Origin: an uncultured Bacteroidia bacterium | Lineage (GTDB): Bacteria > Bacteroidota > Bacteroidia > Bacteroidales > UBA932 | Length of the DNA: 46,061 nucleotides | NCBI GenBank assembly: GCA_902778855.1 | Contig: CACYZM010000035.1 | Coordinates: 1-46,061, forward strand | Direction of reading: 5' to 3' | In this document: one piece after another, positions 1-46,061 of the stretch | Layout of the letters: the number at the start of each line of letters is the position of its first letter | Position numbering within the stretch: the first letter of the stretch is position 1 | Notes under the pieces: generated by a model | Told to the model about the DNA's origin: nothing | Database searches by the model: none | Seen by the model: the letters and a program-made list of their open reading frames with translations, nothing else | Translations under genes and position numbers: made by a program

Positions 1-1
1 T

Positions 2-186
2 TGGCGAAAAAGGGACGTGGGAAGGCCTGTGCAGGGAGCGGTGGCCGTAGGAAAGGGGCTGGGGCCTTGGCCCCGGGCCCTGACGAAGCCATGACGGCGC
101 TTTGTTCGACGAACGTTCCGGGCCCTCGCGGCCCGGATAAGGAGGAGTTCGCCGTCAAGCTCCCGGTGCCGCTCCCTTTTTCGCCA
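2..186. repeat. Long inverted-repeat element, family unknown
   Basis: Bases 2-15 (TGGCGAAAAAGGGA) are the exact reverse complement of 173-186. Between them lie further self-complementary stretches: GGGGCC/GGCCCC near 62-75, CCGGGCC/GGCCCGG near 119-137, and a second GGGAGCGG near 36-43 that could pair with 169-176. The stretch can be read as a 63-residue open frame, but its make-up (Gly, Pro, Arg, Ala) and palindromic structure argue for non-coding DNA or a structured RNA. The element may extend left beyond the window. Confidence 0.55.
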
Positions 187-232
187 GCCTGAGCGGAGGA
201 ATCGCCCCTTCCCGACAGGGCTTCACACATAG

Positions 233-397
233 TTAATGCAACCCGAAAATCACAGAGCGCAGGAATCGATGATATATGGCGTAAGATGACCATTTGCGCG
301 CTTTGCGAGCCCATTTGGCCTCACGGAGCGCATGAGTCTGCCTGAGAAAGGCCTATGACTAGGGAGTCCGCGCTCCGTGATTTTCGGGTTGCATTAA
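233..397. repeat. 165-bp inverted-repeat element with internal hairpin
   Basis: The arms at 233-260 and 370-397 are 28 bp long and complementary with a single mismatch. A third copy of the arm tip (CACGGAGCGC) lies at 322-331 in the same direction as the left arm, so it competes with the left arm for pairing with 370-379. Between 331 and 370 is a nested hairpin (AGTC, GCCT-GAGAA-AGGC, GACT). No open frame fits. It could be a miniature mobile element, a REP-like palindrome, or a structured leader RNA; nothing in the sequence decides between these. Confidence 0.65.
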
Positions 398-473
398 AGT
401 GCCAGTAGGATGACTGCTGTGCGGCCTGATCAGTGGCTGCAAAGAAATAGGTAGTCCGATTGCGGACGCAACA

Positions 474-507
474 TTTTGGGTTTATTTGCATCTATTAGAT
501 AGTTTGT
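474..507 (+). promoter_or_regulatory. Possible promoter of the serpin gene
   Basis: TTTTG at 474-478 and TAGTTTGT at 500-507, separated by about 21 nt, resemble the Bacteroidota -33 TTTG and -7 TAnnTTTG boxes with one departure in the -7 box. The start codon of the serpin gene follows 27 nt later. Confidence 0.4.
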
Positions 508-534
508 GTAATTTTATAACAAATTTTCACGATT

Positions 535-1779
535 ATGGAATTGAAGGCTTTCTTTCGAAATTGGGTACTGCCGGTGATGATGGCGACCGTTTTGGTCTTT
601 TTGCCGGTGGCTTGTGAAGGTTTGGAGCAGCAGGAGGGGAATGATGAGTACGAGCCGATTGTGCTGACCAAGAGCCAGCAGGAAGTTGCGTACCAGGGCG
701 ATGTCTTTGCGCTCGATTTCATTAAGACGGTTGCCAAGTCTTTCCCTGAAACGAACTTCTTCGTTTCGCCGATGAGCGTTTCGATGCTCACATCGATGCT
801 GGCCAACGGCGCCGAGGGTGAGACCTATTCCGAGATTGTCAAGGCCATCGGAATGGACAAGTTCACCGTCGACCAGGTCAACGATTGCTATACCACGCTC
901 GTTTCCGCCTTGTTGAAGGCCGACAAGTCCGTGTCGCTTTCCCTGGCCAATTCCATCTGGGCCGCCCAGGGCCTGAATGTCCTTTCCTCGTTCAAGAAAC
1001 AGATGACCTCGGTCTATCAGGCCGATACCTACGTGGTCGATTTCGCCAAACCTGGCACGCTGACCACCATCAATGAATGGTGCAGCAAGAAGACCCAGGG
1101 CCTGGTTCCCAAAATGTTCGAGGACATCGATCCACAGGTGATGATGATCCTGATCAACGCCCTCTATTTCAAGGGCAACTGGAGTGTACAGTTCGACCCG
1201 GAACTGACGAAGAAAGGCTATTTCACCACGCTGAGCGGTTCGACCGTCCAGATGGACTTTATGAATGCCACCGGTGATTTCGCGGGCGCCTGTGTCGATG
1301 ACGCGATGTATGTCCGAATGCCTTATGGAAACGGTGCCTTTGAGATGTGGGCGATTTTGCCGTACGGAAAGGACTTCTATGGCTACCTGGACCGTATCTC
1401 CGAACATGACCTTCATAGATGGAAAAGCGCTACGCTTCGCCCACAGAAAATCAAACTGAGCTTCCCCAAGTTCAAGGCGGAATTCGACACCGACAAACAG
1501 CTGGTTCCGATCATGCAGAAGCTTGGCATGAACAAGGCTTTCACCTCTTCGGCTGAATTCGGCAAGATGTCGGATGCCGGGCTCTATGTCAGCGACATGC
1601 GCCAGAAAGCTTTCGTTTCCATCGATGAAAAGGGCACCGAGGCCGCGGCCGTGACCGTTGCGGAAATGCGCAAGAATGCGAGTGGTGTCACTACGATGGC
1701 CTTCGACCGCCCGTTCCTCTATCTCATCCGCGAGAAGAGCACCGGCGTCATCCTTTTTGCCGGCGTGAAAGTAAAATAA
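535..1779 (+). CDS. Serpin family protein, lipoprotein
   Basis: A 414-residue serpin, the usual length for the family. The N-terminus is a membrane-export signal ending in a lipobox (LPVAC near residue 27), so the protein is probably anchored to the cell envelope. The C-terminal serpin signature is present (FDRPFLYLI, then STGVILFAG). The hinge of the reactive loop at about 367-374 reads GTEAAAVT, the small-residue pattern of inhibitory serpins that insert the loop after cleavage. It should trap a serine or cysteine protease; the sequence does not show which one. In gut Bacteroidota such proteins are thought to protect against host or competitor proteases (inference). It stands alone, and its last 32 nt overlap the 3' end of the convergent nhaA reading frame. 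Confidence 0.92.
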   Translation: MELKAFFRNWVLPVMMATVLVFLPVACEGLEQQEGNDEYEPIVLTKSQQEVAYQGDVFALDFIKTVAKSFPETNFFVSPMSVSMLTSMLANGAEGETYSEIVKAIGMDKFTVDQVNDCYTTLVSALLKADKSVSLSLANSIWAAQGLNVLSSFKKQMTSVYQADTYVVDFAKPGTLTTINEWCSKKTQGLVPKMFEDIDPQVMMILINALYFKGNWSVQFDPELTKKGYFTTLSGSTVQMDFMNATGDFAGACVDDAMYVRMPYGNGAFEMWAILPYGKDFYGYLDRISEHDLHRWKSATLRPQKIKLSFPKFKAEFDTDKQLVPIMQKLGMNKAFTSSAEFGKMSDAGLYVSDMRQKAFVSIDEKGTEAAAVTVAEMRKNASGVTTMAFDRPFLYLIREKSTGVILFAGVKVK

Positions 1780-3026
1780 TCAGGACCGACCCCAGGATTC
1801 CGGAACAGAGCGAACCCATCAGGACCGCGACTTTGCCCATATCGCGGAGCATCTCCGTGATTTCTTCGGCCTGACCGCCGAAAGACAGGGTATCTACGAA
1901 AATAGACATCGTGAAGCCGATGCCGCCCAGACAGGCGACGGCCAGCAGTTTTTTCCAATCCGCCCCGGCGGGCATCTGGCCGATCTTTGTCGTCGGTAAT
2001 CCGCACCCCGGCATTGGCCAGGGCGAAAATCGGCATGATCACGAAGCTGACCCACGGCGCGAGCGTGTGCTCCAGGCGGTAACTCAGGCCGATACTCTCC
2101 CGGGCATTGCGGCTGAGTTGCCGCAGAATGATGCGTTGAATGGGATCCGGAAAATCCTTGCCTTCGGGGTTCGCGTCGGTTTCGGTGAGTTTTGTCTCGA
2201 GAAACGCCCTTTTCCGGAGATAATACGCTTTCGAATAGCGCGGCCGCATCGGAATGAGCAACGCCATCACGACGCCCGACATCGTGGCGTGGATGCCGGA
2301 ATAATAGAACAGGATCCACACGAATACGGCCGGAATGAAATAAATCCACGGCCTTTTCTCGCCGCTGATGTTCAGCCAGGCCAGGACGGCCACTACGACG
2401 GCGGCCAGTCCCAGGAACAGGAAGTTGATGGTCCCGCCATAGAACAGGGCGACCACCAGGATGGCGATCAGGTCATCGGCAATGGCCAGGGCCGTCAGGA
2501 ATACCTTGAGCGAGACGGGAACCCGGTCGCCCAGGACGGCAAGAATGCCGACGGCGAACGCGATATCGGTGGCCGTGGGGATTCCCCATCCCGATGCGGC
2601 GGGCGTTCCGTGGTTGATGAACGTAAAGATCAGGGCCGGAAACACCACGCCGCCGAATGCGGCGATGACCGGCATCATCGCCCGCTTGGGCGAGCTGAGT
2701 TCTCCGCATACGATTTCCCGCTTGATTTCCAGGCCGACCGTGAAGAAGAAGATGACCATCAGGATGTCGTTGATGAACTTCTCGACGGTCATGCCGACCG
2801 GGAACATCAGCGAAGCCCCGTCCGGCGTCCGGAGGGAAATGCCCAGATCCATCTCGAGGACGTCGAAATAGATGTCGCGGGTGGCAGGCAGGTTGGCCAG
2901 CAGCATGGCGATGACCACGCAAGCCAGCAGGATGACGCCCTGGAACCAGGGGAGATTGAACAATTTCTTCCGGTGGGTGGAGAGGCGGGCCACCATCTTG
3001 TTCCAGGAAGTGAACGAGCGAGCCAT
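1748..3026 (-). pseudogene. nhaA: Na+/H+ antiporter NhaA, broken by internal loss and frame change
   Basis: The first ~345 residues are a clear NhaA: GLEIKRE near 98-104, TDIAFA near 152-157, the paired ion-binding aspartates in IADDLIAI (184-185), and ALANAGV near 335-341. Just after ALANAGV, at about 1985-2010, the frame changes. The C-terminal part resumes in another frame (MPAGADWKK, GGIGFTMSIF) and runs to a stop at 1748. In intact NhaA, about 40-50 residues lie between these two landmarks, including transmembrane helix X with the Lys of the GKPLG motif (Lys300 in E. coli). Here only about ten codons remain, so a point indel alone cannot explain it. It would not be functional as read. 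It is the last gene of an operon with the C69 peptidase and POT transporter (15-nt gaps). Its 3' end overlaps the serpin gene. Confidence 0.8.
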
Positions 3027-3041
3027 GGCTGCGGAGTTTGT

Positions 3042-4745
3042 TTAGACGTTTTCAGTGGCGGCATTGATGCGCTTCAGCAGCGCGAACATCGCACCGCCGG
3101 CGAGGGCGCAGAGGGCTGCCAGAATGGCCCAGTTGGCCCAGAGCGGTACTTTCATCCAGAGAGCGCCCGGAATGGAGCTCAGGTAGTTGCCGATGGCTGA
3201 GGCGGCGAACCAGAGGCCCATCATGAGGCCTTTCATATTGGGCGGCGCCACCTTGGTAACGAACGAGATGCCCATCGGGCTGAGCAGCAGCTCGGCGAAG
3301 GTAAGGACGAGATAGGTTCCCATCAGATAGGTCGGGACGACGGGATCGGGCGATACCGTGCCGGCGAGAGCGGCGGGGGAGGCCTGACCAGCCGAGGCGA
3401 AAATCATCACCACATAGCCCAGGGCTGCCACCAGCATACCCAGCCCGATCTTCATCGGCGCCGAAGGCTCGCGTCCATTGGGGTGCCGGTCGTCCTTGGC
3501 CGAAGCCAGGGCGTTGAAAATGGCCATGATGATCGGGGTCAGCATCACCACGAAGAACGGATTGAACTGCTGGAAGAGCTGCGGCTGGATGTCGAGGATT
3601 TCGGGCATGCCTTTGTAGAGATAGATGGCGGTGCCCCAGAGGGCTGCCGTGATGACGCCGCTGATCCACCGGGTTGTGCGCCGCTCGGCCTGGAAGGCGG
3701 CGAACAGCGTATAGATCGAGATGCAGAGCAGGGCGAGGATCCACACATTGAATCCAGCCCTGGGCCAGCCGGTTGCGACGGACTGCGTGTAATCGCGGGC
3801 AAACCAGGTAAGCGACTGTCCGTTCTGGTTGAAGGCCATCCAGAAGAAGATGACCACGGCGAAAACCAGGCAGAGCGCCACGACGCGCTCGCGCGTCTGC
3901 TTCTTCGTGAGCGTGACTGCCGCCGGCCCGTTTTCAGCCGAAGCTGCGTGACGGGCGTTGACGTCGGCGTGTTTGAACCAACTGCGGCAGGCGAAATAGA
4001 TGCCGATGGAAACCACCAGCGAGATGCACGCCACCGCAAAGCCCATATGATAGGAATCGGACAATTTTGCAATGTAATAATCACTGAAAGCCGGCAGATC
4101 CATGGCTGCCACGGACGAACCGGGCATCTGGCCCTGCAATTCGGCCAGGCGCGACGTATTCTCCGGCGTAATGGTGCCGCCCAGCAGCTGGTGCGCCAGG
4201 GCGGGGATGTCCGCTTTGTAAACCAGTCCGGCCTTGGCCAGGAAGCGGTTCGTGATGGCCGTTGCGGCAAACGGTGCGAACATCGCGCCGATGTTGATGG
4301 CCATATAGAAAAGGCTGAACGCCGAGTCGCGTTTGGCCGCATATTTCGGATCATCGTACAGATTGCCGATGAGCACCTGCAGATTGCCCTTGAAGAGGCC
4401 CGTTCCCAGCGCGATGAGCAGCAGGGCGCCGATCATCAGCACGATGCCGAAGGTGTTGGCGCCCGTCGGGACTGTCAGCAGCGCATAGCCCAGGAACATC
4501 ACGCAGATGCCCGCCACCACGCACCGGCCGTAGCCGATCCGGTCGGCGAGCCAGCCGCCCACGACCGGCAGGAAATAGACAATGGCCAGGAAAATGGCGT
4601 ACAGCTGGCTGGCCGCCGCCTGCTCCCACCCGAACTTCGCCTGCAGGAACAGCATGAAAATGGCCAGCATCGTATAATAGCCGAACCGCTCGCCCGTATT
4701 GGCCAGCGCCAGCGCATAAAGACCTTTCGGTTGACCTTTGAACAT
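3042..4745 (-). CDS. POT-family proton-coupled oligopeptide transporter
   Basis: A 567-residue, many-helix inner-membrane protein of the POT/PTR (DtpT-like) branch of the major facilitator superfamily, which imports di- and tripeptides. The N-terminal motif reads NTGERFGYY. It keeps the ERFxYY core of the POT signature, but the first Glu of ExxER is Asn here; that Glu takes part in proton coupling in well-studied members. I recall the same variant in other Bacteroidota POT proteins, so it may mark a subfamily. The gene lies 15 nt after a secreted C69 dipeptidase, which suggests that peptides trimmed outside the cytoplasm are imported and used. Confidence 0.9.
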   Translation of the reverse strand: MFKGQPKGLYALALANTGERFGYYTMLAIFMLFLQAKFGWEQAAASQLYAIFLAIVYFLPVVGGWLADRIGYGRCVVAGICVMFLGYALLTVPTGANTFGIVLMIGALLLIALGTGLFKGNLQVLIGNLYDDPKYAAKRDSAFSLFYMAINIGAMFAPFAATAITNRFLAKAGLVYKADIPALAHQLLGGTITPENTSRLAELQGQMPGSSVAAMDLPAFSDYYIAKLSDSYHMGFAVACISLVVSIGIYFACRSWFKHADVNARHAASAENGPAAVTLTKKQTRERVVALCLVFAVVIFFWMAFNQNGQSLTWFARDYTQSVATGWPRAGFNVWILALLCISIYTLFAAFQAERRTTRWISGVITAALWGTAIYLYKGMPEILDIQPQLFQQFNPFFVVMLTPIIMAIFNALASAKDDRHPNGREPSAPMKIGLGMLVAALGYVVMIFASAGQASPAALAGTVSPDPVVPTYLMGTYLVLTFAELLLSPMGISFVTKVAPPNMKGLMMGLWFAASAIGNYLSSIPGALWMKVPLWANWAILAALCALAGGAMFALLKRINAATENV

Positions 4746-4760
4746 ATCGATGCAGGAGTT

Positions 4761-6419
4761 TTATCGGACTTTCAGCAAAGCGCCGTTGTCGTTGACGATG
4801 GCGCGTTTGAATTTTTCGGTGTAGCCGGGCCAGTCGGGGGAGACGGGGATGTAGTCCACGCTGCCGTTGGTCTTGAACGAACCGTCGGGGTTCTGGAACT
4901 TGACGGTGCCGTCCATATATTTGATGAGCAGGTACTGGTCGAGGAGGGCCCATTTGTCGAAGAGGGCGTCGGCTTCGGCGACCGAGAACTGCGTGAGGTA
5001 TTTCAGCTGCTTTTTCGGGTTCTTGATGGCCAGGGCGGCGGCGTCGCAGGCGGCCACCTTGTCGACCATCTGGCGCTCGTGTTCGGCAATGCGCTCCTGC
5101 ACTTCCAGCCCCACGGGATTGTAGCGCAGATAGGCGAACTGGGCGATGCGGTTGTTGAGCCAGAACATCGAGGTGGGGGAATACTCCACCATCGAGCCGT
5201 TGCCGAGGGCGTAGTGCCACGACACGGCGCGGGACGCGGAGTAGACGGGCGTCAGGGCCGAGGTGCCGGCATCGTCCACGGCGAACCAGAAGAGGCCGCC
5301 GACGGCGTCGGGCAGCCAGCCGCGGCACTGGGCCACGAACCAGAAGCCGGTCTGCTGGGTGCAGATGGGGCGGGCGTTGGAGTATTTCACGCCGTCGACC
5401 GTCCAGTCGTTCTGCTTCCAGCGGTAGGGCGTCTCATTGCTGCCGGCCCCGATGTCCTTCGTCATGTCGAAGGGCGTGCCTTCGTAGTGGTCGCGCATCA
5501 TCGTGGCCAGGTCGAGCACCGAGAGTTTGGCCTTGGGCTTGACGTAAAGGGGCATCCGGTTCTTCGGATTGTCGGCCATCACGAAGTCGAGGTACTGGTT
5601 CATGTCGAGGTCGCCCCAGCGGTTGAAAAAGCTCCACACGCGGCATTCGCAGTTGCGGATCAGGCCGAAGGCCAGGGGGCAATAGGTGTCGGCGAAACTG
5701 AAATCTTCGTCGGAACCCGAGTAGATGCCGATTTCGCGGGCGTGGGAGATCACGTCGGGCGCATAGATGCAGTTCTCGGGATCGTTTTTCGGGAAAGTGG
5801 TGATGCGGGCGCAGTTGGCGTGGGCGGCGATGTAGCCGTCAGGGATGCGGACCGCCACCCAGACGACGCCCTTGTTGCGGTTAACCCCGTCGACCACGTC
5901 GGGTTTCTTGGCGATGACTTCCAGGATCCAGGCCTCTTCCGTATCGGCGAAGCTCAGCGACTCGCCGGAAGAGGCGTAGCCGAATTCATTGGCCAGCTTG
6001 ACGAACAGTTCGATGGCCTCGCGGGCCTTCGTGCAGCGCTGCAGGCAGATGTATTCCAGCGAGCCGTAGTCCACGATGCCCTGCGGATCGCGCAGCTCCG
6101 GCCGGCCGCCCCACGTGGTCTCGCCGATGACGAGCTGGTGCTCGTTCATATTGCCGATCACATTGTAGGTATAGGGCGCTTCGGGAATCTCGCCGAGATA
6201 GTGGTCCTGGCCCCATTGCAGGATGCGGCGCATCTCGCCGGCCTTGTGCTTGCCGGCCGGATAGTGGACCAGGGTGCCGTAGCGGGTGTAGGAATCGGCC
6301 GCATAGGTCACCATCACGGAGCCGTCGACCGACGCTCCCTTGGTCACGATGAGGTTGGTACAGGCATAACCCGCCGTCACCGACAGTGCCAGCAGAAAGG
6401 TCAGGAATAGTCGTCGCAT
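4761..6419 (-). CDS. C69-family dipeptidase, secreted
   Basis: A 552-residue protein of peptidase family C69 (PepD-type N-terminal nucleophile hydrolases). A signal peptide of about 19 residues ends in GYACTNLIV. The Cys right after the signal is the expected catalytic nucleophile once the pre-sequence is removed. Conserved family blocks follow (IGNMNEHQL, GETTWGGR, the ADTEEAWILEV stretch). It probably cleaves dipeptides in the periplasm or outside the cell. It is the first gene of the operon with the peptide transporter and nhaA. A likely -7 box (TAACTTTA on the minus strand, 6441-6448) lies about 20 nt upstream of the start. Confidence 0.88.
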   Translation of the reverse strand: MRRLFLTFLLALSVTAGYACTNLIVTKGASVDGSVMVTYAADSYTRYGTLVHYPAGKHKAGEMRRILQWGQDHYLGEIPEAPYTYNVIGNMNEHQLVIGETTWGGRPELRDPQGIVDYGSLEYICLQRCTKAREAIELFVKLANEFGYASSGESLSFADTEEAWILEVIAKKPDVVDGVNRNKGVVWVAVRIPDGYIAAHANCARITTFPKNDPENCIYAPDVISHAREIGIYSGSDEDFSFADTYCPLAFGLIRNCECRVWSFFNRWGDLDMNQYLDFVMADNPKNRMPLYVKPKAKLSVLDLATMMRDHYEGTPFDMTKDIGAGSNETPYRWKQNDWTVDGVKYSNARPICTQQTGFWFVAQCRGWLPDAVGGLFWFAVDDAGTSALTPVYSASRAVSWHYALGNGSMVEYSPTSMFWLNNRIAQFAYLRYNPVGLEVQERIAEHERQMVDKVAACDAAALAIKNPKKQLKYLTQFSVAEADALFDKWALLDQYLLIKYMDGTVKFQNPDGSFKTNGSVDYIPVSPDWPGYTEKFKRAIVNDNGALLKVR

Positions 6420-6450
6420 ACTTCTATCGATTTAATTCGATAAAGTTAGC

Positions 6451-6486
6451 AAAAAAAAAGAAAAACGCCTTGCAATCGGCAAGACG
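6451..6486 (-). terminator. Rho-independent terminator of the ATPase operon
   Basis: On the minus strand an 8-bp stem (CGTCTTGC with GCAAGGCG, one G-T pair; plus-strand 6466-6473 and 6479-6486) with a 5-nt loop is followed by TTTTT and a second longer T run. It lies about 40 nt after the stop of ntpK. Confidence 0.75.
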
Positions 6487-6524
6487 TCTTTCTCAAAGTT
6501 TCAGCCGCTGGGGCAGAGCCCCGA

Positions 6525-8759
<2,235 letters not shown>

Positions 8760-8763
<4 letters not shown>

Positions 8764-9325
8764 GCTTCTTCCTCCTCTTCTTCTTGCTGGTGGCGGTTCT
8801 TCACGATCTTTTGCGAGGCCTTGGAGAGATTCTCCTCGTCCTCCATGAAGCGCTTGATCTTGCGGATGGCCTCCTGATACCCCGGAATCTGCACCTTTCC
8901 AGGATGCGGCTCTTCTCGAGGAGCACTTCGCTCTCGATGCCGAGCTGCGCGAGCTTCTTGAGGATGGCCACGCCTTCTCCGTACCACATCGGCATGGCAA
9001 AGGCATTGAAAGGCTTGACCTCGTAGAGGACCTCGCGGAGCTGGGGCGTGCGGACGCCTGCCACTTTCACGGTGTCGAGTACTACGTCCTTCACGGAGAT
9101 CAGCCCGGGCTCGAATTCGGTCCAGAGGCCGGCCATGTAGTCGTAGGTCTTGAGGGCCTCGTCGAGTTCGTGCAACAGGCGCTCCGATTCGGCCTTGGCC
9201 TGGATCACGCTCACGCGCAGGGCCGACTCCTTGTTCTTGAGGGTCGGGAGCGCCCGCTGGCGGACCTTCAGCTGCTTGCCGAGGTTGGTCAGGGATGTCT
9301 TGTTATATTGGAACTTGATCGCCAT
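8760..9325 (-). CDS. ntpD: A/V-type ATPase central stalk subunit D, one-base frame break
   Basis: The N-terminal ~140 residues (MAIKFQYNKTSL to LLEKSRILE) are a typical D subunit, the long antiparallel coiled coil that turns inside the A3B3 head. Near 8900 the frame slips. The natural continuation (VQIPGYQEAIRKIKRF, then a Glu-rich tail) is found in the -1 frame and ends at 8760, overlapping the ntpI start as ATGA. Restoring a single A in the short run GGAAAGG would rejoin the frames (LEKVQIPG). No classic slippery heptamer is present, so a sequencing error or a fresh mutation is more likely than programmed frameshifting. As read, the protein ends in 174 residues with an unrelated tail. Confidence 0.85.
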
Positions 9326-9336
9326 ACGTCTTGCGC

Positions 9337-10659
9337 TTAGGCGGCCGGCCAGTATTTGTCGATCATCGCCTGCTTGATGCCGGTCTCGGACTGGCTGAAG
9401 TAGCGGGCGAAGAGTTTCCAGCAGGTGTCGAGCATCTCCGTCAGGCCGATGTTCACGTCGATCGAGAGGATCTCGATGGCGTAGGCCTTGGCGTATTCGA
9501 GGCAGCGCCGGTCGTAGTCGGACAGGTCGAAACCGTTCTCCAGCTTGGTCTTGGCGTTCTGCGCATCGGCGTACAGACGCACTGAGGCGTTCATCACCTG
9601 GGAGTGGTCCTCGCGGGTCTGCTTGCCCTGCACGAGCTGTTTCAGACGCGAAAGCGAGCGGAACGGGTCGATGATGACCTTGCCCGTATCGGTGTCGGCG
9701 CGCAGGTAGAGCTGGCCTTCGGTGATGTAACCGGTGTTGTCGGGGATGGCGTGGGTGATGTCGCCGTCGTTGAGGGTGGTCACGGCGATGATCGTGATGG
9801 AGCCGCCGCTGGGCAGCTGCACTGCTTTCTCATAGATCTTGGCCAGGTCGGAGTAGAGGGAGCCAGGCATCGAGTCTTTCGACGGGATCTGGTCCATACG
9901 GTTGCTCACGATGGAGAGGGCGTCGGCATAGAGGGTCATGTCGGTCAGCAGGACCAGCACTTTCTCGTTCTTGTCGACGGCGAAGTACTCCGCCGCGGTC
10001 AGGGCCATGTCGGGGATCAGCAGACGCTCCACCGGCGGCTGGTCGGTGGTGTTGACGAAGCTGATGATCTTGTTGAGGGCGCCGGCGCTCTCGAATTCGT
10101 GACGGAAATACAGGTAGTCGTCGTTCGAGAGGCCCATGCCGCCGAGGATGATCTTGTCCACGTCGGCGCGGAGGGCCACCTGGGCCATCACGGCGTTATA
10201 GGGCTGGTCGGGGTCGGCGAAGAACGGGATCTTCTGGCCGGAGACCAGGGTGTTGTTCAGGTCGATGCCGGCGATGCCGGTCGGAATCAGCTGGGAAGGC
10301 TGCTTGCGTTTGTAGGGGTTGACCGAGGGGCCGCCGATCTGGCGGCGTTCGCCTTCCACCTTCGGGCCGCCGTCGATCGGGTCGCCGTAGGCGTTGAAGA
10401 AGCGGCCGGAGAGTTCCTCGCTCACTTCGAGCGTCGGCGGTTCGCCGTGGAAGAGCACTTCGGCATTGGTCGGAATACCCTCCGTGCCCGCGAATACCTG
10501 CAGCGTGATCAGGTCGCCCTTGATCTTCACGACCTGGGCCAGGCGGCCGGCCACCGTGGCCAGCTCGTCGTTGCTGACGCCCTGCGCGTGGAGCGTCACC
10601 GTCGCCTTGGTGATGGCTTCGAGCCGGGTGTAGGTTCTCTGGAATGCTTTACTGCTCAT
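9337..10659 (-). CDS. ntpB: A/V-type ATPase regulatory subunit B
   Basis: A 440-residue non-catalytic B subunit of the A3B3 head. It has the beta-barrel N-domain and the nucleotide-binding fold without a classic P-loop (IPTGIAGIDLNNTL, LLTDMTLYADAL, MPGSLYSDLAKIYE). Length and block order match the family. Its start overlaps the end of ntpA by 11 nt, so the A and B subunits are probably made together. The next gene, ntpD, starts 11 nt later. Confidence 0.95.
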   Translation of the reverse strand: MSSKAFQRTYTRLEAITKATVTLHAQGVSNDELATVAGRLAQVVKIKGDLITLQVFAGTEGIPTNAEVLFHGEPPTLEVSEELSGRFFNAYGDPIDGGPKVEGERRQIGGPSVNPYKRKQPSQLIPTGIAGIDLNNTLVSGQKIPFFADPDQPYNAVMAQVALRADVDKIILGGMGLSNDDYLYFRHEFESAGALNKIISFVNTTDQPPVERLLIPDMALTAAEYFAVDKNEKVLVLLTDMTLYADALSIVSNRMDQIPSKDSMPGSLYSDLAKIYEKAVQLPSGGSITIIAVTTLNDGDITHAIPDNTGYITEGQLYLRADTDTGKVIIDPFRSLSRLKQLVQGKQTREDHSQVMNASVRLYADAQNAKTKLENGFDLSDYDRRCLEYAKAYAIEILSIDVNIGLTEMLDTCWKLFARYFSQSETGIKQAMIDKYWPAA

Positions 10660-12400
10660 GGTTCAGAAGGGTATTAAGCTGTTCAAGATACTGGTTGAAC
10701 TTGTCGCTCTTGAACTCGGAATAGTTCATCTGGCGGAGAATGTTGATGATCTCCTTGTATTTGGCGGCGCACTGCTCGTAGTCGTCGAACTCGAACGGGA
10801 CGTCGCAGACCTTAAGCACCAGCGAGAGCATATACTCCTGGCGGTCCATCGGGCAGAGGGAGTCGATCGGGTCGAAGGCGTCCTGCTGCAGGATTACGAA
10901 GTCGATGAGCTCGCTCTTCCAGAACTGCTCGTGGTAGCTGATGGGCACGCCGTCGTCGCCGAGGATGTTGATCTGTTCGGCGATTTCCTTACCGCGGCGG
11001 ATGAGGTTCTTGGCGCGGTTCACTTTCTCGACCCAGTCCTTGCCCACGCGCTCCTTGAGGTATTCCACCACTTCGGGGTACTCGAGATATTTGGAGTAGG
11101 AGTCGATCGGGTCGACGGCGGGGTAGCGCTTCTTGTCGGCGCGGGCCTGGGCCAGCGAGTAGAAGCAGCGGGCCGCTTTCTTGGTCGATTCGGTCACAGG
11201 CTCCTTGAGGTTACCGCCGGCCGGGGAGACGGTGCCGATGAAGGTCACGGCGCCGGTCTGGCCGTTGCGCAGCTTCACGATGCCGGCACGGGCGTAGAAG
11301 TTCGAGATGATGGCGGACAGGTCGACCGGGAACGCGTCGGCGCCCGGGAGCTCTTCCATACGGTTCGACATTTCGCGGAGGGCCTGCGCCCAGCGGGAAG
11401 TCGAGTCGGCCAGCAGCAGGGCTTTCATACCCATCGCACGGTAGTATTCGCAGATGGTCATCGCGGTGTAGACCGAGGCCTCACGCGCGGCGACCGGCAT
11501 GTTCGACGTGTTGCAGATGATGGTCGTACGTTCCATCAGGTGACGGCCCGTGTGCGGGTCGATTAGCTCGGGGAACTCGGCGAAGATCTCCACCACCTCG
11601 TTGGCGCGCTCGCCGCAGGCGGCCATCACGATCACCTCGGCGTCGCCCTGCTTGGCGATGGCGTGCTGAAGCACGGTCTTGCCGCAGCCGAACGGGCCCG
11701 GGATGAAGCCCGTACCGCCTTCGGCGATCGGGTTGAGGGTATCCATGCAGCGGACGCCCGTTTCCATGATGCGGTAGGGGCGGGGCTTTTCGACGTAGCC
11801 GCCGACGGCCACCTTGACGGGCCATTTCTGGACCATCGTCACCTTGTGCTCTTCGCCCTGCGGGTCGGTGAGCACGGCCATGGTGTCGTCGATCTTGTAG
11901 TCACCTTCCGGCGCGATGGATTTGAGGGTATATTCATCCTTGAAGGAGAAGGGGACCATGATCTTGTGGGGCAGCCAGCCTTCCTTTACTTCGCCCAGCC
12001 AGTCGGCAGCATAGACGGTGTCGCCGGGTTTGGCGATCGGGGTGAAATGCCAGATCTTGTCGTGGTCCAGCGGTGCGGTATATTCTCCGCGTTTGAGGAA
12101 TACATCCTCCATGGTGGCGAGGTTGTTCTGCAGGCCGTCGTAGCTGCTCGAGAGCAGACCCGGGCCGAGCTGCACTTCGAGCATATGGCCGTCGAATTCG
12201 ACCTTGTCGCCCTGGCGCAGGCCGCGGGTGCTTTCATACACCTGCACGAAAGCGTTCCGGCCCGACACCTTGATGACCTCGGCCATCATTTTCGTGCCGC
12301 CCAGGTCGATGTGGCAGATCTCGTTCTGCGCCACGTCGCCTTCGAAACGCACCGTCACCAGGTTGGAAATGATACCGGTAACAATACCTGTTGCTTTCAT
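10649..12400 (-). CDS. ntpA: A/V-type ATPase catalytic subunit A
   Basis: A 583-residue catalytic A subunit that hydrolyses or makes ATP. The Walker A loop reads GPFGCGKTV (more often GPFGSGKTV). Other signatures are ACGERANEVVEIF, LADSTSRWAQALRE and the SPAGGNLKEPVT block. The long insertion typical of A subunits lies between the N-terminal barrel and the P-loop. It starts 15 nt after the DUF2764 gene and overlaps ntpB by 11 nt. Confidence 0.96.
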   Translation of the reverse strand: MKATGIVTGIISNLVTVRFEGDVAQNEICHIDLGGTKMMAEVIKVSGRNAFVQVYESTRGLRQGDKVEFDGHMLEVQLGPGLLSSSYDGLQNNLATMEDVFLKRGEYTAPLDHDKIWHFTPIAKPGDTVYAADWLGEVKEGWLPHKIMVPFSFKDEYTLKSIAPEGDYKIDDTMAVLTDPQGEEHKVTMVQKWPVKVAVGGYVEKPRPYRIMETGVRCMDTLNPIAEGGTGFIPGPFGCGKTVLQHAIAKQGDAEVIVMAACGERANEVVEIFAEFPELIDPHTGRHLMERTTIICNTSNMPVAAREASVYTAMTICEYYRAMGMKALLLADSTSRWAQALREMSNRMEELPGADAFPVDLSAIISNFYARAGIVKLRNGQTGAVTFIGTVSPAGGNLKEPVTESTKKAARCFYSLAQARADKKRYPAVDPIDSYSKYLEYPEVVEYLKERVGKDWVEKVNRAKNLIRRGKEIAEQINILGDDGVPISYHEQFWKSELIDFVILQQDAFDPIDSLCPMDRQEYMLSLVLKVCDVPFEFDDYEQCAAKYKEIINILRQMNYSEFKSDKFNQYLEQLNTLLNHEQ

Positions 12401-12415
12401 TCTGTATTTCGTACT

Positions 12416-12979
12416 TTATATATTTTCTTCGTTGATTCCCTGGAAAGTGCCCCGGACTTCATCGACCAGCCGGCGGAACATCGCGGCGCCGGTCTGCGGA
12501 TCGAGCCGGTTCCAGCGCGCGAGGATGTGGAGCCGGGTGATCAGCGAGAGGATCGTGTCGATCGTGAAGATGTCGAAGTCCACCAGTTCGGCCGCTTTGT
12601 TCCAGCAAAGACGGTCGAGCAGCTTCTCGCGCTGAAGGATGTCCTCGACCTTGAAGATGATCTCCGCCTTGTCGAGTTCCGGAAATTCTTCCTGCACCGG
12701 CTTGCCTTCCAGGTGGGCGACCTTGGCGAGCCGGAGTTTGCGGTCGAAGTCGAACCATTCGGTAAGGAACGGGTTGCCGGTCTGCCGGACGTTCCGGTAG
12801 AAGTGCGGGTTCAGATGGCTCCCATCGAGGCCGAATTCCAGCCAGTCCACCAGTTTGCCGTCCTTTTCGGAGAGCAGCCCCTTCACCTCGGCGACCGTGG
12901 CGGATGCGTCGAGCGGATGCTGTTCAAAGTCGAGCAGCAGGTCGGGGAAGCTGGCGATGATATACGGGTAATTGGCCAT
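12416..12979 (-). CDS. DUF2764 protein of the ATPase operon
   Basis: A 187-residue soluble, mostly helical protein (MANYPYIIASFPDLLLDF at the start). I recognise it as DUF2764, a family that in Bacteroidota sits between the E and A genes of the A/V-type ATPase operon. No gene for the C/d subunit, which joins the central stalk to the c ring, is present in this operon, and DUF2764 has been suggested as its replacement; that role is inference. The start codon shares one base with the stop of ntpE (TAATG), so the two are translated in tight coupling. Confidence 0.8.
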   Translation of the reverse strand: MANYPYIIASFPDLLLDFEQHPLDASATVAEVKGLLSEKDGKLVDWLEFGLDGSHLNPHFYRNVRQTGNPFLTEWFDFDRKLRLAKVAHLEGKPVQEEFPELDKAEIIFKVEDILQREKLLDRLCWNKAAELVDFDIFTIDTILSLITRLHILARWNRLDPQTGAAMFRRLVDEVRGTFQGINEENI

Positions 12980-13593
12980 TATTTGCCGAAGAGGATCTTC
13001 TTGGTCGCCGGACGGAGATATTCACCGACCAGGCCGGTGAAGTCGTCGGCGGTGAAGCTCAGCTGGTAGCCGCCGTCTTTCGGCCCGATCTTGAAGCCAT
13101 TGGCCAGGCCTTTCACGTTCTTGACGTCGATGCCGGCCGACAACTGTTTGACGGCTTCGTTGGTAAATGCCTGTTCCAGTTCGTTCTGGGCTTGGGCCGG
13201 GAGGATGACGTCGAGTCCCACGCCGTCGGGGTTGGCGGCATTGAACGACTTGACGACGGTCTCGAGGAGACTCTGGACGAATTTGCCGTCCGACAGGGCG
13301 GCGCCGACGGGCTTGGCTACGGCTTTCGTGATGACCATGTTCTCCACCTGCTGCCGGAGCGCGGCGATGGTCTGCGTGGAAGCCATCTTGAGGTCGCCCT
13401 CGACCATCGTGCGGGTCTCGGCCGCCTCTTTCTCGGCGGCGGCGTGGATCGCCTCGGCTTCTTCGCGCGCCTTCGCTACGATTTCCTGCGCCTCCTTGCG
13501 TGCCTTGGCCAGCAACTGCTCTGCTTCCTGCCTGCCTTTCGACAGACCTTCCTCATACAGCCGGTCCGTCAATTCTTGCAACTTGTTCTGCAT
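12979..13593 (-). CDS. ntpE: A/V-type ATPase peripheral stalk subunit E
   Basis: 204 residues. An N-terminal coiled coil rich in Ala, Glu and Lys (residues ~5-75) precedes a globular C-terminal domain that would bind the top of the A3B3 head. This is the layout of E subunits of the peripheral stalk. It is the first gene of the operon. The usual partner of the E coiled coil (G/H subunit) is not encoded next to it. Confidence 0.88.
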   Translation of the reverse strand: MQNKLQELTDRLYEEGLSKGRQEAEQLLAKARKEAQEIVAKAREEAEAIHAAAEKEAAETRTMVEGDLKMASTQTIAALRQQVENMVITKAVAKPVGAALSDGKFVQSLLETVVKSFNAANPDGVGLDVILPAQAQNELEQAFTNEAVKQLSAGIDVKNVKGLANGFKIGPKDGGYQLSFTADDFTGLVGEYLRPATKKILFGK

Positions 13594-13628
13594 AATTATC
13601 TTTCGTATTTCCTTTCGATTTTATCCAG

Positions 13629-13659
13629 CAAAAATACGAAGAAAAACCGGCTTTGGCAA
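13629..13659 (-). promoter_or_regulatory. Promoter of the A/V-type ATPase operon
   Basis: On the minus strand TATTTTTG (plus 13629-13636) is a perfect Bacteroidota -7 box, and TTG (plus 13657-13659) lies 20 nt upstream as the -33 box. The ntpE start codon follows 35 nt after the -7 box. Confidence 0.65.
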
Positions 13660-13712
13660 TAGATTAGCATTATTCGGCAGTCTTCCTTCTGTCTTTCTTC
13701 TGCGAGCCTTTC

Positions 13713-13856
13713 CGTCAAAGTGTATTCAACCCAATGGCGTTTGTGCGCATTTATTCCTATCTGCCCTGAGGACACTACCCTTTATAGATGGGGGTGTCTT
13801 CAGCGTAAGACCTCGTTGTGTGTCTCCGTGACCTTTTCGTTGTGCACACTCTGGCG
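13713..13856. repeat. Palindromic element A of a ~142-bp family (REP-like)
   Basis: Left arm CGTCAAAGTGTATTCA (13713-13728) and right arm TGTGCACACTCTGGCG (13841-13856) are imperfect inverted repeats. A central hairpin pairs CTGAGGACAC (13766-13775) with GTGTCTTCAG (13794-13803). The hairpin begins 53 nt from the left end, as in copies B and C. The element lies just downstream of the transposase gene at 13871 and fills the gap between it and the ATPase promoter. Confidence 0.8.
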
Positions 13857-13870
13857 GATGAGGCGGAAGA

Positions 13871-14794
13871 TCAAATATACTTGCAGATTTCTGCGTAGGG
13901 GAGGCGGACCAGGGTGGCGAGTTGCCTTTTGTTCAGGTGGAACTGTTTCCAAAGTTGTTGGGCAAGCCGGACTCTTTGGGGTGGTGTCAGCCGTCGGACG
14001 TCTTTGAATCCATATAGTGCCTGCATCAGACTGTGGCACTTGGACCGCGCTTCAGCATCGTCTATTGATAGGCCTCGTGCCATGGCCAGTTTTTCTTTGA
14101 CGATCTGGTCTCGACTGCGGTTGCTCGCCAAAAAAACGCGATAACGGTTGGCTGTTCGGTAAATCCGTTCAAAATGAGCGACATCTACATAGTTTTCCGG
14201 AAGAAGGATTCCGTTGCACAACTTCCAGTGACCAGGTACTCTGCGATAGGTGTTGAGGATAATCCGTTGCTCGTGGACACTCAGGTCGCCGACATATGTG
14301 GGTTTCAGTATTTCACCGGAATCGGCTCTGCACCAGAGGGACTGATGCCCTTTGCTGCGAAAATACATCGAGCCCGTTCCCCAGGGGTAATCGTAAGGCA
14401 TTACCTGTTTGCCGTCTTTCGTCGGTTGAACGATCGAATAGGTCCCGACGCTCAGAAGGTATTCTTCGGAGTCGATATATAGAATTTCCAAATCGAGTTC
14501 GGCATCCTTCCGCGTCCCCCGTGTACGACCGACATGATGCGCCCAACTGTCCTCATACATCAGTTTGAAAGCCGTACACGCAGGTTTCGTCCCATAGAGA
14601 AGAGAATGCGGGTGGGTGTCTTCAATGGAGAAAGACAGAACGACGACATCGCAGTTGGCGGCACAAACGCCAATCAGATTGAAGGCAACCCGATAGTCGT
14701 CATCATCAGCGATGAAAAGTGGGGAGAGATCTCCGTCCGAGCAGAGATGGTAATAGCCGGGCTGATCCGGATAGGGGGGATTGTTCGTCATCAT
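13871..14794 (-). CDS. Y1 transposase of the RAYT (REP-associated) type
   Basis: 307 residues. The N-terminal ~150 residues match the Y1/IS200-like transposase fold as found in single-copy Bacteroidota RAYT-type genes: GYYHLCSDG near 13-21, an HUH-like pair His61-Pro-His63 in EDTHPHSLLYG, a candidate nucleophile Tyr119 in GTYSIVQP, then YPWGTGSMYF. The C-terminal ~60 residues look like a helix-turn-helix DNA-binding segment (NKRQLATLVRLPYAEI). It is not flanked by IS200 or IS605 ends. Instead a ~142-bp palindromic element lies on each side (13713-13856, 14914-15056) and a third is 1 kb away, the arrangement of RAYT/REP loci. The first motif residue is Pro rather than the usual bulky hydrophobic residue between the histidines, so activity is uncertain. 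Confidence 0.75.
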   Translation of the reverse strand: MMTNNPPYPDQPGYYHLCSDGDLSPLFIADDDDYRVAFNLIGVCAANCDVVVLSFSIEDTHPHSLLYGTKPACTAFKLMYEDSWAHHVGRTRGTRKDAELDLEILYIDSEEYLLSVGTYSIVQPTKDGKQVMPYDYPWGTGSMYFRSKGHQSLWCRADSGEILKPTYVGDLSVHEQRIILNTYRRVPGHWKLCNGILLPENYVDVAHFERIYRTANRYRVFLASNRSRDQIVKEKLAMARGLSIDDAEARSKCHSLMQALYGFKDVRRLTPPQRVRLAQQLWKQFHLNKRQLATLVRLPYAEICKYI

Positions 14795-14857
14795 ATCTAA
14801 TCTCGCTCCTCAATCGTTTGCCACCGACGTGATGACCCGACGAGTCGTCGCTACAAA

Positions 14858-14865
14858 CAAAGATA
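14858..14865 (-). promoter_or_regulatory. -7 box of the RAYT gene
   Basis: TATCTTTG on the minus strand fits TAnnTTTG exactly, 63 nt upstream of the start codon at 14794. No clear -33 box is visible. Confidence 0.45.
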
Positions 14866-14913
14866 CGCCATTTTTTCGGAGATTGTCTGCTTGCTTGTTC
14901 TTTTTGGGCTTTT

Positions 14914-15056
14914 CGTCAAAGTGTATTCACTGCTCTGCCTTCCAGCTATGTTTTTGACAAGGCAAACTGAAGACACAGCCCTTGGCAAGGGGGGTGTCCG
15001 CAATGCAGGACCTCACGATAACGATAATAATATGCTTGTGTGATTACACGATGGCG
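14914..15056. repeat. Palindromic element B of the ~142-bp family
   Basis: Left arm CGTCAAAGTGTATTCA (14914-14929) is identical to that of element A over 16 bases. Right arm TGATTACACGATGGCG (15041-15056) differs from the element C arm at three places. The central hairpin runs from CTGAAGACAC (14967-14976) to GTGTC (14994-14998), with an inner stem CCCTT/AAGGG. The right arm overlaps the last codons and the stop of the EcsC gene. Confidence 0.8.
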
Positions 15057-15775
15057 GAACCGGTACCGCCAAGCTCCCACTGGTAGTCCAGTTCTTTCTT
15101 GAGTTTGCGGCACATAGGCTTGAACGTGAAGTAGGTAATGCCGGCCGAGATGGGGGCGCCGGCGAGCGGAATGACTTTTCCGACGGCTTTTGCGAAGCCG
15201 TCTTCGGAGAGTTTGACGCCGATCCACTTGCAGACCTGCTGGACCATGCTGTAGACCCAGGCTTTGTTGAGCGCGGCCTCCAGGAGACGCCTTTCGACCT
15301 GAACCCGGAGGGCATCGAGCAGCGTACGGACGGCGGCCTGGGCACCCTGGGCGCCCATCATCACGCCAATCCAGAGAATCATCAGGTGAGCGGTCTGGTC
15401 GTTGATTTCGCCCGTGTCATCGCGCATGTCCGGCCAACCGTACAGGTATAGCATTTTTTCAACCAAGGCGATGGCGTTGCCGTAGAACTGCGCGACATCG
15501 GCCGGGATGGTTCCAGCCATCGCCCAGCCGCCCGGAAGGCCGGCCAGCGCCGAGACCGAGCAGACGGCCGTCGTCTGATAGCGGATGCAACCGTTGGCGA
15601 TCTGATCGATCAACTTCTTGTCGACCAGCCCTTTCGGCCCGTAAAGAATGACCTTGTCGATCGTTTCGCGATCCAGATACGGAGCCAGTTCCTTCCGAAG
15701 GAAAGGCTCTCTGTCGACCGTCACCACCGGCAGCTTCATCGCCGCCTTGATGACCTTGTTGAAATTCACTGCCAT
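15044..15775 (-). CDS. EcsC family protein
   Basis: 243 residues from MAVNFNKVIKAAM; the start at 15775 is preferred because a perfect -7 box lies just upstream. The middle and C-terminal parts carry the EcsC-family pattern (LAGLPGGWAMAGTIPADVAQFYGN, quoted here only in part: GGWAMAGTIPADVAQFYG; then YLYGWPD) with Gly/Ala-rich hydrophobic stretches that could lie in or on the membrane. The function of the family is not well defined; the Bacillus member sits in an operon with an ABC transporter involved in secretion. The gene is enclosed by palindromic elements B and C, and its stop codon lies inside the right arm of B. Confidence 0.7.
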   Translation of the reverse strand: MAVNFNKVIKAAMKLPVVTVDREPFLRKELAPYLDRETIDKVILYGPKGLVDKKLIDQIANGCIRYQTTAVCSVSALAGLPGGWAMAGTIPADVAQFYGNAIALVEKMLYLYGWPDMRDDTGEINDQTAHLMILWIGVMMGAQGAQAAVRTLLDALRVQVERRLLEAALNKAWVYSMVQQVCKWIGVKLSEDGFAKAVGKVIPLAGAPISAGITYFTFKPMCRKLKKELDYQWELGGTGSAIV

Positions 15776-15779
15776 AATA

Positions 15780-15787
15780 CAAAGATA
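15780..15787 (-). promoter_or_regulatory. -7 box directly before the EcsC gene
   Basis: TATCTTTG on the minus strand ends four bases before the ATG at 15775. If used, transcription would begin at or next to the start codon, giving a leaderless message. Confidence 0.5.
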
Positions 15788-15817
15788 GCAAAAACCTTGG
15801 AGACTTTGCGGCTTTCC

Positions 15818-15959
15818 CGTCAGCGTGTATTCAGCCGGGCAGCTTTTGCGGGTTGTGAAATAGGGTGCTGCTGAATACACCCACCTTGCAGAGGGCGGTG
15901 TCCGCAGGTTGGGCCATATAGAGGTTACTTATGGGCACTTGAATGAATACACTCTGGCG
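15818..15959. repeat. Palindromic element C of the ~142-bp family
   Basis: Left arm CGTCAGCGTGTATTCA (15818-15833) and right arm TGAATACACTCTGGCG (15944-15959) pair over most of their length. The hairpin strands are CTGAATACACC (15871-15881) and GGTGTCCGCAG (15897-15907). The right-arm motif TGAATACAC therefore appears twice and its complement twice, in alternating direction. The tandem array that follows begins inside the right arm. Confidence 0.8.
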
Positions 15960-16106
15960 AAAGTGAATGTGCTGGTAAAGTGAATGTTCTAGCGAGAGTG
16001 AATGATCTAGCGAGAGTGAATGATCTAGCGAGAGTGAATGATCTGGCGAGAGTGAATGATCTGGCGAGAGTGAATATGCTGGCGAATGTAAACGTGCTGG
16101 CGAAAG
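15944..16106. repeat. 18-bp tandem array grown from the element C right arm
   Basis: Nine head-to-tail units. The first two are 20 and 17 bp, then seven units of 18 bp start at 15981, 15999, 16017, 16035, 16053, 16071 and 16089. The core unit is TGAATGATCTRGCGAGAG. Two central pairs are identical, and the outer units drift (the first is the arm itself, TGAATACACTCTGGCGAAAG). There are no spacers, so it is not a CRISPR array. The period is a multiple of three and gives a repeated LARVND peptide in one frame, which is probably accidental. Confidence 0.9.
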
Positions 16107-16130
16107 TGAACGCCCAACCGCGATTTTTCG

Positions 16131-16138
16131 TAGCTTTG
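16131..16138 (+). promoter_or_regulatory. -7 box directly before the gene at 16143
   Basis: TAGCTTTG matches TAnnTTTG exactly and ends four bases before the ATG at 16143, again implying an almost leaderless message. Confidence 0.5.
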
Positions 16139-16142
16139 TTAT

Positions 16143-16515
16143 ATGATGGAAAACAAACGTATTTATAACGGTATCGAACGGCCGGCTTTCACGCCGGAGA
16201 TGATTCAGGAGTTGCGGCCCGATGAGGTGTTTGTGTTCGGTTCAAACCTGGCGGAAATTCGGCGCGGTAATAGGGCAGGGCGTCGGCCTGCAGGGCCAGA
16301 GCTATGCGATCCCGACGATGCAGGGCGGAGTCGAGACCATCAAACCCTATGTCGATGAGTTCATTGCCTTTGCGAAGGCGCACCCCGAACTGTTCTTCTA
16401 TGTGACACGCATCGGTTGCGGAATCGCCGGGTTTGTCGACGCGGAAATCGCCCCGCTTTTCGCAGAGGCTGTCGGCTGCGACAACATCTGTCTGCCTGCG
16501 ACTTTTCTTCGTTAG
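16143..16515 (+). pseudogene. Small conserved protein (A1S_2505-like), frame broken
   Basis: The first ~30 residues (FTPEMIQELRPDEVFVFGSN, LA) and the last ~85 residues (KFGAVIGQGVGLQGQSYAIP, then VTRIGCGIAGF and EIAPLF) belong to one widespread small protein family, but in different frames. The join is near 16250-16260. From memory of the family, a short Gly/His/Ala-rich stretch normally lies between GSNL and KFGA, and it is missing here along with the frame. I associate the family with the name A1S_2505 phage-related protein; no activity is established. The break could be a real small deletion or a sequence error. Confidence 0.6.
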
Positions 16516-16533
16516 TCGAGAGGGTCTGTCCCG

Positions 16534-17574
16534 TTAGAAAGCAAAGCCGAGGCCGAAGGTGGCGGCGACCTGGCGGGCGGGGTGAAGCCAGGAAATCCCG
16601 GCGGATAGGGCAATGTGGCGCCAGGAGGCGATGGCCCCGGCTTCGAGGGTCAATCCGCGGAAGGAGAGATCCGAGACTTCGGCCCAACTGCCGGTAATGT
16701 CGTGCCAGTAGTGCTTTTCAGCGCCTATGCCGCCGGTGGCGAAAACCGAAAGGTGTTCGCCGAAGCGGAAAACTGGACCGGCATTGACCATCCATGCCGT
16801 GCAGGCTGTCGAGCCATCTCCCCAGAAGCGCCCGCCGCCTTCGATGGCGCCGTCGGAGGTGCATCGATAACTGGCCGAGACCGACTGAAAGTTGCTCCTG
16901 CCGGAAACAACCATGCCCAGACGCCGCCCCGCGAGTCCGGCCATGCCTCCATAAGTATATGCTTTCGGTACGGAAACGCTGGCCAGCACGAACCCATGCA
17001 GGCCTTGCGGTTGCCGTGTGTAAGCTTGATATTGCAGCGGAACCCGGTGGATTTCAGGTTCGGGTTGCCGACGCTCCGGCAGAGAAATCGCCTTGGGAGA
17101 TAGGGAAGGGGCGCTGCAGCGCAAGGCTAAATGCTGGACCTCATTCAGCGCCAGGCGTCGGTTCGGAATGAATGTGTTCTGGCGCGGAACTCGAGTCACT
17201 GGGTCTGGTTGTATGGTTTCCGTTTTCGGTTTTCCGGTTTCCGGCTTTGATTTCTGTTGGGGCGCATAGCCGCCAACGGTCCTCGCGTATTCGTCGCGGA
17301 TGCGGGCGAAGCGCTTGCGCTGGGCGGGACTCATCTTGCCGGAAGCGCCTTGCAGCGTGCTTTTCAACTGCGAAAGTTCCTGCAGCAAGCCGGCGAGCGA
17401 ACGGTCGGCCACGGCAGCGCCGGAGACGACTTTCGCGCGCAATTCCAGGCATTGCTCCGAGATGTGCTCGTAACGGTCGAGCACTGCGTCCCAGTCGGTT
17501 TGCCCGAAAGCGGTGGCACGTCCCAGTATCAGACAAATCGCCGCGACCAGCAGATATCTTACGATTTGAACCAT
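16534..17574 (-). CDS. Secreted protein with a beta-barrel-like C-terminus
   Basis: 346 residues with a signal peptide (about 1-24, ending in AFGQ). Then come a helical region of about 90 residues, a Pro/Lys/Thr-rich linker (~105-175), and a C-terminal half of alternating Gly/aromatic strands that ends in Phe (FGLGFAF), the usual end of outer-membrane barrels. I do not recognise the family. It is read divergently from the Ser/Thr kinase at 17631, with 56 nt between the two starts, so the two may share control. Confidence 0.6.
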   Translation of the reverse strand: MVQIVRYLLVAAICLILGRATAFGQTDWDAVLDRYEHISEQCLELRAKVVSGAAVADRSLAGLLQELSQLKSTLQGASGKMSPAQRKRFARIRDEYARTVGGYAPQQKSKPETGKPKTETIQPDPVTRVPRQNTFIPNRRLALNEVQHLALRCSAPSLSPKAISLPERRQPEPEIHRVPLQYQAYTRQPQGLHGFVLASVSVPKAYTYGGMAGLAGRRLGMVVSGRSNFQSVSASYRCTSDGAIEGGGRFWGDGSTACTAWMVNAGPVFRFGEHLSVFATGGIGAEKHYWHDITGSWAEVSDLSFRGLTLEAGAIASWRHIALSAGISWLHPARQVAATFGLGFAF

Positions 17575-17630
17575 TTTTGAGCCGTAAAAGTAACAAAATA
17601 ATCAGTATCTTTACAAAATCAAGCAAAGCG

Positions 17631-18563
17631 ATGGACGAAGATTCCGGATTTTTCGACGCCCACGGACAGTTGGTCGAAAACCATACTTCCGCACCCGAAT
17701 TGATACATCAATCAGCGGGCGGCTGGAGTCTGCTCTATCGCTTCGATAAGGGTGGCCGCTTCCGCGTTTACAAGGCGCTCAAACCTGAATTTCGTGGCAA
17801 GCAACCCTACGAAAGTCTCTTGCGCAAGGAGTTCGAAATCGGTTACGCCCTCTCGCATCCGAATATCTGCGAGGTGTATGGCTTCTGCTTTTTGCCGGAA
17901 CTGGGCAACGCCATTGAAATGGAATGGATTGACGGCCGGACGCTCACTTCGCTGCTGGAACAGGGTGTTCCTGCACCGGACCTGTCCGAAAAACTGATCG
18001 GCCAGCTCTGCGACGCTCTGGAATATCTGCACAACCGGCAGGTGATCCATCGCGACATCAAGCCCTCGAACATCCTGGTCACCAACAACGGCAACAATGT
18101 TAAACTCATTGACTTCGGTCTTTCGGACACCGACAGCCATCGCATCTTCAAGAACCCGGCCGGCACCGAATCGTTCGCCGCTCCGGAACTCCTCGACGGC
18201 CGTCCCGTGGATTGCCGGGCCGACATCTTCTCCTTGGGCAAGGTGATTGCCCTGCTGGCGCCGCGCAATGCCGCCGTGGTGCGCAAATGCACGCAATTGG
18301 ATCCGAATCTTCGCTACAAAGATATCGTCTCGCTTCGCAAAGCCCTGCAGCGCAAGTCAAAACAGTGGATTTGGGGCTTGCTTTCCGTGATTGTGGTCGG
18401 CCTGGCCGCCATCCTGCTCCTCTATTCGGAAAAGCATCCCGCACCTGAGCCGGACCCGCTCCCGCCCGCCGATACCCTCGCCGGGGAGACGCTGATCACC
18501 GACCCTTCGACCATCGATGACCTCTTCCGGCAGGCCACCGATCTTTTCGACAAGAATCAGTAG
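17631..18563 (+). CDS. Membrane Ser/Thr protein kinase (Hanks type)
   Basis: 310 residues. The kinase domain has a VYKAL strand with likely ATP-binding Lys48, the catalytic loop HRDIKPSN (140-147), DFG (161-163) and the APE-like AAPELL. The glycine loop is weak. A single membrane helix (near residues 244-265) follows, then a short Pro-rich tail of ~45 residues, so the kinase is cytoplasmic with a brief outer segment and no PASTA repeats. The start at 17631 was chosen because the same frame upstream is antisense to the neighbouring gene and lacks protein character. It overlaps the convergent gene at 18557 by 7 nt. Its substrates are unknown. Confidence 0.88.
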   Translation: MDEDSGFFDAHGQLVENHTSAPELIHQSAGGWSLLYRFDKGGRFRVYKALKPEFRGKQPYESLLRKEFEIGYALSHPNICEVYGFCFLPELGNAIEMEWIDGRTLTSLLEQGVPAPDLSEKLIGQLCDALEYLHNRQVIHRDIKPSNILVTNNGNNVKLIDFGLSDTDSHRIFKNPAGTESFAAPELLDGRPVDCRADIFSLGKVIALLAPRNAAVVRKCTQLDPNLRYKDIVSLRKALQRKSKQWIWGLLSVIVVGLAAILLLYSEKHPAPEPDPLPPADTLAGETLITDPSTIDDLFRQATDLFDKNQ

Positions 18564-19111
18564 GTTTCCAACAACGTGAGCCCGCGCGAGCGCCCCGCTA
18601 CGTAGGCGGGCAGCATCGTTCCGTCCCGCTCCACGCCCGGCAGGTAAAGCGGCTGGTCGCGCAGGAAAGCTGTGGCCTCGAAGCGGTCGCCTCGCCGCAG
18701 TTTCGAAGTGCCGGCATCGCGGACTTCAAACTGCATGTTGCCCAGATAAACAAGTTCCACGCGCCGGTCCGGCATCCAGCCCAGGATGACGACGTCCCCC
18801 TCATTGAGATCGGCGCTCCGCACCGATTCTGCCGCGAAAAACGCGGATGTCTCCTGCAATTCCAGGCACAGGCGCCGGAAATTCTCCCGCCCCGTGTAGC
18901 GGGCCAGGATGTCGAGGGTCGATGCGCGCGGCTTGGGGTTGAGGCTCACATAACCCCAAATGCGCTTGAGCGTCGATTCGGAAAGGCGCTCGCCTGTGCG
19001 CGCTTCCACATCCAGCGCCAGGTGCTCAAAGGCCGACGACGTGTTGACGGGTTTGCCGAATTGCCGGGATACTTCGCTCAGCAGGAATTCGATTTCGGGC
19101 GTTTGTTTCAT
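18557..19111 (-). CDS. Conserved Bacteroidota protein found beside Ser/Thr kinases
   Basis: 184 residues from MKQTPEIEFLL. The N-terminal ~85 residues carry a pattern I know from many Bacteroidota hypothetical proteins (STLKRIWGYV, then STLDILARY). It resembles a small helical, possibly DNA-binding, domain. The C-terminal half is beta-rich (LNEGDVVILGWMPDRR, FEVRDAGTSKLRRGD) and could be a ligand or protein-binding barrel. Function unknown. Its start codon overlaps, as ATGA, the inferred end of the broken FN3/LRR gene upstream, so the two were probably cotranslated. Confidence 0.6.
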   Translation of the reverse strand: MKQTPEIEFLLSEVSRQFGKPVNTSSAFEHLALDVEARTGERLSESTLKRIWGYVSLNPKPRASTLDILARYTGRENFRRLCLELQETSAFFAAESVRSADLNEGDVVILGWMPDRRVELVYLGNMQFEVRDAGTSKLRRGDRFEATAFLRDQPLYLPGVERDGTMLPAYVAGRSRGLTLLETY

Positions 19112-20722
19112 AGATAGACGATATTGACGGATTGGCTGCACCGCAACACCCCGATTTGACAAGATAGATGGTCTTCAGGTAGGGGCATTCGGAGCAGTCT
19201 ACCGTGTTGATCTTGGGACATTTGGTCAGGTTGAGGGTGCTGAGGTGGGTCCGGTTGCAGTCGAGGTAGACCAGCTCCGGATTGTCGAGGGTGAGGGTTT
19301 CAAGCGGCTGCGATTCGCAGTGGGCTTCGACAAGCAGGGGGAGTCCGCTGAAATCAAGCGTCTTGATCTGATTGTACGATACGTTGAGCAGATAAACGCG
19401 TTTCTGCATCGACAAGTCGATGCTCCGCAGTTTGTTGACGGCGCAATCCACGATCTCCAGTTTGACGGCGCTGCGCAGATTCAAGGTATCGATCTGGTTG
19501 TGTTGGATAAAGATGGACCGAAGCTCGGGATTGCCCGAGACGTCCACGGTGGTGAGCTGCCCCAGACCACTGTTATTGACCCGGGTTCCTTCCGCGTGCA
19601 GCTTTTTCAGCGAGGGGAACATTTGGATGCCTTCCACTGAAGCCGTTTCGTCGGTATTCAGTTCCACGGTCTCATCGTAACGTACTCGGGGTCCGGGTCT
19701 GGATCCGGATCGGATGAAAGGGTCTCAAAATGTTTGATGTCGGAGAAGAAACGGTCGTGGCCGGCGCAATCCGCGAAGGCTTGAAAAACGTATTTCGTGC
19801 CGGGCTTCAGCCCGCTGACCTCCCGGATGAAGAGGCGGTTCTCTTTGTCAAGCGAGGTTGTCAGTAGGAATTCTTCCTCTTCTTCCGCCGGCCGAATCAG
19901 GAATCCCACGGAGGTGGGGGACTGGGCATAACTGAGCGATGCGATCAGCAGAGCGCCATCCTGAGCGATCTGGGTGGCCTTTACGCTGATAAATTGAATC
20001 GGATCTACTTCATCGGCCGTCGTGAACGTTTGCTCTTCCGATTCGACGCGGATGCCCGATTCTGATTCCACAAAGGCTGTATAATAGTAGACGCGACTAT
20101 TCTCAAGATCGGTTAATGTGCAAGTGAAACCGTGCCCTTCCAGTTCAGCCACGATGGTTGTGGTCCTGTCGGCCCCCTGCGCTCGGACGATGAACCCAAC
20201 TTGGCTGATTGGATCATCGTAGTTCACGGCGGCAATCAGCCGGGCTCCGGAAGAGGTAATTTCCGAAACAGTCACATAGGCGATTTCCGGAACCGGCACA
20301 ACCGGTGCCGCGGCCGTTGTGAATTCCTTCTGTGGTGATGTGATGCGAAGATTCCGTCCGTTCTCCACGAATGCCTGGAACCGGTAGAGACTCTCGCTTT
20401 TCAGGCTGTCAAGCTTGGCCGTAAATGAATCGTTCTGAGACACTACACCCGGAATCTGATAGGTCTTGCCATCCGCCGCAAACAGCAGGAAACCGCACCG
20501 TTCGACACTCCCGCCACCATTGACGGTGGCCGTCAACACCGCCGAATCAAAACCCACATCCGAAACTTCGACCGCCATAATCTCCGGCGCCGTCGTCGGC
20601 TCCGGCCCCGCCTCCCGGCAAGAAACCGCCCCCATAATCGTCGCCAATAGGACCACGGCCAGCCAAACCAGCCGCCCAATCGCCCTAAAAGTAACTTTTC
20701 CGAGGCACCCAAACATTCCCAT
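19108..20722 (-). pseudogene. FN3-like and leucine-rich-repeat lipoprotein, frame broken
   Basis: Part one (20722 to about 19665) has a lipobox (GAVSC near residue 35), three related beta-sandwich modules (~47-137, ~145-235, ~242-337; each has a VGF or CGF strand), a DPDPDPDP linker, and then stops soon after EYVT. Part two, in another frame from about 19680, resumes with LNTDETASVEGIQMFPSL and leucine-rich repeats (LxxLxCxxTxL type). In related proteins as I remember them, a segment of ~30 residues lies between EYVT and the LNTD block, so sequence is missing as well as the frame. Near 19150 the frame seems to slip again: the other frame gives an ending VNIVYL whose stop overlaps the next start as ATGA, while the present frame runs on to 19026. 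Probably a cell-surface adhesin or binding protein in intact form. Confidence 0.6.
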
Positions 20723-20883
20723 CCTGATTTTTCGCGAAAATACAAATTATTCCCGTGCCATGAAACGCCTTTCCCGCCGTGATCCGCCCCGCTTTCAGCT
20801 TCAGTGAAAAATGAACCATTTATGACCCGGCGGAAGAGCGGGGGATTGGCGAAATTTGTATAGATGATTTAAGCCGCTTTTAT

Positions 20884-21102
20884 ATGGCAATCTATAAAGT
20901 AACCACTAAACTTCGCAAATACTGCAACGGAGTTCTTTTGGAACCGGGCATGAGCGTCCAAGTCGTCACGCTAGCTGGCAACCTCTTCTCCGGAGCCGGT
21001 GGAGATGCCACTGAAGCTGCATTCCAGCGCGTTTACGGAATTTCATTACGCCAGGCAAGTGCCTTGAATTCGGGGTGGTTGAAAGTGGAAGTAATTGGAT
21101 AA
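20884..21102 (+). CDS. Small conserved protein, probably DUF6140
   Basis: 72 residues. It starts MAIYKVTTKLRKYCNGVLLE and has the pattern GMSVQVV, a Gly-rich middle, AFQRVYGISL, and a final beta strand. I recall a family of small Bacteroidota proteins with this layout, probably DUF6140, but the name is from memory. It opens the row of tiny genes that ends in the LHH nuclease. A weak -7 box (GAAATTTG, 20851-20858) lies 25 nt upstream. Its base composition is between that of the surrounding genome and the AT-rich genes that follow. Confidence 0.6.
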   Translation: MAIYKVTTKLRKYCNGVLLEPGMSVQVVTLAGNLFSGAGGDATEAAFQRVYGISLRQASALNSGWLKVEVIG

Positions 21103-21133
21103 AAGATAAAGTGATAATAATGATGAAATAACT

Positions 21134-21427
21134 ATGGCGGCGGCAGAGGTTATTAAGGTGATTGGATTATATGGTCTTTTATTGACTTCAGTGATTGTTA
21201 GCATCTTGCTAATTAGGTATTTGGCGTTATCTTGGAAAACGATGTCCAAATCAAAAAAGATGCTCTTGCTAGTACTTGTTATTCTTTTAATTTGTATCGC
21301 TGTTATTTGCCTTATCGGGATAATAAAAACGGAGTCTTTTATAACAACAATGTCGGAAAAGAAGGGGTTGAGATGGATAATAGAAATCGTGTTTGCTATA
21401 GTGATTATTTTTTTTGTTAAAAACTAA
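21134..21427 (+). CDS. Small membrane protein
   Basis: 97 residues with three hydrophobic stretches (about 8-30, 42-64 and 82-95). The last lies close to the C-terminus (VFAIVIIFFVKN). No recognised family. The gene is markedly AT-rich compared with the genes outside the islet. A small membrane protein next to a nuclease toxin could be an immunity or release factor, but nothing in the sequence proves it. Confidence 0.6.
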   Translation: MAAAEVIKVIGLYGLLLTSVIVSILLIRYLALSWKTMSKSKKMLLLVLVILLICIAVICLIGIIKTESFITTMSEKKGLRWIIEIVFAIVIIFFVKN

Positions 21428-21438
21428 ATCAATATGTT

Positions 21439-21603
21439 ATGAAAAAAACACTAATTAATGGCGCTAACTCGGATCTTATGCCGAATGCTGATTCTTTCAT
21501 TCCCGATTATATTGAGAAGAATCTCAAAGACATTGGAACAAAAGGGGGACAAAGGTATTCTGACTTCATTGATAAAATTGTAGATGCGATTTTTAAACGG
21601 TAA
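21439..21603 (+). CDS. Tiny protein of unknown function (54 residues)
   Basis: Starts MKKTLINGANSDLMPNADSF and ends in an amphipathic helix (YSDFIDKIVDAIFKR). No signal peptide or membrane segment is clear. The start is 11 nt after the stop of the membrane protein gene, and the next gene begins 4 nt after its stop, so it reads as part of one operon. AT-rich. Not recognised. Confidence 0.5.
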   Translation: MKKTLINGANSDLMPNADSFIPDYIEKNLKDIGTKGGQRYSDFIDKIVDAIFKR

Positions 21604-21607
21604 AACT

Positions 21608-21757
21608 ATGGCAGGGAATAGTTCTGATATGATTAAAGCTGTTATCAAAATAGGTACAGCCATCGTTTCTTTAGCCTTTGGAAAAAAAGTTGCTGAAGAA
21701 GGATACAAGAATGCTAAAAACTGGAAAGAATCTAGAAATCAGAATACGAATAAGTAA
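21608..21757 (+). CDS. Tiny protein of unknown function (49 residues)
   Basis: MAGNSSDMIKAVIKIGTAIV begins a short protein with one weakly hydrophobic Gly/Ala segment (KIGTAIVSLAFG, about 14-25) and a basic, Asn-rich tail. The start is 4 nt after the preceding stop. AT-rich. The hydrophobic helix and cationic tail resemble small membrane-active peptides, but that is only a resemblance. Confidence 0.5.
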   Translation: MAGNSSDMIKAVIKIGTAIVSLAFGKKVAEEGYKNAKNWKESRNQNTNK

Positions 21758-21990
21758 GGGATAGTTATAGGAATCCGCCTTTATCATTTTCTGAATGCCG
21801 CTTTTACTCATGCGGTGGTAAAGATTGTATTGAGGGACATAAACAATAATACAAGTGAACGAGTCGGCATAGGTAAGTGGCTTGTCTGCGTTGATTAAAG
21901 AAATAATCGATGAGTCATACAGTATTTATCGGAACACGTGACGCTATTTGGCTCATTCTAGAATATGTGATATTCATTAAAAATTATATT

Positions 21991-22146
21991 ATGAACAAAA
22001 AAATAGATCAGATTAAGCCACATATGAGAGAGATTAAGGTCACTCGTAATCCGGATGGTTCTAAAACAACAGAAGTGAATCCTGATGATATTAGGGAGAT
22101 TGGAAGGGCTATAGTAAATATCCTTAGGTTGTTTATTAAGAAGTAG
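21991..22146 (+). CDS. Tiny protein of unknown function (51 residues)
   Basis: Starts MNKKIDQIKPHMREIKVTRN and has a Thr/Asn/Asp-rich middle (NPDGSKTTEVNPDDIREIG) and a C-terminal amphipathic helix (AIVNILRLFIKK). The same frame stays open to an ATG at 21910, but the part before 21991 has poor protein character, so the later start is preferred. The 233-nt gap before it (21758-21990) holds no convincing gene; it contains a small hairpin (CCGC/GCGG near 21801-21817). Confidence 0.5.
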   Translation: MNKKIDQIKPHMREIKVTRNPDGSKTTEVNPDDIREIGRAIVNILRLFIKK

Positions 22147-22176
22147 GGAACTGTGAATTAGTCGGATACAGTTTTT

Positions 22177-22371
22177 ATGTTACGTGGTTACATCCATTCA
22201 ATATGCCCTAATTGTGGACATAGATTTGCTGCCTTAGACATTGAGGACGGCGCGACAGTGCGCTCAATGCCTGTCCGTTGTCCGGCGTGCGGGCATTCTT
22301 TCCGGCCAAGTCACTATTCTCCTTTGCTAGAGTCTTTGTCCGAATTGTTCAAACATTTGAAGCGTAAGTAA
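22177..22371 (+). CDS. Small zinc-ribbon protein
   Basis: 64 residues with two CPxC knuckles (CPNCGHRF near 10 and CPACGHSF near 35) that should bind one zinc ion, then a helical tail (LLESLSELFKHLKRK). Such ribbons bind nucleic acid or protein. It ends 8 nt before the LHH nuclease gene and is probably cotranscribed with it; a role as partner or inhibitor of the nuclease is possible but unproven. Confidence 0.65.
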   Translation: MLRGYIHSICPNCGHRFAALDIEDGATVRSMPVRCPACGHSFRPSHYSPLLESLSELFKHLKRK

Positions 22372-22379
22372 TAATCATT

Positions 22380-22904
22380 ATGTCTCTTATGTCGATAGAA
22401 AAACAATCGCTCCGCAGCCGCACCGGCTGGTCGGATGCCATTTTGGACAACATCGCCTCTCGAGAGGAGGCGGAGATTTATATCAAAGCGGGCCTTCGGG
22501 AGGCACGGATCGGTGGCCGGCCGGCGCTGATTCGTGATGATATTGATTGGTCGGACTACAGTATTCGGCGGAATACCTGGCTTAAGGAGTATTTGGCCGA
22601 TTACGACAAGGCGGCGGAGTATAACAATGCTGATTTGATCGGGGAGGGGTATCCGCCGCGCGACAAGGGCGGGGATCCTTACGAGTTGCATCATATCGGC
22701 CAGCATCCGGATTCGCCGTTGGCGGAGTTGACGGTGTTTGAGCATCGCGAAAACGAGGGCAACTACGCCGTTCTCCATGCGGCGGGGAAGGATTCGGAGA
22801 TTGACCGGCCGCAGTTCGAGCATGAGAAGACAGCGTACTGGCGGGCACGGTATAAGGCTTTTACGCCGGCTGAGATTGAGGCTATCTATCGGAGACGGTA
22901 TTAA
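22380..22904 (+). CDS. Stand-alone LHH nuclease toxin module (HNH/ENDO VII)
   Basis: 174 residues. The C-terminal half has the LHH signature YELHHIGQHPDSPLAELT (101-118; His104, His105), then EHR (121-123), VLHAAGKDSEIDRPQF and YWRAR, the order seen in HNH/ENDO VII superfamily toxins. The N-terminal half (RTGWSDAILDNI, IYIKAGLREARIGGRPALIR) is the segment that precedes this nuclease at the C-terminal tips of polymorphic toxins. Here it is a free gene with no delivery domain, the last of a row of tiny AT-rich genes. Its own composition is closer to that of the host. It should cut nucleic acid. No known immunity family is visible beside it. Confidence 0.82.
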   Translation: MSLMSIEKQSLRSRTGWSDAILDNIASREEAEIYIKAGLREARIGGRPALIRDDIDWSDYSIRRNTWLKEYLADYDKAAEYNNADLIGEGYPPRDKGGDPYELHHIGQHPDSPLAELTVFEHRENEGNYAVLHAAGKDSEIDRPQFEHEKTAYWRARYKAFTPAEIEAIYRRRY

Positions 22905-22925
22905 TCGTTTCGCTTTGTGTCATTT

Positions 22926-23066
22926 CGTCAAAGTGGGCGCACCTAATGGGCCTTTCAGAGCGTGAATCGCTGATTGCCTGCGCGCACCGGCCTTGAAAAG
23001 GCCGGTGCGCGCGTTGCGGAAGCTTCTCATGCCCTATATCGGTTTTTATCCGCGCGCACTTTGGCG
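22926..23066. repeat. Palindromic element D of the ~142-bp family
   Basis: Left arm CGTCAAAGTGGGCGCA (22926-22941) and right arm CGCGCGCACTTTGGCG (23051-23066) are inverted repeats. The central hairpin is a perfect 14-15 bp stem (22980-22994 with 22998-23012). CTG opens the hairpin at offset 52, against 53 in elements A to C, and total length is 141 bp against 142-144. The outer CGTCAAAGTG is kept while the inner arm and the hairpin have both changed from TGTATTCA/GACACC to GCGC-rich sequence. Confidence 0.8.
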
Positions 23067-23103
23067 GGGTAACTGGTAGGTGCGTATCAATTTTGAATAA
23101 TCA

Positions 23104-23136
23104 TTGCTGAATAATCCTACAAAAAGGCTATCTTTG
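23104..23136 (+). promoter_or_regulatory. Promoter of the lipoprotein gene at 23175
   Basis: TATCTTTG (23129-23136) fits the -7 consensus exactly and TTG (23104-23106) lies 22 nt upstream. The start codon follows 38 nt later. Confidence 0.6.
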
Positions 23137-23174
23137 CCGAAACAAACTGACTCTAATCAATAAAACTTAAGAAT

Positions 23175-23714
23175 ATGAAAAAAGTATTGTTCAGTTTCGC
23201 CGTCGTAGCCGCCTGCCTGTTCGTGACGGCTTGTGGCAGCAAGAAAGCGCAGCAGGAAAATTCAGAAAACGAGGCCGTTGAGCAGGTCGCCGAGGAGGCT
23301 TCCAATGAGGCCGAGGCCCAGGAGCCGAAACTGCCGGTGGGACCTTGCACCATCGAAATGGATCTGATGAGCGTCGATATCCCCGAGGGATGGGAAGTGC
23401 TGAATCAGGATCGTCATGAGGTCAAAATCTATCCGGGAACCGGTGATCAGTTTACTGAATCGATCCTGATTCAGGAACAGCCTTACCGGGCATTGGCCGA
23501 TGCGGTGAAGACGATGAAAGGTCTGGAGCAGACCAAGGATCTGGGCACCCTGCCGTTCGGAGACAACAAATTCCTTGCTTACGAGATGCCGGGCGGACTG
23601 ACTGTGTTGATGCGGGCCAATGACAAGGACGAGTATGTGCAGGCCGAAGTCCGCAGCGAAGCCTACAAGAAAGATGGCTACAAGCAGGTCCTTGCCGGAA
23701 TTAAGCTGAAATAA
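23175..23714 (+). CDS. Lipoprotein of unknown function
   Basis: 179 residues. A signal peptide ends in the lipobox FVTAC (Cys20), followed by a Glu/Ala/Gln-rich linker (~24-50) and a compact domain of ~120 residues with mixed strands and helices (VDIPEGWEVLNQ, TESILIQEQPYRAL, GYKQVLAGIKLK). The family is not recognised. It has its own promoter and a strong terminator, so it is expressed as a single gene. Confidence 0.75.
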   Translation: MKKVLFSFAVVAACLFVTACGSKKAQQENSENEAVEQVAEEASNEAEAQEPKLPVGPCTIEMDLMSVDIPEGWEVLNQDRHEVKIYPGTGDQFTESILIQEQPYRALADAVKTMKGLEQTKDLGTLPFGDNKFLAYEMPGGLTVLMRANDKDEYVQAEVRSEAYKKDGYKQVLAGIKLK

Positions 23715-23739
23715 GCGCTGAAACGGGCTTAGATCTATG

Positions 23740-23777
23740 GATACACCGCTCTCAAATGAGAGCGGTGTATCTTTTTT
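23740..23777 (+). terminator. Rho-independent terminator
   Basis: A perfect 14-bp stem (GATACACCGCTCTC with GAGAGCGGTGTATC, 23740-23753 and 23758-23771), loop AAAT, then six T. It ends the lipoprotein gene and lies directly against the promoter of the MATE gene. Confidence 0.9.
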
Positions 23778-23779
23778 CG

Positions 23780-23787
23780 TACCTTTG
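23780..23787 (+). promoter_or_regulatory. -7 box of the MATE operon
   Basis: TACCTTTG matches TAnnTTTG exactly, 13 nt before the start codon at 23801. Any -33 element would have to lie inside the terminator hairpin, and none is clear. Confidence 0.5.
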
Positions 23788-23800
23788 TGACAGGATTCAA

Positions 23801-25159
23801 ATGTCGATGACGCCGGAAGAGAAATATGTGCGGATGACCACGCGCCCGGTCGGGCAGCTGGTGACGAAGCTGGCAGTCCCGTCGATCGTCAGTATGCTCG
23901 TGTCGGGCATCTATAACCTGGCGGATACCTTCTTCATCGGGCAGATCAACACGCAGTCGGTGGCGGCGCTGGGCATCGTATTCTCCTATATGGTGCTCAT
24001 CCAGTCGGTCGCCATTTTCTTCGGGCAGGGGTCGGGCAATTATATCTCCCGGGCACTGGGCCGGCGGGAGAAGGCCGACGCCGAGGAGATGGCCGCGGTG
24101 GGGCTGGTTTCTTCCGTGCTGACGGGCGTCGTGCTGGCTGCGCTCAGTTTCCTGCTGATGCGGCCGATTCTCTCGTTGCTCGGTTCGACGGAGACCATTC
24201 TGCCGTATGCCTGCGACTATTTCCGCTTCATCCTGATAGGCACGCCTTTCATTATGGGCACCTTCACGCTCAACAACCAGATGCGTCACCAGGGCAATGC
24301 GATGCTTTCGATGATCGGCATCGTCTCGGGCGCGGCGCTCAACATTGCGCTCGACCCGATCCTGATTTTCGGGTTCGGCCTAGGCATCCGCGGTGCGGGC
24401 ATGGCCACGGCCATCTCGCAGGCCGTGGGCTTTCTGGTAATCCTGAGCATGGTAGGGAAGCGGGGGACGCTCCATATCAAGCTTTCCCATTTCAAACCCA
24501 CTTGGCGGCGGTATCACGACATTTCCGCGGGCGGCCTGCCCTCGCTGGCCCGGCAGGGGCTGATGAGCCTGTCGGCCATCTGCCTCAATCAGTTGGCCTC
24601 GCACTACGGCGACTCAGCCATCGCTGCGTTTTCGGTGGTGAGTCGCATTATGATGCTGGCCTGCGCCGCGATGATCGGTTACGGGCAGGGATTCCAGCCT
24701 GTGTGCGGGTTCAATTACGGGGCCGGACTCTTCGACCGGGTTCGGAAAGCGTTCTGGCACAGTTGCAGCGTGTCGACAGTCTATTGCACGGTGCTGGCCC
24801 TGTTGGGATGGGTCTTTGCGAGCCCGCTGGTCGCCCTGTTCCGGGCCGACGATCCCGAGGTGATCCGGATCGGCAGCGAAGTGCTTCGCTACCAGTGCTA
24901 CAGCTTCCCGTTGGTGGGCTTTATCACCCTGGCCAATATGTATCTCCAGAACATCCGCAAGACGATACCTGCCATCATCATGGCTTCGGCCCGTCAGGGA
25001 ATCTTCTTCTTACCGGCGCTCTTCGCAGGTCACGCCCTCTGGGGCTTCTTTGGCGTCGAAATCGCTCAGATGCTCGCCGACATCGGCTCCTTCCTGTTCG
25101 CCGTCCCCTTCGTCCTTTATGCCCTGAAGGAGATGGACCGTCAACCGATTGCGCGATGA
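23801..25159 (+). CDS. MATE family efflux transporter
   Basis: 452 residues, twelve membrane helices in two related halves, the usual MATE size. The first half starts RPVGQLVTKLAVPSIVSMLV and contains NLADTFFIGQ; the second has LARQGLMSLSAICLNQLA and GYGQGFQPVCGFNYGA, standard MATE blocks. It would export drugs or metabolites in exchange for Na+ or H+. The start at 23801 follows the -7 box; an earlier in-frame ATG lies within the terminator. The stop overlaps the next start as ATGA. Confidence 0.92.
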   Translation: MSMTPEEKYVRMTTRPVGQLVTKLAVPSIVSMLVSGIYNLADTFFIGQINTQSVAALGIVFSYMVLIQSVAIFFGQGSGNYISRALGRREKADAEEMAAVGLVSSVLTGVVLAALSFLLMRPILSLLGSTETILPYACDYFRFILIGTPFIMGTFTLNNQMRHQGNAMLSMIGIVSGAALNIALDPILIFGFGLGIRGAGMATAISQAVGFLVILSMVGKRGTLHIKLSHFKPTWRRYHDISAGGLPSLARQGLMSLSAICLNQLASHYGDSAIAAFSVVSRIMMLACAAMIGYGQGFQPVCGFNYGAGLFDRVRKAFWHSCSVSTVYCTVLALLGWVFASPLVALFRADDPEVIRIGSEVLRYQCYSFPLVGFITLANMYLQNIRKTIPAIIMASARQGIFFLPALFAGHALWGFFGVEIAQMLADIGSFLFAVPFVLYALKEMDRQPIAR

Positions 25160-25908
25160 ACCCCGTCCGTCCCATCGATTCGCCTGAGGCCATGGTCGCG
25201 GCCATCCGCCACTTCGGCATCCTGCCGTTCTTCCGTTGCGGCGTGCTGGGCTGGTCGGTCGAAGAATTGACCGCGCCGGGCTGCTGGTTCAGCGATGAAG
25301 AAGATACCTTTCTCGGCCCCTGGGACTGGAAGATCGATGCGGTCCGTGAAGGCGACATCGCCTACGGCAAGTACCTCGGCGGCAAGGCGGCCTTCGCGAC
25401 GGTTGAATGGTATCGCGAACTGATGAACTGGCGTCGCAGCCAGCCCCGCTACAAGATGGCGGAGGGCGGCCGCTACCGCGCTACGACCGCGCACGACAAA
25501 CTGATGAAGCGGCTCGCCCCTGTCGCCCTGGGCGCCATCCGTGAGGCCGGCGCTCTCGAGGCCCGCGAGCTACGCCTCATCTGCTCGGCCAACGAGAAGG
25601 CCCCTGTCAAGAAAAATGTGATGGACAGCGTCATCCAGTTCCTCCAGATGGGCACCTGGACCGTCATCGGCGACTTCGAACGTGTCTATCGCGGTCCGGA
25701 GCTGACCTACCGTGGCTGGCAGCGCGCCTCCAACACCACCCCTGACGAACTCTTCGCCGTTCCCATCCTTCCCACCGCCACTTCACTCTCCAACACCGAT
25801 CCGCTCGCCACGGCCCTGACGCCCGCTGCCTCTCGCGCTAAACTTATCGACCACATCCGGGAATTCTTCCCGGAGGCCGATTCGAAAGTACTCGAGAGAC
25901 TCTTCTAG
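25156..25908 (+). CDS. AlkZ-related protein
   Basis: 250 residues. The pattern ILPFFRCGVLGWSVEEL, FLGPWDWK and AYGKYLGGKAAFATVEWY is one I associate with the Bacteroidota family named AlkZ-related protein, a winged-helix relative of the AlkZ/YcaQ DNA glycosylases. A role in DNA handling is possible but unproven for this branch. It is translationally coupled to the MATE gene (ATGA). The same frame is open far upstream, but that part is a shadow of the MATE gene. Confidence 0.55.
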   Translation: MNPVRPIDSPEAMVAAIRHFGILPFFRCGVLGWSVEELTAPGCWFSDEEDTFLGPWDWKIDAVREGDIAYGKYLGGKAAFATVEWYRELMNWRRSQPRYKMAEGGRYRATTAHDKLMKRLAPVALGAIREAGALEARELRLICSANEKAPVKKNVMDSVIQFLQMGTWTVIGDFERVYRGPELTYRGWQRASNTTPDELFAVPILPTATSLSNTDPLATALTPAASRAKLIDHIREFFPEADSKVLERLF

Positions 25909-25923
25909 CGATTTTTCGCCCTG

Positions 25924-26643
25924 CTACAGTTTCCGGACCGGGAAGGTGAAGTAGGTGTCGGGGTAGGGTTCGTCCCGGAGGATGAAGTGCCACCACTCTT
26001 CGGTGATGGGTTTGAAGCCATGTTTGAGCATCAGGGTGCGGAGGAGCATCCGGTTGGCGTATTGCTCTTCGGTGATGGTTGCCTTGTGGTCGGGATGGGA
26101 TTCTTCGCCGAACCAGTCGAAGCCGTAGCCCATGTCGATGTCGCGGCCGGTTTTCATGTCCACGAGCGTGAGGTCGACGACCGAGCCGCGGGAGTGGCCG
26201 CTGCGGCGGGCGATGTAGCCGCGGTCGAAGACGACGTCTTTGTCGAGATAGGGATAGAAATAGCGCTTGGTCAGGGTATCAGTGACGTTTTCACCCCAGC
26301 GGCAGAAATGGTCCACGGCCATCTGCGGGCGGTAGGTGTCCCAGATCTTGAGGCGGTAGCCGAGCGACATCGCTTCGTCGCTCACGGCCTTGAGCGCCTG
26401 CGCGGCCTCGCGCGTTGACAGCGCGATCGGTTCCTCGTATCCGTCTACGCGCGTGCCCACGAAATTGAAGGTGCTGTAGTAGCGGATTTCCAGGATGACA
26501 TCCGGCACGACGTCGGTCAGCACGACGAACCCGCTGGGATCGTCCGGCCCCGTCGACCGGCCATCGCTTTTGGCGACCTTTTGCTGCGCCCCGCAGGAAA
26601 CGAGGAAGATTGTCAGAATGATCAGGGAGAGAAAACGTTTCAT
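25924..26643 (-). CDS. VanX-like D-alanyl-D-alanine dipeptidase, lipoprotein
   Basis: 239 residues, peptidase family M15D. A signal peptide ends in the lipobox LVSCG. Zinc-binding and catalytic motifs are intact: SGHSRGSVVDLTL (the SxHxxGxxxD motif) and EEWWHF (catalytic Glu and third zinc His). It also has EIRYYSTFNFVG and the Arg in DTYRPQ. It would hydrolyse D-Ala-D-Ala or related dipeptides in the periplasm, as DdpX-type enzymes do in wall recycling; no other van genes are near, so resistance is not implied. Confidence 0.88.
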   Translation of the reverse strand: MKRFLSLIILTIFLVSCGAQQKVAKSDGRSTGPDDPSGFVVLTDVVPDVILEIRYYSTFNFVGTRVDGYEEPIALSTREAAQALKAVSDEAMSLGYRLKIWDTYRPQMAVDHFCRWGENVTDTLTKRYFYPYLDKDVVFDRGYIARRSGHSRGSVVDLTLVDMKTGRDIDMGYGFDWFGEESHPDHKATITEEQYANRMLLRTLMLKHGFKPITEEWWHFILRDEPYPDTYFTFPVRKL

Positions 26644-26660
26644 CGTACAAGTCGTTTTCG

Positions 26661-26668
26661 CAAATTTA
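26661..26668 (-). promoter_or_regulatory. -7 box of the VanX-like gene
   Basis: TAAATTTG on the minus strand matches the consensus exactly, 17 nt upstream of the start at 26643. It sits directly after the T run of the mmdB terminator. Confidence 0.5.
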
Positions 26669-26707
26669 CAAAAAAAAGGAACCGGAAGGATCCGGTTCCT
26701 TTTTTTT
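26669..26707 (-). terminator. Terminator of the mmd operon
   Basis: A perfect 9-bp stem (GGAACCGGA with TCCGGTTCC, 26678-26686 and 26691-26699) flanked by an A run on one side and a T run on the other, so it can work in both directions. In context it ends transcription from mmdB. Confidence 0.88.
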
Positions 26708-26726
26708 GCGAGGGGCGGAGCCCCAA

Positions 26727-27869
26727 CTAACCGAGGAAGCCGAGCAGCATACCAGCGGCAACGGCGGAGCCGATGACACCGGCCACGTTCGGGCCCATGG
26801 CATGCATCAGAAGGTAGTTCTTCGGGTCGTATTCCAGACCGACGTTGTTCGACACGCGGGCGGCATCGGGCACAGCCGATACGCCGGAGTTGCCGATGAG
26901 CGGGTTGATCTTGTTGCCTTCCTTGAGGAAGAGGTTGAAGAACTTCACGAAGAGCACGCCGGCGAAGGTGGCGATCACGAACGACAGGGCGCCGATGATG
27001 AAGATCTTCACGGACTCCCAGCGGAGGAACTGGCTGGCCTGCGTGGAGGCACCGACGGTGACACCGATCAGGATGGTGACGATGTCCACCAGCGGGCCGC
27101 TGGCCGTGTTGGCCAGACGCTTGGTCACGCCGCTTTCCTTCAGCAGGTTGCCGAAGAACAGCATACCGAGCAGCGGAATACCCGAGGGAACGATGAAGGC
27201 CGTGAGCAGGAAGCCGATGATCGGGAAGAGTTTCTTCTCGGTCGGGGAGACCGGACGCGGCGGTTTCATGCGGATGAGGCGCTCCTTCTTGGTGGTGAGC
27301 AGGCGCATGATCGGCGGCTGGATCACCGGCACGAGGGCCATGTAGGAGTAAGCGGAGACCGCGATGGCACCCATCAGGGTCGGAGCCAGACGGGACGACA
27401 GGAAGATGGCCGTCGGGCCGTCCGCACCGCCGATGATACCGATGGCACCGGCCTGCGCGGCGTCAAAGCCGAGGGCCAGCGAGATGGCGTAGGCACCGAA
27501 GATACCGAACTGGGCGGCGGCGCCGATCAGCAGCAGCTTCGGATTCGCGATCAGGGAGGAGAAGTCTGTCATGGCCCCGATGCCCAGGAAGATCAGCGGC
27601 GGGTAGAAACCGCGCTGCACGCCCTGGTACAGGATGTTGAGCACTGACCCCTCCTCGTACACGCCGACATTCAGGCCGGCGAAGAGGGGGATGTTGCCGA
27701 TCAGGATACCGAATCCGATCGGAACCAGCAGCATGGGCTCCCACTCATACTTGATCGCCATGAAGATGAATGCACATCCGATGATGATCATGATGAGGTA
27801 GCCCCACTCGAAGTTCGCAAACCCGGTGAACTGCCAGAACGCTTTCAGGTTGTCTAGGATATGTCCCAT
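26727..27869 (-). CDS. mmdB: Na+-pumping methylmalonyl-CoA decarboxylase beta subunit
   Basis: 380 residues, highly hydrophobic, of the OadB/GcdB/MmdB family. It couples decarboxylation of carboxybiotin to Na+ export. The conserved block IGIIGGADGPTAIFLSS contains the functional Asp (Asp203 in Klebsiella OadB). N-terminal features NPKLLLIGAAAQFGI and GIGAMTDF are typical. It is the last gene of the operon, 12 nt after mmdC, before a strong terminator. Confidence 0.95.
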   Translation of the reverse strand: MGHILDNLKAFWQFTGFANFEWGYLIMIIIGCAFIFMAIKYEWEPMLLVPIGFGILIGNIPLFAGLNVGVYEEGSVLNILYQGVQRGFYPPLIFLGIGAMTDFSSLIANPKLLLIGAAAQFGIFGAYAISLALGFDAAQAGAIGIIGGADGPTAIFLSSRLAPTLMGAIAVSAYSYMALVPVIQPPIMRLLTTKKERLIRMKPPRPVSPTEKKLFPIIGFLLTAFIVPSGIPLLGMLFFGNLLKESGVTKRLANTASGPLVDIVTILIGVTVGASTQASQFLRWESVKIFIIGALSFVIATFAGVLFVKFFNLFLKEGNKINPLIGNSGVSAVPDAARVSNNVGLEYDPKNYLLMHAMGPNVAGVIGSAVAAGMLLGFLG

Positions 27870-27881
27870 AATGTGTCGGGG

Positions 27882-28319
27882 TTATGCGATTACTGCGAGC
27901 GTAGCGCCTTCGAGGACGGAGTCACCCTTCTGGGCCTTGACGGTGATGGTACCTTCGCAAGGAGCCTCGATGGCGTTCTCCATCTTCATGGCTTCAAGCA
28001 CCATGATGACCTGTCCCTTCGTCACTTTGTCGCCGTCCTTGACCTTGATCTCGAGCACGACGCCCGGGAGCGGGGAGTTGACGGTGGCACCACCGGCAGC
28101 AGCGGGAGCTGCGGCGGGCTTGTTGGCAGGGGCCGGGCCGGCGGACGGAGCCGCGGCGGGCTTGTTGACCACGCTGATGGTCTTGGGTTTCGAGATCGGT
28201 TTTTCGAATTCGACGTTGTAAGGCGTGCCGTTCACTTCGACCTTGGCCATGTTGTCCTCAACCTCGTCGATGGTAACGTTGTAGTTGTTACCGTTGATCT
28301 TGATTTTATATTCTTTCAT
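27882..28319 (-). CDS. mmdC: Biotin carrier subunit of methylmalonyl-CoA decarboxylase
   Basis: 145 residues: a small N-terminal beta domain, an Ala/Pro-rich flexible linker (~55-85), and a C-terminal biotinyl domain with the attachment site EAMKME (Lys biotinylated). It carries CO2 from the carboxyltransferase to the membrane beta subunit. It lies between the OadG-like gene and mmdB with gaps of 21 and 12 nt. Confidence 0.94.
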   Translation of the reverse strand: MKEYKIKINGNNYNVTIDEVEDNMAKVEVNGTPYNVEFEKPISKPKTISVVNKPAAAPSAGPAPANKPAAAPAAAGGATVNSPLPGVVLEIKVKDGDKVTKGQVIMVLEAMKMENAIEAPCEGTITVKAQKGDSVLEGATLAVIA

Positions 28320-28340
28320 TGTCTTTTCTGGGTTAGGAGG

Positions 28341-29258
28341 TTATCTTCTTTTGTTGACTTGCGGCGTCTGGCGGAGCGTGTAGATCTTCGAGCTCCACGG
28401 CGAGTAGGTCCGGTCGGTGTGATGGAGCGTCACCACGAAGCTTTCTTCGTCGTGGTTCTCATCGTCCTGCTGATACAGGTGCATGGCCGTCGCGATGGCG
28501 GCGTAGACTTCACCGGGGACTTCACCGTAGGCGGATTCCTTCACGTCGGTACCGGCCGAGGCGGCGGAGCGCTTCTTGCCGGCCTTGATGTTGGCGTTGC
28601 CAATGGCCTTGAAGATGAAGTAGAGGAGGATCAGTGCCAGGAACACCACCGACATGGCGGTCAGGGCGAGGATCCAGCCGTAAGGATCGATTTCCTTCAT
28701 ACGGTCGGGCTTCGCGGCCTTGTCGACGAGGGTGTTGTTGGTGCTCGGCGAGGTGCGGTCCATTACGGCCCAGCCGTCGCCGCTGCCGTCGGTGGAACCG
28801 ATGCCGTCTTCCAGGCGACCGAAGGCGACGTTTTCGCCCAGGTCGTGACGGACGGGGATGCGGTCGATGATGGTCTTGCCGTCACCTTTGGTAAAGATGA
28901 TCTCCTTGGCGTTCGCCAGGTCGAAGGAGACGTGGAACGTACCGCGGTAAGGCTTGTTGTCCGCCCAGAAAAGAATGTGCTGGCGGGGCTTGACCTTGGT
29001 CATCAAGTCGCCGCCGGGGATGGCGTATTTCTTCAGATTGGCGGGATCGTCGGAGAGGAAGCATCCTGCGATGTCCACCGTGCCGTAGGAGGAGTTGAAG
29101 AGCTCGATCCAGGCGTTCTGCTGTCCGAAGTCGTCCTGGAAGTCGTCGGTATTGACCACCAGGTACTCGTTCAGGCGCATGGCGTCCTGGCTCTGGGCTC
29201 CCGCCGTCAGGCACAGGGTCAAACCGGCAATCGCCAAAAACAGTTTGAGATGTTTCAT
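28341..29258 (-). CDS. OadG/MmdD-like subunit fused to a lamin-tail domain
   Basis: 305 residues. A signal peptide (ends near AGAQSQD) leads into a beta-rich domain with the lamin-tail pattern (RLNEYLVVN, QNAWIELFNSS, VDIAGCFLSDD; ~27-175). Then follow a membrane helix (about 195-220, WILALTAMSVVFLALILLYF) and a cytoplasmic tail of the OadG/MmdD type. The OadG part anchors and assembles the decarboxylase; the outer lamin-tail domain is an extra module, perhaps for binding outside the membrane. Gene position between mmdA and mmdC is that of mmdD. Confidence 0.82.
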   Translation of the reverse strand: MKHLKLFLAIAGLTLCLTAGAQSQDAMRLNEYLVVNTDDFQDDFGQQNAWIELFNSSYGTVDIAGCFLSDDPANLKKYAIPGGDLMTKVKPRQHILFWADNKPYRGTFHVSFDLANAKEIIFTKGDGKTIIDRIPVRHDLGENVAFGRLEDGIGSTDGSGDGWAVMDRTSPSTNNTLVDKAAKPDRMKEIDPYGWILALTAMSVVFLALILLYFIFKAIGNANIKAGKKRSAASAGTDVKESAYGEVPGEVYAAIATAMHLYQQDDENHDEESFVVTLHHTDRTYSPWSSKIYTLRQTPQVNKRR

Positions 29259-29273
29259 ACGTTGCGGGTTTGA

Positions 29274-30836
29274 TTACAGAGGCAGGTTGTCGTGTTTCTT
29301 GGCCGGGTTCGAGAGCTTCTTGGTGGAGAGCTGCTCGAGGGCGCGGATGATGCGGAAACGGGTGTTGCGCGGTTCGATCACATCGTCGATGTAACCGTAC
29401 TTCGCCGCATTGTACGGGTTGCAGAAGAGGTCGTTGTACTCCTTCTTGCGGGCCTCGGCGATCTCTTTCTTCTTCTCGGGATCCTCTTCAGCCTTGATTT
29501 CCTTGGCATAGAGCACGGCCACGGCGCCTTCGGCACCCATCACCGCGATGTTGGCGGTCGGCCAGGCGTAGTTGATGTCACCGCGCAGCTGCTTGCAGCT
29601 CATCACGATGTGCGATCCGCCGTAGGACTTGCGGAGGGTGATGGTCACCTTCGGGATGGTGGCTTCGCCGTAGGCGTAGAGGAGTTTCGCACCGTGGACG
29701 ATGATGCCGCCGTATTCCTGCTGCGTGCCCGGGAGGAAGCCCGGCACGTCGACGAGCGTCACGACAGGGATGTTGAAGGCGTCGCAGAAGCGGACGAAAC
29801 GGGCACCCTTGCGGGAAGAGTTGATATCGAGCACACCGGCCAGGTATTTGGGCTGGTTAGCCACGATACCGACGGCCGTGCCGCCGAAGCGGGCGAAGCC
29901 CACGATGAGGTTCTTCGCATAGTCCTTGTGGACCTCGAGGAACTTGCCGTCGTCCACGATGGCGCCGATGACTTCGTACATGTCGTACGGGGCGTTCGGG
30001 CTGTCGGGGATGATCTCGTTGAGGGAGTCTTCCTTGCGGTCGATCGGGTCCTCGGTCGGAACATACGGCGGTTCTTCCATATTGTTCTGCGGGAGATAGC
30101 TCAGCAGGTCACGGATGGTGGCGATGGCATCCTCTTCGGTCTGGGCACGGAACTGGGCCACACCGCTCTTGGAGGCGTGGACGGCGGCGCCGCCGAGTTC
30201 TTCCTGCGTCACGTTCTCGCCAAGCACCTGCTTGACGACGGCCGGACCGGTCAGGAACATATAAGAGGTGCCTTCCGACATGATGATGAAGTCGGTCAGG
30301 GCAGGGGAGTACACGGCACCACCGGCGCAAGGGCCGAGGATGGCGGAAATCTGCGGGATCACACCGGAAGCGAGGATGTTGCGCTCGAAGATCTCGGAGT
30401 AGCCGGCCAGGGCGTTCACGCCTTCCTGGATACGGGCACCGCCCGAGTCGTTGAGGCCGATGCACGGGGCACCGTTCTTCATGGCCATGTCCATTACCTT
30501 GCAGATCTTCTGGGCCAGGGTCTCGGAGAGCGAGCCGCCGATCACGGTGAAGTCCTGCGCGAAGACATAGACCAGACGGCCGGCGATCGTACCGTAACCG
30601 GTCACGACACCGTCGCCCAGATACGTCTTCTTCTCCATGCCGAAGTTGTAGCACCGGTGGGTCATGAACATGTCGAATTCTTCGAAGCTGCCCTCGTCGA
30701 GGAGCATGTTGATGCGTTCACGCGCGGTGTATTTGCCTTTGGCGTGCTGGCTGTCAATGCCTTTCTGGCCGCCGCCCATGCGAGCTTTCTCTCTCAGTTC
30801 GATAAGCTCCTTTACTTTTTCAAGCTGTTGGCTCAT
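29274..30836 (-). CDS. mmdA: Methylmalonyl-CoA decarboxylase alpha (carboxyltransferase)
   Basis: 520 residues, the full length of the acyl-CoA carboxyltransferase family. The two crotonase-like halves are visible: [29 protein letters not shown] and [13 protein letters not shown] in the first; [20 protein letters not shown] and GGSHIVMS in the second. It moves CO2 from methylmalonyl-CoA to biotin on MmdC. Propionyl-CoA carboxylase beta chains look alike, but the beta, biotin and OadG-like genes alongside favour the sodium-pumping decarboxylase. Confidence 0.94.
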
Positions 30837-30854
30837 ATTGGTCTGGTTTAGATA

Positions 30855-31268
30855 TTAGTCTTCTTTCTTCTTCATGCAGAATTCGGTTAGCACACCCTTG
30901 GTGGACTTCGGGTGGATGAAGGCGATCATCATCTGTTCGGCACCCGGACGCGGGGCTTTGTCGATCAGGCGGACGCCTTTCTCTTCAGCCTCGGCGAGGC
31001 AGGCGGCCACATCGTCGGTCGCGAATGCGAGGTGATGGATGCCCTCGCCGCGTTTCTCGATGAAACCGGCGATGGTGCTCTCCGGGCAGGTGGGCTCGAG
31101 GAGCTCGAGTTTGGTCTGGCCGATCTTGAAGAAGGCGGTCTTCACTTTCTGGTCGGCGACTTCCTCAATGGCGTAGCATTTCAGACCGAGTACATTCTCA
31201 TAATAAGGGATCGCCTCTTCAAGGCTCTTGACGGCGATGCCCAGGTGTTCGATGTGTGTAAGGTTCAT
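30855..31268 (-). CDS. mce: Methylmalonyl-CoA epimerase
   Basis: 137 residues of the glyoxalase/VOC fold with two metal-binding beta-alpha-beta modules. Family motifs: IEHLGIAVKSLEEAI at the N-terminus, EGIHHLAFATDD in the middle and KGVLTEFC near the end. It converts between (R)- and (S)-methylmalonyl-CoA, which links methylmalonyl-CoA mutase to the decarboxylase. It is 18 nt upstream of mmdA, in keeping with the succinate-to-propionate route. Confidence 0.95.
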   Translation of the reverse strand: MNLTHIEHLGIAVKSLEEAIPYYENVLGLKCYAIEEVADQKVKTAFFKIGQTKLELLEPTCPESTIAGFIEKRGEGIHHLAFATDDVAACLAEAEEKGVRLIDKAPRPGAEQMMIAFIHPKSTKGVLTEFCMKKKED

Positions 31269-31294
31269 GACAGAGTATTGGATTTAAAATTGTA

Positions 31295-32041
31295 TTATTC
31301 TTCAGCCAGGTTGTGGAAGACGTTCTGGACGTCGTCGTCCTCCTCGAGTTTCTCGAGCAGTTTGTCAAGATCCACGCGGTCTTCGGCGGAGAGGTGTTTC
31401 ATCTCGCCGTTGGGGAAGCGGTCGAAGCCGGCGGACACGAGTTCGAAGCCCTTGTCCTCGATGTATTTCTGGATGTTGTTGAAAGCGGTGTATTCGCCGT
31501 AGATGTTGATCACTTCTTCGGTGTCGCCGTCCTTGTTCTCGAATTCGTCGACGAAGACTTCCTCGGCGCCGAAGTCGATGAGTTCGAGTTCGAGCTCCTC
31601 GATGTCGATGTCGGGGTTGTTCTTGATCTTGAACACGCATTTGTGGTCGAACATGAAGGCGACGCTGCCGGAGGTGCCGAGGCTGCCGCCGAACTTGTTG
31701 AAGTAGCTGCGGACGTTGGCGACGGTACGGTTCGTGTTGTCGGTTGCGGTCTCGACGAGGATGGCCACGCCGTGGGGGCCGTAGCCCTCGTACACCACTT
31801 CCTTGTAGTCTGCCTGGTCCTTGTCGGTGGCCTTCTTGATGGCGCGTTCGATGTTCTCTTTCGGCATGTTCTCGCTGCGGGCGGTCTGCAGCAGGGCGCG
31901 GAGGCGCGGGTTGCCGGTCACGTCCGGGCCGCCGTTCTTGACGGCGATGGTGATTTCCTTGCCAATCTTGGTAAACGTCTTGGCCATGTGGCCCCAACGT
32001 TTGAATTTTCTCTCCTTGCGGAATTCAAAGGCTCTTCCCAT
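31295..32041 (-). CDS. yebC: YebC/PmpR family regulator or translation factor
   Basis: 248 residues. The N-terminus (MGRAFEFRKERKFKRWGHMA) and the blocks NPRLRALLQTAR, MPKENIERAIKKA and YEGYGPHGVAILVE are classic YebC/TACO1. The family is annotated as transcriptional regulators, and newer work also links it to ribosomes stalled at proline stretches. It lies 11 nt after the TPR gene and 26 nt before mce. Confidence 0.96.
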   Translation of the reverse strand: MGRAFEFRKERKFKRWGHMAKTFTKIGKEITIAVKNGGPDVTGNPRLRALLQTARSENMPKENIERAIKKATDKDQADYKEVVYEGYGPHGVAILVETATDNTNRTVANVRSYFNKFGGSLGTSGSVAFMFDHKCVFKIKNNPDIDIEELELELIDFGAEEVFVDEFENKDGDTEEVINIYGEYTAFNNIQKYIEDKGFELVSAGFDRFPNGEMKHLSAEDRVDLDKLLEKLEEDDDVQNVFHNLAEE

Positions 32042-32052
32042 GGGTGTTTCCT

Positions 32053-32727
32053 TTATTTGTTTTCAATGCGGGAAATATATTTCTGGACGTCGACACCTTC
32101 CAGCGTCTGCGGGTATTTGGCCTCGATTTCCTTGTAGAGTTTCAGGGCGGCGTCGGTGTCACCGGTCTCCTCGCACACGAGGGCGGCCTTCAGCAGATAG
32201 TTGGCATTGTAGGGGTTCGTCGCATCGAAGGTCGCTGCTTTCTTGTAGGAAGCAAGCGCGTTGGCGTAGTCCTTCAGGTTGGAGTAGGCATCGCCGAGGG
32301 CGCAGCAGGCGCGGCCCATCATGACGTTGTCCTTGACGTTGTATTTCTTGAGCTGGGCGACGGCTTCCTCGTTGTTGCCGAGATTGAGGTTGCAAAGACC
32401 GGCGTACAGATACACGCTCTTGCCGGCTTTCTTGCCGTAGTTGCTGATGATGTCGTTAAAGCCGAGGACGTTGCCGTCACCGTTGAGGGCGGCCTCGAAA
32501 TTGCCTTCGTCGAACTGCCGTTCGGCCTGGAACATCTGGCCCTGGGCTTCGGCCCGGGCGGGGGCGACGACCCAGCGGTTGACGGCGAAAATGCCGAAGA
32601 TGACGACGAGGAGGGCGATCAGTACCCATTCAATCCATTTCTGGTTTTTCTTGAAAAATTCTTCAACGCCCGACACGGCCGTGGTGACCTGCTCGTTCTG
32701 CGTTTCCTGTTGATTGTTTTTTGCCAT
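32053..32727 (-). CDS. Membrane-anchored TPR protein (YfgM-like)
   Basis: 224 residues: a short cytoplasmic N-terminus, one membrane helix (about 34-52, WVLIALLVVIFGIFAVNRW), then TPR-type helical repeats (about 95-215) facing the periplasm. Layout resembles YfgM, which binds the Sec translocon and periplasmic chaperones, but sequence alone does not prove that role. It is the first gene of the row leading through yebC into the mmd operon, and is divergent from recF. Confidence 0.75.
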   Translation of the reverse strand: MAKNNQQETQNEQVTTAVSGVEEFFKKNQKWIEWVLIALLVVIFGIFAVNRWVVAPARAEAQGQMFQAERQFDEGNFEAALNGDGNVLGFNDIISNYGKKAGKSVYLYAGLCNLNLGNNEEAVAQLKKYNVKDNVMMGRACCALGDAYSNLKDYANALASYKKAATFDATNPYNANYLLKAALVCEETGDTDAALKLYKEIEAKYPQTLEGVDVQKYISRIENK

Positions 32728-32818
32728 TGTTTTTTAGTATTTTTTTTGTTTTTTCTTTTTTTCAAACCCCGCCCCGAGCGGCCTCAGGGGGCATTTTTAG
32801 CGAGTTTAACGCAATCCG

Positions 32819-32848
32819 CAAATTTACAACAAAAATGGGAATCCCCAA
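32819..32848 (-). promoter_or_regulatory. Promoter of the TPR-yebC-mmd gene row
   Basis: On the minus strand TAAATTTG (32819-32826) is a perfect -7 box with TTG (32846-32848) 19 nt upstream. The leader of about 90 nt holds a GC-rich hairpin (GCCCC/GGGGC near 32774-32795). Confidence 0.6.
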
Positions 32849-32858
32849 GATTTTTCCG

Positions 32859-32866
32859 TACATTTG
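32859..32866 (+). promoter_or_regulatory. -7 box of recF
   Basis: TACATTTG matches the consensus exactly, 17 nt before the recF start. The promoter overlaps the divergent one at 32819-32848, so the two may compete. Confidence 0.5.
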
Positions 32867-32883
32867 TAGCAGAAGATTTTAAC

Positions 32884-33978
32884 ATGTTTTTAACCAGGAT
32901 TATACTGCACGATTTCAAGAATATCGCGGAGGCGGAAGTGACCTTCTCGCCGAAGGTCAATTACATCTACGGCAGCAACGGTGCGGGCAAGACCAACCTG
33001 CTCGACGCGATCTATTACCTGTCGATGACCAAGAGTTATTTCTCCGCTTCCGACCAGTATGTATATGCCTACGGGGCGCCCGAAGCGACCCTCTGCGGTT
33101 TCTACCGGATGGACGGCGGGACCGAGGAGAAAATCGCCGCGTCGATCCGCCGGGGCGGGGAGAAGGTGTTCCGCCGGGGCGCCAAGACCTACGCCCGTTT
33201 TTCGGAACACGTCGGCCTGCTGCCGGTCGTCATGGTCTCGCCGCTCGACACGGCCCTGATCCACGACTCCGGCGACGAGCGCCGCAAATACATGAATTTC
33301 ATCCTGTCCCAGATCGACCGGTCGTACCTGGCCCACATCCAGGCCTATAACCAGCTGCTCCTGCAGCGCAACCGCCTGCTGAAGGACGACCGGCCTTCCG
33401 ATCTCCTGCTGGAGACCTTCTCGGAAAGGATGGAACCCCACGCCGCCTATGTGCACCAGGCCCGCCGCAACCTGTGCGAGCAGCTCCGGCCCCTGATCCG
33501 GGAGTTCTACGCCACGCTCTCCCGCGGCAAGGAAGAGGTGGACCTGGCCTATCGCTCCGACCTCGACGAAGCCCCGCTTGGCGAGCTCTTCGCCCGGGAG
33601 GCGGAACGGGAGCGCGTACTCCGCTACACGACGGCCGGCATCCAGCGCGACGACCTGTCGTTCCGCCTCGACGGCCATTCGCTGCGCCGCAGCGGCTCGC
33701 AGGGGCAGCAGAAGAGTTTCCTGCTGGCCACCAAGCTCGCGCAGTTCCGCTTCGTGCGTGACGTCTACGGGCAGACGCCCATCCTTTTGCTCGACGACGT
33801 GTTCGACAAGCTCGACATGCAGCGGGTTGAAGACCTGCTCGCGCTGGTCTCCACGCTCGATTTCGGGCAGATTTTCCTGACCGACAGCAACAAGGTCCGC
33901 CTGGAGGACGTCTCCCGCCGGATCGACGCACCGTGCCGGAGCTACCGGGTCGATGCGGGAAACATCACCGCCGAATGA
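32884..33978 (+). CDS. recF: DNA replication and repair protein RecF
   Basis: 364 residues, normal for RecF. Walker A GSNGAGKTN (30-38), the ABC-type signature SGSQGQQKSFLLATKLAQ, and Walker B PILLLDDVFDKLD. RecF is an SMC-like ATPase that helps load RecA at single-strand gaps. The start at 32884 follows the -7 box; the frame stays open far upstream, but that part is antisense to the TPR gene. Its stop overlaps the next start as ATGA. Confidence 0.96.
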   Translation: MFLTRIILHDFKNIAEAEVTFSPKVNYIYGSNGAGKTNLLDAIYYLSMTKSYFSASDQYVYAYGAPEATLCGFYRMDGGTEEKIAASIRRGGEKVFRRGAKTYARFSEHVGLLPVVMVSPLDTALIHDSGDERRKYMNFILSQIDRSYLAHIQAYNQLLLQRNRLLKDDRPSDLLLETFSERMEPHAAYVHQARRNLCEQLRPLIREFYATLSRGKEEVDLAYRSDLDEAPLGELFAREAERERVLRYTTAGIQRDDLSFRLDGHSLRRSGSQGQQKSFLLATKLAQFRFVRDVYGQTPILLLDDVFDKLDMQRVEDLLALVSTLDFGQIFLTDSNKVRLEDVSRRIDAPCRSYRVDAGNITAE

Positions 33979-34271
33979 AACGCGAAGCCACCCGCAGTCT
34001 CGGCGAGGTCATCGCCGATTTCGTCCAGGAATCCCACCTGACGGAAGGCCTGCGCAACACCCGCATTTATGCAGCGTGGGACGCCCTTTCGATGGGGCGG
34101 TTCCGCCTCGGCGAATATACCACGCGCCACACGTTCCGCGACGGTGTGCTGACCTGTCGGATCAGTTCGTCCGTGGTACGCGCACACCTGCAGATGCAGG
34201 CGGAGAATCTGCGGATCCGGCTTAATGCGGCGCTTCAGGAAGAAGTGGTCAAACAGGTGAAACTGACGTAA
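33975..34271 (+). CDS. DUF721 (DciA-like) protein
   Basis: 98 residues with the DUF721 pattern (LGEVIADFVQES, then TLTCRISSSV-like LTCRISSSVVRAHLQM). DciA proteins of this family recruit the replicative helicase in bacteria without DnaC or DnaI. It is coupled to recF by an ATGA overlap, and pdxB begins at the very next base after its stop. Confidence 0.8.
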   Translation: MKREATRSLGEVIADFVQESHLTEGLRNTRIYAAWDALSMGRFRLGEYTTRHTFRDGVLTCRISSSVVRAHLQMQAENLRIRLNAALQEEVVKQVKLT

Positions 34272-35237
34272 ATGAAACGGGGACTCATCATCGTCGACCG
34301 CGACATCCCCTTTCTGGCGGGTGTGCTGGAAAACTGGTTCGATGTACAGTATCTGCCGGGGCGCGAAATCGGTCCGGACGCGGTTCGCAACGCCGTCGCG
34401 CTTCTTATCCGCACGCGCACCCGTTGCAACGCTTCGCTGCTGGATGGATCGTCGGTGCGGCTGATCGCCACGGCGACCATCGGAACCGACCATATCGATC
34501 TGGATTACTGCGCCGTCCGCGGCATTGCCGTGGCAAGCGCGCCCGGCTGCAATGCCGACGCCGTCGCCCAGTACATTGCCGTGGCCCTGCGGACGCTGGG
34601 CCTCGACCGTCCCGGCGCGACGCTGGGCGTGATCGGGGTAGGGCACGTCGGCTCGAAAGTGGCCGCCCGGGCCCGCGAAGCCGGGATGCAGGTGCTGCTG
34701 AGCGACCCGCCGCGTGAGGCTGTGGAAGGTCCGGCCGGCTTCACGCCGTTGTCCGATCTGCTGGCCCAGTCCGACATCGTCACGCTGCACATTCCGCTCT
34801 GGCCCGAGAACCGGGATTTCGCCGATGCGGCCTTCTTCGCCGCGATGAAAGAAGGTGCCGCTTTTTTCAACGCCTCCCGCGGGGAAGTGGTCGATGAATC
34901 GGCCCTCCTGGCCGCCCGGCCCCGGCTCGGCCGGCTCGTGGTCGACGTCTGGAAGCACGAACCCGATATCAACCGCGACCTTCTCGCCGTCGCCGACATC
35001 GCCACGCCCCACATCGCCGGCTATTCCATTCAGGGAAAAATCAACGGTACCCAAGCCGTCGTCCGCGCCGTCGGCGATTTCTTCGATATCCCCCAACTGC
35101 GCAGTTTCCTCGTCCGTGACATCGAGCTGCCCCGGGAACCCTACGACATCCTCGCCGATGATACGGCGCTGCGCAGACATCCCGAAAACTTCGAACGACT
35201 GCGCAGCAACTATCGTTATCGGAACGATCAGTTGTAA
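34272..35237 (+). CDS. pdxB: 4-phosphoerythronate dehydrogenase, PdxB-like
   Basis: 321 residues of the D-isomer 2-hydroxyacid dehydrogenase family. TATIGTDHIDLDY and ASAPGCNADAVAQY are PdxB-type blocks; the NAD-binding loop is GVIGVGHVGSKVA; the catalytic Arg lies in NASRGEVVDE, with the Glu in KHEPDIN and the His in TPHIAGYS. It would oxidise 4-phosphoerythronate in the pyridoxal phosphate pathway. It is shorter than the ~380-residue E. coli enzyme, as the C-terminal dimer domain is cut down. Expressed with recF and DUF721. Confidence 0.88.
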   Translation: MKRGLIIVDRDIPFLAGVLENWFDVQYLPGREIGPDAVRNAVALLIRTRTRCNASLLDGSSVRLIATATIGTDHIDLDYCAVRGIAVASAPGCNADAVAQYIAVALRTLGLDRPGATLGVIGVGHVGSKVAARAREAGMQVLLSDPPREAVEGPAGFTPLSDLLAQSDIVTLHIPLWPENRDFADAAFFAAMKEGAAFFNASRGEVVDESALLAARPRLGRLVVDVWKHEPDINRDLLAVADIATPHIAGYSIQGKINGTQAVVRAVGDFFDIPQLRSFLVRDIELPREPYDILADDTALRRHPENFERLRSNYRYRNDQL

Positions 35238-35273
35238 TAGGGGGAACTGCCCACCGGCATCGCCAATCTGTTT

Positions 35274-35362
35274 GTTGCGGGGGAAGGCCCCTTCACATCC
35301 GCTACGGCTGGGTCGCACAAACCTCCCCGCAAAAACTCCGTGAAGGGGCCTTCCCCCGCAAC
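35274..35362. repeat. Perfect 23-bp inverted repeat between convergent genes
   Basis: Bases 35274-35296 are the exact reverse complement of 35340-35362, around a 43-nt loop. A third partial copy (CCCCGCAA, 35325-35332) lies within the loop. It sits between the 3' ends of pdxB and ffh, so it could stop transcription in both directions, but no T run follows and the loop is long. It is equally like the other palindromic elements of the window. Confidence 0.75.
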
Positions 35363-35382
35363 CATCGGTACGCTCGATGAAG

Positions 35383-36714
35383 CTATTTCCGTTTCTTTTT
35401 CTTTAAGAGACGTGCGGCCATCGGGTTTTGGGTGGTCATGGTCTTCATGGTCTTGCGGGTGGTCTCGAACTGCTTGAGGAGACGGTTGACGTCGGCGAGG
35501 GTGGTGCCGCTGCCGGCGGCGATGCGCTTGCGGCGGGAGCCGTTGATGAAGGTCGGATTTTCCTTCTCGTAAGGAGTCATCGAGAGAATGATGGCCTCGG
35601 TCTGCTTGAACGAACTGTTGTCGATGTCCACGTCCTTGAGGGCGCGGCCGACGCCGGGGATCATCGAAGCCAGGTCCTTGATGTTGCCCATCTTCTTGAT
35701 CTGCTGGATCTGGTCGTAGAAATCCTGCAGGGTGAACTGGTCGCGGGCGATCTTCTTGTGCAGCTTGCGGGCTTCCTCTTCGTCGAACTGCTCCTGCGCC
35801 TTCTCAACGAGGGTGACCACGTCGCCCATGCCGAGAATGCGGTCGGCGATACGCTTCGGATAGAAGATGTCGAGGGCTTCCATCTTTTCGCCCGAGGAGA
35901 CGAACTTGATGGGCTTGCCCACCACGGCCTTGATCGAGAGGGCCGCACCGCCGCGGGTGTCGCCGTCCATCTTGGTCAGGACCACGCCGTCGAAGTCGAG
36001 GCGGTCGTTGAAGGCCTTGGCCGTCTCCACGGCATCCTGGCCGGTCATCGCGTCGACCACGAACAGGGTCTCCGTAGGCTTCACGGCCTGGTGGAGGGCG
36101 GAGATTTCATCCATCAGCGCCTGGTCCACGGCCAGACGGCCGGCGGTATCGATCACCACCACGGCGTAGCTTTCGCGCCGGGCTTTCTCGATGGCGTGCT
36201 GCGCGATCTGGATCGGATCCTTCACCCCGTCTTCGGAGTAGCAGTCCACCTGGATCTGGCCGCAGAGCGTCTTCAACTGCTCGATGGCGGCCGGGCGGAA
36301 CGTGTCGCAGGCGGCGACCAGCACCTTCATGCCGCGCTTGCTCTTGAGGTTGAGTGCCAGCTTGCCGCAGAAAGTGGTTTTACCGGAACCGTTGAGGCCG
36401 GCCACCAGCACGATGCCGGGATGGCCCTTGACGTTGATCTCGCTGTGCTCGCTGCCCATCAGTTCGGCCAGCTGGTCGTGCACGATCTTGATCATCATCT
36501 GCTCGGGACGGACGGCCTTGAGCACGTCCTGACCGAGCGCTTTCTGCTTGACGTCGTCGCAGAAGGATTTGGCTATTTTATAACTGACATCGGCGTCGAG
36601 GAGTGCCTTGCGCACGTCCTTCATGGTTTCGGAGATGTTGACCTCCGTGATCCTGCCTTGTCCCTTGATGAGCCGGAACGATCTTTCCAGCCGGTCGGTT
36701 AAATTTTCAAACAT
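35383..36714 (-). CDS. ffh: Signal recognition particle protein Ffh
   Basis: 443 residues. The N-terminal helical bundle is followed by the GTPase domain with GLNGSGKTT (P-loop), DTFRPAAIEQL, DTAGRLAVD and TKMDGDTRGGAA (G4 region). The M domain (~325-443) ends with a Met- and Lys-rich tail (MTTQNPMAARLLKKKKRK). It binds signal sequences and SRP RNA and delivers ribosomes to FtsY. It starts 6 nt after lysA, so it is read from the lysA promoter. Confidence 0.97.
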   Translation of the reverse strand: MFENLTDRLERSFRLIKGQGRITEVNISETMKDVRKALLDADVSYKIAKSFCDDVKQKALGQDVLKAVRPEQMMIKIVHDQLAELMGSEHSEINVKGHPGIVLVAGLNGSGKTTFCGKLALNLKSKRGMKVLVAACDTFRPAAIEQLKTLCGQIQVDCYSEDGVKDPIQIAQHAIEKARRESYAVVVIDTAGRLAVDQALMDEISALHQAVKPTETLFVVDAMTGQDAVETAKAFNDRLDFDGVVLTKMDGDTRGGAALSIKAVVGKPIKFVSSGEKMEALDIFYPKRIADRILGMGDVVTLVEKAQEQFDEEEARKLHKKIARDQFTLQDFYDQIQQIKKMGNIKDLASMIPGVGRALKDVDIDNSSFKQTEAIILSMTPYEKENPTFINGSRRKRIAAGSGTTLADVNRLLKQFETTRKTMKTMTTQNPMAARLLKKKKRK

Positions 36715-36720
36715 GGTTCG

Positions 36721-37881
36721 TTACTTCTTCAAATCGTCGGAATACACGGCTTTCGCCAGATCGCGCTGGTTGTAGCGCATCGCCATCACCTGGCCGTAGG
36801 CGCCGGCGGAATGGATGGCCACCAGGTCGCCACGCTTGCAAGTGTTCAGCATCCGCTTCTGGCCCCAGCAGTCGCTCGATTCGCACACGGGACCCACCAC
36901 GTCGTAGCGGAGTTTCCGCCCCGTGGAACTCAGGTTCTCGATGTCGTGCCAGGCCTGGTACAGGGCCGGACGGATGAGGTCGTTCATGCCTGCGTCGAGG
37001 ATGGCGAACTTCTTCTCCTTGCCCACCTTCACATAAAGCACGCGGCTGATCAGATGGCCGCACTGGGCCACCAGCGCACGACCCGGCTCGAAATGGACGT
37101 TCTGGCCGGGACGGACCACGAGGTTGCGGCGGATCACGTCGAAATAGTCTTCGAAGTGCGCGATCGGGTCGCCGTTCGGATCCTGGTAGTTCACGCCGAG
37201 GCCGCCACCCAGGTTGAGGTTACGGATAGGAATCTCGCGCTGGATGAACCACTGCTGCAGTTCCTCGATGCGGCGGCAGAGGAGGGCGAAGACGGGCATC
37301 TCGGTAATCTGGGAGCCCACGTGGAAATGCAGGCCGATCAGTTCGACGTGCGGGCACTGCGGCAGCAGGTCCGCCACATCCTGGAAGGCCCAGGGGCTGA
37401 TGCCGAATTTGTTCTCCTTGAGGCCGGTGCTGATGTATTTATGGGTATGGGCGTCGATGTCGGGATTCACGCGGATCGAGATCCGGGCCTTTCGCCCCAT
37501 CGCGGCCGCCAGGTCGTTGATGATCCGGATTTCCGGCACGCTCTCGCAGTTGAAGCTGAAGATGCCGGCCCGCAGGGCGGCCTTGATTTCCTTGTCGGAC
37601 TTGCCGACGCCGGCATAGACTACTTTCTGGGGATCGAAGCCCGCCTTGACGGCGAGTTTCACCTCGTTGCCGCTCACGCAGTCGGCACCCAGGCCGTGGT
37701 CCCGGATGATGTCGAGGATCGGACCGTTGGCGTTGGCCTTCAGGGCGTAATGGGCGTTCCAGCCGTATTTGTCGATTTGCTGCCTGTAGGTGTCCAGCGT
37801 CTGGCGCAGGAGGTCCAGGTCGTAGAAATAGAAAGGCGTTTCGATCGTTTCGAAAGCTTCGATCTGCTTCTTCGTTATCAT
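36721..37881 (-). CDS. lysA: Diaminopimelate decarboxylase
   Basis: 386 residues, fold III PLP enzyme. The PLP lysine lies in HYALKANANG (near residue 49), GGGLGVNY is the phosphate-binding loop, and PVCESSDCWG holds the Cys/Glu pair that completes the neighbour's active site. It makes lysine from meso-diaminopimelate, the last step of lysine synthesis. First gene of a two-gene unit with ffh. Confidence 0.95.
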   Translation of the reverse strand: MITKKQIEAFETIETPFYFYDLDLLRQTLDTYRQQIDKYGWNAHYALKANANGPILDIIRDHGLGADCVSGNEVKLAVKAGFDPQKVVYAGVGKSDKEIKAALRAGIFSFNCESVPEIRIINDLAAAMGRKARISIRVNPDIDAHTHKYISTGLKENKFGISPWAFQDVADLLPQCPHVELIGLHFHVGSQITEMPVFALLCRRIEELQQWFIQREIPIRNLNLGGGLGVNYQDPNGDPIAHFEDYFDVIRRNLVVRPGQNVHFEPGRALVAQCGHLISRVLYVKVGKEKKFAILDAGMNDLIRPALYQAWHDIENLSSTGRKLRYDVVGPVCESSDCWGQKRMLNTCKRGDLVAIHSAGAYGQVMAMRYNQRDLAKAVYSDDLKK

Positions 37882-37910
37882 AGCCGTTTTTTAGATTCCG
37901 ATATATCCTG

Positions 37911-37941
37911 CAAAGATATAAGGAAAACCTGAAAAACGCAA
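37911..37941 (-). promoter_or_regulatory. Promoter of lysA-ffh
   Basis: On the minus strand TATCTTTG (37911-37918) with TTG (37939-37941) 20 nt upstream. The lysA start follows 29 nt downstream of the -7 box. The -33 region lies close to the 3' end of the upstream gene. Confidence 0.65.
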
Positions 37942-37946
37942 GAAGG

Positions 37947-38405
37947 TCAAGGCTTCTTCCGAACGATGATGTCGGGTGCGTCGATCTCGGCATGGCCGGC
38001 GTACCAGCCTTTCCCGTCCTTGTATTCGATATCCCGGATGATCAGGCCCGCATCCTGGAATTCGCCGCCGCCCGCGGGCCCGTCGATGTCCTGGACGCGG
38101 ATTTCCAACCGGTCGATCGGGAAATCCGTCCGCTTGACGGAATACGTGCCGTCGGCTGCCGTGTACAGGGTGTCGAGCGGCCGGTAGTTCTCGTCATAAA
38201 TGACGTCGGGGGTGTTTTCAAACCGATTGCCCAGCGCGACTTGCAGGCCGGCTACGGGCTTGTATTCCTCGTCGACGACTTTTCCTTTGACGGACCAGTC
38301 GGCGTGGGGCGTGCCGTACATGGCGGGAATTTCGCAGGCTGACGTGCCCAGGCCCAGCAGGGCTGCCAGGATGGAACGGAAAAACTTGTGGAAAGATCGT
38401 TTCAT
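37947..38405 (-). CDS. Radical-SAM-associated putative lipoprotein
   Basis: 152 residues from MKRSFHKFFRS; the lipobox ends at Cys24 (GLGTSACE). It continues MYGTPHADWSVKGKVVDEEY, then a carboxypeptidase-regulatory-like beta domain (VAGLQVALG, YTAADGTYSV) and VQDIDGPAGGGEFQDAG. I know this pattern from the family that NCBI calls radical SAM-associated putative lipoprotein. The expected radical SAM enzyme is not next to it here. It starts 2 nt after the MauE/DoxX gene, so they form one unit. Function unknown. Confidence 0.75.
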   Translation of the reverse strand: MKRSFHKFFRSILAALLGLGTSACEIPAMYGTPHADWSVKGKVVDEEYKPVAGLQVALGNRFENTPDVIYDENYRPLDTLYTAADGTYSVKRTDFPIDRLEIRVQDIDGPAGGGEFQDAGLIIRDIEYKDGKGWYAGHAEIDAPDIIVRKKP

Positions 38406-38407
38406 GG

Positions 38408-39295
38408 TCAATGAAGACTTCTGTAATTGAATTTTTCGACGATGGCCCCGTCGTGCATCACCAGGATCAGGGGCATCGAACCGTTGGTGATATGCAAAAA
38501 GTCGGCCGGCTCGATGAAATGGATCTCGTCGGGACGGAATCCCGTCTCTTCCAGGAACGGATTGGGATCGGTGTCCTCGCCTCGGCCGATGATGGCGATG
38601 ATCGGAGCGCCCGAGAAATCCCCGCGCTCGCGGAGCATCATCAGTTTCCGGGCCGACATCCGGCAGAAATTGCATTTGAGGCTGTAGAAGCAGACCACGT
38701 GGTCGCCTTCCACCACGGAGTGGGGAAGCATCCCGCTCTCGACCGCTTCACGGAACACGGGTTCGTTGACCATGTCGCGGGACGTGTAGGAATCGTAACG
38801 CCAGTTATCAGGCGGCGAAGCGATCAGTACGGCCGCCAGCGGCACGACGATCGCTGCGGCGAGCCACCAAGGTTTGCGGCGGATGCGGAAAGGCTTGATT
38901 CCGGCTCCCGGGATTAACAGCGCCAGCAAAACCGCGTTTTTCAGCAGCGACTGGCCGGGGCTGAGATCCACCCATTCGCCGAAACAGTGGCAGTTGTCGT
39001 GATTCCCGGCCAGCAGAAGCCACGCCAGGAAAACCGAGAACCCGCCCAGCATCGCCACGCTGCCCCAAAACGACAGTTTCGGGTAGAAATTGGCGATGAG
39101 CAGGATGCCCAGCGTATATTCCGCCGCGATGACGAGCCGGGCCAGCAGATAGGATGTGCCGAGCGGGAACCATCCGAAGCTGAACAGATACAGTTCAAAT
39201 GCGTCGATTCCCGCCAGCTTGGCCGTGGCCGAAATCAAAAAAAGTATTCCGGGCAGAACCCGGAATACATACTTGATCAAGTCGTTTTTTTTCAA
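38408..39295 (-). CDS. MauE/DoxX-type membrane protein with thioredoxin-like domain
   Basis: About 295 residues. The N-terminal ~130 residues form four membrane helices of the MauE/DoxX type (LPGILFLISATAKLAG) with a Cys pair in NCHCFGEW. After a further helix comes a soluble thioredoxin-like domain with a CNFCRMS motif (CxxC). The layout suggests electron transfer across the membrane to make or break disulfides outside. The start is uncertain: no ATG fits, and TTG at 39295, 8 nt after the preceding stop, seems best; another TTG at 39325 would overlap the upstream gene. Confidence 0.7.
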   Translation of the reverse strand: MKKNDLIKYVFRVLPGILFLISATAKLAGIDAFELYLFSFGWFPLGTSYLLARLVIAAEYTLGILLIANFYPKLSFWGSVAMLGGFSVFLAWLLLAGNHDNCHCFGEWVDLSPGQSLLKNAVLLALLIPGAGIKPFRIRRKPWWLAAAIVVPLAAVLIASPPDNWRYDSYTSRDMVNEPVFREAVESGMLPHSVVEGDHVVCFYSLKCNFCRMSARKLMMLRERGDFSGAPIIAIIGRGEDTDPNPFLEETGFRPDEIHFIEPADFLHITNGSMPLILVMHDGAIVEKFNYRSLH

Positions 39296-39303
39296 AGCGG
39301 AGA

Positions 39304-39519
39304 CTAGAAGAGCTTCGGCGTGCAACGAATTTCACCGGTCACACCCAGAAGGCTGCCTTTGCCGGAGTAATCCGAGCACTTCTCGCCCTGATCCAGCGTA
39401 ATCGAACTTTCAGCCAGGACCGTACCGTTGAGTTTGACCGTGCAGTTGCACTCTTTCGAGCAGCTCGACATGGCGAAAATACCGCCAATCAGAACCAATG
39501 CAAATAAGACCTTTTTCAT
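39304..39519 (-). CDS. Small Cys-rich lipoprotein
   Basis: 71 residues from MKKVLFALVLIGGIFAM. The lipobox ends in SSC (Cys20), and the mature part has four more Cys (KECNCTV, EKCSDYS, IRCTPKLF), which could form disulfides. The neighbouring MauE/thioredoxin-like protein may act on them. First gene of the three-gene unit. Family not recognised. Confidence 0.7.
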   Translation of the reverse strand: MKKVLFALVLIGGIFAMSSCSKECNCTVKLNGTVLAESSITLDQGEKCSDYSGKGSLLGVTGEIRCTPKLF

Positions 39520-39551
39520 AAGTAGATATTTTTTGATTTGGTTTTCTCCTA

Positions 39552-39559
39552 CAAAAGTA
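39552..39559 (-). promoter_or_regulatory. -7 box of the small lipoprotein gene
   Basis: TACTTTTG on the minus strand matches the consensus exactly, 32 nt before the start at 39519. It is divergent from the tRNA promoter, with about 30 nt between the two boxes. Confidence 0.5.
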
Positions 39560-39591
39560 AACATTTTTTTTAGAAGAATCGCGAAAATATC

Positions 39592-39599
39592 TATATTTG
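39592..39599 (+). promoter_or_regulatory. -7 box of the tRNA-Ser gene
   Basis: TATATTTG, an exact match, 17 nt before the mature tRNA. A run of T (39565-39571) lies about 20 nt upstream in the -33 place. Confidence 0.55.
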
Positions 39600-39616
39600 C
39601 AGTCCCAAAAAAACTG

Positions 39617-39704
39617 GGAGAGATGCTCGAGTGGCTTAAGAGGCACGCCTGGAAAGCGTGTATACGCCAAAAGCGTATCTCGGGTTCGAATCCCGATCTC
39701 TCCG
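39617..39704 (+). tRNA. tRNA-Ser (anticodon GGA)
   Basis: A full cloverleaf of 88 nt. The acceptor stem pairs GGAGAGA with TCTCTCC, the anticodon loop CTGGAAA has GGA at 39651-39653, the long variable arm (ATACGC/GCGTAT) is typical of serine tRNA, and the T arm reads CGGGTTCGAATCCCG. The 3' CCA is not encoded. Downstream, 39705-39812 holds no gene; a small hairpin (GGCATC/GATGCC near 39765) may end the transcript. Confidence 0.97.
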
Positions 39705-39812
39705 CAAGGACCTGAGGCCCTTGGGCCGAAAGCCGCGACCATCGGGAGCGAATGCGCAGGCATCTCTGATGCCGAGCACAATCCCAATCCCAATCCTAAG
39801 CACAATCCTCCC

Positions 39813-41435
39813 CTAAAACCCATTCAACGGCACCATAACCGTGACCAGCAGGAACGCCAGGCCGAGAACCATAAAGCAGAGGAGGATCTTCCACCACCAC
39901 TTGAACCAGATGTCGTAAGGGACCTTCGCAATGCCGAGGGCGCCCATAAGCACGGCCGAGGTGGGCGTGATCATGTTCGTGAAGCCGTCGCCCAGCTGGT
40001 AGGCCAGCACCGTGGTCTGACGGGACAGTTCCACGATGTCGGAGAACGGGGCCATGATGGGCATCGTCAACGCAGCCTTGGCGGTGCCGGACGGGATGAA
40101 GAGGTTCAGACAGGTCTGGATGAGGTACATCAGCGAAGCTGTCGTACCCTTGCCGCTTCCTTCCATCGTGCCCGCGAGGGCGTAGAGGATCGTGTCCATG
40201 ATGTGGCCGTCCTGCAGGACGATGATAATGCCGCCGGCTAGGCCGACGATGATCGCCGCCGTGATGATGTCCTTGGCGCCGGCGATGAATTCCAGCGCGA
40301 CCTTGCTCGCATTCGCACCCATCGCAAATCCCGAAATGATGCCCATCGCCAGGAACAGGGCGGAAATCTCCATCACGTACCAGCCGTGGCCCAGTACGCC
40401 GACTACCAGGAAGAGGATGGTAAACAGGAGGATTTCGAGCACATAGTAGAGACACGATTTCCGGAGTAGGAAAAAGCCGAGCAGCGCGTGGAGCGCGGTC
40501 AGCACAGGTACCCAGGGGAAGGTGAAACTCGATTCGCCCACCGTCATCGTCGTCATCGGATAGAAGACGGAGAAGAGGATGAGCACGATGTTTACCAACG
40601 CGAAGGTAATCCAGGCCGCACGCGGCGTCTCATAGTCGAAATGGGCCTCCGCGGCCTCTTCGGTGCGGTTGCGCCAGAAGGCGTCCAGCTCGTACATCGG
40701 CGAAGCCTTCGGATTCTTCTTGACCTTGGCCGCATAGAAGAGCGCAAAGGCGATGATCAGGATGGTCAGGATCATCCAGATAAACGCCCTGTACTCGAAG
40801 CCTGAAAAGAGCGGAATGCCCGACAGGCCTTGCGCGATGCCGATCGTGAAGGGATTGAAGATGGCTCCGGAAAGGCCGATGTGGGCCGACACGTAAACCA
40901 TCAGCAGGCCCGTGATGGAGTCGTATCCCATTGAGATGGCCAGCGGTACGAAGATGATGACGAAGGCCAGCGTCTCCTCGCTCATCCCGAAGATCGCCCC
41001 GAAGAGGCTGAAGATGATCATGGTAATCGTGATGACGATGGGCCCGACGCCGATCTTGCGCACCAGCCCCTTCGACTCCCACTGTTTCGACTTGCGCAGG
41101 AAGGTCATGATGCCGAAGTCGATGGCCTTGCTGCTGTTCATGATCTGGAACGCTCCGCCGATGATCAACACGAAGGCGATGATGGCCGCCTGCATCTGGA
41201 ACCCTTTCAGGAAGGCTCCGAAAATCTGCCAGGTCTGGGGCGCCTGTTCCACGTGGTGATAGGACCCCGGCACGATGATGTCCCGGGAGGAGCCGTTGAC
41301 GACCACCTGCTGGTGGTCGAACTGCCCGGCCGGGACGAACCAGGTCATCACCCCGCACAGCAGGATCATCGAGCAGATGATGACGAACGTGTGCGGGATT
41401 TTGACCTTGCCTTTTTTACGTCTTTGCGCGTTCAT
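39813..41435 (-). CDS. YfcC family membrane transporter
   Basis: 540 residues with about twelve membrane helices. The start (KIPHTFVIICSMILLCGVMT, then WFVPAGQFD) and the blocks GGAFQIMNSSKAID, FGMSEETLAF and PSGTAKAALTMPIMAPFSD match the YfcC/ArcD-like family of the ion transporter superfamily. Annotated members include arginine/ornithine exchangers and C4-dicarboxylate carriers, so a basic amino acid or dipeptide is a fair guess. It is the last gene of the SusCD-peptidase operon, 6 nt after the S51 peptidase. Confidence 0.88.
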   Translation of the reverse strand: MNAQRRKKGKVKIPHTFVIICSMILLCGVMTWFVPAGQFDHQQVVVNGSSRDIIVPGSYHHVEQAPQTWQIFGAFLKGFQMQAAIIAFVLIIGGAFQIMNSSKAIDFGIMTFLRKSKQWESKGLVRKIGVGPIVITITMIIFSLFGAIFGMSEETLAFVIIFVPLAISMGYDSITGLLMVYVSAHIGLSGAIFNPFTIGIAQGLSGIPLFSGFEYRAFIWMILTILIIAFALFYAAKVKKNPKASPMYELDAFWRNRTEEAAEAHFDYETPRAAWITFALVNIVLILFSVFYPMTTMTVGESSFTFPWVPVLTALHALLGFFLLRKSCLYYVLEILLFTILFLVVGVLGHGWYVMEISALFLAMGIISGFAMGANASKVALEFIAGAKDIITAAIIVGLAGGIIIVLQDGHIMDTILYALAGTMEGSGKGTTASLMYLIQTCLNLFIPSGTAKAALTMPIMAPFSDIVELSRQTTVLAYQLGDGFTNMITPTSAVLMGALGIAKVPYDIWFKWWWKILLCFMVLGLAFLLVTVMVPLNGF

Positions 41436-41441
41436 AAAGGA

Positions 41442-42263
41442 TTAGAGTTTACGGCTCTCCCCGGCCGAAAGGACCGTCAACTTGTAGGAGTTCTGGCCGA
41501 CCGGTTCGTACATCAGGACTTTGCTGGCTCCCACGACGGTCATCGTGTTGTCGGGCTTGACGACGATGGCCGTGGCCTCGTCAATGCCGATTCCGCGATA
41601 GCCGGGGTTGTCCAGGAGCACGTTCATCAGACGCACCTGCCGCTTGCGGGCGACGAAATGCTGGTCGACGATGATGCTCTTGAGGAAACCGAAGCCCTTG
41701 GACGTTTCCACCGCACCTGCCTTGAAGTAATTGAAGTCGTCGGAATTGCCCGCGGTGGCGTTGCCCGTCAGCATGATGTCGCTCATCACGGCCGCGCCGG
41801 CGCTGGTGCCCGCCACCACGGCACCTGCGGCATAGAGGCGGCGGATCGCTTCCAGGAAATTGGTGCCTTCCAGATAGGCGACGAGGCGGTTCTGGTCGCC
41901 GCCGGAAAAGAAGATGCCGGTCACGCCCCGGAGTTTTTCCATATTCTCGGGTTTGTCCAGATCTTCTTTGGCGCAGAGGATATAGTCGGCAGAAGGACAG
42001 CCGGCGTCGGCGAATTCCTTCGCCTGTTCCGGACCGACTTCATCGGCGTAGCCGCTGGCGAACGGGACCACGAGGATCTTGGAATCCTTGCCGCCCGCAT
42101 TGTCGATGATGGCCTTCACGATGTCGGGGTGACGGTCGCCGCCGCCCTGGATGACGAGGGTTCCCTGCCCGTCGACTTCTTCGGGCATATAGGCATAACT
42201 GTTCGTGCAGCCGGAGAACAGGACTCCGAGCGCGAAGAGAAGGAATAGGTTCAGCGTTTTCAT
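41442..42263 (-). CDS. Cyanophycinase-like S51 peptidase, lipoprotein
   Basis: 273 residues. The lipobox ends in FSGC (Cys19). The S51 nucleophile elbow GTSAGAAVMSD holds Ser154. FFSGGDQNRL (118-127) and VDQHFVARKRQVR (199-211, His202) match cyanophycinases more than PepE-type aspartyl dipeptidases. Cyanophycinases cut cyanophycin into beta-Asp-Arg dipeptides. The signal peptide places this one in the envelope, like the extracellular type. Its start overlaps the M20 peptidase stop by 4 nt and the transporter follows 6 nt later, so release, trimming and uptake may be linked. Other isoaspartyl or peptide substrates remain possible. Confidence 0.8.
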   Translation of the reverse strand: MKTLNLFLLFALGVLFSGCTNSYAYMPEEVDGQGTLVIQGGGDRHPDIVKAIIDNAGGKDSKILVVPFASGYADEVGPEQAKEFADAGCPSADYILCAKEDLDKPENMEKLRGVTGIFFSGGDQNRLVAYLEGTNFLEAIRRLYAAGAVVAGTSAGAAVMSDIMLTGNATAGNSDDFNYFKAGAVETSKGFGFLKSIIVDQHFVARKRQVRLMNVLLDNPGYRGIGIDEATAIVVKPDNTMTVVGASKVLMYEPVGQNSYKLTVLSAGESRKL

Positions 42264-43363
42264 AATTTTTCGGTAAGTAGGTAATAGGCGATGTCGGAGG
42301 CCTTCTGCAGGTCTTCGTACAGGATGAATTCGTCGTTGCCGTGCGGGTTCTGGGCGCCAACCCCGAGGTTGATGGCCTTGAGCCCCGTGTGGTTGTAGGT
42401 ATTGGCGTCGCTTCCGCCCATGGTGGGCTGGGGGACGGCTTCGAGCCCGCAGGCCGCAGCCGCCTTGGCGAAGCGCTTGTAGGGAATGTCGTCTTCGAGG
42501 ATCTCATAGGGACGGAAATCCCACTCCCAGTCCGCCTCGAGGGTGCCGCCGTACTTCTCGCAGGTCTGCCGGAAGTCGGCGAGGATGCTGTTCAGGCAGG
42601 CTTCGCCCTCTTCGCGGGTGGCACTGCGGATTTCACCTTTGAGGAAGACGTCGTCGCAGACCACGTTTGTGCCGGTGCCGCCGCAGACGACGCCGATGTT
42701 CGCGTTCGCCATGTTCCCGCGCCATCCGAAGGGGAAGCGGGAAATGGCTTCGCCCGCGATGCGGATGGCGTTGACCCCGTTTTCGGGCGCGATGCCGGCG
42801 TGGGCACTCTTGCCCTTTACGTGGAACGTGAACTGGATCATGCCGCAGGTGGCCTGGACGAAGTTGCCCGGGCGCATGAAGGAGTCGAAGACGAACCCAT
42901 AGCGGATGCCGGGCGCGGGCTTGTAGGAGAGCGACCCGGCCATGGTGGTTTCCTCGCACACGGAGAACAGCAGCGTGGCGGGCTGCAGCGTGCCGGCCTT
43001 CGCCGCCTTTTCGACGGCATACAGGATCTCGGACACGCCGCCCCGGTCGTCCACGCCGAGCGGGGTGGTGCCGTCCGAGGTGATGCGATCGGCCAGGAAG
43101 CGATGCTTCAGCCCGGCGGTGGAGCGGGGCGTGTCCATATGGGCGGCGAGGAAGAATTCCCCGCCACCCAGGATGGGCACGATGACATTGCCGGCATTGC
43201 CGCCCGAAAGCTTCGCGGCGTCGTCCATATGGGCCTCGAGGCCCAGTTTGCCGACAAAGTCCCGGATGTACTCCGCCACAGGCAATTCCTGCGATGAGAC
43301 GGCATCTATGCTCGTCAGCTCCAGAAAGATCTGCTGCAGACGGGCGTCGAGTTTACATTCCAT
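42260..43363 (-). CDS. M20-family metallopeptidase (PepT-like)
   Basis: 367 residues from MECKLDARLQQIF, with no signal peptide, so cytoplasmic. The metal and catalytic residues are in place: AAHMDTP (His75, Asp77), GVDDRGGV (Asp105 or 106), CEETTMAG (Glu137, Glu138), and a late GGSDANTYNHTG block with the last His. It resembles tripeptidase T-type enzymes that split short peptides. Its start overlaps the upstream lipoprotein gene by 11 nt and its stop overlaps the S51 gene by 4 nt. Confidence 0.88.
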   Translation of the reverse strand: MECKLDARLQQIFLELTSIDAVSSQELPVAEYIRDFVGKLGLEAHMDDAAKLSGGNAGNVIVPILGGGEFFLAAHMDTPRSTAGLKHRFLADRITSDGTTPLGVDDRGGVSEILYAVEKAAKAGTLQPATLLFSVCEETTMAGSLSYKPAPGIRYGFVFDSFMRPGNFVQATCGMIQFTFHVKGKSAHAGIAPENGVNAIRIAGEAISRFPFGWRGNMANANIGVVCGGTGTNVVCDDVFLKGEIRSATREEGEACLNSILADFRQTCEKYGGTLEADWEWDFRPYEILEDDIPYKRFAKAAAACGLEAVPQPTMGGSDANTYNHTGLKAINLGVGAQNPHGNDEFILYEDLQKASDIAYYLLTEKL

Positions 43364-44375
43364 AGACGACCAGGTTATAGAGCCAGAGGAACTTCTGGTC
43401 GGTGCAGTTGCCGTGGACGATGCCGATGTATATCTCCTTGCCGGCATAGGCCGAGAGGTCGACCTGGTCGGTCACACCGTCGTAGTAGGAACTGTCGAGG
43501 GTCTTCCAGTCCTGCACGATGTCCGCGTCACGGCAGTTGTCGATCGTGATGGGTGATTCGGAGGCGATGACGCGATAGCTTTCCTCGGAATAGCTCTTGG
43601 AGCCCGTTTCGAGGGTGAATTCGAGCACGACCTGTGCCCGTTTTCCAATCGCGATCTTGGGCGAGATCAGATAGTTCTCGGGGCTGAGGGCGCCGGCTGC
43701 ACTGAGGTAGGAGTCGGAGCATGCCCCGCGTTTGTAGAACTCCCAGCAATAACCGTCGCCGTCCTTGTCGATGATCTGCCAGGTCGACGGGATGCTCTGC
43801 AGGAAGGACTCTTCAAAGTAGAAGACCTTGTCGGGCGCAAGCGTATACCGGAGGATGGACGTGGGCTTGTTGGCCCGGCAGTCCGGGGAGTCCTCCAGGA
43901 CCATATAGAACGAGGCACCCGCCTTGACTTTCATATTGAGGTTGATCCGTCCGAAATACTCGCCGGCTGGAATGACGATGGAGCCGGTCATGGAATTCGG
44001 GTCGAACCCGGACGAGAGGATCTCGTACTCCTCTCCGTACACGGCTTCGGTCCGGAGAGTGTCCACGGTGGCGGGGTCCGTCCCGGCGGGAACGGCGGTC
44101 ACGTAGGCGCTTTCATTCCGCAGGTAGAAGACCTGTTCGGCGATGCGGTATCTGACGGTCACGGCGGCCGTGGAATGCGCGATGAGCTGCACGCAGATGG
44201 CGTCCTCGCCCACGACGGCGTTTTCTTTGGAGAACAGGCCTCCGCTGAAACTCTGTCCGTTTTCGTAGGGGCTGTATTCAAAGAACTGTTCTCCCTGATA
44301 GGTCCAGTCCTGTTCCTGGCAGGCCGTCAAGACTGCCAGCGCGGCTGCGAAAAGTAAGATTATCTTGTGTTTCAT
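43353..44375 (-). CDS. Surface lipoprotein with jelly-roll (choice-of-anchor J-like) domain
   Basis: 340 residues. The lipobox ends in VLTAC (Cys19). The N-terminal ~170 residues are beta-rich, with the IPAGEYFGRINLNMKV element seen in DUF4843-type SusCD partner lipoproteins. The C-terminal ~150 residues have the choice-of-anchor J pattern (YFEESFLQSIPSTWQIIDKD, LISPKIAIG, IYIGIVHGN). It lies directly after susD and probably binds the substrate at the cell surface. The ligand is unknown. Confidence 0.72.
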   Translation of the reverse strand: MKHKIILLFAAALAVLTACQEQDWTYQGEQFFEYSPYENGQSFSGGLFSKENAVVGEDAICVQLIAHSTAAVTVRYRIAEQVFYLRNESAYVTAVPAGTDPATVDTLRTEAVYGEEYEILSSGFDPNSMTGSIVIPAGEYFGRINLNMKVKAGASFYMVLEDSPDCRANKPTSILRYTLAPDKVFYFEESFLQSIPSTWQIIDKDGDGYCWEFYKRGACSDSYLSAAGALSPENYLISPKIAIGKRAQVVLEFTLETGSKSYSEESYRVIASESPITIDNCRDADIVQDWKTLDSSYYDGVTDQVDLSAYAGKEIYIGIVHGNCTDQKFLWLYNLVVYGM

Positions 44376-44387
44376 GGTAGTTGTCTG

Positions 44388-45824
44388 TTAATAGCCCGGG
44401 TTGTTTACGAGAAGGGTGTTCACGTCCAGCTCGGAAGTTCCGATGCTGGCCACGACACGGTAGTCGTCGTAGGGGATCGTAGGCATGCCGGCGGGCCGGG
44501 CGATGTCTTTGCCGAGACGCTTGAGGTCGAAGAAGCGGTGTCCTTCGAAGGCGAGTTCGATGCGGCGCTGAAGGAGGACTTCCTCCAGGACGCCGGAGTC
44601 GGGCACATCGGTGTCGGTCAGTCCGCGTTTGTTGCGGAGGAGATTGACGTCGGCGCGCGCCTTGCTGATATCGTTCAGATGGGCATAGGCTTCGGCCCGG
44701 TTGAGGTAGATCTCCGAGATCCGGATGAGGGGAATGTCGTCGAGGCCGAACTGTCCGCCCCAGCTGTTGAACTTGGTGGACCACCACAGGTTCTGCCCGT
44801 TGAAGTGCACCTTGCGCAGGGCGCCGGCCCGGGTGTCCTGGTCCATGTCGATCAAAGCCATGAAGTCGGGCGTGACGGAAAGCTGGGCGTCGCCGGCTCC
44901 CTTGCCGTCGCCGTAGCCTTCCGCATCGCGGTTGCCGTTGTCGACGGTGCCGTACATTGAGTGCAGCGACGAGGAAGCGAGGCTCTCCGTTTCGGTGAAG
45001 TGGAGCTGCCAGAGGGATTCCCGTCCCTTGGAGAAGACGTCGGTGTAGGTGCCGGCATAGATGTCGACGCCGGAGTTCTTGATGACGAAGTCTGCCGCGT
45101 CGATCGCGTCACGCCATTCGCCCATATAGAGATATACTCTCGACTGGAGCGCTTTGACGGTCATGGCCGAAACCCGGTAGACCGAGCCTGTGGGCTTGGT
45201 GTTGGCCAGGCACTCGTAGGCCTCGTTCAGGTCGTCGGAAATCGCTTTCCAGACGGTCTCCACATTGGCGCGGGCCACCATCGAACTTTCGGCCACATTG
45301 TCCGAATCGTTGAAGAAAGGCTTGGTGATGAGCGGGACGCAGAGGTTGAAGTTCTGCACTTCGTGCCCCGGCATCCGGCCGTAGATGGCGGCGAGGTAGA
45401 AGTAGTTGTAGGCTCTCAGGAACAGGGCTTCGCCGCGGATGGCCTTGGCCTTGTCGGTGGTCGGGAGCGTGTTGAGGATTTCCAGGGCTTCGTTGAGCGA
45501 TTCGATCAACTCGTAGGCCGAACCCCAGATGTCCATATGGTAGCGCGGGATGAAGTTGTACTGCCTGTTATACCGGCTGGCGCCCGGAGTGGGCTGCAGG
45601 TTGTCGCCCATTACATCGGGCAGGCAGATGAGGTCGCGGGCCGTGTAGGTCGGACTCTGCATCAGGTCGTAGACGCCCACGATGAGGCCTTCGCAACCTT
45701 CTTCCGTCCGGATCTTGCTTTCGTCGAGCGCGTGCTTCGTGTTGATATCGAGCAGACTGTTGCAGGAGGCGGCAAGCAGCGCCGCCATCAGGCATGCAGC
45801 AAGGGTATAGATATGTTTCTTCAT
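44388..45824 (-). CDS. SusD/RagB family surface lipoprotein
   Basis: 478 residues. The lipobox ends in LAASC (Cys21), followed by NSLLDI. N-terminal TPR-like helices (SLNEALEILNTLP, AKAIRGEALFLRAYNYFYLA) and the C-terminal block LIRISEIYLNRAEAYAHL are standard SusD. It forms the lid of the SusC channel and binds ligand outside. No glycan-degrading enzyme follows; the operon instead carries peptidases, which suggests a peptide or protein ligand, as for RagAB. Confidence 0.93.
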   Translation of the reverse strand: MKKHIYTLAACLMAALLAASCNSLLDINTKHALDESKIRTEEGCEGLIVGVYDLMQSPTYTARDLICLPDVMGDNLQPTPGASRYNRQYNFIPRYHMDIWGSAYELIESLNEALEILNTLPTTDKAKAIRGEALFLRAYNYFYLAAIYGRMPGHEVQNFNLCVPLITKPFFNDSDNVAESSMVARANVETVWKAISDDLNEAYECLANTKPTGSVYRVSAMTVKALQSRVYLYMGEWRDAIDAADFVIKNSGVDIYAGTYTDVFSKGRESLWQLHFTETESLASSSLHSMYGTVDNGNRDAEGYGDGKGAGDAQLSVTPDFMALIDMDQDTRAGALRKVHFNGQNLWWSTKFNSWGGQFGLDDIPLIRISEIYLNRAEAYAHLNDISKARADVNLLRNKRGLTDTDVPDSGVLEEVLLQRRIELAFEGHRFFDLKRLGKDIARPAGMPTIPYDDYRVVASIGTSELDVNTLLVNNPGY

Positions 45825-45836
45825 GGTCGTGTGTCT

Positions 45837-46061
45837 TTAGAAGTTAAGCTTTAAGCCTGCGCTGACGCTCTTGGACTGCGGGTAGAGACCCCGGTCGTTG
45901 CCGATGGATTCGGGATCGTAGCCGCCGTAGTTCGTGAGGGTGTAGATGTTGTACGCGTCGACAAAAATCTGAAGGCCGCTCAGCCGGATCTTCTTGAGCA
46001 TCGTGGCGGGGAAGTCGTAGCTGAAGGTGACGTTCTTGAGCTTCAGGAAATCGGTGGATTC
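45837..46061 (-). CDS. SusC/RagA TonB-dependent receptor, C-terminal end only
   Basis: The last 74 codons of a SusC-type outer-membrane channel, open at the window edge. The final barrel strands carry the typical pattern (FLKLKNVTFSYDFP, LSGLQIFVDAYNIYTLTNYG, GYDPES) and the chain ends in Phe (AGLKLNF). The partner SusD starts 12 nt after its stop. The remainder lies to the right of the window. Confidence 0.93.
   Translation of the reverse strand, partial: ESTDFLKLKNVTFSYDFPATMLKKIRLSGLQIFVDAYNIYTLTNYGGYDPESIGNDRGLYPQSKSVSAGLKLNF

Follow-up and report, generated by a model that had tools for sequence, protein, structure and literature searches.

A RAYT-type transposase gene and its probable cognate 73-bp repeat units in a Bacteroidales family, a new branch of the RAYT/REP kind of mobile repeat system

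What are the four palindromic elements that lie around a transposase gene on a contig of an uncultured Bacteroidales bacterium, and do they belong to that gene? Elements A to D of the window (the whole 46,061-nucleotide stretch of DNA that was analysed) had been described in an earlier note as fixed-length palindromes that may form a new REP-like class with a resident enzyme. All four were found where it had placed them, with A, B and C on both sides of the gene (13871-14794, minus strand), and their outer arms, CTG-initiated central hairpin and closing arm in GGCG matched its description (Table 1). Each element contains four alternating half-sites of the GTGTNNNCA type (GTGNGCGCR in element D), spaced at about 46/26/46 bp. 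The length is indeed constant, 145-148 bp when two-base feet are included, but the claim of a fixed-length element needs a correction: the basic unit is 73 bp long, and the element of about 145 bp is its dimer. The unit is made of a half-site, a spacer of ~37-39 bp that is variable in sequence and nearly fixed in length, and an inverted half-site.

Table 1. Coordinates of the elements, the array and the transposase gene in the window
Feature	Position	Strand	Description
Element A	13711..13858	+	148 bp; half-sites 13720-13728(+), 13767-13775(-), 13794-13802(+), 13841-13849(-)
RAYT-type Y1/HUH transposase gene	13874..14794 (stop codon 13871-13873)	-	307 aa
Element B	14912..15058	+	147 bp; half-sites 14921-14929(+), 14968-14976(-), 14994-15002(+), 15041-15049(-)
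Element C	15816..15961	+	146 bp; half-sites 15825-15833(+), 15872-15880(-), 15898-15906(+), 15944-15952(-)
Tandem array	15962..16105	+	8 units x 18 bp; units resemble last half-site and foot of element C
Element D	22924..23068	+	145 bp; half-sites 22933-22941(+), 22979-22987(-), 23005-23013(+), 23051-23059(-)

With at most one mismatch allowed, the window contains four copies of TTYCGYCAAAGTG, where 0.26 would be expected. A strict finder, which required inner and outer inverted arms around one shared centre, recovered D and missed A, B and C, with no match in 279,141 bases of shuffled sequence; a laxer arm finder detected A and B beside the gene, its shuffled control giving one match in 280,445 bases. 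When the free single strand was folded, D (z -5.7) and C (z -2.1) were the only elements to do better than shuffles; the z values of A and B, at -0.35 and -1.0, did not stand out. The last 15 bp of element B overlap the 3' end of an ORF at 15044-15775, and the 18-bp tandem array has ~2 units at the corresponding site of the related genome G015.

Searches with the gene product returned nothing at E 0.1 in Pfam/NCBIfam, nothing usable in PHROGs and, for a sequence-profile search of the PDB, nothing relevant. The N-terminal part of the protein, where H61xH63 and Y119 lie, has a Y1 fold; the C-terminal domain is helical, and its HTH-like matches are weak. With an AF2 model (pLDDT 88.6), the best Foldseek match in the PDB was 4er8, the E. 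coli RAYT on a REP hairpin (E 6e-3, probability 1.00, a modest E-value since no match was at 0.001 or better), and the next ones were ISDra2 TnpA and ISHp608 TnpA. The predicted fold of the gene product is therefore of the RAYT type. H61, H63 and Y119 are invariant in 29/29 alignment rows (28 different sequences), and the dN/dS of 0.09 against the G015 orthologue points to purifying selection on the transposase. Clade proteins are about 300 aa long; most rows read [ST]H[PLIY]H, and the tyrosine motif is GTYxIxQPTKDGK-like. PF01797 was detected in one of 29, at E 0.006, under the curated cut-off. Because the clade escapes Pfam, RAYT-type systems in this Bacteroidales family are likely under-counted.

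RAYTs are believed to evolve together with their repeats. We scanned 35 loci (one contig being counted twice, L010 = L034) for the 46/26/46 geometry with four half-sites, which was found at 23, on both sides in 15, with no hit at the other 12 and no match in 40,405 bases of shuffled sequence. In all 15 loci with both flanks detected, one word, that is one half-site sequence, is common to both flanks; L041 and L054 gave a further match with another word. A nested palindrome was present at 25 of the 42 loci examined (out of 43, L008 having no tblastn match). Placed on a maximum-likelihood (ML) tree with 23 labelled rows, the 13 words require 12 changes, which is the minimum, and five words are found in at least two rows; when the word labels were shuffled 500 times, 13 or more changes were required (mean 15.7), so that 0/500 were as low. 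L010, identical to L034, was dropped from the shuffle test. The labels were assigned by hand, with GTGTNNNCA lumping GTGTATTCA, GTGTGCCC and GTGTGCGC; those of L034, L049 and L038, and likewise L059, came from separate element or palindrome searches, and L055 (word GTCGCGGAG) was left off the tree. In L059 (31% identical) the spacing is different, at 59/25. Neither the palindrome scan nor the geometry scan gave an element at six clade loci (L040, L042, L043, L047, L048 and L050), and a look for repeated 8-mers at relatives from G047/G407 (L156, L157 and L159; 22-26% identical, outside the genus) revealed no 46/27 geometry. As read from these sequences, the half-site word follows the transposase while the geometry stays. 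Together with the RAYT-type fold, the many gut-bacterial relatives that carry their own matched repeats support the proposal of a REP-like class with a resident enzyme. One geometry kept in a small clade, with a word that changes with the enzyme, offers natural pairs for binding and cleavage tests.

We thus consider that the gene at 13874-14794 is probably a divergent REP-associated Y1/HUH tyrosine transposase, and A-D copies of its cognate non-autonomous element. The usual dispersed form would be the dimer, about 145 bp long and bounded at its ends by a foot of the consensus TTYCGYCAAA, and the longer arrays of some relatives would arise from added 73-bp units. The enzyme would recognise the half-sites, and its N-terminal Y1 domain would nick and join single-stranded DNA near the foot; copies would spread in trans and the gene would stay put, as a 'REPtron'.

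With a covariance model, 11 places were found in the 2.4-Mb genome that carries the window (G000). Across 40 genomes of the same genus there were 43, and 40 of these places measure 144-148 bp, so the elements do not occur only here. The earlier note expected many copies: they are found elsewhere in the genome and genus, but in modest number. These counts are lower bounds, because scoring covered only some of the candidates and several elements are close to the end of a contig; weaker places in the own genome (C26:27439, C70:11313 and C26:40212, E 1 to 7) were left uncounted. Of the 18 genomes that have a clade transposase (at E 1e-40 or better), 10 contain elements, against 1 of the 22 that have none (Fisher p 7e-4). 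When the enzyme had to be at least 59% identical, elements were in 6/6 genomes that have it and in 5/34 of the others (p 1.2e-4); both tests ignore the relatedness of the genomes. The elements are thus not equally common in genomes lacking the enzyme. The stricter expectation, that strains without this transposase have no elements, fails, because 12/43 places lie in five of the 11 element-bearing genomes (G017, G020, G022, G034 and G035) where no enzyme at least 59% identical was detected. Similarly, G015, G021, G032 and G039 hold words whose matching enzyme was not found in the assembly. Elements or words without their enzyme may be relics or reflect gaps in the MAGs. The sample is narrow, as the clade is present in 3/393 genomes of the order, all in one family.

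Exact units were also counted for single words. Two genomes that have the transposase of AAGGCGCA contain units of this word: G019 has 44, of which 34 are off the gene's contig, and in G025 all 3 are next to the gene. A further 5 are in G032, 1 in G039 and 0 in the other 36 genomes. For CGAGCCGG, 30 units were counted in G022, which has the corresponding transposase (25 on contigs other than the gene's), 5 in G015, 1 in G021 and 0 in the other 37; reversed-pattern controls gave 0 in all. Distances between successive starts were 73 in 32 and 146 in 3 of 39 cases in G019, and 73 in 15 and 146 in 6 of 23 in G022. Abundance in the cognate genome is not general, since a third word, TGGCGGCGG, has one unit there (beside the gene) and one in another genome. 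Between orthologous copies of B and C, element lengths are equal and the end half-sites with their feet are 89-100% identical; spacer identity is 59-69% for three of the four and 89% for the remaining one, a spacer of C.

The elements could also be domesticated regulatory sites of the host, binding protein or acting at the RNA level, which the transposase gene merely uses or through which it regulates itself. A constant geometry that may approximate whole helical turns, weak matches that could mean a C-terminal HTH domain, the modest copy number and the persistence of elements in genomes without a close enzyme would all suit such sites, as would a tendency to avoid ORFs: among 24 of the 43 places, mechanical ORFs of at least 120 aa mostly cover 8, against 73% of random placements, and 16 are at most half covered. 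We nevertheless find this explanation unlikely, since the word switches with the transposase and is common to both flanks, and since arrays of 73-bp units are expanded in some genomes and absent from others. Moreover, an Rfam scan of 13000-24000 gave no match at E 1 or below, and intrinsic terminators were at chance level (3 found, 3.3 expected).

In G022, element C and the tandem array are absent from the orthologous site, between TTTGCGGC and ATTTTTCG, a state that is either ancestral or due to loss. What looks like a deletion has removed A, the gene and the left portion of B from the same genome and left a truncated B behind. Element D lies 20 bp from the right edge of a 6.57-kb segment that G022 is without. 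A joined-flank search for empty sites at 8 loci gave no clean case, and inspection by eye noticed no target-site duplications, a mark of MITEs of DDE transposons, beside the elements. A 52-bp copy in C8, considered as a mini-element, was rejected: it has an internal deletion with GCCCT microhomology, and is most likely a deletion product because the orthologous G017 site has a full element. This deletion, the long flanking blocks common to the C62, C4 and C73 copies, and an array growth that looks like unit duplication would agree with a spread only via recombination, replication slippage or larger segmental duplication, and not through the transposase. That the enzyme and the word co-vary, and that the enzyme is under purifying selection, argue against it, as does the C56 copy, whose alignment with C62a, C62b and C4 takes in the element and at most 9 further bases (a separate repeat family at a greater distance is common to them as well, not colinear). 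Spread by these routes alone therefore seems improbable to us, and we infer that the cognate elements are moved by the transposase.

The element ends carry the foot consensus TTYCGYCAAA. At 68 ends of 34 arrays, chosen from geometry-scan matches with repeat registers and near-duplicate loci (L032, L015) left out, the foot is within one mismatch of CGYCAA at 38, and CGYCAA is exact at one end or more in 7/13 words, so this foot is not universal; GT[AG]G was found in the six bases before the outer half-site at none of these ends. Integron attC sites are long, variable folded sites with four half-sites and a GTTRRRY core. The length and four-half-site plan of A-D recall them, but by inspection the outer ends read TTYCGYCAAA-GTG, unlike that core, and the neighbouring enzyme has a Y1/HUH fold, which makes an attC-like recombination site a very remote prospect.

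Described RAYT/REP systems, or REPtrons, combine a Y1/HUH protein related to IS200/IS605 TnpA with palindromic repeats that flank its gene on both sides; each enzyme has one repeat family, dispersed and clustered, with which it co-evolves (Nunvar 2010, PMC2817692; Quentin 2018, PMC6006769). The present system resembles these accounts in its related fold (4er8 as best match, catalytic residues in 29/29), in its matching repeats on both flanks (15/35 loci, at least one flank in 23/35, A and B in the window), in one repeat family for each enzyme, with both dispersed and clustered copies, and in the co-evolution of word and enzyme (12 changes, 13 words). It differs by the absence of a GTAG/GTGG foot, replaced by a CGYCAA type in about half the words, by the 73-bp unit with half-sites 46 bp apart, by an enzyme of about 300 aa that is outside PF01797 detection in 28/29, and by its abundance, RAYT/REP usually exceeding 100 copies against 11 places in G000 and at most 44 exact units counted (lower bounds). 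A-D and their gene form a new branch of this known kind of mobile repeat system.

In a REPIN, a spacer separates two complete REPs in inverted orientation (Bertels and Rainey 2011, PMC3116915). Our elements share with it a symmetrical two-unit plan, conserved half-sites, a spacer constrained mainly in length, tandem clusters and an enzyme presumed to act in trans, but their order is half-full-half: half-site, 46 bp, tight central pair, 46 bp, half-site. In TIRtrons a RAYT-like (TIRYT) gene lies between long inverted repeats that bear no relation to GTAG; some of these are self-complementary and recur in the genome, some have a GGGGWSAS motif in common and others are unrelated to each other (Di Nocera 2013, PMC3733652). 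The gene studied here also lies between repeats unrelated to GTAG and so falls in this loose class, whereas neither a 73-bp unit nor a Bacteroidales host appears in the portion of the TIRtron description used (PMC3733652). TnpAY1 subclass 2.6 of Bacteroidetes, as outlined in PMC6006769, has a median of 179 aa, motifs NH[LIV]H and YIH[QN]NP, and atypical secondary structures without GT[AG]G that flank the gene, with copies elsewhere in the genome. Phylum, flanking structures and copies elsewhere are alike; by eye, the motifs outlined there differ from [ST]H[PLIY]H and GTYxIxQPTKDGK-like, as does the length from about 300 aa. Finally, A-D begin with CGTC as do the CGTC REPs, but each of those is one hairpin with a stem of 8-9 bp, and they lack a dedicated transposase (PMC3733652); many relatives of the present system have CGCC.

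As for recognition, we tentatively propose, with the odds rather against it, that the transposase has two readers. The C-terminal HTH would read double-stranded half-sites placed near whole helical turns and the Y1 domain would cut near the element end, the half-site being a rewritable address. The 73 bp would correspond to about 7 turns, and the spacing of about 51-52 bp seen in several more distant paralogues to about 5. If true, a dozen or so enzyme-word pairs on one geometry would make the RAYT-repeat recognition code directly readable. Three ways of pairing the half-sites, nested and side-by-side among them, were scored by similarity on 31 of the 43 places plus one element from L012, 32 in all. 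They came out alike (mean 14.8, 14.7 and 14.6 of 18; Wilcoxon p 0.28-0.62), so that half-site similarity picks out no single fold. In the L037/L013 family the outer word differs from the inner word, which favours nested pairing.

The palindromic elements A-D lie where the earlier note had placed them, and the outer arms and central hairpin that it described are present in each, the arms reading CGTCA(A/G)..GTG ... CAC..TGGCG and the hairpin sharing its centre with the whole element. Their length is near-constant, as had been claimed, at 148, 147, 146 and 145 bp (A to D, counting the two-base feet at the element ends). In the window, a strict nested-arm finder detected D and missed A-C (none in 279,141 shuffled bases), and a laxer one detected A and B (one in 280,445 shuffled bases). 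Since single-strand folding beats shuffles in C and D only, the elements are better described by spacing and by their half-sites, short recognition words of which each carries four in alternating orientation, than by fold energy. Element C is followed by 18-bp tandem units made of its last half-site and foot, eight in the window and about two at the counterpart (L088) in the related genome G015; tandem 3' arms are likewise present at L026. Further nested-palindrome families of 109-114 bp (CGTGGCACTTAT.., GCTGGAGGC.., GCTGCAATGTACGCA..) occur in the same genome, at loci shared with the 145-bp elements.

Coordinates of the transposase gene, the elements and neighbouring features
Feature	Sequence	Position	Strand
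Element A	window	13711-13858	
RAYT-type transposase gene	window	13874-14794	minus
Element B	window	14912-15058	
Element C	window	15816-15961	
18-bp tandem array	window	15962-16105	
6.57-kb segment	window	16519-23088	
Element D	window	22924-23068	
Nested palindromes, 109-114 bp	L021	centres 708, 1554	
Nested palindromes, 109-114 bp	L024	centres 2153, 2348	
Nested palindrome, 109-114 bp	L022	centre 2065	
Nested palindrome, 109-114 bp	L025	centre 1433	
Second array	L053	centre 934	
Second array	L054	2782-2940	

The covariance-model search that the earlier note proposed, built from A-D, indicated that the elements are not confined to the window. At E 0.001 or better, it found at least 43 places in 40 same-genus genomes: at least 11 in the window's own genome (G000), 10 in G015, 6 in G034, 3 each in G006 and G016, 2 each in G017, G018, G022 and G036, and 1 each in G020 and G035. 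No such place was found among the scored candidates of the other 29 genomes. These counts are lower bounds because 78 first-look candidates were scored per genome and some of the places, several in number, are close to the end of a contig. Length was 144-148 bp in 40 of the 43 places, the others measuring 52, 73 and 140 bp. The G020 (contig C10) and G035 (C4) places may be one locus, since about 220 bases on either side of the element match at 100% identity; the two genomes are treated as different species, and the identity reflects transfer, contamination or very recent descent. Elements tend to avoid open reading frames: 8 of the 24 examined lie mostly inside mechanical ORFs of at least 120 aa, against 73% of random placements.

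At E 0.1, neither Pfam nor NCBIfam gave a match to the transposase gene, and PHROGs gave nothing useful. Residues H61, H63 and Y119 are present in every row of the 29-row clade alignment (A4; 28 different sequences), and a dN/dS of 0.09 between the window and G015 indicates that the protein is kept. No structural match of its full AlphaFold2 model (pLDDT 88.6) reached E 0.001; the top one was 4er8, the E. coli RAYT on a REP hairpin (E 6e-3, probability 1.00, TM 0.51 by target), followed by IS200/IS605 transposases, and 19 of the top 20 matches have that fold. The C-terminal 108 residues, modelled separately (pLDDT 78.6), gave weak matches only (best E 1.1), many of them helix-turn-helix DNA binders, so a helix-turn-helix domain is tentatively predicted. 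By eye, A4 columns 301-319 read approximately L(P/K)(Y/F)xE(I/V)CKY in rows with a GTG-initial word and LPExE(I/L) in most other rows, a difference that possibly marks a specificity residue.

Counts of 8-mers in the flanks of relatives of this transposase revealed half-sites alternating in orientation about 46 and 27 bp apart. Four half-sites in this geometry were found at 23 of 35 loci scanned (none in 40,405 shuffled bases), on both sides at 15, and in all 15 the two flanks shared a word; L041 and L054 each gave one extra match with a different word. The words are GTGTNNNCA (window and nearest kin), AAGGCGCA, GCGAGCCGG, TGGCGCAA, CTGCTGCAC, TGACGTCGG, TGGCGGCGG, ATGCGGCAG, ATGGAGCAG, GTCGGCACG, GTCGCGGAG, TGACAAACA and GTGACAC. 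Outermost half-sites span 125-131 bp in the 34 arrays examined; at their 68 ends, the foot CGYCAA adjoins the half-site exactly in 24, with one mismatch in 14 and with more in 30, and the exact foot occurs with 7 of 13 words. On a maximum-likelihood tree of 23 labelled rows (GTCGCGGAG left out, outlier L059 with ACCTGCCGG taken in), the 13 words require 12 changes, the minimum possible, against at least 13 (mean 15.7) in 500 label shuffles; as eight words are single-row, this test rests on five. At L053 and L054, second arrays with other words (CCGTGCA.. and GCAGGCAT) adjoin transposases beside which a matching array is also present. More distant RAYT-like paralogues with their own repeats occur at L003-L006, L008, L102-L104, L108, L110-L112 and L157; several of these repeats have a spacing close to 71 bp or to 51-52 bp, which suggests two geometry classes.

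At E 1e-40 or better, 18 of the 40 genomes have a clade transposase. The elements are commoner with the enzyme, being present in 10 of the 18 genomes that have it and in 1 of the 22 others (p 7e-4, kinship ignored), and also when the enzyme is at least 59% identical to that of the window (6/6 versus 5/34; p 1.2e-4, kinship ignored). The expectation that they occur only in strains with the transposase did not hold: 12 of the 43 places are in G017, G020, G022, G034 and G035, where no transposase of at least 59% identity was detected. All but G034 have a 47-51% identical relative, beside which another word stands in G017, G020 and G022; G034 (assembly 84% complete) has distant paralogues only, at most 27% identical. 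Its six elements (L089-L094) include two that are near-identical and close to contig starts. The orthologous site in G022 lacks A, the gene and part of B and keeps a truncated B, thus elements can outlast the enzyme.

In G019, five contigs together hold 44 copies of AAGGCGCA-N36-40-TGCGCCTT, with successive starts 73 bp apart in 32 and 146 bp apart in 3 of 39 distances. In G022, seven contigs hold 30 copies of CGAGCCGG-N36-40-CCGGCTCG (73 bp in 15 and 146 bp in 6 of 23). Both genomes have a transposase flanked by the matching word (L039, L041), and 34/44 and 25/30 units, respectively, lie off its contig. Elsewhere, AAGGCGCA units number 3 in G025 (cognate enzyme present, all adjoining), 5 in G032, 1 in G039 and 0 in 36 genomes, and CGAGCCGG units 5 in G015, 1 in G021 and 0 in 37; reversed-pattern controls gave 0 in all genomes. 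A third word, TGGCGGCGG, gave one unit in its cognate genome, adjoining the gene, and one in another. Judged from sequence, these counts and distances argue that A-D are two-unit forms and that arrays grow by units; the copy of 73 bp in G015 appears to consist of a single unit.

When the window is compared with G015, the orthologous B spacers are 69% and 68% identical and the C left spacer 59%, far below the 91% of the DNA between gene and B, but the flank left of A reaches just 76%, the C right spacer 89% and the A spacers 95-100%; end half-sites with feet are 89-100% identical, and element lengths are equal within one base. Length kept while spacers vary fits either selection acting on both length and half-sites or elements being replaced from other copies. 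In G022, C and its tandem array are absent between TTTGCGGC and ATTTTTCG. The 52-bp copy on contig C8 most likely arose by deletion within a full element, which G017 still has. A joined-flank search at eight loci found no clean empty site. The 6.57-kb segment, which has D near its right edge and carries genes for a protein kinase and an LHH nuclease, is missing at the orthologous position in G022, and G015 also differs there.

By analogy with RAYT (Nunvar 2010) and IS608 (PMC2817692, PMC3116915, PMC6006769), the Y1 domain would cleave single-stranded DNA close to the end of the element and rejoin it, and the half-sites would supply specificity. Double-stranded recognition may come first, as the even spacing and possible helix-turn-helix domain suggest; 73 bp is close to seven helical turns.

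In the available text of the respective reports, Bertels and Rainey 2011 (PMC3116915) describe REPINs, Di Nocera 2013 (PMC3733652) describes TIRYTs, in which a RAYT-like gene is enclosed by unrelated TIRs, as well as CGTC REPs that have no transposase, and PMC5771137 describes Porphyromonas repeats without a RAYT. Quentin 2018 (PMC6006769) reports that 'atypical secondary structures' lacking GT[AG]G border subclass 2.6 in Bacteroidetes. In the main-text description this subclass is unlike the present clade in length and motifs; overlap between the two is possible. No such 73-bp or 145-bp element appeared in titles and abstract openings among the matches listed from open-licence literature, subscription literature being outside the scope. 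Of 393 genomes sampled from the order, three matched the clade model, and these belong to one family and two genera. The two outside the genus hold distant relatives, at 22-26% identity to the protein of the window, and a repeated-8-mer look at the flanks of these relatives did not reveal the 46/27 geometry. The closer named matches come from uncultured Bacteroidales and, in one case, Bacteroidia, and several have isolate names indicating rumen or horse faeces.
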